Below are positions 1 through 37,343 of a stretch of 37,343 bases of DNA, piece after piece. Position 1 is the first letter of the stretch, and the number at the start of each line of letters is the position of its first letter. Source of the DNA: Nitrospiraceae bacterium (GTDB lineage Bacteria > Nitrospirota > Nitrospiria > Nitrospirales > Nitrospiraceae); assembly GCA_900299325.1 (NCBI GenBank), contig OMJK01000178.1, positions 1 to 37,343 on the forward strand. Direction: 5' to 3'. The notes beneath the pieces were generated by a model, which saw only the letters and a program-made list of their open reading frames with translations, made no database searches and had not been told where the DNA came from. The translations under genes were made by a program, and so were the position numbers.

Positions 1-1388
1 CCAAGCTTGGCGTTCAGCATGCGGAGCAGATCCGCGGCGATCTCCTGTTCGAAGGGCCGCAGCGGCAGTGCCTTGATCCATGCGGCGGTTTCTTCCACGG
101 TCAGCTCGGCGACCTGGTGAATGTCCCGTCCGGCAATCTTCACGTAGCGCGCGTCCGGTTTCAGGCGGCTGCCGCGGCAGGCGGGACATTCAAAGGGCGT
201 GCGGTAGCGGCTGAGCAGGACGCGGACGTGCAGCTTGTACCGTTTGCCTTCCAGGTACTCGAAGAACTCGTTGACGCCTTCGAACGTCTTGTCGCCGTCC
301 CACAACAACTGTTGCGTCTCTTTCGGCAACAACCTGAAAGGGGCGGCGAGGTCCACGCCCTGCCGTTTCAGGGCCAGCAGCATCTGCTTCTGCCACCAGT
401 CGCCGCTGGGCTTGCTCCAGGGTTCGATTGCGCCCTGTACGAGCGACTTGTTGTGATCGGGGACGACCAACTCCGGATCGTAGCGCAGCACGTTGCCGAA
501 GCCTTTGCATTCCGGGCAGGCGCCGACCGGGTGATTGAACGAAAACAGAATAGGACGCAGCGGCTCGAACGTGCGGCCGCAGCCCGGACAGGCATAGCCG
601 GTATGGTAGGACTGGAGGCCGTGGCCGATGACGTCGGCGGCGCAGCGGCCGTCTCCCTCGCGAAACGCTGTTTCGATCGCTTCGACGAGCCGCGACCGGT
701 CGCTGTCGCGGATGATGAGGCGGTCGAGGACGACCGACAGCGATCGGTGCCGATGCAGTGGAGGATGCGCGGTCTCCTGCAACTCGATCACGTCGCCGCC
801 CGCGTTGACTCTGGTGAAGCCACGCGTCAGCAGCGATTGCACGAAAGCCGGTTCCGCCTTTGCCGACGGAGTCGCGACGGGAAACAGGATCATCGCCCGC
901 GCGTCGGGATAGCGCGCCAGCAGATCGTCAGCGACGCCGGCGGGGTGGAACGCGCGGGCCTCCTGCCGGCAGTCCGGGCAGGTGGGCCGGCCGATTTTGG
1001 CGAACAGCAGGCGCAGCAGATCGGCGATCTCGGTGGCCGTGCCGACTGTGGAACGGGCCGTGCGGACCTGGTTTTTTTGCTCGATGGCGATCGCCGGGCG
1101 GACGTTCAGAATCCGGTCGACGTCGGGCCGGGCGACTTTCTCCAGAAACATGCGGGCGTAGGTGGAGAGCGATTCGACATAGCGCCACTGGCCTTCGGCG
1201 AACAGCGTGTCGAAGGCGAGCGAGGACTTGCCCGATCCCGAGAGGCCGGTAATGGCCGTCACCCGGTTGTGGGGAATGCGGAGCGACAGGTTTTTCAGGT
1301 TGTTCTGGCGCGCGCCTTCGACGATCAGGTCGCCGGACGAACCGGTGGCCAGAGGGGTGGGTTCCGCGGCGGGAGTCGGATGAGCCAT
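1..1388 (-). CDS. uvrA: UvrA, excinuclease ABC subunit A (N-terminal 462 residues; C-terminal part lies outside the window)
   Basis: UvrA is the damage-recognition ATPase of nucleotide excision repair; it loads UvrB on distorted DNA. The reverse strand reads from an ATG at 1388 and stays open to the window edge. Residues 48-56 are the Walker A motif GLSGSGKSS. A Cys4 zinc module near residue 266 reads CPGC, then GACPECKGFG, which is the UvrA-type finger. A later CPACRGSRLKP block also matches the family. About half of the usual ~940 residues are present; the second ABC domain is missing only because the window starts here. A promoter overlaps the start region, so the mRNA may be nearly leaderless. 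uvrB lies about 7 kb away on the other strand. Identification is very secure. Confidence 0.97.
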   Translation of the reverse strand, partial: MAHPTPAAEPTPLATGSSGDLIVEGARQNNLKNLSLRIPHNRVTAITGLSGSGKSSLAFDTLFAEGQWRYVESLSTYARMFLEKVARPDVDRILNVRPAIAIEQKNQVRTARSTVGTATEIADLLRLLFAKIGRPTCPDCRQEARAFHPAGVADDLLARYPDARAMILFPVATPSAKAEPAFVQSLLTRGFTRVNAGGDVIELQETAHPPLHRHRSLSVVLDRLIIRDSDRSRLVEAIETAFREGDGRCAADVIGHGLQSYHTGYACPGCGRTFEPLRPILFSFNHPVGACPECKGFGNVLRYDPELVVPDHNKSLVQGAIEPWSKPSGDWWQKQMLLALKRQGVDLAAPFRLLPKETQQLLWDGDKTFEGVNEFFEYLEGKRYKLHVRVLLSRYRTPFECPACRGSRLKPDARYVKIAGRDIHQVAELTVEETAAWIKALPLRPFEQEIAADLLRMLNAKL

Positions 1389-1397
1389 AAATGGGCC

Positions 1398-1426
1398 ATG
1401 CTAGCAAGCCGCATCTGCCGCATCAA
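1398..1426 (-). promoter_or_regulatory. Sigma70-type promoter of uvrA
   Basis: On the minus strand a TTGATG box (1426-1421) and a TAGCAT box (1403-1398) are separated by exactly 17 nt. The predicted start of transcription is near 1391, only about 3 nt before the uvrA ATG at 1388. No Shine-Dalgarno sequence can therefore fit, and a leaderless message is inferred. Confidence 0.55.
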
Positions 1427-1500
1427 CGGTGATTTCAGGGAAAGGGCTTGGCGAATTCTCGTCCGGATGAGAGGATGGGCCTGTTCTGCATACCGGTCGA

Positions 1501-2079
1501 ATGGGAGCGGCTCTAGTGTCGTCCTTGTATCTGCATCTCGGTCGCCAGCTGGCGCAGCTGTTAGGCGCCAAACTTCAGGACGCCTCGGCCGAGGCGCTGC
1601 GGGATCTGGCGCGGGCGTACGATCCCTCGGCTACCGACGCGCGCATCAACGCCGAAGTGTTTCTCCTCCACAAATATCTGCTGGTGCAGGCCTGCGTCGG
1701 CGCGTTCCCCGAATCGGAAGCCGAGCAGGTGGTGGCCGGGTTCTTTGCCGCGCTGAACGAACGGGCCGACGGGCTGGAATTCGGATCGGAACGCCAGGTG
1801 GCGATGGAGCAGATGTGGCGGCTGCGGGCCGGGGAGTTCGACCGGCCGTTTGCGAAGGACCGCGAGCAGTTTCTCGACGAAACGTCCGGTGCGCTCCACT
1901 GGAAGCACACCATCGATCAATTCTGCCAGAACATCCGCCAGCTCGAGCGGCCTCCCGACATCTGGTCGGGCACCGGCGGTCCCTCTCATCAAGCCAGCCG
2001 GTCCGTGACCGACATCCTCGACAAGATGCTCCATGCGGTCGGCGAGCTGAATCGGCTTAATTTCTCCAAGCCCGCGTAG
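1501..2079 (+). CDS. Hypothetical protein, 192 residues, soluble and helical
   Basis: I do not recognise the family. The protein has no signal peptide or membrane segment. It looks mainly alpha-helical, with many Ala, Leu, Glu and Arg residues, and contains a conserved-looking middle stretch ERQVAMEQMWRLRAGEFDRP. An alternative GTG start at 1516 has GGGAGCGG just upstream and would remove five residues; the ATG at 1501 lacks a clear ribosome site. The gene is divergent from uvrA across about 110 bp, and its codon use matches the neighbours. The 647-residue reading frame in another phase over this region is an antisense shadow of uvrA. The gene call is fairly sure; the function is unknown. Confidence 0.7.
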   Translation: MGAALVSSLYLHLGRQLAQLLGAKLQDASAEALRDLARAYDPSATDARINAEVFLLHKYLLVQACVGAFPESEAEQVVAGFFAALNERADGLEFGSERQVAMEQMWRLRAGEFDRPFAKDREQFLDETSGALHWKHTIDQFCQNIRQLERPPDIWSGTGGPSHQASRSVTDILDKMLHAVGELNRLNFSKPA

Positions 2080-2150
2080 CAGGCTGTTGAAAAAGCCTCC
2101 CAGCGAAACCCGCGTGACGCGTGATGGGTGATGCGCAGGGAAGCTTTTCG
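2078..2150. repeat. Probable dispersed intergenic repeat
   Basis: Directly after the preceding stop codon lies AGGCTGTTGAAAAAGCCT, a small hairpin with 5-bp arms. It is followed by a GTGACGCGTGATGGGTGATG-type tract. From memory, similar pieces recur between genes in Nitrospira and related genomes. Another GTGATG-rich tract occurs in this window at 21621-21724. That it is dispersed is inference. Confidence 0.45.
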
Positions 2151-2157
2151 TCGACGG

Positions 2158-2496
2158 TTACCGCAAAGCCAGTTTCAGCAGCCCCACGCACCCCATATAG
2201 AGCGCGAGTGAGCCGAGCATCGCCGGCCAGAAGCCGAAGCGCGGCACGCCGGCGACCATGGCGGTGACGTAGACGATCCACGGCGGGACGAACCACAGCA
2301 GATGTTTGGCGTACCCGACGATGGCGTCGCTGCCGCCGTTCAGGTACATCAGCACGAACGTTGCGCCGGTGATGGCGGGAAACGTGCTGGCGAAGGCGGC
2401 CAGAAACGATTTGCCCTGCGAGCCCAGATACGTCGAGAGGCTCACGATCGTGCCGCCCAGGAGAAAGTAGATGGCATATTTCACGATGTCGTTCAC
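2158..2496 (-). CDS. Small integral membrane protein, GlpM/DUF3147-like
   Basis: The 112-residue protein has about four hydrophobic segments separated by short loops. They include a first helix beginning YAIYFLLGGTIVSLSTYL and a Phe-Pro pair followed by a long hydrophobic run, a layout like the GlpM/DUF3147 family. The start is a GTG at 2496 with a strong GAGGAGGA ribosome site 6 nt upstream. It lies downstream of the CPBP-like gene on the same strand, 36 bp away, so the TolC-family gene, the CPBP-like gene and this gene may be one transcript. No catalytic residues are visible and the role in the inner membrane is unknown. The family assignment is from recalled resemblance and only moderately sure. 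Confidence 0.65.
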   Translation of the reverse strand: MNDIVKYAIYFLLGGTIVSLSTYLGSQGKSFLAAFASTFPAITGATFVLMYLNGGSDAIVGYAKHLLWFVPPWIVYVTAMVAGVPRFGFWPAMLGSLALYMGCVGLLKLALR

Positions 2497-2532
2497 GGTG
2501 GTCCTCCTCGAATGAACAACGAATGGTCGGTG

Positions 2533-3219
2533 CTACGGTAGCAACACCGAGCGGACGGCGCAATACATGACGATCACCTCGACGGCGTGCGCCACGATTG
2601 TGAGATAGAGATTGCGGGTGTGGAGCCACAGCAGGCCCCAGACCAGGCCGTCCCACACGGCGATCCAGTGCAGATGCCGGAACGTGGAGACCATGAAGGG
2701 ATCGCATGCAAAGGTCAGGGCGCTGAGTAGCAGGGCAAGAGGCGAGTGGCGAGCGGCGAAAGGGTTCTTCAAGCATCGGGATTCGAGGACCGCCAGGCGT
2801 CCGAGCAGGAAGCCGCGGAAGTTCACTTCCACGAACCAGGCGATGGCGCAGATGAACCAGGGGACCATGACGAGGAATGGAAGCTGCGCATGCGGGGTGG
2901 TGTTCAGAAACGCGATGTCGTAGCCGAGTGCCGGCGTCAGAATCAGGATGACCGCCGTATTCAGCCCGCCCAGCAGCAGCCCTGTCAGCAGGCCCGACCG
3001 CAATCCCTGCGGAAGGCCCCGCGGAGACAGCCCGAGCCGATCAACGACGCCGTCGTTGTGTGCCGCCCATCGCGCCAGGGCCAGATAGGCGATGACCTGC
3101 GGCGCGAATTGAATCGCGGTTGCATCTTGAAGGGAAACGGGGAGGGCGTAGTAGCCGGCCGTGGCGGCAAGGGGGAGCAGCGCCAATGCCGCGCCCCGTT
3201 CTTCGGCGGCCGCCGTCAT
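2533..3219 (-). CDS. CPBP-family (CaaX protease/bacteriocin-processing fold) membrane protein with degenerate active site
   Basis: The protein has 228 residues and about six to seven membrane segments. The FRGFLLGRL stretch near residue 134 and the C-terminal GLLWLHTRNLYLTIVAHA block are typical of CPBP (Abi) intramembrane proteases. The catalytic EExxxR motif reads V130-E131-VNF-R135, so its first Glu is lost. The usual FxxxH becomes FACDP, and HxxxN/D becomes HAVEV. The fold therefore looks kept while protease activity is doubtful. The ATG overlaps the stop codon of the TolC-family gene upstream (TAATG), which implies translational coupling. It may assist or modulate that channel, but this is inference. 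Confidence 0.72.
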   Translation of the reverse strand: MTAAAEERGAALALLPLAATAGYYALPVSLQDATAIQFAPQVIAYLALARWAAHNDGVVDRLGLSPRGLPQGLRSGLLTGLLLGGLNTAVILILTPALGYDIAFLNTTPHAQLPFLVMVPWFICAIAWFVEVNFRGFLLGRLAVLESRCLKNPFAARHSPLALLLSALTFACDPFMVSTFRHLHWIAVWDGLVWGLLWLHTRNLYLTIVAHAVEVIVMYCAVRSVLLP

Positions 3220-4781
3220 TACTGGAGTTGGAGGTTGTACCGGTCCAGCGTGGTGGCTTTGTGGCGGGCCAGATTCGAGAGCGACTTGTTGTAGTCCAGG
3301 ATTGCCCGCAGTTCGTTGCCCTGCGCGGTGGCCAGATCCCGCTGGAAGTCCAGCACGAAGCGCGTGGTGCTCAGGCCGACTTTCAAGCGTTCCTGTTCGG
3401 CCTGCAACTGTTTCTCCGCCATGATGCGCGCGGAGCGCGTGGTCTCGATACGCTTGAAGTCGGTTTGCACGCGACGCACCGCCTCGCGGACGCCCACGAT
3501 GATCTGCTGGCGCACGCTCGCGAGCGAGGCCTCCGCGTTCTTGGCTTCGAGCTGGCGCTTATTATAGGTGCTGATGGCCGACCGGTTGCCCAGCGGATAG
3601 CTCAAGACCAGCCCAGCGCCATAGTTGTAGAAATCGCCGCTGAAGTTCCGGCTGACTGATTGGCCATAGTCTCCGCCGAGGCCGGCCAATCCCATCGTGC
3701 CCTGGAACGACAAGGTCGGGAGCAGCTGGTTCTTGGCGAATTTGCTGTTGATGTCGCTCGTCTCGGCGTTCTTTTTGGCCTGCACGATCTCCGGCCGCTG
3801 CTCGATGGCCGTGTCGATCGCTTCCTGCAGGCTGATCGGCGCCAATACCGTGACTGGTTGATCGCTGGGGGTCACCCGGAGGTCGTGCCGCAGTTCGTCT
3901 TCGCTCGGGTTGAGCAGCCGGCGCAAGAGATCTTCCTGATCGCGGATCGCTTTTTCGGCGACGAGGACCTGCTCGACCCGCGACGCGACCGCCGCTTCCG
4001 CCTGCAGGACGTCGACGATAGACATGACGCCGGCCTTGGCCTTCGCCCGGTTGCTCGCCAGCAGTTCTTCCGCCGCCTTCATGGCGGCCTGCGCCACTTT
4101 CAAATTTTCGTTCGCGAACACCAGTTCCCAATAGCTCTGCTCGACCGTCGCAATAACAGTGAGCACGCGGTCGCGGAACACGTGCTGCTCGACATCGGCG
4201 TTGTTCTGGGCGATCTTGATGAAGGTCTTGGTGACTTCGAAGCCGGCGTTCCGCAGCAGCGGCTGGGTGAGTGTGAGCGCCAGCCCGCCCGTATAGGCCG
4301 GGTTGTACAGGAAGCCGCTGGCGACCTCCGGGTTCACGTTAGTGCGCGCCGGGCTGTAGTTCAGGTCGACGTTGCCGCCGGTCGGCAGGTTTTGCGTGGC
4401 GTCGACGGTGACGGACGTTGTGCGCTGATCGAAGACCTGGATGCCCGTGAGAGTATTTCCGGTTCCGCCGAACACCGGACGGTTGAGCGGGTTGACGGTG
4501 CGGTTGTACTGACTGTTCAAGCTCAACGTCGGATCGAATTTGGCCTGTTCGACGGTGATGTCGGCCAGCCGGCTCTCTTTGGTCTGGCGGCTGATCGAGA
4601 TATCCAGATTATTTTGCAACGCCCGCAGGGCGGCATCGGCCAGCGAGAGCGTCTCCCTTAGCTCCACGGTCTGAACGGGCTTCACGGGATCCTGTCCGCC
4701 GGACAGAGCGGGGACGGAGAGCGTCACCGCTACAGCGGCGATCACTGTGCGCATCATCGACGAGCAGGGACGGGTGCGCAT
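3219..4781 (-). CDS. TolC-family outer-membrane efflux/secretion channel
   Basis: The precursor is 520 residues, about the usual length for TolC relatives. It starts at an ATG (4781) with GGAGG 5 nt upstream and a signal peptide ending near ALSGG. A reading frame 21 codons longer exists but has no ribosome site. The mature part opens with ETLSLADAALRALQNNLDI, the hallmark of the first outer-membrane-factor repeat. It continues with long heptad helices (VAQAAMKAAEELLASNRAKA) and a second repeat beginning SLQEAIDTAIEQRPEIVQAK. It should form a trimeric periplasm-spanning channel for a tripartite exporter or type I secretion system. No inner-membrane pump or adaptor gene is adjacent, so the substrate is unknown. 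Confidence 0.92.
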   Translation of the reverse strand: MRTRPCSSMMRTVIAAVAVTLSVPALSGGQDPVKPVQTVELRETLSLADAALRALQNNLDISISRQTKESRLADITVEQAKFDPTLSLNSQYNRTVNPLNRPVFGGTGNTLTGIQVFDQRTTSVTVDATQNLPTGGNVDLNYSPARTNVNPEVASGFLYNPAYTGGLALTLTQPLLRNAGFEVTKTFIKIAQNNADVEQHVFRDRVLTVIATVEQSYWELVFANENLKVAQAAMKAAEELLASNRAKAKAGVMSIVDVLQAEAAVASRVEQVLVAEKAIRDQEDLLRRLLNPSEDELRHDLRVTPSDQPVTVLAPISLQEAIDTAIEQRPEIVQAKKNAETSDINSKFAKNQLLPTLSFQGTMGLAGLGGDYGQSVSRNFSGDFYNYGAGLVLSYPLGNRSAISTYNKRQLEAKNAEASLASVRQQIIVGVREAVRRVQTDFKRIETTRSARIMAEKQLQAEQERLKVGLSTTRFVLDFQRDLATAQGNELRAILDYNKSLSNLARHKATTLDRYNLQLQ

Positions 4782-4790
4782 ACAGCCTCC

Positions 4791-4844
4791 TTGATCGACA
4801 GCCTCGATAGGAGCATAGTATACTTGTTTCACGGTCATTGTCAT
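4791..4844. promoter_or_regulatory. Divergent promoter region between the TolC-family gene and the exported protein
   Basis: Minus strand: ATGACA (4844-4839) and TATACT (4822-4817) with 16 nt between them point to the TolC-family gene, with a start near 4810. Plus strand: TTGATC (4791-4796) and CATAGT (4814-4819) with a 17-nt spacer point to the gene at 4843. The two -10 boxes overlap, so firing in one direction could hinder the other. Confidence 0.45.
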
Positions 4845-5280
4845 GAATCAATTCATCCTCAGCAAGTGCCGTTCTTTCAGAATCGGGCGCACGCTCGTGG
4901 CGGGCGGTGTGCTGGTTCTGCTGTTGGGGGTGTTGCCGCCCGCGCCGGCCGAAGCGCAGACGATCACGAGTGTGCGATCGTTCGACGGCGGCGTGGCCCC
5001 GCTGTTCAATCTTACCGGACCGGGCAATCTTTATCTCGATAACCAGGGCACGCAGGGGTTTCTCTACACGCCGGCGCAAAACTTCCAGTCGTACAGTTTT
5101 CGGAATCCCACCACCGGCCAGGCGTGGAGCGGAGCGTTGACGACGCTGGGTCCGCAACTGTCCATCGGCCTCATTCAGGGCGCCAACCAGACCGGCTCGC
5201 CGCTCGTGCTGCCCGCTCCGCCGCGGCAATCACCGGCGCTTCTTCCCATCGAGTCGACACTCCTCGACGAGGTTCCGTAA
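4843..5280 (+). CDS. Hypothetical exported protein, 145 residues
   Basis: A basic N-terminus is followed by a hydrophobic core (LVAGGVLVLLLGVLPPAP) and an AEA-Q signal-peptidase I type site near residue 39, so the product should reach the periplasm or cell surface. The mature part (~107 residues) is rich in Gly, Asn, Thr and Pro, with aromatic residues spaced among small ones, and looks beta-structured. It contains no recognised motif. It is transcribed divergently from the TolC-family gene and convergently with the M28 peptidase, whose end is 9 bp away. No function can be assigned. Confidence 0.65.
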   Translation: MNQFILSKCRSFRIGRTLVAGGVLVLLLGVLPPAPAEAQTITSVRSFDGGVAPLFNLTGPGNLYLDNQGTQGFLYTPAQNFQSYSFRNPTTGQAWSGALTTLGPQLSIGLIQGANQTGSPLVLPAPPRQSPALLPIESTLLDEVP

Positions 5281-5289
5281 GCCTGAAAG

Positions 5290-6801
5290 TTAGTTTGCCA
5301 GCTGCCAGATCAGTGCGAGGGCAAACTGCGCGGCGGATCTGAGGATGGCGGGGTCCATCGTGTCCGCGCTGTCGGTCGGCTGGTGGAAATGGGGATGCAC
5401 GCCGCCGCTGACGATCGTGACCGTCGGTACGCCGGCTTCTTTGAACGGCACATGATCGCCGCCGGGGAAGAATCCAAAGAGATCGAGTTTATCCGCAAGG
5501 CCTGATGCACGTCCCGCCTCCTGCGCCGGCTGCTTATCGAGTCCCGTGATGCCGACGGTCAACCGTCCGTTGCCGATGCCGGCGTGATCGATGTTGATCA
5601 TCGCGGCGGTCGATGTCAGCGGGGCGGGCGGACGGGAAACGTACAGCCGCGATCCGAGCAAATCTTTTTCCTCTCCGCTGAACGACACGAACACAATCGT
5701 CCGTGCCGGGCGCCATCCGCTTTTCGCCAGGACCCGGCTCACCTCCAGGACAACGGCGGTGCCGGAGGCGTTATCGTCGGCGCCGGGAAACAGCAGGCCG
5801 GCGGTTCGGCCTAAATGATCCCGATGGGCGCCCACCACAATCGTGTCCGGACCGGTTCCGGGAATCAGCGCGAGCGCGTTCGTCAGGAGTCCGTCCTGAG
5901 CCGTAGTCTTCCAGCGCAGCAGCGCATAGGCATCCGTGCGCACCGATCGTGCAGTTGAAGTACTGTTTAAGTGCTCCTGCAATTCGCGCAACCGTCCCGA
6001 TTGCGCGCCGTCGCGTCCGGCCAGGATGGCCGCGGCCAACGGTGTGCTGATCCAGGCGCCGGGAAGGGCGTCGGCCATCGGCATCTGGGCGTAGAAAGCG
6101 CTGGGGATGCCGGTCAAGCCGCGGCGCAGTTCATACGCATTCAACACAGGACCTGCGGCGGTGAGATAGGCGAGCGCGCCGTGTGCCCGCGCCAACCGGA
6201 CCTTGTCCGCATGGCTGAGCGAGGCTGTCGCGTGATCCGGTTTGCCCCGGAGAAAGAGGACCACCGCGTTGCCGGCGTCGATACCCGCATAGTCCTCTGC
6301 GGTTCCGTAGCCGACAAAGAAGATGGGCGCTTGCACGTCGACCGAGGGTGCATCGAGGATGGGCAGATACTCGGCACCCAGCTGGGTGGCATGCAGGCCG
6401 TCCGCCGGGCCGATTCGCAGGACGGGATCCGGATCGATCCTGGGGGCCGAGAGGACCGAGGTCATGAGGCCGGCGGCGCCAAGGTGCGAGATGCCTTTCC
6501 CTGTCACCCGGTCGATGATGGCCGCCGGCGACAGGCCGGATGTGCGGAACTGTTCGGCCACCCAGGTTGCGGACCGGAGATCGTCTTCGGTGCCGGCTTG
6601 CCGTCCGCGAAACTCCGGGCCGCTTAAGGTACGAATGTCGGCCAGCATCCGGTCGGTCGACACGGCGGCGAGGGCGTCGGCCAAGACGTTCTCGTTTTGC
6701 GGCGCGGACAGAGCTGTGTTCAGTCCTTCCAAGAGGAGGCCGATGAAGAGAATCAGAACGGGGAGTGCGTACATTCGATGAGAGAGGCTAGTAGTCTGCA
6801 T
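5290..6801 (-). CDS. M28-family zinc aminopeptidase-like exopeptidase with PA-type insert, exported
   Basis: This 503-residue protein starts with a signal peptide or anchor (MYALPVLILFIGLLLEGL). The C-terminal half carries the M28 di-zinc set in order: GAHRDHLG (His and Asp), GADDNASG (bridging Asp), SGEEKDLLGS (catalytic Glu pair), NIDHAG, and HPHFHQPTDSAD (last His). All expected ligands appear present. The middle region (VDVQAPIFFVGYGTAEDYAG and following) resembles a protease-associated domain inserted before the catalytic part, as in secreted aminopeptidases. It should trim peptides in the periplasm or outside the cell. The gene stands alone between two convergent or divergent neighbours. 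The family call is secure; the substrate is unknown. Confidence 0.9.
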   Translation of the reverse strand: MQTTSLSHRMYALPVLILFIGLLLEGLNTALSAPQNENVLADALAAVSTDRMLADIRTLSGPEFRGRQAGTEDDLRSATWVAEQFRTSGLSPAAIIDRVTGKGISHLGAAGLMTSVLSAPRIDPDPVLRIGPADGLHATQLGAEYLPILDAPSVDVQAPIFFVGYGTAEDYAGIDAGNAVVLFLRGKPDHATASLSHADKVRLARAHGALAYLTAAGPVLNAYELRRGLTGIPSAFYAQMPMADALPGAWISTPLAAAILAGRDGAQSGRLRELQEHLNSTSTARSVRTDAYALLRWKTTAQDGLLTNALALIPGTGPDTIVVGAHRDHLGRTAGLLFPGADDNASGTAVVLEVSRVLAKSGWRPARTIVFVSFSGEEKDLLGSRLYVSRPPAPLTSTAAMINIDHAGIGNGRLTVGITGLDKQPAQEAGRASGLADKLDLFGFFPGGDHVPFKEAGVPTVTIVSGGVHPHFHQPTDSADTMDPAILRSAAQFALALIWQLAN

Positions 6802-6937
6802 CGCAGCAATACGCCGGCGTGCGTTGTGAGTGGATGGCGAACTGTCAGACTATAGCATAGGATGCCAGTAGGGGTTTGGCGGAGGCTCTTTTCTTTTAGC
6901 GGAGCACAACGGTATCATAGGCGCACGGAGGCGAACG

Positions 6938-7201
6938 GTGTCGGCAGGCGGGTCAGGGCACGGCATTTACGATCATCTCTATAAGCGGTTTTTCGAGAAC
7001 CGCGATCGCCATCAGGGTTACGAGTTTCAGCATGCGCCGGGGGGCAGTGTGGCGCCGCCGACGGTGTCGTTCGGTCAGAAGCTGCGGTGGTGGACATGGG
7101 ATCGGTGGCAGCGCCGCAAAAAGATTCTCGCCGAGCGCGACCGGCTGCAAGCGGACATTCTCCGCATCAAACAGAGTTCCAGTCCGAACAAGCCTCAGTG
7201 A
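6938..7201 (+). CDS. Hypothetical protein, 87 residues
   Basis: A GTG start at 6938 is preceded by GGAGG with a 6-nt gap, which decides the start. The product is basic and aromatic-rich, with two parts: a Gly/His/Tyr-rich first half (HGIYDHLYKRFFENRDRH) and a short helix (RRKKILAERDRLQADILR) that could form a coiled coil. No signal peptide or membrane segment is visible and I do not recognise the family. A weak TATCAT box 18 nt upstream of the ribosome site could be its promoter. The stop is 20 bp before the next gene's likely start, so they may be cotranscribed. Confidence 0.6.
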   Translation: MSAGGSGHGIYDHLYKRFFENRDRHQGYEFQHAPGGSVAPPTVSFGQKLRWWTWDRWQRRKKILAERDRLQADILRIKQSSSPNKPQ

Positions 7202-7221
7202 ACCAGCGGAAAGGTCGTTCG

Positions 7222-8010
7222 ATGATGCGCGCTATCCAAGGGGATCGCCAGATGAGGCCTATCGTATCCGTCATAGCGTTGCCGCTGATTGTCGGCAGCC
7301 TCCTGATGACGGCCAGTGCGGCATCGGCCGTGCAGCGGGAGACGCAGGAGGAAAAGGAAACGAACTACAAGCGGCAGCAGCAGGGCGGGCTGTTTCAGAA
7401 GTGGACGTTTGATCAGGACAAGCCGAACGAGGTTCCGGCAGGATTCGCCGGGCTGTCCTCGAACAGCCAACAAGCCACGTGGACGATACAGCCGGATGCC
7501 ACTGCGCCGTCGAGTCCGAATGCGGTTACGGCATCGGCATCGTGCGAGGCCGGGCCCTGCTACCGGTTGTTGATCGCACAGGGGCTGAATTACGAGTACC
7601 CGGACTTGACGGTCCGGTTCCGGGTGACCGATGGAAAGCCGGCGTCCGGCGGGATGGTCTTCGGGGTGAAGGACGCCGGGAATTTCTATGCGGCCGTCGT
7701 GGACGTCGCCGGAAAATTCGCGCAGGTGGTGCGGGTGGTCGACGGGCAGGAGACGGTCCTGGGGCAGGCGCCGGTCAAACTGAAGCCGGTCGACTGGCAT
7801 ACGCTGCGGGTGCAACGGAATACGATCATCAGCAAGGATTTTATCGAGACCTTCGTCGACGGCGTGCTGGTGCTGTCGGTGGAAGATCAGACGCTCGGGC
7901 TCGGCCAGGTCGGGTTGCTGTTGACGGGGTCGTCCATGCTGGCGTTCGACAATTTTCATGCGGTGCCGCTGTTTTCGCACCGGCCGATGTCGCCCCCCGC
8001 GGCCTATTGA
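7222..8010 (+). CDS. Exported concanavalin-A-like (LamG/DUF1080-type) beta-sandwich protein
   Basis: The precursor is about 262 residues with a signal peptide (core PIVSVIALPLIVGSLL, cleavage near ASA-V). The start could be 7222 (GGAAAGG upstream) or the internal ATG at 7252 (AAGGGG upstream). The mature protein holds a single beta-sandwich with the pattern WTFDQDKPNEVPAGF, FRVTDGKPASGGMVFG, then FVDGVLVLSVEDQT and MLAFDNFHAVPL. This pattern resembles domains that wrap sugars or act as structural sandwiches in secreted proteins. No catalytic residues are evident. It probably acts in the periplasm or at the surface by binding a carbohydrate or another protein, which is inference from fold resemblance. 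Confidence 0.7.
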   Translation: MMRAIQGDRQMRPIVSVIALPLIVGSLLMTASAASAVQRETQEEKETNYKRQQQGGLFQKWTFDQDKPNEVPAGFAGLSSNSQQATWTIQPDATAPSSPNAVTASASCEAGPCYRLLIAQGLNYEYPDLTVRFRVTDGKPASGGMVFGVKDAGNFYAAVVDVAGKFAQVVRVVDGQETVLGQAPVKLKPVDWHTLRVQRNTIISKDFIETFVDGVLVLSVEDQTLGLGQVGLLLTGSSMLAFDNFHAVPLFSHRPMSPPAAY

Positions 8011-8041
8011 ATCCGGCCCGATGCAGGTTTTCGCTCTCTGC

Positions 8042-8071
8042 TTGCCTTTTTCCGCGAGGCTGCGATAGCAT
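8042..8071 (+). promoter_or_regulatory. Candidate promoter of the RRM protein gene
   Basis: TTGCCT (8042-8047) and TAGCAT (8066-8071) lie 18 nt apart. If used, the message would begin near 8078 and carry a leader of about 190 nt before the start at 8267. Long leaders are common in cold-responsive RNA-binding protein genes. The -35 match is only 4 of 6. Confidence 0.35.
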
Positions 8072-8266
8072 ACACTTCCTTGACTGCGGAAGGCCTGGCA
8101 GTCCGGTATCGAACGTACAAGGCCTGAACGGTTGTTGTTTTGGGCGTGCCCGGGACCCGATCGGAAGCTAGAGCTAAGTCGCCGCTGTGTTGACGTCTTC
8201 GGCCCATTCCTTCCTCGTTTCGTTCTCGAGTCCAGGACAACACCATTTTCTCAAAGGAGGAACCCA

Positions 8267-8569
8267 ATGGGTTCGAAGATTTACGTGGGTGGATTGCCGT
8301 ATTCAACGACCGAGCAGCAGCTGAGCGATCTGTTCGCTGCGCACGGGTCTGTCGCATCGGCGCGGATTATCACGGACAAGTTCACGGGCCAGTCCCGTGG
8401 ATTCGGTTTCGTGGAAATGTCGTCCGATTCCGAAGCGCAGACGGCGATTACCGCGTTGAACGGCACGCAGTTAGGCGGCCGGACGCTGACGGTAAATGAG
8501 GCGCGTCCTCAAGAGCCACGTTCCGGTGGCGGAGGCCGTGGTGGATTCGGTGGAGGCGGCCGGCGGTAA
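8267..8569 (+). CDS. Single-RRM glycine-rich RNA-binding protein
   Basis: This 100-residue protein has one RNA recognition motif. RNP2 is at residues 4-12 (KIYVGGLPY) and RNP1 at 44-51 (RGFGFVEM), with the aromatic residues that stack on RNA bases intact. The last ~17 residues form a flexible Gly/Arg tail (GGGGRGGFGGGGRR). The layout is that of bacterial Rbp proteins, which bind single-stranded RNA and, in cyanobacteria, respond to cold. The AAAGGAGG ribosome site 6-7 nt before the ATG is nearly perfect, and a very strong terminator follows, so high expression is likely. It is probably transcribed alone. Confidence 0.93.
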   Translation: MGSKIYVGGLPYSTTEQQLSDLFAAHGSVASARIITDKFTGQSRGFGFVEMSSDSEAQTAITALNGTQLGGRTLTVNEARPQEPRSGGGGRGGFGGGGRR

Positions 8570-8593
8570 GCCGCGCGCATTCCGCGTGTAACG

Positions 8594-8630
8594 AAGAGGG
8601 CTGCCGGAGTTTCCGGCAGCCCTCTTTCAT
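8594..8630 (+). terminator. Strong Rho-independent terminator after the RRM gene
   Basis: A perfect 15-bp stem (8594-8608 with 8612-8626) closes a 3-nt loop and runs into CTTTCATTTT. The GC-rich core is GGGCTGCCGGA. It is the clearest terminator in the window and separates the RRM gene from uvrB. Confidence 0.9.
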
Positions 8631-8714
8631 TTTCAGGATGCGGTCCGCACCTGAGGAGTCCGTTTCAGAGTAGTGCCGGTCGGGTGCCTTTGATAAGATC
8701 CCTCCGGAGTCTCC

Positions 8715-10712
<1,998 letters not shown>

Positions 10713-10731
10713 CGCACTCGTCCGGCGGCCA

Positions 10732-10992
10732 TTACATGTGCTTGTACATGAACACCCCGACGAACATGCCGAGCACGCTCAGCAGGTTGATTTTGAGGCT
10801 GAAGCCGATGGTGAGTTTGACCAGGACGAGGTCGATGGTCAGCGGCGGGTTGATGCCCGGCGTGAAATGCGTCGCGAAAACGTTCTGAATGGTCCCGTGC
10901 GGGGCCAACACGTGCAGGATTTCTCCAAGAATTCCGCCAAGTAGTCCACCGATGAGAATGAAGATGAGCAGGACCCAGGGGGATTTCCGCAC
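10732..10992 (-). CDS. DUF4321 small membrane protein
   Basis: The 86-residue protein has two membrane helices, VLLIFILIGGLLGGILGEIL at the N-terminus and INLLSVLGMFVGVFMY at the C-terminus. The central NPPLTIDLVLVKLTIGFSLK stretch is the recognisable core of the DUF4321 family. The function of the family is unknown. The start is a GTG at 10992 with only a distant AGGAG. The gene converges on uvrB with 19 bp between the stops and no terminator hairpin. Confidence 0.75.
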   Translation of the reverse strand: MRKSPWVLLIFILIGGLLGGILGEILHVLAPHGTIQNVFATHFTPGINPPLTIDLVLVKLTIGFSLKINLLSVLGMFVGVFMYKHM

Positions 10993-11092
10993 GCTAGTTC
11001 CACGGCTCCTGTGGGATCGATGCAGGTGAAATCACTGGAGAAACCATATCGGAAGGTCCCCCGCATGTCAATAAAATCCAGGCCCGTTTCCC

Positions 11093-11122
11093 TTGACTTC
11101 ACCAGCCCCGGTTCATTACACT
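11093..11122 (+). promoter_or_regulatory. Promoter upstream of the ffh operon
   Basis: TTGACT (11093-11098) and TACACT (11117-11122) are spaced by 18 nt, each 5 of 6 or close to consensus. The predicted start near 11129 leaves a leader of about 240 nt before ffh. The stretch 10993-11092 between the DUF4321 gene and this promoter holds nothing else recognisable. Confidence 0.6.
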
Positions 11123-11193
11123 GCACGATACACTTTTGCTAGGTTTTTCGAGGCGATCGGAGATAGAGGAGCCTGCCCGACACTGCCTGTCTC

Positions 11194-11306
11194 GTGCGGC
11201 ACATGATGCACGGGCATCTGCACCGTTTCCGGCTCTGAAAATCCTCATCGTATTCCGGGGAATACGCCTCCGGTTTTCAGGCCTGCGGTCGTGCATCTGC
11301 CTGCGC
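11194..11306 (+). ncRNA. Long imperfect hairpin in the ffh leader; candidate structured regulatory or small RNA
   Basis: Pairings found by eye, from outside in: GTGC (11194-11197) with GCGC (11303-11306, one G-U); GGCA (11198-11201) with TGCC (11298-11301); GATGCACG (11205-11212) with CGTGCATC (11290-11297); ACCG (11222-11225) with CGGT (11286-11289); GGC (11231-11233) with GCC (11281-11283); CTGAAAA (11235-11241) with TTTTCAG (11274-11280); and CGTATTCC (11249-11256) with GGAATACG (11259-11266) at the tip. It lies downstream of a good promoter and upstream of ffh. It lacks the conserved SRP RNA tip, so it is not 4.5S RNA. A 6S-like RNA or a leader attenuator is possible. Confidence 0.42.
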
Positions 11307-11367
11307 ATGTCTGCCGGCGATGAACGAGTGGGTTGGATCGTGCGGTAAGACGGTAGAAACGGACGCG

Positions 11368-12714
11368 ATGCTGGACGCGCTCAGTACGAAGTTCGAACAG
11401 ATTCTCAAGAAGCTGCGCGGGCAGGGTGTGCTCACGGAGCAGAATGTCACCGAGGCGTTGAAGGACGTGCGGCTGGCGCTGCTCGAGGCCGACGTCAACT
11501 TCAAGATCGTCAAAGATTTTGTGGAGCGGGTCCGCCTGAAAGCGATCGGGCAGGACGTGCTCAAGAGCCTGACGCCCGGGCATCAGGTCGTCAAAATCGT
11601 CTGGGAAGAATTGCGCGACATGATGGGCGGAGAGCGGGCCGGGCTGGCGCTTCAGTCGGCGCCGCCGACCGTCGTAATGATGGTCGGATTGCAGGGTGCC
11701 GGCAAGACGACGACCTGCGGGAAGCTCGCCCGCCTGTTCAAGAGCCAGGGGAAACGCGTGCTGCTCGTCGCCGCCGATCCGCGACGTCCGGCCGCCGGCG
11801 ATCAGTTGAGCGCGCTGGGGCGCGATCTCGGCATCGATGTCCACCGTTTCGATCAGGCGCAGGCCACGCAGGCCGACGTGGTGCAGATCTGTCGGGCCGG
11901 CGTGACGCGCGGGCGCGAGCAGGGGTTCGATCTGGTCGTGCTCGACACGGGTGGCCGGTTGCACATCGACGAGGAGTTGATGGGCGAGTTGGCGGCCGTC
12001 AAGCAGGCCGTGAGTCCGCAGGAAGTGCTGCTTGTGGCCGATGCGATGACCGGGCAGGACGCCGTCACGATGGCGGGCCAGTTCGATCAGCGGGTCGGCC
12101 TCACCGGCATGATTCTGACCAAAGTCGAGGGCGACGCCCGCGGCGGCGCCGTGCTGTCGATCCGGGCGGTGACCGGCAAGCCGGTCAAGTTTCTCGGCGT
12201 CGGGGAAAAGCTGGATGCGCTGGAGCCGTTTCATCCGGACCGGATGGCGTCCCGCATTCTCGGCATGGGCGACGTGCTGTCCCTCATCGAGAAAGCGCAG
12301 GAAGCCTTTACCGTCGAGCAGGTGGAGCAGGCGCAGCAACGGCTGACCGCCAACACGTTTACCTTCGAGGATTTTCGCGCGCAGATCGGGCAGATGAACC
12401 GCCTCGGCTCGCTCGACCAGATTCTCGGCCTGCTGCCGGGCGGCCAGCAGCTCCGGAGCGCCATCGAAGGCGACAAGCCGGAGCGGGAGATGAAGCGGGT
12501 GGCGGCGATGATCGATTCGATGACGGCCCGTGAGCGCCGCGACCACACGATGCTCAACGGCAGCCGGAAGAAGCGGATCGCGCGCGGCAGCGGCACCAGC
12601 GTGCAGGACGTGAACCGGCTGATCAAACAGTTTTTGTCGGCGAAGAAATTGGCGAAAGCCATGACGGGCGCAGGCGGGCGGCGGCAGCTGGCCCAGCTTA
12701 TGCGCTCGATGTAA
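11368..12714 (+). CDS. ffh: Ffh, signal recognition particle GTPase (SRP54)
   Basis: Ffh binds signal peptides and SRP RNA and delivers ribosomes to FtsY for membrane insertion. The ATG at 11368 gives 448 residues and the expected MLDALSTKFEQILKKLRG start; an upstream in-frame ATG at 11320 does not fit the family. The N domain has ALLEADVNFKIVKDF, G1 is GLQGAGKTT (107-115), and KFLGVGEKLDALEPFHPDRM follows. The M domain carries ARGSGTSVQDVNRLIKQF for RNA binding. Two GTPase motifs are unusual: G3 reads DTGGR (193-197) instead of DTAGR, and G4 reads TKVE (251-254) instead of TKxD. It heads the long operon that continues with rpsP, 47 bp on. Confidence 0.97.
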   Translation: MLDALSTKFEQILKKLRGQGVLTEQNVTEALKDVRLALLEADVNFKIVKDFVERVRLKAIGQDVLKSLTPGHQVVKIVWEELRDMMGGERAGLALQSAPPTVVMMVGLQGAGKTTTCGKLARLFKSQGKRVLLVAADPRRPAAGDQLSALGRDLGIDVHRFDQAQATQADVVQICRAGVTRGREQGFDLVVLDTGGRLHIDEELMGELAAVKQAVSPQEVLLVADAMTGQDAVTMAGQFDQRVGLTGMILTKVEGDARGGAVLSIRAVTGKPVKFLGVGEKLDALEPFHPDRMASRILGMGDVLSLIEKAQEAFTVEQVEQAQQRLTANTFTFEDFRAQIGQMNRLGSLDQILGLLPGGQQLRSAIEGDKPEREMKRVAAMIDSMTARERRDHTMLNGSRKKRIARGSGTSVQDVNRLIKQFLSAKKLAKAMTGAGGRRQLAQLMRSM

Positions 12715-12761
12715 CGGTGGCACTATCAGCGCACTCGATGGGAGTGTAAAGGAGGACAGAC

Positions 12762-13043
12762 GTGGCAGTTCATTTGAGACTTTCCCGTACCGGGCGGCAT
12801 AAACGGCCGATGTACCGGCTGGTGGCCGCCGATTCCCGGAAACCGCGCGACGGCCGGTTTCTGGAGATTCTGGGCATCTTCGATCCGCTGAAAGATGCCG
12901 GTGTGCCCGAGTTGAAACAGGAGCGGGTGCTGACCTGGTTGCGGCACGGTGCGCAACCCAGCGTGACCGTGCGCACGCTGCTGCGGAGAATCGGGCTGTG
13001 GAAGCAGTTCGAGGCGGAAAAGGCCGCGAAAAAGAAGGGCTGA
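12762..13043 (+). CDS. rpsP: Ribosomal protein bS16
   Basis: This 93-residue small-subunit protein helps fold the 5' domain of 16S rRNA. The N-terminus MAVHLRLSRTGRHKRPMYRL and the DGRFLEILGIFDPL block are diagnostic of S16. The start is a GTG at 12762 with AAAGGAGG 7 nt upstream, so translation should be strong. The C-terminal end is a short Lys-rich tail. In many bacteria a KH-domain gene follows rpsP; here rimM follows directly, 5 bp on, and no KH gene is present. Confidence 0.97.
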   Translation: MAVHLRLSRTGRHKRPMYRLVAADSRKPRDGRFLEILGIFDPLKDAGVPELKQERVLTWLRHGAQPSVTVRTLLRRIGLWKQFEAEKAAKKKG

Positions 13044-13048
13044 GATCG

Positions 13049-13573
13049 ATGGCGACGGCGAGCGCGTCCGATCGTGTGACGGTCGGCCAGATCGAACGGC
13101 CCTTCGGCGTCAAGGGAGAGGTCAAGGTCCGCTCCCTGAGCGATGTGCCCGGTCGATTGGAAACGTTGACCGATGTCAGTCTGGTGGCCCGCAACGGCGC
13201 GCGGGTCGAGGCGCAGGTGACCAGCGTGCGCCGGGCCGGCGACCGGTTCATTGTGGGCGTGGCGGGGGGGACGACGCCGGAAGCCGCGGCGCAATGGCGC
13301 GGAGGCTACATCGAAGTGCCGCGCGGCACCGTGCCGGCGCTGCCCGCGAACCAGTACTATGAATGCGATTTGATCGGGTTGACGGTGCGGGACGAGCAGG
13401 GGCGATCGATCGGCACGCTGGAGCAGATCTGGGAGCTGCCGGGGAGCCATGTGTTTGCCGTTCGGGGAACGAACGGCGAAGTGTTGATTCCCGCCGCAAA
13501 GGATCTGATCACGGCGGTCGATCTCGAACAGCGCGTCATGACTGTGCGGATGATCGACGGGTTGGGTGTCTGA
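13049..13573 (+). CDS. rimM: RimM, ribosome maturation factor
   Basis: RimM assists late folding of the 16S rRNA 3' domain and binds ribosomal protein S19. The 174-residue product shows the N-terminal beta-barrel motif VGQIERPFGVKGEVKVRSLS and the C-terminal PRC-barrel part, YYECDLIGLTVRDEQG then IPAAKDLITAVD. The ATG at 13049 lies 5 bp after rpsP, inside an AGAAGGG context that can serve as the ribosome site. A longer frame from 12998 overlaps rpsP and is not favoured. trmD begins 1 bp after the stop. Confidence 0.95.
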   Translation: MATASASDRVTVGQIERPFGVKGEVKVRSLSDVPGRLETLTDVSLVARNGARVEAQVTSVRRAGDRFIVGVAGGTTPEAAAQWRGGYIEVPRGTVPALPANQYYECDLIGLTVRDEQGRSIGTLEQIWELPGSHVFAVRGTNGEVLIPAAKDLITAVDLEQRVMTVRMIDGLGV

Positions 13574-13574
13574 C

Positions 13575-14369
13575 ATGCTGCGGGTCGATATTCTCACGCT
13601 GTTTCCCGACATGGTGGCGCCGGTGCTCGGACAGAGCATGCTGAAGCGCGCCCAGGACAAGGGTCTGTTGGCCGTGCAGGTGAGAAATCTCCGCGACTTT
13701 ACGCTGGACCGGCACAAGGTGGCGGACGATGTTCCCTACGGCGGCGGCGCCGGCATGGTGATGAAAGCGGAGCCGATTTTGCGCGCGGTGGAGACGCTGC
13801 GTGAAGAAGCCGCCGCGGCCGGCGAGGAGATCCGGCTGCTGTTCCCGTCGCCGCACGGGCGGCCCTTTACGCAGGACTATGCGTCGCAGTTGTCAGCGGA
13901 ACGCCGGCGGATCGTCATTCTCTGCGGGCATTATGAGGGCGTCGACGAACGGGTGCGGACGGCCCTGGCGCCGGAGGAAATTTCCGTCGGAGACTATGTG
14001 CTGACCGGCGGGGAACTGCCGGCGCTGGTGCTGGTCGATGCGGCGGCCCGGCTGATCCCCGGCGTGCTCGGCGATCCCGAGTCGCTGGCGGAGGAATCGT
14101 TTTCCGATTCGCTGCTCGAGTATCCGCACTACACGCGTCCAGCGGACGTGCAGGGAATGGGTGTGCCCGAGGTGTTGCTGTCGGGCCATCACGAGGCGAT
14201 CCGGGTATGGCGCCGCAAACAGGCGCTGCGCAGTACATATCTGCGGCGGCCCGATCTGATCAGAGACCGGGCTTTGAGCGAGGAAGATCGACGGTTGTTG
14301 AACGAAGTCATCAGCGAGGGCGCCGTTCCGGCGCCGATTCGATGTGGGGAGGAAGGGGGAGGCACATGA
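13575..14369 (+). CDS. trmD: TrmD, tRNA (guanine37-N1)-methyltransferase
   Basis: TrmD methylates G37 next to the anticodon using S-adenosylmethionine and prevents +1 frameshifting. The 264-residue product begins [13 protein letters not shown]. It shows [11 protein letters not shown] and the trefoil-knot cofactor site [10 protein letters not shown], then [19 protein letters not shown], all intact. The extra three codons from a GTG at 13566 would overlap rimM and are less likely. Its stop overlaps the rplS start by 4 bp (ATGA), so the two are coupled. Confidence 0.97.
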
Positions 14370-14770
14370 ACCGGTTAGAGCGCATCCAGAAGTCGTTCAC
14401 GAAAAAATCCGTTCCGAGCTTTCAGATCGGCGACACCGTCCGGGTGCACGTCAAGGTCGTCGAGGGCGAGAAGGAGCGGATTCAGGTTTACGAAGGGGCG
14501 GTGATCGCCCGCAAGGGAACCCTGAACACGGAAACGTTCACGGTCCGGAAGGTGTCGTACGGCGTGGGCGTCGAGCGGATTTTCCCGCTCCACTCGCCGA
14601 TCGTCACGCGCATCGACGTCGTGCGGCAGGGGCGTGTCCGTCGCGCCAAGCTCTATTATCTGCGCGCCAAGAAGGGCAAGTTCGCCAAGCTGGAAGAGCG
14701 CGAGTTCGTCGGCGAGGGGAAGGCGGCCGGACAGCCCGACGCGCCGGCCCCGGAGCCGGTCAAAGCCTGA
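14366..14770 (+). CDS. rplS: Ribosomal protein bL19
   Basis: bL19 sits at the subunit interface of the 50S subunit. The 134-residue protein has the diagnostic [30 protein letters not shown] and [13 protein letters not shown] stretches and the basic [15 protein letters not shown] segment. GGAGG precedes the ATG by 4 nt, and the start overlaps the trmD stop. The C-terminus has a non-conserved tail of about 20 residues rich in Pro, Ala and Glu ([13 protein letters not shown]), longer than in E. coli L19 (about 115 residues). Confidence 0.97.
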
Positions 14771-14842
14771 ACGGGCCGGTGTCCGGCCGCACACGGCTCC
14801 GGTGGTGATCGTCTGCCGGACCACGGATCGGGGGGAGACCGG

Positions 14843-15484
14843 ATGGAACCCACCGAAGAGTTCGAGCGGGAAGCCTGGCGCTGCGGCTATCGCCGTGTAG
14901 CCGGCGTCGACGAAGCGGGGCGCGGTCCGCTGGCCGGTCCGGTTGTCGCCGCGGCCGTAATTCTGCCGAACCGGTGCCGGTTGGACGGACTGGACGATTC
15001 GAAGCAGCTGTCCGAGGCCCAGCGCGAGCGGTTATACGCCGCGATTGTGGAGCGGGCGGTGGCGGTCGGAGTCGGATCGGCGGAGGCTGGGGAAATCGAC
15101 ACCCTCAACATTCTTGAAGCGACGCGTTTGGCGATGTGCCGGGCGGTCGCCCAGCTGGCCGTTCCGGCCGATTTTCTCCTCATCGACGCCGTCACCCTGC
15201 CTGCCTCCGGACTGCCGTACCGCGCCATCATCAAGGGCGATGCGCTGTCGTGCGCGATTGCTGCAGCCTCGATCATTGCCAAGGTCACCCGCGACCGCCT
15301 CATGGCCGGTTATCACGAGACGTTTCCGCAGTATAATTTTCTCTCGCACAAGGGCTACGGCACGGAAGACCATTTGCAGCGGCTGGCACTCCATGGACCG
15401 TGCGCCATCCATCGCCGGACGTTCGCGCCGGTGCGCGATGTGCTGGACGCGAGGGAGCAGGCAGCGCCGGCGCTGTTCCGTTAA
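14843..15484 (+). CDS. rnhB: Ribonuclease HII
   Basis: RNase HII cuts RNA-DNA hybrids and removes single ribonucleotides misplaced in DNA. The 213-residue protein carries the catalytic start [19 protein letters not shown] (Asp-Glu), a third acidic residue in LLIDAVTLP, and [15 protein letters not shown] with the fourth Asp. A C-terminal HKGYGT...HRRTF block matches the family. The gene begins 72 bp after rplS; GGGGGAGA just upstream can act as the ribosome site. The order rplS-rnhB-yraN is common in bacteria. Confidence 0.97.
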
Positions 15485-15494
15485 GATAATCGTT

Positions 15495-15884
15495 GTGAAC
15501 ACCCTCGATCCCCGCCACGAGTTCGGTCATGCCGGTGAGGCTGCCGCGGAGCAATTTCTGCGCAACAAGGGCTATCGCATTCTGGAGCGGAATCTGCGCA
15601 CCACGCTGGGCGAACTGGATTTGATTGCCGAAGACGGCCGGGTGCTGGTGTTCGTCGAAGTCAAAGCGCGGACGACCGAAGCGTTCGGCGGCGCGTTGCT
15701 GGCGGTCGATCATCGAAAACAGGCCAAGCTGACGCGGTTGGCCGCCCACTATCTGGCGCAGCGTCACTGGTCGGACCGGGAATGCCGGTTCGACGTCGTG
15801 CTGATCCAGGGCCGGTCTTCGGCCGAGCGGCGCATCGAGCATGTGCGCAACGCGTTCGAGGTGCCGGGCGAGGGAGTATCGTAG
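15495..15884 (+). CDS. YraN/UPF0102 nuclease-fold protein
   Basis: This 129-residue member of the UPF0102 family has a restriction-endonuclease-like fold. It shows GHAGEAAAEQFLRNKGYRIL, then GELDLIAEDGRVLVFVEVKAR with the Glu, Asp, Glu and Lys that would form a metal site. The biological role is not settled; a link to DNA recombination or repair is suggested by its fold. The GTG at 15495 follows rnhB by 10 bp and gives the family's usual N-terminus. The longer frame that runs through rnhB in another phase is spurious. Confidence 0.9.
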   Translation: MNTLDPRHEFGHAGEAAAEQFLRNKGYRILERNLRTTLGELDLIAEDGRVLVFVEVKARTTEAFGGALLAVDHRKQAKLTRLAAHYLAQRHWSDRECRFDVVLIQGRSSAERRIEHVRNAFEVPGEGVS

Positions 15885-15885
15885 G

Positions 15886-16584
15886 ATGGACGCGGAGCGG
15901 GTGTCTGTGGACGCGATGATTCAACTCATCCATGTCTCGAAGGTCTACGACCGCCGCGCGGCGTTGTCCGACGTCACCCTCGACATCGAGAAGGGCGAAT
16001 TCGTGCTGTTGATGGGGCCGAGCGGCGCGGGAAAGTCGACGCTGCTGCGGATGCTCATCGGTGCGGAACGGCCGGATCAGGGGCAGATTTTCGTGCAGGG
16101 AAAGAACGTCACGAAGCTGCGGCCGTCCGAGGTTCCGTACCTGCGTCGGCGGGTCGGTTCGGTGTTCCAGGATTTCCGTCTGCTACCCAAGAAGTCGGTG
16201 TCCGAGAACGTGGCGCTGCCGCTGGCTGTGCAGGGCGTCTCGCCGGCGGACATCCGCCGCAAGGTGACGGAAGCGTTGCGGGCCGTCGGGGTGGAGCATA
16301 AGCGGGATCAATTGCCGCACAGCCTGTCGGCCGGCGAGCACCAGCGGGTGTGCATCGCCCGGGCGATCGTCAACGGGCCGACGGTGCTGCTGGCGGACGA
16401 GCCGACCGGCAATCTGGATCCGGCCCTGACGGGAGAAATCATCGAATTGTTCAAGCTGATCAACGCGCGCGGCACGACCGTGGTGGTGGCCACGCACGAT
16501 CCGCATGTGATGGGGCTGGTCAACCGCCGCGTCATCACGCTGGTCGGCGGCGTCCTCGCGCCGGACCCGCAGGTGCCGGCATGA
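15886..16584 (+). CDS. ftsE: FtsE, cell-division ABC ATPase
   Basis: FtsE pairs with FtsX to couple ATP hydrolysis at the divisome to cell-wall hydrolase activation. Walker A is GPSGAGKST, the Q-loop VFQDFRLLPKKSVSENVALP follows, the signature appears as SLSAGEHQRVCIARAI, and Walker B is VLLADEPTGNLDP. In the signature the fourth residue is Ala-Gly-Glu-His rather than Gly-Gly-Glu-Gln, a modest variation. The ATG at 15886 lies 1 bp after yraN and gives 232 residues; a start at 15916 (MIQLIHVSKVYD) fits the FtsE N-terminus equally well. The stop overlaps the ftsX start by 4 bp. Confidence 0.95.
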   Translation: MDAERVSVDAMIQLIHVSKVYDRRAALSDVTLDIEKGEFVLLMGPSGAGKSTLLRMLIGAERPDQGQIFVQGKNVTKLRPSEVPYLRRRVGSVFQDFRLLPKKSVSENVALPLAVQGVSPADIRRKVTEALRAVGVEHKRDQLPHSLSAGEHQRVCIARAIVNGPTVLLADEPTGNLDPALTGEIIELFKLINARGTTVVVATHDPHVMGLVNRRVITLVGGVLAPDPQVPA

Positions 16585-17480
16585 GACTCCTCGCCTATGT
16601 GTGCCGGGAAGCCTGGGCGAACGTCCGGACCAACCGGACGACGACGGCAGTGGCAATTCTGACGACGGCCTTCACGCTCGCCTGCGTGGGGATTTTTCTC
16701 CTGGTGTATGTGAATCTGCGGAACGCGACGGGCTGGCTGCAGGACGACATCAAGATCATGGTCTATCTGGACGACCAGCTGCCGGACGAGGCGGCGGTGC
16801 AACTGGAGGGCAAGCTGAGGGCGGACCGCATGGTGGCGTCGGCGCGGTTCATTTCGAAAGCGCAGGCGCTGGGCGAGTTCCGCACGCAATTTCCCGCCGA
16901 TTCGCATCTGCTCGAGGGGTTGGGCGAGAACCCGCTGCCGGCGTCGTTTGTCGTGACGCTGGCGCCGACCGCCCGGTCGCCGGAATCGGTGAAGCGGTGG
17001 GCGGAGCGGGTGCGGACGATCGCCGGCGTGGCGAAGGTCGATTACAGCCAGGAGTGGATCGACGCGCTGGCCGGCACGATCCGGTACCTTGAACTGGCGG
17101 CGATCGGCGTCGGCGTGCTGCTCTCGGCGGCGGCCGTGACGATCATCGGCAACACCATCCGGTTGACGCTCTTCGCGCGGCGCGAAGAGATCGATATTTT
17201 GCGGTTGATCGGCGCGACGCGGGCGTTCATCCGGGTGCCGTATCTGCTCGAAGGCGCATTGCTGGGAGCCTGCGGGAGCGCAGTGTCGTTGCTGGTACTC
17301 AAGATCGGGTTCGAATGGTTCCGTCAGCAGATACAAACCACGGGGCGGTTCGGCGATCTCGGATCGTACCTGACGTTTTTTCCGCCGTCGGTCTGCGTGG
17401 CGCTGGTTGGGATCGGCATGGGGCTCGGCATTGCCGGCAGCTTCGTCTCCGTGCGCCGGTTCGGCGAGGGACGGGCATGA
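16581..17480 (+). CDS. ftsX: FtsX, cell-division permease-like protein
   Basis: The 299-residue protein has a first membrane helix (TAVAILTTAFTLACVGIFLL), a periplasmic domain of about 120 residues, and three C-terminal helices. The conserved cytoplasmic link IRLTLFARREEIDILRLIGA is the FtsX hallmark. It does not transport; it relays FtsE activity to an EnvC/LytM partner through the periplasmic loop. Overlaps of 4 bp with both ftsE and the next gene show tight coupling of the three-gene set. Confidence 0.95.
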   Translation: MRLLAYVCREAWANVRTNRTTTAVAILTTAFTLACVGIFLLVYVNLRNATGWLQDDIKIMVYLDDQLPDEAAVQLEGKLRADRMVASARFISKAQALGEFRTQFPADSHLLEGLGENPLPASFVVTLAPTARSPESVKRWAERVRTIAGVAKVDYSQEWIDALAGTIRYLELAAIGVGVLLSAAAVTIIGNTIRLTLFARREEIDILRLIGATRAFIRVPYLLEGALLGACGSAVSLLVLKIGFEWFRQQIQTTGRFGDLGSYLTFFPPSVCVALVGIGMGLGIAGSFVSVRRFGEGRA

Positions 17481-18652
17481 ACGTCGTGCGCATCATTATC
17501 ATTGCGGGCCTGGTAGGCGCGGCGGGACCGGCCGCGGCCGCCGACGATGCGATCTCCGAAAAGATCGAGCAGGAGCGCAAGACGCTGGAGCAGCTGAAGG
17601 ACAAGATCGAAGAAAAGCGCAAACGCGCGGATGAAGCGGAGAAAAAACGGGAGTCCGTGTTCCAGGGCATTCAATCGCTCGACGAGCGGCTGGTGCGGCA
17701 CCGCCAGGAGTTGTCCGACATCAACCGGAAGCTGCGCCGGAAGGATCGCGAGATCGAATCCATCGGTGAGCAACTGGTGGAAGTCCGAGAGAGTATTCAA
17801 CAGCGGCGCACGGCCATTCTGGCGCGACTCCGCGTGCAATATATGGAGGGGCGGTTCGGGTACGTGAAGGCGTTGCTGGCGGCGGACTCGTACAGCGACT
17901 TTCAGCGCCGCCGACAGTATCTCTCCACGGTATCGCAAAAAGATTATGAGCTGCTGGACGCGTTCCGGGATGATCTGAGCCGCATGGAGGAAGCCGAGCG
18001 GCAGCGCGCGGCGGCGCGGGCCGGCTTAGTGCTCTTCAAGGACGGCCTCGAAAAGAAGCTGGTGGACATCCGTACGCTCCAAAAAGAAAAGAAAGTGGTC
18101 TTGACCAAAATTACCGAGGAAAAAGACTCGTACGAGAAGGCGGTCGAAGAACTGGAGCGGTCGGCTTCGCGGGTCGACAGTCTGTTGCGGGAACTGGAAA
18201 CCAGACGACGGGCGATGGCCATGCGCCCGCCGACCGCGCCGGGCCTGCCGCGCGGCATGAAGGGGGCACTTCCCTGGCCGGCCGACGGCAAGGTGGTGTC
18301 CTTCTTCGGGCGCCAGAAACACCCCACCTTTAATACGTACGTCCAGCGCAAAGGGATCGAAATCCGCACGACGGAAGGCAGTTTCATCCACGCCGTCATG
18401 CCGGGCACGGTGGTCTATGCGGACTGGTTGAAAGGCTACGGACTCGTTATAATCCTGGATCATGCCAACGGGTATTTCTCGCTCTATGCCCACGCCTCAA
18501 AAATCCTCGCCAAGGTCGGCGAGCAGGTGAGCGACGGGCAGCTGATCGGAGAAACCGGAGATACGGGCATGATCGGAGAAAATACCTTATACTTCGAATT
18601 GCGCGAAGGCGCCGAGCCGGTCGATCCGCTGCTCTGGCTGGCCAAGAAATAA
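17477..18652 (+). CDS. EnvC-like murein hydrolase activator (degenerate LytM/M23 domain)
   Basis: The precursor is 391 residues: a signal peptide (cut near AAAA-D), then two long coiled-coil blocks with many Glu, Lys and Arg residues (about 24-120 and 150-245), then a C-terminal LytM domain of about 110 residues. The zinc ligands of true M23 peptidases are lost: the HxxxD site reads RKGIEI, and the final HxH reads TLYFELR, although YAHA is kept. This is the state of E. coli EnvC, which activates amidases rather than cutting peptidoglycan. Position directly after ftsX, with a 4-bp overlap, supports a role as the FtsEX-controlled activator of septal amidases in the periplasm. Confidence 0.9.
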   Translation: MNVVRIIIIAGLVGAAGPAAAADDAISEKIEQERKTLEQLKDKIEEKRKRADEAEKKRESVFQGIQSLDERLVRHRQELSDINRKLRRKDREIESIGEQLVEVRESIQQRRTAILARLRVQYMEGRFGYVKALLAADSYSDFQRRRQYLSTVSQKDYELLDAFRDDLSRMEEAERQRAAARAGLVLFKDGLEKKLVDIRTLQKEKKVVLTKITEEKDSYEKAVEELERSASRVDSLLRELETRRRAMAMRPPTAPGLPRGMKGALPWPADGKVVSFFGRQKHPTFNTYVQRKGIEIRTTEGSFIHAVMPGTVVYADWLKGYGLVIILDHANGYFSLYAHASKILAKVGEQVSDGQLIGETGDTGMIGENTLYFELREGAEPVDPLLWLAKK

Positions 18653-18713
18653 CGCCGCTGAACGATCGAGATCGATATACAATGGTAGGACGTCGGGAGA
18701 AGGAAAGGACGTG

Positions 18714-20036
18714 ATGAATATGGAACGGCAGGGAACGGGAAAGTCGTGGGTCATCGGGCCGATGATCGCCGTGGCGCTGCTCTGCGGGGTGCTGATCGGC
18801 AAGGGCTGGGAGCGGACCGGGCACGCGACGGAAACCTACGAAGAGCTGAAGACCTTCTCCGAGGTGCTCAACCAGGTGCAAAAGCACTATGTCGACGAAA
18901 CGAAGCCCAAGGACCTGATCCAGGGCGCCATCCGGGGTATGCTCTCCACGCTCGATCCGCACTCCGCCTACATGACGCCGGAAATGTATAAGGAGATGCA
19001 GGTCGAGACCAAGGGCGAGTTCGGCGGCGTCGGCATTCAGATCGGGGTCAAAGACAATCGCCTGGCCGTCATTGCGCCGATCGAGGGGACGCCGGCCCAT
19101 CGCGCCGGCATCAAGGCCGGCGATTTCATCATCAAGGTCAACGACGATACGACCAAGGATCTGACGCTTATGGATGCCGTCCAGAAGATGCGCGGCCCGA
19201 AGGGCACGAAGGTCAATCTGACGATCCAGCGCGACGGCACGCCCGATCCGCTGCTCTTTACGCTGGTGCGCGACACCATCAAGATCGAGAGCGTGAAGTC
19301 CAAAGTGATCGACAATCTGGGCTACGTCCGGCTCACGCAGTTCCAGGAGGCCACGGGCCGGGACCTGGCGCGCGCCATCAAGCAATTCAAGGATCAGAAG
19401 GTACAGGGCACGATTCTCGACTTGCGGAACAACCCGGGCGGCCTGCTGACGGCGGCCGTCGACGTGTCGGAGCAGTTTCTCCCCAGCGGCAAGCTAGTCG
19501 TCTATACGAAGAGCCGTGAAGGCAAGAAGGACGAGTGGGTGTCCAAGGCACGGGATCAGATGGACGATCTGCCGGTGATCGTGCTCGTCAATGAGGGATC
19601 GGCCAGCGCATCGGAAATCGTCGCCGGTGCATTACAGGACTGGGGACGTGCGGTGATCATCGGGACCACGTCGTTCGGCAAGGGCTCGGTTCAGACGATT
19701 CTTCCGCTGGGGGATGGCTCGGGTTTGCGGTTGACCACCGCGAAATACTACACGCCCAAAGGCCGGTCCATTCAATCCACGGGGATTACGCCGGACATCG
19801 TCGTGAAGCTGGCTCCGCCGGCTGCGCCGGCGGCGGCGAAGCCGGGCGAGAAGGACGCCGATGCCAAGGCGGTGAAGCCGCAGGGCGGGAAACCGTCGGA
19901 TGAAAACGGCGCGAAGAATGGAGCGGCCCCGGCCGGCGATGCGGGCGATCTGTCGCTCGAACAGGATGCGCAGTTGCAGAAGGCGGTCGAACTGCTCAAG
20001 AGCTGGAAGATTTTCAAGGAACTGAAAGTTTCGTAA
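18714..20036 (+). CDS. CtpA-type C-terminal processing protease (S41 family, PDZ)
   Basis: This 440-residue protein has an N-terminal membrane anchor (VIGPMIAVALLCGVLIG), an N-terminal cap with GMLSTLDPHSAYMTPEMY, a PDZ domain (about 90-175; GEFGGVGIQIGVKDNRLAVI and AGIKAGDFIIKVND) and the S41 core. The nucleophile Ser lies in NEGSASASEIVAGAL and the general-base Lys in TTSFGKGSVQT. A linker rich in Ala, Lys and Pro follows, then a short helix. It degrades or trims periplasmic proteins by their C-termini. Starts at 18711 (GTG), 18714 or 18720 are possible; AAAGGA lies close upstream. The gene follows the EnvC-like gene by 61 bp, and CtpA proteases often control cell-wall hydrolases. Confidence 0.94.
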   Translation: MNMERQGTGKSWVIGPMIAVALLCGVLIGKGWERTGHATETYEELKTFSEVLNQVQKHYVDETKPKDLIQGAIRGMLSTLDPHSAYMTPEMYKEMQVETKGEFGGVGIQIGVKDNRLAVIAPIEGTPAHRAGIKAGDFIIKVNDDTTKDLTLMDAVQKMRGPKGTKVNLTIQRDGTPDPLLFTLVRDTIKIESVKSKVIDNLGYVRLTQFQEATGRDLARAIKQFKDQKVQGTILDLRNNPGGLLTAAVDVSEQFLPSGKLVVYTKSREGKKDEWVSKARDQMDDLPVIVLVNEGSASASEIVAGALQDWGRAVIIGTTSFGKGSVQTILPLGDGSGLRLTTAKYYTPKGRSIQSTGITPDIVVKLAPPAAPAAAKPGEKDADAKAVKPQGGKPSDENGAKNGAAPAGDAGDLSLEQDAQLQKAVELLKSWKIFKELKVS

Positions 20037-20039
20037 CGG

Positions 20040-20501
20040 CTAGGTCTTCGCCAGGCGCCGGATCGCCTCCAGCAGGGCGTCCTCGGATCCCGAGAAGCCC
20101 GGCATGGTACGTAAGAGGTGGGATTGCACCAGCTGCTCCAGGTCCTGGAGCGACGTGATCCCCAGCCGGTAATATAAATAGGTGACGAGCGAGTCGGACA
20201 ATCCCGGCAGCGTCGCCCAGTGTCGGACGTCATCCGGCAGCGGAGTTTTCAGTTCCTCATAGGCCCGGATCGTGCCGGACTCCAGGTATTCCGCGATCTT
20301 GCCCGCCAGATCGTTCCCGATCCCCTCCAGCGTTTCGAGTTCGCGCCGCGCGGCGATGGCTGTGACGTCTTCCTCCAGCGCCAGAAGCGTCTCGGCGGCG
20401 CGCCGATAGGCGCGGACCCGGTAGGGGTTGGCCCGTTGCGCCGCCAGCAGATCGGCCATGGAACGGAACAGGGCGGCGAGGCGTTCGTTATTGGCGTGCA
20501 T
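20040..20501 (-). CDS. Helix-hairpin-helix protein resembling the N-terminal domain of PolX
   Basis: The 153-residue protein begins NERLAALFRSMADLLAAQ, followed by NPYRVRAYRRAAETLLALEE, the typical opening of bacterial PolX-type DNA polymerases (8-kDa domain). A helix-hairpin-helix (LETLEGIGNDLAGKIAEYLE) and a second one (LPGLSDSLVTYLYYRLGI) follow. It ends where the palm domain of PolX would begin; no polymerase aspartates and no PHP domain are present. It could be a stand-alone DNA-binding protein or the remnant of a polX gene. The reading frame is clean with a normal stop. The stop lies 3 bp from that of the convergent ctpA-type gene. Confidence 0.8.
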   Translation of the reverse strand: MHANNERLAALFRSMADLLAAQRANPYRVRAYRRAAETLLALEEDVTAIAARRELETLEGIGNDLAGKIAEYLESGTIRAYEELKTPLPDDVRHWATLPGLSDSLVTYLYYRLGITSLQDLEQLVQSHLLRTMPGFSGSEDALLEAIRRLAKT

Positions 20502-20562
20502 GGGTGATTTCCGACCGTACTATTGTGCGATGCGCCCGGTGGCCCAGGCAAGAGCGGGTTTG

Positions 20563-20592
20563 TTGACAACCCGATTTCCGGTCCCCTAGGAT
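20563..20592 (+). promoter_or_regulatory. Promoter of the thiSG operon
   Basis: A perfect TTGACA (20563-20568) and TAGGAT (20587-20592) are separated by 18 nt. The predicted start near 20599 is only 2 nt before the thiS ATG at 20601, so the message should be leaderless. No thiamine-pyrophosphate riboswitch can fit between promoter and gene. Confidence 0.6.
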
Positions 20593-20600
20593 GATCCGCT

Positions 20601-20822
20601 ATGCCGGACGCTATCCGGATTCACGTGAACGGCGAATCGCGCGGCTGGCGGGCCGGCGGCACGGTGGCCGAATTGCTCAGCGAGCTGGACATCAAAGCCG
20701 AGCGCGTGGCCGTCGAACTGAACCGGGAAATTCTCGACCGCGCGGCCTTTGCGCAGCGGAGCGTGCGGGACGGCGACCAGATCGAAATTTTAAGTTTTAT
20801 CGGCGGCGGGTCCGGCCGGTAG
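20601..20822 (+). CDS. thiS: ThiS, sulfur carrier protein for thiazole synthesis
   Basis: ThiS is a small ubiquitin-fold protein whose C-terminal Gly-Gly is adenylated by ThiF and turned into a thiocarboxylate that gives sulfur to ThiG. The 73 residues show the fold pattern AIRIHVNGE, TVAELLSELDI, VAVELNREI, and RDGDQIEILSFIGGG. The protein does not end at Gly-Gly: after G68-G69 there are G70, S71, G72 and R73. A free Gly-Gly end would need trimming, unless adenylation tolerates the tail. thiG follows by 24 bp. No thiF, thiO or thiH is nearby. Confidence 0.9.
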   Translation: MPDAIRIHVNGESRGWRAGGTVAELLSELDIKAERVAVELNREILDRAAFAQRSVRDGDQIEILSFIGGGSGR

Positions 20823-20846
20823 GGGAGCGGGGAATAGGGGATAACG

Positions 20847-21617
20847 ATGAGCGATACCTTGGTGATAGCGGGCCGGGAATTCCGTTCGCGGCTCTGGGTC
20901 GGGACAGGGAAATATAAGGACTTCGTCGAAACGAAGAGAGCCATCGAGACGTCCGGCGCCGACGTGGTCACTGTCGCAGTGCGGCGCGTCAACATTACCG
21001 ACCGGTCGAAAGACAATCTGCTGGACTACATCGATCCCAAGAAATACACCATCCTGCCCAACACGGCCGGCTGCTACACCGTGGAGGACGCCGTTCGCTA
21101 TGCGCGGCTGGCCCGCGCCGCCGGCGTGTCGGATCTGGTGAAGCTGGAAGTGATCGGCGATGAAAAAACGTTGTTCCCCGACACGGCCGGGCTGATCGAG
21201 GCGGCGAAGATTCTTGTGAAAGAAGGGTTTGTCGTGCTGCCCTATACGAACGACGATCCGATCGTGGCGAAAAGGCTGGTCGACGTCGGCTGTCCCGCCG
21301 TCATGCCGCTGGCGGCGCCGATCGGGTCGGGCCTCGGCATTCGCAACCCGTACAACCTGAAAATCATCATGGAAACCGTCAAGGTCCCGATCGTCGTGGA
21401 TGCGGGCGTCGGCACGGCGTCGGATGCGGCGCTGGCGATGGAGTATGGGGCCGATGCGGTGCTGATGAACACGGCGATCGCGGGCGCGCAGGATCCCATC
21501 GCCATGGCCGAAGCGATGAAGTACGCGGTGCATGCCGGCCGCCTGGCCTACAAGGCCGGCCGCATCCCCCGGAAGCTTTACGCGACAGCCAGCAGTCCCA
21601 TCGAGGGCATGTTGTAG
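20847..21617 (+). CDS. thiG: ThiG, thiazole synthase
   Basis: ThiG forms the thiazole phosphate of thiamine from deoxyxylulose phosphate, dehydroglycine and ThiS thiocarboxylate. The 256-residue TIM barrel contains [30 protein letters not shown], the Schiff-base Lys in [32 protein letters not shown], and [21 protein letters not shown] with [17 protein letters not shown]. All are intact. Length and sequence are fully typical. It lies 24 bp after thiS and should be cotranscribed. Confidence 0.97.
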
Positions 21618-21620
21618 GTT

Positions 21621-21724
21621 AAGTGATCAGTGAAGAGTGATGAGTGATCAGCGCAGGAAGATTTGAAGACGCTCTTCGACGAGTATTAGCCGTCCCATCA
21701 CACGTCACTCATCACGCATCACTT
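21621..21724. repeat. Imperfect inverted repeat of GTGATGAGTGATG type between thiG and thiE/tenI
   Basis: Arms of 28 nt (21621-21648 and 21697-21724) match as an inverted repeat with about five mismatches and flank 48 nt. Each arm is built from GTGAtgAGTGA units. The second arm ends 4 nt before the downstream ATG at 21729, where a ribosome site would be expected. It may be a dispersed intergenic repeat that also limits translation of the next gene. Confidence 0.6.
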
Positions 21725-21728
21725 CCTC

Positions 21729-22355
21729 ATGCCTGCCGTTGATTTCCGTCTCCTCCTCGTCACCGACCGCGGTCAAACAGGCGGGCGATCGCTTCCCGCT
21801 CTTCTCCGGTCATCGATTGCCGCAGGTCTTCCCGCCGTGCAGTTGCGGGAGCGCGATCTCCCGACGCGCGAATTGTTGACGCTGGCGCAGGACGTGCGCG
21901 CCGTCACCGAGGTGTCCGCCGTTCCGTTGATGATCAACGACCGGATCGATCTCGTGCTGGCGTTGAATCTGGCCGGCGTGCACCTGCGGGCGAACAGTCT
22001 GCCGGTATCGGTGACGCGACGAGCGCTCGGTCCCGGTCGCATCATCGGCGTGTCGGCGCATGCCGTCGACGAAGCCGCGCGTGCCGGCGACGAGGGCGCC
22101 GACTATGTTGTGTTCGGCCCGATCTTCGACACGCCGTCGAAGCGCGCCTTCGGTTCGCCGCTCGGTCTTGAGCGGTTGGCCGACGCCTGCCGGCGCACGC
22201 GGGTGCCGGTGTTGGCCATCGGCGGTATTACGAGCGGGCGCGTGCGCGAGATTCGTGACGCCGGTGCGCACGGTGTCGCCGTCGTCGGCGCAATTCTGAC
22301 GCGCGACGATGTCGGGACAGCCACGCGTGAACTGTGCGACGCGGTGCGCGCCTGA
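21729..22355 (+). CDS. Thiamine phosphate synthase / TenI-type thiazole tautomerase family protein
   Basis: This 208-residue TIM barrel has AVQLRERDLPTREL, VPLMINDRIDLVLALNLAGV, IIGVSAHAVDEAARAGDEGA, DYVVFGPIFDT and VPVLAIGGITSGRVREI. These mark the ThiE/TenI family. ThiE joins pyrimidine pyrophosphate to thiazole phosphate; TenI tautomerises the ThiG product. The usual ThiE HLGQ-D motif is HLRANSLPV here, and the phosphate loop reads TPSKRAFG rather than TPTK. With VFGPIFDT and VREIRDAGAHGVAVVG this leans toward TenI. I therefore give no symbol. It lies 111 bp after thiG with no Shine-Dalgarno and a repeat just upstream. Confidence 0.85.
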   Translation: MPAVDFRLLLVTDRGQTGGRSLPALLRSSIAAGLPAVQLRERDLPTRELLTLAQDVRAVTEVSAVPLMINDRIDLVLALNLAGVHLRANSLPVSVTRRALGPGRIIGVSAHAVDEAARAGDEGADYVVFGPIFDTPSKRAFGSPLGLERLADACRRTRVPVLAIGGITSGRVREIRDAGAHGVAVVGAILTRDDVGTATRELCDAVRA

Positions 22356-22404
22356 AAAATATTTTTTCGCGGCGTCGGACACGATGCACAATCCTGCAGT
22401 CCTG

Positions 22405-22435
22405 TTGACCGCCCCCCTGGGTCGGGTGTTAGAAT
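22405..22435 (+). promoter_or_regulatory. Promoter of the proteasome operon (upstream of mpa)
   Basis: TTGACC (22405-22410) and TAGAAT (22430-22435) are 19 nt apart (18 if TTAGAA is used as the -10). Transcription would begin near 22442, 22 nt before the first ATG of mpa at 22464. The spacer is GC-rich and slightly long, which suggests a weak or activated promoter. Confidence 0.5.
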
Positions 22436-22463
22436 CCGAGACAGGCTGAATAGGCGCGTCTTC

Positions 22464-24263
22464 ATGAGTTTCCTGCGCTGTCCAGCGTACGAAAATGGGA
22501 AACAGGAAGAGCAGTGCCAGCCGACTCCGGTCCCTCCGGGATTCCGTGACGCAGTTCACGAAACGTTGTCCGAGGGTGAGACGGACGTGATTCATAAGCA
22601 CGACGAACAGCCCCGCGAAGTCGACAAACTTCGCGTTCAGATTCAGTCGATGGAAGAGGAACTCCGTCGGCTCTATCAATCCCGCTATCAGCTCGATCAA
22701 GCCACCAAGCAGAACGAACGGCTCGCCGCGACGCTCCAGGAAGCCAAGGCGCAGATCGAAGCGCTGCGCGCCGAAGTCGAAAAGCTGACGGCGCCGCCGT
22801 CGACCTACGCCATTTTCTCCAGTTTGAACGAAGACGGTACCGGCAACGTCTATGTGTCGGGGCGGAAGATGAAGGTGAGCCTCCATCCCTCCATTAAGAG
22901 CAAAGCCTTGCGCCGCGGGCAGGAAGTCATCCTCAACGAAGCCCTTAACGTCATCGAGGCGAAAGGCTTCGAGCTGCAGGGCGAGGTGGTGCGGTTGAAG
23001 GACGTGCTGGAAGGTAACCGGGTGCTGGTGACGCTGCATTTCGACGAAGAAAAAGTCGCCGAACTCGGCGATCCCCTGTTGGCCGAGCGGCTGAGCGTGG
23101 GCGATCATCTGCTCTTCGACACGCGGTCGGGGTACGTCATCGAGAAATTGCCCAAGTCGGAAGCGGAAGAATTGGTCCTCGAAGAGGTACCGGACGTCGA
23201 CTACGACCACATCGGCGGGCTGCAGCGGGAGCTCGAACAGGTCCGCGACGCGGTCGAGCTGCCGTTCCTGCATCCCCATCTGTTCGCGGAGTTCAAGCTG
23301 AGCGCGCCGAAAGGCGTGCTGCTCTACGGGCCCCCGGGCTGCGGCAAGACGCTCATCGCCAAAGCGGTGGCCAATTCGATCGCCAAGAAGCTGGGGCATT
23401 TGACGGGCAAACAGGTGCGGAGCTACTTTCTGCACGTCAAAGGTCCCGAGTTGCTCAATAAATATGTGGGCGAGTCCGAGCGCCAGGTCCGCGAAGTGTT
23501 CAAGAAGGCCAAGGAGCGGGCCGAGGACGGCAACCCCGTCATCGTCTTCTTCGACGAGATGGACGCGCTCTTCCGCACGCGGGGCACCGGCATTTCGTCG
23601 GACATCGAATCGACCATCGTGCCGCAGTTCCTGTCGGAGATCGACGGCGTCGAGCGGCTGCGCAACGTCATCGTGATCGGCGCCAGCAACCGTCAGGATC
23701 TCATCGATCCGGCCGTGCTGCGGGCGGGGCGGCTTGATGTGAAAGTGAAAGTCGGGCGGCCGGACGCCGTCGCGGCGCGCGACATCTTCTCGAAGTACGT
23801 GTCCACCGAGCTGCCGTTTGCGCCGGAGGAATTAGAACGGCATGGCGGCGACCGGAAGGCGCTGGTGGAACGGCTGACGACGCTGACCGTCGACACCATG
23901 TATGCGGCGACGGAAGAGAACAAGTTCATCGAAGTGACGTATGCGAACGGTGAAAAGGAAGTGCTCTACTTCAAGGATTTCGCCAGCGGGGCGCTGATCG
24001 AAGGAATTGTGTCCCGCGCAAAGAAGTATGCCGTCAAGCGGGCGATCGCCCAGGAGGGTGTCGGCCTGCGGTCCGAGGATCTCGTGCGCGCCATCCGGGA
24101 AGAATTCAAAGAACACGAAGACCTGCCCAACACCACGAACCCGGACGATTGGGCCAAAGTCGCCGGCAAGAAGGGCGAAAAGATCGTGCACATCCGGACG
24201 ATCAGCGGCGGGCCCTCAGAATCGCGCCAGATCGAAACGGTCACCACCGGCCACTATCTCTAG
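22464..24263 (+). CDS. mpa: Mpa/ARC, proteasome-associated AAA+ unfoldase
   Basis: This ATPase ring unfolds tagged proteins and feeds them into the 20S core. The 599 residues include a coiled coil (about 50-97, EVDKLRVQIQSMEEELRRLY), tandem OB domains (about 100-245), and the AAA domain with Walker A GPPGCGKT (near 290), Walker B VIVFFDEMDALF (near 360) and VLRAGRLDVKVKVGRPD. The C-terminus is GHYL, with the penultimate Tyr used to dock on the proteasome alpha ring, as in the mycobacterial QYL end. The first ~40 residues look non-conserved; a GTG at 22587 (MIHKHDEQPREVDKL) with GAGGGTGAG upstream is an alternative start. dop follows by 11 bp. Confidence 0.95.
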   Translation: MSFLRCPAYENGKQEEQCQPTPVPPGFRDAVHETLSEGETDVIHKHDEQPREVDKLRVQIQSMEEELRRLYQSRYQLDQATKQNERLAATLQEAKAQIEALRAEVEKLTAPPSTYAIFSSLNEDGTGNVYVSGRKMKVSLHPSIKSKALRRGQEVILNEALNVIEAKGFELQGEVVRLKDVLEGNRVLVTLHFDEEKVAELGDPLLAERLSVGDHLLFDTRSGYVIEKLPKSEAEELVLEEVPDVDYDHIGGLQRELEQVRDAVELPFLHPHLFAEFKLSAPKGVLLYGPPGCGKTLIAKAVANSIAKKLGHLTGKQVRSYFLHVKGPELLNKYVGESERQVREVFKKAKERAEDGNPVIVFFDEMDALFRTRGTGISSDIESTIVPQFLSEIDGVERLRNVIVIGASNRQDLIDPAVLRAGRLDVKVKVGRPDAVAARDIFSKYVSTELPFAPEELERHGGDRKALVERLTTLTVDTMYAATEENKFIEVTYANGEKEVLYFKDFASGALIEGIVSRAKKYAVKRAIAQEGVGLRSEDLVRAIREEFKEHEDLPNTTNPDDWAKVAGKKGEKIVHIRTISGGPSESRQIETVTTGHYL

Positions 24264-24274
24264 TCGCCATCTCT

Positions 24275-25777
24275 ATGCACGATCACAAACCGACGAAGAC
24301 CTCCCGGATCCTGGGAACGGAGACGGAGTTCGGCATCGCGTCCAAGGATGCGGCGGCTGCCGATCCCGTGTCGGGCTCGATTGCCGTGATCGGCCACTAT
24401 CCGGGCCTGCCCGCGCCGCAGGCCATCTGGGATTACGAAAACGAAAATCCGCTGCTGGACGCGCGCGGGTTCGAGGTCGACGGCGAACGGGAACGCCCGA
24501 ATCCCGACTACAACCGGCAGCTGAACAAAGTGCTGGCTAACGGCGGCCGGCTGTATGTGGACGGCGCGCACCCCGAGTATTCGACGCCGGAATGCACGAA
24601 CCCCCGGGAAGTGGTGGCATTCGAGCGGGTCGGCGAACGCATTCTTGCCCAATGCCTGCAGCACATGGCGCAGGCCAACGGGCGGGAACACTATGTTCTC
24701 TACAAGAATAATTCCGACGGCAAGGGCAACAGCTACGGGTACCACGAAAACTATCTGGTCGCCCGCTCCGTTCCGTTCGACCGGCTCGTGCACGTGCTGG
24801 CGCCGTTCTTCGTCACGCGATTGATTTTTGCGGGGGCGGGAAAAGTCGGCGCCGAAAATCAGACCAGTCCCACGGAATATCAAATCTCGCAGCGGGCCGA
24901 CTTCTTCGAGTGTCTGGTCGATCTCAACACGATGGTCAAGCGGCCGATCGTCAATTCGCGGGACGAACCGCACGCGGACCATGCCAAGTTCCGCCGCCTC
25001 CACGTCATCGTCGGCGATGCCAACATGGCCGAGCTGTCGACGTATCTCAAGGTCGGCACGCTGGGCATCGTGCTCGATCTCATCGAATCCGGCGCCGCCG
25101 ACCTGCCGCAACTGGATCTGGACGAGCCGGTGCGGGCGATCAAACAGGTGTCGCGCGATTTGGACATGCGCCAGACGTTGAAGCTGGCCGGTGGCCGGCC
25201 GACGACGGCAGTGGCGGTGCAGCGGGCATATCTGCATGCCGCGAAGAATTTCTACGCCTGCCACGAACTCGATCAGGTGACCAAAGATGTGCTGGTGCGC
25301 TGGGAAGACGTGCTCGACAAGCTGGAACGGGACCCCCGGTTGCTGGTCCGGGATCTGGACTGGGTGGCTAAGCGCCATCTGATCGAATCTTATATGGACC
25401 GCAAGGGATGCGGCTGGGAGGATTCGCGCATCAAGCTCATGGATCTGCAGTATCACGATGTCCGGCCCGACAAGGGATTGTTCTATACGCTGGAGCGGGG
25501 GAACCTGATCGAGCGGGTCGTGCGGGACAGCGAAGTCGTGCGGGCGGAATTCACGCCGCCGTCCGGTACGCGGGCCTACTTCCGCGGGCGCTGCGTGAGC
25601 AAGTTCGCCAAGTCGCTCTACGGCGCCAGCTGGACGTCCGTCCTGTTCGACGTCGGCAACACCACGATCAAGAAAGTGCCGCTGATGGAACCGCTCCGGG
25701 GGACGGAGGCGCTCACGGCGGAATTGCTCGACAGCGCCGAGACCGCGGACGCGCTCCTGGCGAAGCTGAAGGCGTGA
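24275..25777 (+). CDS. dop: Dop, deamidase/depupylase of the tagging system
   Basis: Dop removes Pup from proteins and, where Pup ends in Gln, deamidates it to Glu. The 500 residues have the carboxylate-amine/glutamine-synthetase-like fold: GTETEFGI (14-21) with metal-binding Glu residues, the Dop-type stretch with WDYENENPLLDARGFE, and catalytic Asp96 in LYVDGAHPEYSTPECT. Later blocks are NNSDGKGNSYGYHENYL and NSRDEPHADHAKFRRLHVIV. The extra loop before WDYENE separates it from PafA. The ATG at 24275 is 11 bp after mpa. In actinobacteria pup sits between dop and prcB; here only 31 bp lie there. Confidence 0.95.
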   Translation: MHDHKPTKTSRILGTETEFGIASKDAAAADPVSGSIAVIGHYPGLPAPQAIWDYENENPLLDARGFEVDGERERPNPDYNRQLNKVLANGGRLYVDGAHPEYSTPECTNPREVVAFERVGERILAQCLQHMAQANGREHYVLYKNNSDGKGNSYGYHENYLVARSVPFDRLVHVLAPFFVTRLIFAGAGKVGAENQTSPTEYQISQRADFFECLVDLNTMVKRPIVNSRDEPHADHAKFRRLHVIVGDANMAELSTYLKVGTLGIVLDLIESGAADLPQLDLDEPVRAIKQVSRDLDMRQTLKLAGGRPTTAVAVQRAYLHAAKNFYACHELDQVTKDVLVRWEDVLDKLERDPRLLVRDLDWVAKRHLIESYMDRKGCGWEDSRIKLMDLQYHDVRPDKGLFYTLERGNLIERVVRDSEVVRAEFTPPSGTRAYFRGRCVSKFAKSLYGASWTSVLFDVGNTTIKKVPLMEPLRGTEALTAELLDSAETADALLAKLKA

Positions 25778-25808
25778 GCGCAGTGGTGACGAGTCCGTTC
25801 GCACAACC

Positions 25809-26633
25809 ATGAACCTGCCGTTTCTGCCCAACCACGACGATTCGAGCTTCTTCGATTTCATCTCGAAGCAGCATCCCGACCTGACGATCGGCAACCGCGG
25901 GCTGTCGTCCGCGCCGGCGGGACCGGACGCGTCCCGCGGCGTGCCGCCCATGACGGTGCCGCAGGCCACGACGGTCCTGGCCATCAAATACCAGAAGGGT
26001 GTGGTGATCGCCGGAGACCGGCGGGCGACCGAAGGGTTCCAGATCGCCGACCGGCGGATCGAAAAAGTGTTCAAGATCGATGACCATTCTGCCATGGCCA
26101 TCGCGGGCGCCGCGGGCCCCTGTATCGAAATGGCCAAACTGTTTCAGACGGAACTGGAGCACTATGAAAAGCTGGAGGGCGTGGCGCTCTCCTGCGAAGG
26201 TAAGGCGAACAAGCTGGGCCAGATGGTGAAGGCCAACCTGCCGATGGTGTTTCAGGGCCTCGTCGTCATGCCGCTCTACGTCGGCTTCGACGTGAAACGG
26301 GGCGAAGGCCGCATCTTCAAGTACGACATTACCGGCGGGCGGTACGAAGAGTCGGACTATCACGCGATCGGGTCAGGCGGGAAAGATGCGCGGAATACCA
26401 TGCGGGAACATTTCCAGAAGAATTTTGCGGAAGCCGACGCGCTCAAGCTGGCGTTGATGTCGCTCTACAACGCGGCGGACGACGACGTCGGCACGGGCGG
26501 GCCCGATCTGGTGCGCGGGATTTATCCGACCGCCAAGTGCGTGACGGCCCAGGGGATCGCCGACGTGCCCGACGCCTCCATCCGCGCCGTCTATGACGGA
26601 TTGATCGCCGCGCGCCGCTCGAAGGAGACGTAA
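25809..26633 (+). CDS. prcB: PrcB, proteasome beta subunit
   Basis: PrcB forms the two inner, proteolytic rings of the 20S proteasome. The 274-residue precursor has a 53-residue propeptide containing SSFFDFISKQHPDL, matching the actinobacterial propeptide. Cleavage would expose Thr54 as Thr1 (TTVLAIKYQ). Asp17 lies in GDRRATEG and Lys33 in RIEKVF at the expected spacing, and YNAADDDVGTGGPDLVRGIYPTA is conserved. The residue before Thr1 is Ala, not the usual Gly. No strong ribosome site precedes the ATG, so coupling to dop is likely. prcA begins 2 bp after the stop. Confidence 0.97.
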   Translation: MNLPFLPNHDDSSFFDFISKQHPDLTIGNRGLSSAPAGPDASRGVPPMTVPQATTVLAIKYQKGVVIAGDRRATEGFQIADRRIEKVFKIDDHSAMAIAGAAGPCIEMAKLFQTELEHYEKLEGVALSCEGKANKLGQMVKANLPMVFQGLVVMPLYVGFDVKRGEGRIFKYDITGGRYEESDYHAIGSGGKDARNTMREHFQKNFAEADALKLALMSLYNAADDDVGTGGPDLVRGIYPTAKCVTAQGIADVPDASIRAVYDGLIAARRSKET

Positions 26634-26635
26634 CG

Positions 26636-27322
26636 ATGCCGATGCCCTACTACGTGTCTCCCGAGCAGATGATGCAGGACAAGGCGGAGTACGCCAAGAA
26701 GGGCATCGCGAAGGGCCGCTCGATCATCGTGATGGAATATGCGGACGGCGTGCTGCTGACGGCGGACAATCCGAGCGCGTCGCTGCACAAGATCTCGGAA
26801 GTCTACGACAGCATCGCGTTCGCCGGCGCCGGCAAGTACAGCGAGTTCGAAAACCTCCGCAAGGCCGGCATCCGCCACGCCGATTTGAAGGGCTTCATGT
26901 ACAGCCGCGAAGACGTCACGGCCCGGTCGCTGGCCAACGGTTACTCGCAAAGCCTGGGCACGATTTTCAGCCAGGAGATCAAGCCGCTGGAGGTCGAAAT
27001 TCTCGTCGTGCAGGTCGGCGTGAACGGGCATCCCAACGAGATTTACCGGATTTCTTTCGACGGCAGCATCATCGACGAAAAGAAATTCGCCGTCATCGGC
27101 GGCCGGTCGGAAACCGTGCAGACATTTTTGAAAGACAAGATCGACGGCCAGGTGCCGTCGCTGAAGGCCGCCGTGGCCCTCTGTGTCTCGGCGCTCGAAC
27201 AGACGCCCAATCAGAAGCTCGCTCCCGAGGGACTCGAAATTGCCGTGCTCGAACGGCAGCGGGCCACCCGCAAGTTCCGCCGGCTCTCCACCGCCGATAT
27301 CAAACAACTGCTTGCCTCGTAA
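26636..27322 (+). CDS. prcA: PrcA, proteasome alpha subunit
   Basis: PrcA builds the outer rings that gate the 20S proteasome and receive the ATPase tails. The 228 residues begin MPMPYYVSPEQMMQDKAEYA, then KGIAKGRSIIVMEYADGVLL and NPSASLHKISEVYDSIAFAG, closely matching mycobacterial PrcA (FPYFISPEQ, KGIARAKSVVAL, SLQKISELYD). The Lys in LHKISE belongs to the docking pocket for the ATPase tail. The C-terminus is shorter than in mycobacteria and lacks the Ser/Gly-rich tail. The start follows prcB by 2 bp, with AAGGAGA upstream; equal production of both subunits is expected. Confidence 0.97.
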   Translation: MPMPYYVSPEQMMQDKAEYAKKGIAKGRSIIVMEYADGVLLTADNPSASLHKISEVYDSIAFAGAGKYSEFENLRKAGIRHADLKGFMYSREDVTARSLANGYSQSLGTIFSQEIKPLEVEILVVQVGVNGHPNEIYRISFDGSIIDEKKFAVIGGRSETVQTFLKDKIDGQVPSLKAAVALCVSALEQTPNQKLAPEGLEIAVLERQRATRKFRRLSTADIKQLLAS

Positions 27323-27346
27323 TCCCCGTTCGCGGTTCTCCGTGAT

Positions 27347-27378
27347 CTGTTGATCAACAGGGGAGGGGCGTGTATTCT
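27347..27378 (+). promoter_or_regulatory. pafA promoter with an overlapping palindromic operator candidate
   Basis: TTGATC (27350-27355) and TATTCT (27373-27378) are spaced by exactly 17 nt. A perfect 14-bp palindrome, CTGTTGATCAACAG (27347-27360), covers the -35 box. The start of transcription would be near 27385. The palindrome is where a dimeric repressor or activator could bind; the regulator is unknown. Confidence 0.55.
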
Positions 27379-27409
27379 GTCTTCACACGCCATGATGCCT
27401 CCCGGCCCC

Positions 27410-28786
27410 ATGAAACAGCGCATCTTCGGGCTCGAAAACGAGTACGGCCTGATCTTTTCGCCCAACGGGCGCATCTATCTGCCGATGGAGAAGGTGCTGG
27501 GCTACATCTTCGAAGGTTTGATCCCGAACAGCTGGCCGTCCAACGCGTTTCTCGTCAACGGCGCGCGGTTCTACCAGGACACCGGCTGCCATCCGGAGTA
27601 CTCCACGCCCGAGTGTGACAACATTCTGGATCTCGTCGTGCACGACAAAGCGGGCGAGCGGCTGCTCGAAGCCTGCCTCCCGGCGGCGGAGGAGCGGCTG
27701 CGGGAAGAGGGATTGTCCGGGGAAATTTATATCTTCAAGAACAACACCGACTCGCTCGGCAACACCTACGGCTGCCACGAAAACTTCCTGATGCGGCGCG
27801 ACGTCGATTTCTGGAAAGTCACCGAACAGCTGATCCCGTTCTTCGTGACGCGCCAGGTCTACAGCGGAGCGGGCAAAGTGTTGAAGGTGTCGGGCAAGCC
27901 GCAGTTCTTCATCTCGCAGCGTGCCCAGCATATTCACGAGAAGACGTCGTCGTCCACGACCTCGTCGCGCAGCATCATCAACACGCGGGATGAACCGCAT
28001 GCCGACGCGGAACGCTATCGCCGGCTCCACATCATCGTCGGCGATTCCAACATGTCGGAGTACGCGACGTATCTCAAAGTCGGCACGGCGGCGCTGGTGC
28101 TGTCTATGATCGAAGAAGGTTACGCCGTTCACGGGATGGAGTTGGAAGATCCGGTCAAGGCGATCCGGGAGATTTCCCGCGATCCCACATTGAAAAAGAA
28201 GGTGAAGCTGGACGACGGCCGGCAGATGACCGCCATCGAGATTCAGCGGGTCTACCTGGAGCGTGCGAAGGAGTACCTCGATCAGCAGGACCACGAGCCG
28301 CTGCTCGACGACGTCTTCGCCAAATGGGCGGCTATCCTCGACGACCTGGACGACGATCCGATGCAACTGACGCACCAAGTCGACTGGGTGGCAAAGAAGC
28401 ACATCATTCAGTCCTACATCGACAAGAAAGACTGCGGGTGGGACGATCCGCGGGTGTTTCTGCTCGACTTGCAGTATCACGACGTGAAGCGGACACGCGG
28501 GCTGTATTATCTGATGGAGTCCCGCGGGATGGTCGATCGCATTGTCGAAGAGGAGGCGGTGCAGCGTGCCATGTCGACGCCGCCGCAAACGACGCGCGCG
28601 AAGGTGCGCGGGGATTTCATCCGCTTCGCGCGGGCCAAAAACCGGTCGTACACTGTGGACTGGACGTACTTGAAGCTCAACGGCTATTGGGAAGAAACGA
28701 TTCTCTGCATGGATCCCTTCAGCGCGGCCAACCGGCGGGTCGAGGAACTGGTCTCGCAGGTGTCGGGGGCGCGGTTTTACCGATGA
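27410..28786 (+). CDS. pafA: PafA, Pup ligase
   Basis: PafA uses ATP to join the C-terminal Glu side chain of Pup-like tags to lysines of target proteins. From the ATG at 27410 the protein has 458 residues and begins MKQRIFGLENEYGL, placing metal ligand Glu9 and catalytic Asp57 (GARFYQD) at the mycobacterial positions. HPEYSTPECDN, NNTDSLGNTYGCHENFL and NTRDEPHADAERYRRLHIIV follow. Starts at 27392 or 27395 are possible and would add five or six residues. A separate promoter lies in the 87-bp gap after prcA. The stop overlaps the next gene by 4 bp. Confidence 0.96.
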   Translation: MKQRIFGLENEYGLIFSPNGRIYLPMEKVLGYIFEGLIPNSWPSNAFLVNGARFYQDTGCHPEYSTPECDNILDLVVHDKAGERLLEACLPAAEERLREEGLSGEIYIFKNNTDSLGNTYGCHENFLMRRDVDFWKVTEQLIPFFVTRQVYSGAGKVLKVSGKPQFFISQRAQHIHEKTSSSTTSSRSIINTRDEPHADAERYRRLHIIVGDSNMSEYATYLKVGTAALVLSMIEEGYAVHGMELEDPVKAIREISRDPTLKKKVKLDDGRQMTAIEIQRVYLERAKEYLDQQDHEPLLDDVFAKWAAILDDLDDDPMQLTHQVDWVAKKHIIQSYIDKKDCGWDDPRVFLLDLQYHDVKRTRGLYYLMESRGMVDRIVEEEAVQRAMSTPPQTTRAKVRGDFIRFARAKNRSYTVDWTYLKLNGYWEETILCMDPFSAANRRVEELVSQVSGARFYR

Positions 28787-29793
28787 CAGCCCGAACTCTC
28801 CTCTGGAACACCAGGTTCGACAGGGCCGTCATCGTCACGGTCTTGTTGCTGGCGAGCATTTTCCCCGTCGATCTCTTTTCCGGCGCTCCGCCGGCGTCCA
28901 CCGGTGTCGACGGGCAGTACAGCGGCAAGCAGGGGCAGATTCTGCTCGTCAAAGTGCCGGCCGATGAGACCGCGGTGTCGGTGCAGGGCCGCTTTCTGGA
29001 AAGAACCGTGAGCTTTTTCCCCGATCCGAGGGCCGGTGAAGCGCCGGGCTATGTGGCGCTGGTGGGTATCGACATGCAGGACGATCCGGGCACCCACGAG
29101 TTGACGGTCGAGATCAGGAACGGGGAGAAGGTCAAACGCCTCAGGTACAACGTGCTGGTCGTGAAAGAAAAGTTTCATGTCGAACATTTGAAGCTGCCCA
29201 AAGACAAAGTCGATCTGGACGAGAAAGGTTTCGCTAGATGGAAAACGGAGCAGGAACAGGTGAAGCAGGCGTTGGCGGAGGATTCACGGCTGAAACTCTG
29301 GCAGACGGGCTTTCTTGAGCCGGTCAGCGGCCGGCGGACGGGCATTTTCGGCAGCGTGCGCATCATGAACGGCCAGGCGCGCAACCCGCACAACGGCGAG
29401 GACATCGGCGCGCCCATGGGCGCCGACGTGATTGCGACCAACGATGGGACGGTGCGGCTGACGGTGGACCATATTTTTTCCGGCAGGGGCATCTACGTCG
29501 ATCACGGGCTTGGCTTCTACTCGATGTATTTCCATCTCTCCGAGGTGCTGGTGAAGGAGGGGGAAGCGGTCAAGGCGGGGCAGGTCATCGGCAAAGTCGG
29601 CGCCACCGGCCGCGCCACCGGCCCGCATCTCCATTGGGGTGTCAAACTCAACGGCGCCCGCGTCAACCCCTACGCGCTGCTGGATCTACCGTTCAAGAAT
29701 GGCTCAATGCCAGAGAATATAGTCGTCACTCCCGTTTCTGAATCCGCGTCGATACCACTACCGGTTCAGGAGTCCATTCCAGCTAAACAATAG
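28783..29793 (+). CDS. M23-family peptidoglycan endopeptidase, membrane-anchored or exported
   Basis: The 336-residue protein has an N-terminal signal or anchor (AVIVTVLLLASIFPVDLF), an Ig-like beta domain (about 45-130, GKQGQILLVKVPADETAVSV), a helical linker, and a C-terminal M23 domain with all zinc ligands: His203 and Asp207 in HNGEDI, then His282 and His284 in PHLHWG, plus a YFH site. It should cut peptide cross-links of peptidoglycan in the periplasm. The start overlaps the pafA stop (ATGA), so it is translated with the ligase, an unusual partner. The last ~35 residues are a low-complexity tail. Confidence 0.92.
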   Translation: MTARTLLWNTRFDRAVIVTVLLLASIFPVDLFSGAPPASTGVDGQYSGKQGQILLVKVPADETAVSVQGRFLERTVSFFPDPRAGEAPGYVALVGIDMQDDPGTHELTVEIRNGEKVKRLRYNVLVVKEKFHVEHLKLPKDKVDLDEKGFARWKTEQEQVKQALAEDSRLKLWQTGFLEPVSGRRTGIFGSVRIMNGQARNPHNGEDIGAPMGADVIATNDGTVRLTVDHIFSGRGIYVDHGLGFYSMYFHLSEVLVKEGEAVKAGQVIGKVGATGRATGPHLHWGVKLNGARVNPYALLDLPFKNGSMPENIVVTPVSESASIPLPVQESIPAKQ

Positions 29794-29935
29794 AAGCGGT
29801 GGTGGAGGTTCAGCTGCAGTTGCTCTCATTCCTGTCGCACCCTCTTGAAGTCTGAAACTGTTCCTGACACCATTTCCTAGTTTATGATGAATCGACTGAC
29901 GCTATAACAATATCAAAGGGGCTTGATTTATTGGG
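29794..29935. other. Non-coding stretch with lower GC and one copy of a TTCCTGACACCATTTCC motif
   Basis: No gene is seen. At 29861-29877 lies TTCCTGACACCATTTCC; a related inverted copy, ATGTCAGGAGCCATTTATT, is at 30273-30291 beyond the next gene. From memory, similar GGTGTCAGGAAC words occur beside REP-type elements and transposase genes. The stretch also marks the drop in GC content. Confidence 0.4.
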
Positions 29936-30256
29936 ATGTGGATGAACACTGAACAGAGAGGTAGGACGTTAAGTCGCGCTCGAAGATATGCTGCTCTCGG
30001 CATACTAGGGGGGGTTTTTCTGTGTGGTGGAGTTATAGGCATGTGGATCGGTGAAACCTTGATCAAATTGATGCAAGGTGGGGTTACCAATGTCCAAGAG
30101 AGATTATTATCTCCGGCACGCCCAGCGGAAGGTATTGGTGGGTTGGTAGGTATTGTTTTAGGATTTGCTGCAGGTTATTGGGGTTGGAAGAAATTCAGTC
30201 TTGGAATTGGGTTTCTGTCCCCAGCGCAATTGGAGGAGCTATATAAACCGGAATAG
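29936..30256 (+). CDS. Small membrane protein in a low-GC island, unknown function
   Basis: The 106-residue protein has two membrane helices: ALGILGGVFLCGGVIGMWIG near residues 20-40 and GIGGLVGIVLGFAAGYWGW near 66-86. They are joined by a loop with TNVQERLLSPARPAEG, and a soluble tail LSPAQLEELYKPE follows. The start may be 29936 or 29942. Codon use differs clearly from the neighbours: GC is about 47% by eye against more than 60%, with many A/T third positions. It sits between inverted copies of a short motif, so recent transfer is likely. I do not recognise the family. Confidence 0.65.
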   Translation: MWMNTEQRGRTLSRARRYAALGILGGVFLCGGVIGMWIGETLIKLMQGGVTNVQERLLSPARPAEGIGGLVGIVLGFAAGYWGWKKFSLGIGFLSPAQLEELYKPE

Positions 30257-30272
30257 TGAGTAACGAGAAAAG

Positions 30273-30291
30273 ATGTCAGGAGCCATTTATT
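30273..30291. repeat. Inverted copy of the TTCCTGACA-type motif at the right edge of the low-GC island
   Basis: ATGTCAGGAGCCATTTATT is related, in inverse orientation, to the left motif at 29861-29877 (shared core TCCTGACA). The two enclose about 395 bp holding one gene. No target-site duplication was recognised. Confidence 0.4.
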
Positions 30292-30331
30292 GTCTGGACG
30301 ATAGGTGAGGGCTCGTTCTTTAACCGCTTTT

Positions 30332-30697
30332 TTATCGTCCAGTGCCGAGCCCGCCCAAGAGCGGCATGAGGCTTTCTGTGCCGGGTCCTTTGCCGTCGCG
30401 CATTGCGTCGCTGAGTTCGTCGAGCAGCCGGCCGGCTTCGGGGTTGACGGATTTGAGTTTGTCGCCGAGGTGTCCGGATAGCAGTTCCCGCTGCACGTCC
30501 GCTTCCGAAAGTTTTCCGTCCTTGATGCTCTGATCCAACATCTGCGCGAGTGCTTGAACTTTCGCATACATGTCCGGCGGCAGACGGTTCAGAATACTCG
30601 CCGCGCCCTGCTGGCCGGTCATTTGAGCGATAGATGACGGGCTAACGAGACTCAAGCCCGCGATCAACACGCATCCAACCGTCAGAAGCTGTTTCAT
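30332..30697 (-). CDS. Small exported helical protein, hypothetical
   Basis: The 121-residue precursor starts with a clear signal peptide (core LLTVGCVLIAGLSLV, cut near SIA-Q), from an ATG at 30697 with GGAGG 5 nt upstream. The mature part is alpha-helical: MYAKVQALAQMLDQSIKDGK, SEADVQRELLSG, then AGRLLDELSDAMRDGK, and a Gly-rich end. The repeated short acidic and basic helices suggest a periplasmic binding or scaffold role, but no known family is recognised. The reading frame is clean and the codon use is that of the host, unlike the low-GC gene next to it. Confidence 0.75.
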   Translation of the reverse strand: MKQLLTVGCVLIAGLSLVSPSSIAQMTGQQGAASILNRLPPDMYAKVQALAQMLDQSIKDGKLSEADVQRELLSGHLGDKLKSVNPEAGRLLDELSDAMRDGKGPGTESLMPLLGGLGTGR

Positions 30698-30804
30698 GTG
30701 CGCCTCCAGTCGATGAAGTCTGCTGAGTCTATTGTCTCCGACTCAGAGTCCGGCACACACAAAAAACACGATTTCATGTGGCTTCGAAAATGGTACAGAC
30801 CATA

Positions 30805-30839
30805 CCCTCGCTCCTGTGGGGAGAGGGGAGGGTGAGGGG
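30805..30839. repeat. CCCTCGCTCC...GGGGAGAGGG type intergenic palindromic element
   Basis: The segment reads CCCTCGCTCCTGTGGGGAGA and continues GGGGAGGGTGAGGGG. The first ten bases pair with GGGGAGAGGG with two mismatches across a 3-nt loop. Elements of this type recur between genes in many GC-rich bacteria. It lies between the HD gene and the exported protein gene on the minus strand and may end transcription. A 7-bp inverted repeat CTGAGTC/GACTCAG is at 30723-30746. Confidence 0.4.
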
Positions 30840-30845
30840 AATGAG

Positions 30846-32267
30846 CTAGAACTGAGACTCAATACTGGACGGAGTTTTGTTCAGGACAGTGGCAGCAGCG
30901 CGGGAGAGAGCGGCGTCGTGCTTGTGATCCAGTGAGAACAGGCGGAACTGGATGAGGCGGGTCGGCAGCAGATCCAGAAATTCTTCCAGCGGCTCGGTGG
31001 AGACGCCTTTCGTGCCCGGATCGTAGACATAGAGCGGATTGCCGCGCCGGTCCTTCGGATCGGGCCGCGGGTCCAGCGGGGCCATGTCGACGCGGAACTC
31101 CACGTTCTTGAGATCGGCCGGCAGTTCCTTCGCAATCTGCTTCTCGAAATACTCATGGCCCGGAAAGGCCATGCCGCGCTCCTGCCCCTTTTCCTTGAGC
31201 ACCGTGCTGTAGGCCATCTTCCACTTCACGTCACGATCCAGAATCCGGCCCCATTCCAGCCCCAGCCGGCGCCGCGCGTTCTGGCGGGAGGATTTCCATT
31301 GCCGGACTTCTTCGAGCAGCGACCAGTCGGTCAACGTCAGGTAGTCGTCCATCGCGTTGCGCGGATCGCGCGGGCGCAGCAGCTTCATGGTGTCGCCGAA
31401 GATGTCGCGCAGGTGAATGTCGATGGCCCTGGTCGTCCGATGAAAGTAGACGTTCGAATAGAGGTACATGCGGGTGTTCAGGAACATTTGTAACGCCGGC
31501 AGGCCGGTCTTGTGAATCGTGAAGCCCTTGTCGGTGATGATGGTGTAGTGGATAAGCCGCGTGAGATCGACGGGGCCGACGGCGACGCCGCACATGTACG
31601 AATCACGCAGGACGTAATCCAAGTTGTCGCCGGTGTAGCTGCCGGAAATGACCGGCTGGAGCATGTTCAGCCAGCGCGGGAGTTTGGAGTTGTCTTTCCC
31701 TTTCTCTTTCAGAATCAGATGAGCGATCTGCGCCGGGTCGAGGGATTCGCCCTTTTCGAACGGCCCGGACGGGCTGCGGCGGATCTTCTTGATGATCGGG
31801 CCGAGATGGTCGCGAATGATGATCTGGCCCAGTTTTTCATGAGTCAGATGAAACCCGTGAAGATAATTCTCGTCGAAGAAGTGACAGAACGGGCCGTGTC
31901 CGATGTCGTGGAGGAGGGCGGTCACGCGCAGCAGTCCCTCGATGTAGTTGGCCGACGGCGCATCCGGCACGGCTTTTTTGAGGAATGGGTAGAGATGCCG
32001 GGCGAACCGTCCCGCTACGTGCATGGTGCCTAGCGAATGCACGAAGCGCGTGTGCTCGGCGGAGGGGTAGACCCACCGGGCGCTTTGCAGTTGATAGATG
32101 TACCGGAGGCGCTGCACCCACGGCGAGTCGATCAAATCCTTCTCGGTGCATTCGTGCGGATCGGGGACGGCGAACGGCACGGTGAAGGTGACGTACTTAT
32201 GAATGGGGTCGGCGATCAGCGCTGATCCGTCGTAGGGGGCGTGGGTCGGTTTTTCCACCCGGCTCAT
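30846..32267 (-). CDS. HD-domain phosphohydrolase (SAMHD1/dGTPase-like)
   Basis: The 473-residue protein carries HTRFVHSLGTMHVAGRFA (metal His77), the HD pair His120-Asp121 in TALLHDIGHGPFCHFF, and a distal Asp in GDNLDYVLRDSYMCGVAV. This order is that of SAMHD1/YdhJ-type HD proteins, relatives of dGTP triphosphohydrolases. Such enzymes hydrolyse nucleotides or related phosphates; the substrate here cannot be read from sequence. The C-terminal third (about 330-473) is a family-specific extension. It is cytosolic. The gene lies 21 bp upstream of no close partner: the DUF2062 gene ends just beyond its start on the same strand. Confidence 0.9.
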   Translation of the reverse strand: MSRVEKPTHAPYDGSALIADPIHKYVTFTVPFAVPDPHECTEKDLIDSPWVQRLRYIYQLQSARWVYPSAEHTRFVHSLGTMHVAGRFARHLYPFLKKAVPDAPSANYIEGLLRVTALLHDIGHGPFCHFFDENYLHGFHLTHEKLGQIIIRDHLGPIIKKIRRSPSGPFEKGESLDPAQIAHLILKEKGKDNSKLPRWLNMLQPVISGSYTGDNLDYVLRDSYMCGVAVGPVDLTRLIHYTIITDKGFTIHKTGLPALQMFLNTRMYLYSNVYFHRTTRAIDIHLRDIFGDTMKLLRPRDPRNAMDDYLTLTDWSLLEEVRQWKSSRQNARRRLGLEWGRILDRDVKWKMAYSTVLKEKGQERGMAFPGHEYFEKQIAKELPADLKNVEFRVDMAPLDPRPDPKDRRGNPLYVYDPGTKGVSTEPLEEFLDLLPTRLIQFRLFSLDHKHDAALSRAAATVLNKTPSSIESQF

Positions 32268-32288
32268 GGCGCGGGCATCTTAGCCCAC

Positions 32289-32768
32289 TCAGTCGCGGGG
32301 CGGCAATGGCTCGTGCTGGTGTGGGGCGGCGGCGCGACGGTGCTTCGTGACGAAATAATAGGCGGCGGGATAGGCCAGAACTGCGCCGAGGACGCTCAGG
32401 ATCGTGCTGCCCACCACGAACGGCAGGGCATAGGGCTGCACCTGATCGTAAATGGCCATCGCACTGAGATCGCTCCAATCGAAGGGCGGCGGGTCCGGCA
32501 GGCCGAGGAGGCGGGTGCCGATCCAAAAGGTCAGGCCGAGCACCGGGACGATCGTCCACGGGTTGTTGACGGACAGGCCGAGGAACACCGCCAGATAGTT
32601 CAAGCCGAACCACCAGGCGCAGAACATGGCGATGATCGTATGCAGGCCGTAGGGCGCGGAGAACGTGAGAAAAACTCCCATTGCAAACGCGAGGGCCGTT
32701 CGCTGCGGCGATTCCTGTAAATGCAGCACTTGTTTGAGTGTGGATTGGAAGCGTGCGGGTGAGAACAC
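32289..32768 (-). CDS. DUF2062 membrane protein
   Basis: The 159-residue protein has three or four membrane segments and the DUF2062 core SPQRTALAFAMGVFLTFSAP, YGLHTIIAMFCAWWFGLN and SVNNPWTIVPVLGLTFWIGT. The conserved Asn-Asn-Pro-(Trp/Leu)-Thr motif is clear. The function of the family is not settled; some members accompany cell-envelope genes. The start is a GTG at 32768, 9 bp after thiL on the same strand, so both are probably on one message. The C-terminus ends in a basic, His-rich tail (KHRRAAAPHQHEPLPPRD). Confidence 0.88.
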   Translation of the reverse strand: MFSPARFQSTLKQVLHLQESPQRTALAFAMGVFLTFSAPYGLHTIIAMFCAWWFGLNYLAVFLGLSVNNPWTIVPVLGLTFWIGTRLLGLPDPPPFDWSDLSAMAIYDQVQPYALPFVVGSTILSVLGAVLAYPAAYYFVTKHRRAAAPHQHEPLPPRD

Positions 32769-32777
32769 GACGGCAGC

Positions 32778-33809
32778 TCAGTGGAAATGTTCGTAACTGG
32801 TCACAGGGAGTGGCCGGACTGATCCATTCGGATATGTTGCGCGGAGGCCTTCGCTTCGCGGGCGAATCGTTCCGATGCGAGTGATACGGCTGCCCCGGTT
32901 TCTTGCCAGTCGTTCGATGCGGGCCTGGTGCTGCGGAGCCACGGTAAAGAGTAATTCATAATCTTCTCCGCCGGCCAGTGCAAGCTGCATGGCATCGCAC
33001 CGTTCAGCCTTAGCATAGGCGCGGCAGGCAGCGGAAATCGGAAGCAGGCGGAGGTCCAGCAGCGCGCCGGTGCGGCTTTCTTCGCAGATATGCCGGAGAT
33101 CGCCGGAGAGGCCGTCGGAAATGTCGATGGCGGCCGTCGCCAGCCGATTCGTGCTGAGTAGTTGTCCAAAGCGGCAGTGCGCGATGGGGCGGCGATGCCG
33201 GCCGATCAAGAAGCGGCGTGCGGCAGCAGCGAGACGCGATGCGCCCGCCCGCGTCCGGCGGGACAGCAGTGCCAGGCCCGCCCGAGAATCTCCGAGTGTG
33301 CCGGTCACGTAAATCGCATCGCCGACGCGCGCCCCGCTGCGCAGCAGAGCGGTGCCGGCCGGTACCGTACCGGTGACGGTGACGCTGATGAAGAGGCCAT
33401 GCGCGGAGGCAGAGGTATCGCCGCCGATCAACGAAACGCGATAGGGGCGGCAGGCCGCCATGAGGCCGCGATAGAGGCGCAGGATGTTCGCTTCCGTTGT
33501 GGATGCGGGAACGGCCAGCGCCACGAGGATATGTTCCGGCCGCGCGCCCATGGCGGCGGCGTCGCTCAAATTGGCCATCGCGGCTTTGTAACCGACGTCT
33601 TCAAAGGAAGCCGTGCGGAGGTCGAAGTGGATGCCTTCAGCCAGCAGGTCGGTGGTCAACACCAGATGGCGGCCTGCCGGGATTGTGGCGATGGCGGCGT
33701 CGTCGCCGATGCCGCGGACAATGGACGGTCCGCCGCGTCCGAACCGCCGGTGCAGGGTGCGGATGAGGGAAAATTCCTGGAGAGGGCGTTTGGCCTTCGG
33801 GCGGGCCAC
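32778..33809 (-). CDS. thiL: ThiL, thiamine-monophosphate kinase
   Basis: ThiL phosphorylates thiamine monophosphate to the active diphosphate. The 343 residues show VRGIGDDAAIATIPAGRHLVLTTD-type nucleotide and metal sites (GIGDDAA, TTDLLAEGIHFD), the NLSDAAAMGARP motif, SLIGGDTSASAHG, and ATAAIDISDGLSGDLRHI with AGGEDYELLFTV near the C-terminus. All family motifs are intact. It lies 10 bp from lon and 9 bp from the DUF2062 gene, all on the minus strand. The final step of thiamine synthesis is thus encoded apart from thiSG. Confidence 0.96.
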   Translation of the reverse strand: MARPKAKRPLQEFSLIRTLHRRFGRGGPSIVRGIGDDAAIATIPAGRHLVLTTDLLAEGIHFDLRTASFEDVGYKAAMANLSDAAAMGARPEHILVALAVPASTTEANILRLYRGLMAACRPYRVSLIGGDTSASAHGLFISVTVTGTVPAGTALLRSGARVGDAIYVTGTLGDSRAGLALLSRRTRAGASRLAAAARRFLIGRHRRPIAHCRFGQLLSTNRLATAAIDISDGLSGDLRHICEESRTGALLDLRLLPISAACRAYAKAERCDAMQLALAGGEDYELLFTVAPQHQARIERLARNRGSRITRIGTIRPRSEGLRATYPNGSVRPLPVTSYEHFH

Positions 33810-33819
33810 GGCAACACCG

Positions 33820-36333
33820 CTACGGACGATGGATGACAGGCGGCATGAGCGTCGCGTGCGCCGGACGGCCTGCCGGCGAGCGCCGGTGCGAGGCCGGGCG
33901 AACCGGCTTGCTCCGGGCCGCGGTCGGCGGCGACGACTGCGGTTTCGACGCCGCGGGCGCCGGCTTCTTTCGCCGGAGTGCGATCTTCATCACATCGTCC
34001 ATGGTTTCGGCATAGGCGATGGCGATGCCTTTCAGCAGGTGCTTGGGAATTTCTTCCAGGTCCTTCTTGTTGCGGCGCGGCAGGATGACGGTGCTCAACT
34101 TGGCCCGTTTGGCCGCCAGGATTTTTTCCTTCAGCCCGCCGATCGGCAACACCCGCCCGCGCAGCGTAATCTCGCCCGTCATGGCCAGGTCCCGTCGCGC
34201 GGGTATGCCCGATAGCGCCGATGCGATGGCGGTGGCCATCGTGATGCCGGCGGACGGGCCGTCTTTCGGAATAGCGCCGGCCGGAACGTGGATGTGGAGA
34301 TCCTGCTTGCTGAACATGTCGGGATCGATGTGGAGCGTCTTCTCGCGGGACCGCACGTAGCTCAGTGCCGCCTGCGCGGATTCCTTCATCACATCGCCGA
34401 GATGGCCGGTGAGCGTCAACTGGCCTTTTCCCTTCATCACCGTGGCCTCAATGTACAGGACATCGCCGCCTGATTCGGTCCAGGCCAGGCCGGTGGCCAC
34501 GCCGACTTCGTCCTTCTCCAACTCGGACTCGGGTACATGTTTCGGCACGCCGAGGTACGTGTGCAGATTGCCGGGATTGACCGGAAAGCCTTGGCCCTTG
34601 CCCTCCGCCACCTTCTTGGCGACCTTGCGCATGACGTTGGCGATCTCGCGTTCCAGATTCCGCACGCCCGCTTCGCGGGTGTAATTCGAAATGATCTGTC
34701 GGATCGCCGGCTCGACGATGCGAACGTGCTTGTCCGTGATCCCGTGTTCGTTGAGTTGGCGGGGGATCAGATACTTCTGTGCGATGCCGAGTTTTTCTGC
34801 CTCGGTGTAGCCGGGGATTTCGATGATCTCCATCCGGTCGCGCAGCGCGGGGAGAATCGGGTCGATCAGGTTCGCCGTGGTGATGAACATCACCTCGGTC
34901 AGATCGAACGGCACGCCCAGGTAATGATCGGTGAAGGCGCTGTTCTGCTCCGGGTCGAGCACTTCGAGCAGCGCCGCCGAGGGATCGCCGCGGAAATCCA
35001 TGCCGACCTTGTCGACTTCGTCCAGCATGAAGACCGGATTGCTCGTCCCGGCCTGTTTCATGCCCTGGATGATGCGGCCGGGCAGGGCGCCGACGTAGGT
35101 CCGGCGATGCCCGCGGATTTCCGCTTCATCGCGCACGCCGCCCAGACTGATGCGCACGAATTCGCGGCCGAGCGAGCGCGCAATCGATTTGCCCAGCGAC
35201 GTTTTCCCGACGCCGGGGGGGCCGACGAAGCAGAGAATCGGGCCCTTCATCTTCTCTTTCAGCTTGCGGACGGCCAGGTATTCCAGGATGCGCTCTTTGA
35301 CCTTTTCCAGATCGTAATGGTCTTCGTTCAGCACTTTGTGCGCCGCCTTGAGGTCGAGGTTGTCCTTCGACTTTTTCGACCAGGGCAGCTCCACCATCCA
35401 CTCCAGATAGGTCCGCACCGTGGCGGACTCGGCCGTGTCCGGATGCATTTTTTCAAGGCGCTTGAGTTGCTTTTCGGCCTCCTTCAACACTTTCTCGGGC
35501 ATCTTGGCGTCTTTGATGCGCTTGCGGAATTCCGTCACTTCCTCCGCGCGCTCGTCCAGTTCGCCCAGTTCTTTCTGAATCGCCTTGAGCTGCTCGCGCA
35601 GGAAGTACTCGCGCTGGGTCTTGTCCATCTCGCCCTTGGCCTGCGCCTGGATCTTCTGCTGCATGGACAGGACCTCGATCTCCTTGCCCAGGATGTCGCT
35701 GACCTGGCGCAGCCGCTGGATCGGATCGATGATTTCCAGCACGGCCTGCGTGGCATCGACCTTGAGCCCGAGGTTCGAGGCCACCATGTCGGCGAGCCGG
35801 CCCGGCTCCTCGAGATTCTCGATCACCACCATGACGTCCGGGATGAGCACCTTGCCCAGGCTCACGATGCGCTCGATCTGTTCCTTGACCGTGCGCATGA
35901 CGGCTTCGGATTCCAGCGTCGTGGCGGCGGGTTTGGAGTCGGGGAGCTTGTCGATCCGCACCGAGTAGTAGGGGGCGGTCTGGATGTAATCGGTGACTTT
36001 GCCCTTGGCAATGCCCTGCACCAGGATTTTGATCCGCTCGTCCGGCAGCTTCAGCATCCGCATGACGATGCCGACGGTGCCGATCGCATGGATGTCTTCC
36101 GGTTTCGGATTTTCCAGGTCGAGCGCCTTCTGGGTTGCGAGGAAGATCATCCGGTTGCCCGCCAGCGCCGCCTCGATGGCCTTGATCGACATCTCGCGGC
36201 CGACGAACAGCGGCAGCACCATGTACGGGAACACGACGATGTCACGGACCGGCAGGAGCGGGAGCTGGTCCGGAATCTCGACGTTCTGCGGGGGTTGGAC
36301 TTCCTGATCGTTTTGTTCCTTGGGGTCGCTCAT
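33820..36333 (-). CDS. lon: Lon, ATP-dependent serine protease
   Basis: Lon unfolds and degrades damaged or regulatory proteins in the cytosol. The 837 residues contain the N-terminal [20 protein letters not shown] domain, a long coiled coil (about 190-300), the AAA domain with Walker [16 protein letters not shown], and the serine-lysine protease domain with Ser694 in PKDGPSAGI and Lys about 43 residues later in [11 protein letters not shown]. The last ~55 residues form a basic Pro/Ser/Arg-rich tail that is not usual for Lon. The ATG at 36333 has GAAGGA about 10 nt upstream. thiL begins 10 bp downstream, so the two may be cotranscribed. Confidence 0.97.
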
Positions 36334-36421
36334 GAGTGCGCTATCCTTCTCGTCTCGGCCGGGTGAAGGTCGTGTCTACACTCTCTTTAACAGCCGGTGG
36401 GGCAAAATGCCAGCGATACAG

Positions 36422-37318
36422 TTATCTCCGGCGGCTGCCGGCGGCAGTTCGCATCCGTCCGGTGAGATAATCGGTAAAATCGGGTCCCAATGACGGATTC
36501 TTGAGCGCAAATTCCACGGTGGCGATCAGGAAACCCAATTTGTCTCCGGCATCGTGGCGCTGCCCTTCGACCTCATGGGCGAACATGGGCGATTTCCTGG
36601 CCAATTCCTTCAGCGCATCGGTCAGTTGGATTTCGCCGTTTTTGCCCGGCTTGGTTTTGCGCAGAATGGGGAAAATTTCGGGTGGCAGCACGTAGCGTCC
36701 GATCACGGCGAGCGTGGAGGGGGCTTCGGCCGGCGCCGGTTTTTCGACCAGGTTCTCGACCAGGTGCAGCCCACGCGCGAGCCGCTTCGGCTGCACGATT
36801 CCGTAGCGGCTGACATCCGCTTTCGGAACGTCCTGAACGCCCAGGACGGCGCCGTTCCGCTTCTTGTAGACGTGAATCAGTTGGGCCAGCGCCGGCACCG
36901 GGGCATCGATGATCTCGTCGCCCAGGATGACCGCGAACGGTTCGTCGCCGATCAGATGCTGGGCGCACAGCACGGCGTGTCCCAGGCCCAGCGCCTCCGG
37001 CTGCCGTACGTAGCAGAAATTCGCGAGGCTCGAGATCCGGCGGATCTGCTCCAGCATCTGGCTTTTGCCGGTTCCCTTCAGATTTTCTTCCAGTTCCACC
37101 GAACGGTCGAAGTGGTCTTCGATGGCCCGTTTGCCGCGCCCGGTGACGACGATGATGTCTTCGATGCCGGCGGCGACGGCTTCCTCGACGGTGTACTGGA
37201 TCAGCGGTTTGTCCACCAGCGGCAGCATCTCTTTGGGCGAGGCCTTGGTGGCGGGCAGGAAGCGGGTGCCGAGTCCGGCGGCCGGGATGACGGCCTTTCT
37301 GACGGTCTGTCGGGACAT
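36422..37318 (-). CDS. galU: GalU, UTP-glucose-1-phosphate uridylyltransferase
   Basis: GalU makes UDP-glucose for surface polysaccharides, osmolytes and glycogen-like polymers. The 298 residues show the nucleotidyltransferase signature AVIPAAGLGTRFLPATKASP, KEMLPLVDKPLIQYTVEEA, then QPEALGLGHAVLCAQHLIGD, FAVILGDEIID and KPGKNGEIQLTDALKELA. The length is typical. It lies upstream of lon on the same strand with 88 bp between; lon probably has its own promoter there, though none is convincing. The start at 37318 is close to the window edge, and the upstream region is not visible. Confidence 0.96.
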   Translation of the reverse strand: MSRQTVRKAVIPAAGLGTRFLPATKASPKEMLPLVDKPLIQYTVEEAVAAGIEDIIVVTGRGKRAIEDHFDRSVELEENLKGTGKSQMLEQIRRISSLANFCYVRQPEALGLGHAVLCAQHLIGDEPFAVILGDEIIDAPVPALAQLIHVYKKRNGAVLGVQDVPKADVSRYGIVQPKRLARGLHLVENLVEKPAPAEAPSTLAVIGRYVLPPEIFPILRKTKPGKNGEIQLTDALKELARKSPMFAHEVEGQRHDAGDKLGFLIATVEFALKNPSLGPDFTDYLTGRMRTAAGSRRR

Positions 37319-37343
37319 CGAACGGATACTATGTGATGGGTCA

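Follow-up and report, generated by a model that had tools for sequence, protein, structure and literature searches.

The proteasome locus studied here is almost certainly a complete Pup-type system of Nitrospira, and its tag, judging from sequence, is a Pup encoded on a separate contig of the same genome (C101), the gene having most likely moved out of the operon. The window, meaning the whole analysed stretch of 37,343 nucleotides, carries mpa, dop, prcB, prcA and pafA. An earlier note had described these genes as a tag-ligase locus without a tag, and proposed that the tag may be encoded elsewhere or that a different substrate may be joined. Since Pup is identified elsewhere in the genome, the apparent puzzle of a tagless proteasome is not real. 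The first proposal is borne out by the pup gene on C101; the second finds no support, given a canonical Pup in the same genome.

The five enzymes are encoded by intact open reading frames with ATG starts, all on the plus strand, at positions 22464-28786 of the window. The proteasome-activating AAA ATPase mpa/arc (22464..24263, 599 aa) matches TIGR03689 with 736 bits (cut-off 504.75); the protein has OB domains, a C-terminal GHYL and, judged by eye, an N-terminal coiled coil. It is followed by the depupylase/deamidase dop (24275..25777, 500 aa; TIGR03688, 549.1 bits, cut-off 492.3), which aligns with PDB 4b0r. The 20S proteasome beta subunit prcB (25809..26633, 274 aa; TIGR03690, 295 bits, cut-off 191.9) encodes a precursor with a 53-residue propeptide before Thr1 (Thr54 of the precursor). 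The alpha subunit prcA (26636..27322, 228 aa; TIGR03691, 309.6 bits, cut-off 139.05) precedes the Pup ligase pafA (27410..28786, 458 aa; TIGR03686, 564.1 bits, cut-off 551.3), which aligns with PDB 4b0t. By profile scoring, all five proteins thus exceed the curated equivalog cut-offs for the Pup-proteasome system. Asp96 of Dop, Asp57 of PafA and Thr1/Asp17/Lys33 of mature PrcB, which from family knowledge we take to be the catalytic residues, fall in stretches alignable to solved structures. Open reading frames and equivalog scores agree with the earlier note that the five genes are present and intact, its residues are found where it placed them, and its intergenic gaps of 11, 31, 2 and 87 nt are recovered on recomputation. 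Its span (24264-27409) covers part of the locus, with mpa and pafA lying outside. Downstream, the start of an M23-family peptidase frame (28777-29793) overlaps the end of pafA; provided that this start is correct, the overlap suggests possible co-transcription with the proteasome operon.

No tag is encoded in the window. The 31-nt dop-prcB gap (25778..25808), the site of pup in relatives outside the order Nitrospirales, and the 87-nt prcA-pafA gap (27323..27409) are both without one. A Pfam Pup search of the whole genome, at E up to 10, returned no match in the window and a single place on another contig. A tag in an overlapping frame was also considered and is ruled out by a six-frame search of the window with filters off, which gave no match at E up to 10. 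The profile used was built from 56 Nitrospirales Pup sequences; it contains two genes twice (L014/L160, L020/L159) and a decayed copy from G043, and lacks the pups of G048 and G052. UBact (PF20513/NF033388) is not found above cut-off in the genome, where the best match reaches 12.6 bits (E 0.351, cut-off 27.8) on another contig. The genome-wide Pup and UBact profile search that the earlier note had called for yields Pup on C101 and no UBact above cut-off, and its failure to see a Pup or UBact frame within the locus holds up, as the profile searches of window and genome are empty there.

The pup gene (C101:5428-5625, minus strand) encodes 65 aa ending in YVQKGGE and is recognized by both Pfam Pup PF05639 and TIGR03687. 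The PF05639 match (G000:C101:5431-5619, minus) scores 77.2 bits with an E of 3.7e-21 and a cut-off of 27. The C-terminal half of the protein matches Pup chains in the PDB (3m91_B, E 7.3e-11), with which it shares the C-terminus ...YVQKGGE. A Pup with the C-terminal GG[EQ] signature is hence present in this genome, as QKGGE. On C101, the 3' end of the membrane pyrophosphatase gene hppA lies upstream of pup and recJ lies downstream, all in one direction. A promoter scan of the pup region yielded consensus matches alone, and no conclusion here draws on it. Adjacency of pup to dop or pafA is absent here, with pup on a separate contig; such adjacency is a feature of gene order that the mechanism does not require.

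This arrangement is shared across Nitrospirales. Among 59 genomes of the genus and order, the present one included, a Pup match occurs in 55 and exceeds the cut-off in 54. We examined the flanks of 57 matches, over 1.5-3 kb or more where the contig allows, and 56 hold pup; the remaining match, L158 in G051, was rejected, with no pup there. None of the 56 loci has mpa, dop, prcB, prcA or pafA near pup. Their neighbours are instead recJ (53 loci) and hppA (47), with either gene at 55 and both at 45. The loci without recJ nearby are L028 (at a contig end), L140 and L149; the last, in G055, is the only one of the 56 with neither recJ nor hppA. Another 15 loci from the genus and family were picked from matches in a draw of genomes from the whole phylum, and recJ and hppA are both near pup in every one. 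The tag gene of this lineage thus normally lies apart from the enzyme genes, a circumstance that the earlier note itself had set against its reading. The C-termini of the 56 sequences, two genes being counted twice, are QKGGE in 51, QKGGQ in 4 and decayed in 1. The Pup of G005 (L156:3023-3244) carries an in-frame duplication, with KVVEAGKKLK present twice, an open frame and an intact GGE.

Four of the 59 genomes (G009, G015, G020, G041) have no pup despite 2-5 Pup_ligase matches each. The pup region is probably unassembled in these, since the contig with the single recJ piece of G009 enters that gene at base 3, and recJ was not found in the other three. G051 yields a single ligase match without a credible pup; conversely, G008, at 80% completeness, keeps an intact pup while none of its genes matches the ligase. 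No Pup_ligase match was obtained in G043 either, at 96% completeness, and its pup relic (L157:3037-3171; G043:C79) adjoins recJ and ends in QQGRG, without GGE. In this genome, the working end of the tag appears to have been lost along with the ligase, the outcome to be expected were pup to rely on that enzyme.

We kept 80 of the 295 loci confirmed in named genomes, to which the window's PafA is 88-94% identical; their titles read Nitrospira, Nitrospiraceae or Nitrospirae, with two given as uncultured Nitrosospira. This places the source of the window in Nitrospira. A six-frame profile search around pafA found a Pup match in none of the 80. The dop-prcB gap measures -1 to 230 nt in 75 of 78 loci (81 examined, window included), and the three remaining values are negative and read as artefacts of dop truncation at a contig end. 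The gaps of four named loci (L036, L042, L053, L065) reach 212-230 nt, and these gave no match in the six-frame Pup search. The gap of G024 holds an insert of ~410 nt (about L115:2357-2767) that is repeat-like by eye and has a long open frame; we considered it as a pup remnant and rejected this, as no Pup-like end was seen in six frames read by eye.

It could be argued that the locus lacks a partner Pup, and that what its ligase attaches is some other tag, as yet unrecognised, or a small molecule. The lack of any tag frame within the locus fits this idea. However, the genome encodes a canonical Pup, as do nearly all of those surveyed, and the window enzymes pass Pup-type cut-offs, which makes such an alternative very improbable.

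Use of a UBact encoded elsewhere in place of Pup is no more credible, at the same low level of likelihood. UBact does exceed its cut-off in 37 of the 59 genomes and is missing at that level in 22. In contrast, none is above cut-off in the present, incomplete, genome. Where UBact occurs it appears to have enzymes of its own: G022 holds a second complete operon (L124:7931-14656) in the order mpa2, dop2, UBact, prcB2, prcA2, pafA2. The G022 UBact is 64 aa long, ends in RTGE and matches PF20513 and NF033388 (79.1 bits, cut-off 35). Coordinates also place UBact beside a second dop in G024, G017, G025 and G048. By hand count, 33 of the 37 genomes with UBact have at least four Pup_ligase matches, compared with 0 of the 22 without; our genome (77% complete) has two. 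Furthermore, genomes without UBact above cut-off (e.g. G021, G036, G039) keep both the Pup-type locus and pup. A UBact-proteasome operon was reportedly described by Lehmann et al. in 2017 in BBRC. Its ligases, ATPase and 20S subunits are homologous to those of the window and it forms the second operon of relatives, but it is separate, has its own tag and, in L124, all five of its enzymes (Mpa, Dop, PrcB, PrcA and PafA) fall short of the Pup-type cut-offs. The view that Gram-negative lineages use UBact, which the earlier note had brought to bear, therefore fails for this locus, whose enzymes score as Pup-type.

C101 belongs to the same genome as the window by composition. Its G+C content is 0.628 versus 0.623, and its tetranucleotide distance from the window is 0.118, compared with 0.121-0.204 for 21 pieces of the window against the rest of it and 0.236-0.355 for the three relatives tested. 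Gene order in relatives agrees. G022, G019 and G024 are collinear with most of the window, and their hppA-pup-recJ regions with C101; in each of the three, pup is found upstream of dop and on its strand. Contamination of the bin by C101, leaving the host without pup, is the least likely explanation of all: the assembly is fragmented, with an estimated contamination of 1.69%, but C101 lies nearer to the window in composition than any tested window piece lies to the remainder, and the relatives with which it is collinear have the pup region and the proteasome locus on one contig. We infer the linkage of C101 to the window contig from these relatives because the genome (2.17 Mb), at 77% completeness, is spread over 239 contigs. 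Read across them, pup would lie ~20 kb (G022), 26 kb (G019) or 25 kb (G024) past the left end of the window. In all 11 genus members hand-paired as having pup and dop on one contig, pup is upstream and 45.1-59.2 kb from the first dop. The distance in another Nitrospirales family is 88 kb (G039), 115 kb (G052) or 1.41 Mb (G048).

Outside the order, pup remains with its enzymes. The phylum draw comprised 148 genomes, 66 with pup, and 23 out-of-order loci were checked. A proteasome or ligase gene is beside pup at all 23, and both dop and prcB are at 21; L180, one of the two without this pair, is cut by a contig end. At L173 (G092), a ligase gene is the sole such neighbour; it directly follows pup, and prcB is not within reach. 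Three families of the same class (G171, G182, G188) are represented among the 23, and their operons are the closest in-operon relatives found; they have the same gene set as the window locus, but carry pup between dop and prcB. Leptospirillum ferrooxidans likewise has a Pup-proteasome operon with the same gene set and pup between dop and prcB, according to PMC3511204. As pup is detached across Nitrospirales and in-operon elsewhere in the phylum, parsimony makes it most likely that the gene was ancestrally between dop and prcB and made one move to the hppA-recJ junction on the Nitrospirales stem. UBact exceeds its cut-off in 52 of the 148 genomes, including G171 and G182. These two carry UBact with pup in the operon, and dual carriage is therefore independent of the relocation.

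The actinobacterial system, mpa/arc-dop-pup-prcB-prcA-pafA, has the same five enzymes in the same order and a Pup with a conserved C-terminal half. It differs in that pup lies between dop and prcB, whereas here, by synteny, it is tens of kb off between hppA and recJ. In Mycobacterium, the encoded Pup has a Gln at its end, as described in PMC3511204, compared with the GGE end here. Pup was reported in nitrospirae by Iyer et al. 2008 (PMC2588565), who call the gene invariably adjacent to that of PafA. The 2012 review (PMC3511204) calls the gene order rigidly conserved and credits L. ferrooxidans with two copies of the whole system, the second with a Pup without terminal GGE; in our reading, that second Pup may be UBact. 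Dop and PafA are described as largely conserved in Nitrospirae in PMC7947786. Literature on pup, UBact, proteasome and PafA in Nitrospira and Leptospirillum, a search in which subscription journals are thinly covered, yielded no description of a detached pup. The clade-wide detachment departs from the published invariance; it is a variant of gene order and not a new mechanism.

With Pup supplied from C101, the pathway would run as in other Pup systems. From knowledge of the family, PafA (27410-28786) would use ATP to couple Pup, through its terminal Glu, to target-protein lysines. Dop (24275-25777) would remove Pup from the conjugates, and Mpa would thread pupylated proteins into the PrcA/PrcB proteasome for degradation. 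Deamidation by Dop should not be needed before ligation, because the last residue of the C101 Pup is already Glu and not Gln. PMC3511204 outlines the same pathway: ligation to lysines by PafA, removal by Dop, and degradation by Mpa with PrcA/PrcB. A further, speculative scheme, which we consider rather unlikely, is that most Nitrospira run parallel, non-interchangeable Pup and UBact pathways in one cell, and also that the move of pup to hppA-recJ uncouples tag supply from the enzymes, with energy state or DNA repair setting tag availability.

These findings resolve the seeming oddity of a proteasome that lacks its tag. They show that pup can become detached from its operon and remain so throughout a bacterial order, contrary to two published claims of invariance, and that annotation confined to the operon will miss the tag. 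In addition, since most Nitrospira searched have a Pup system and a separate UBact system, the tag specificity of two related ligases can be addressed within one organism.
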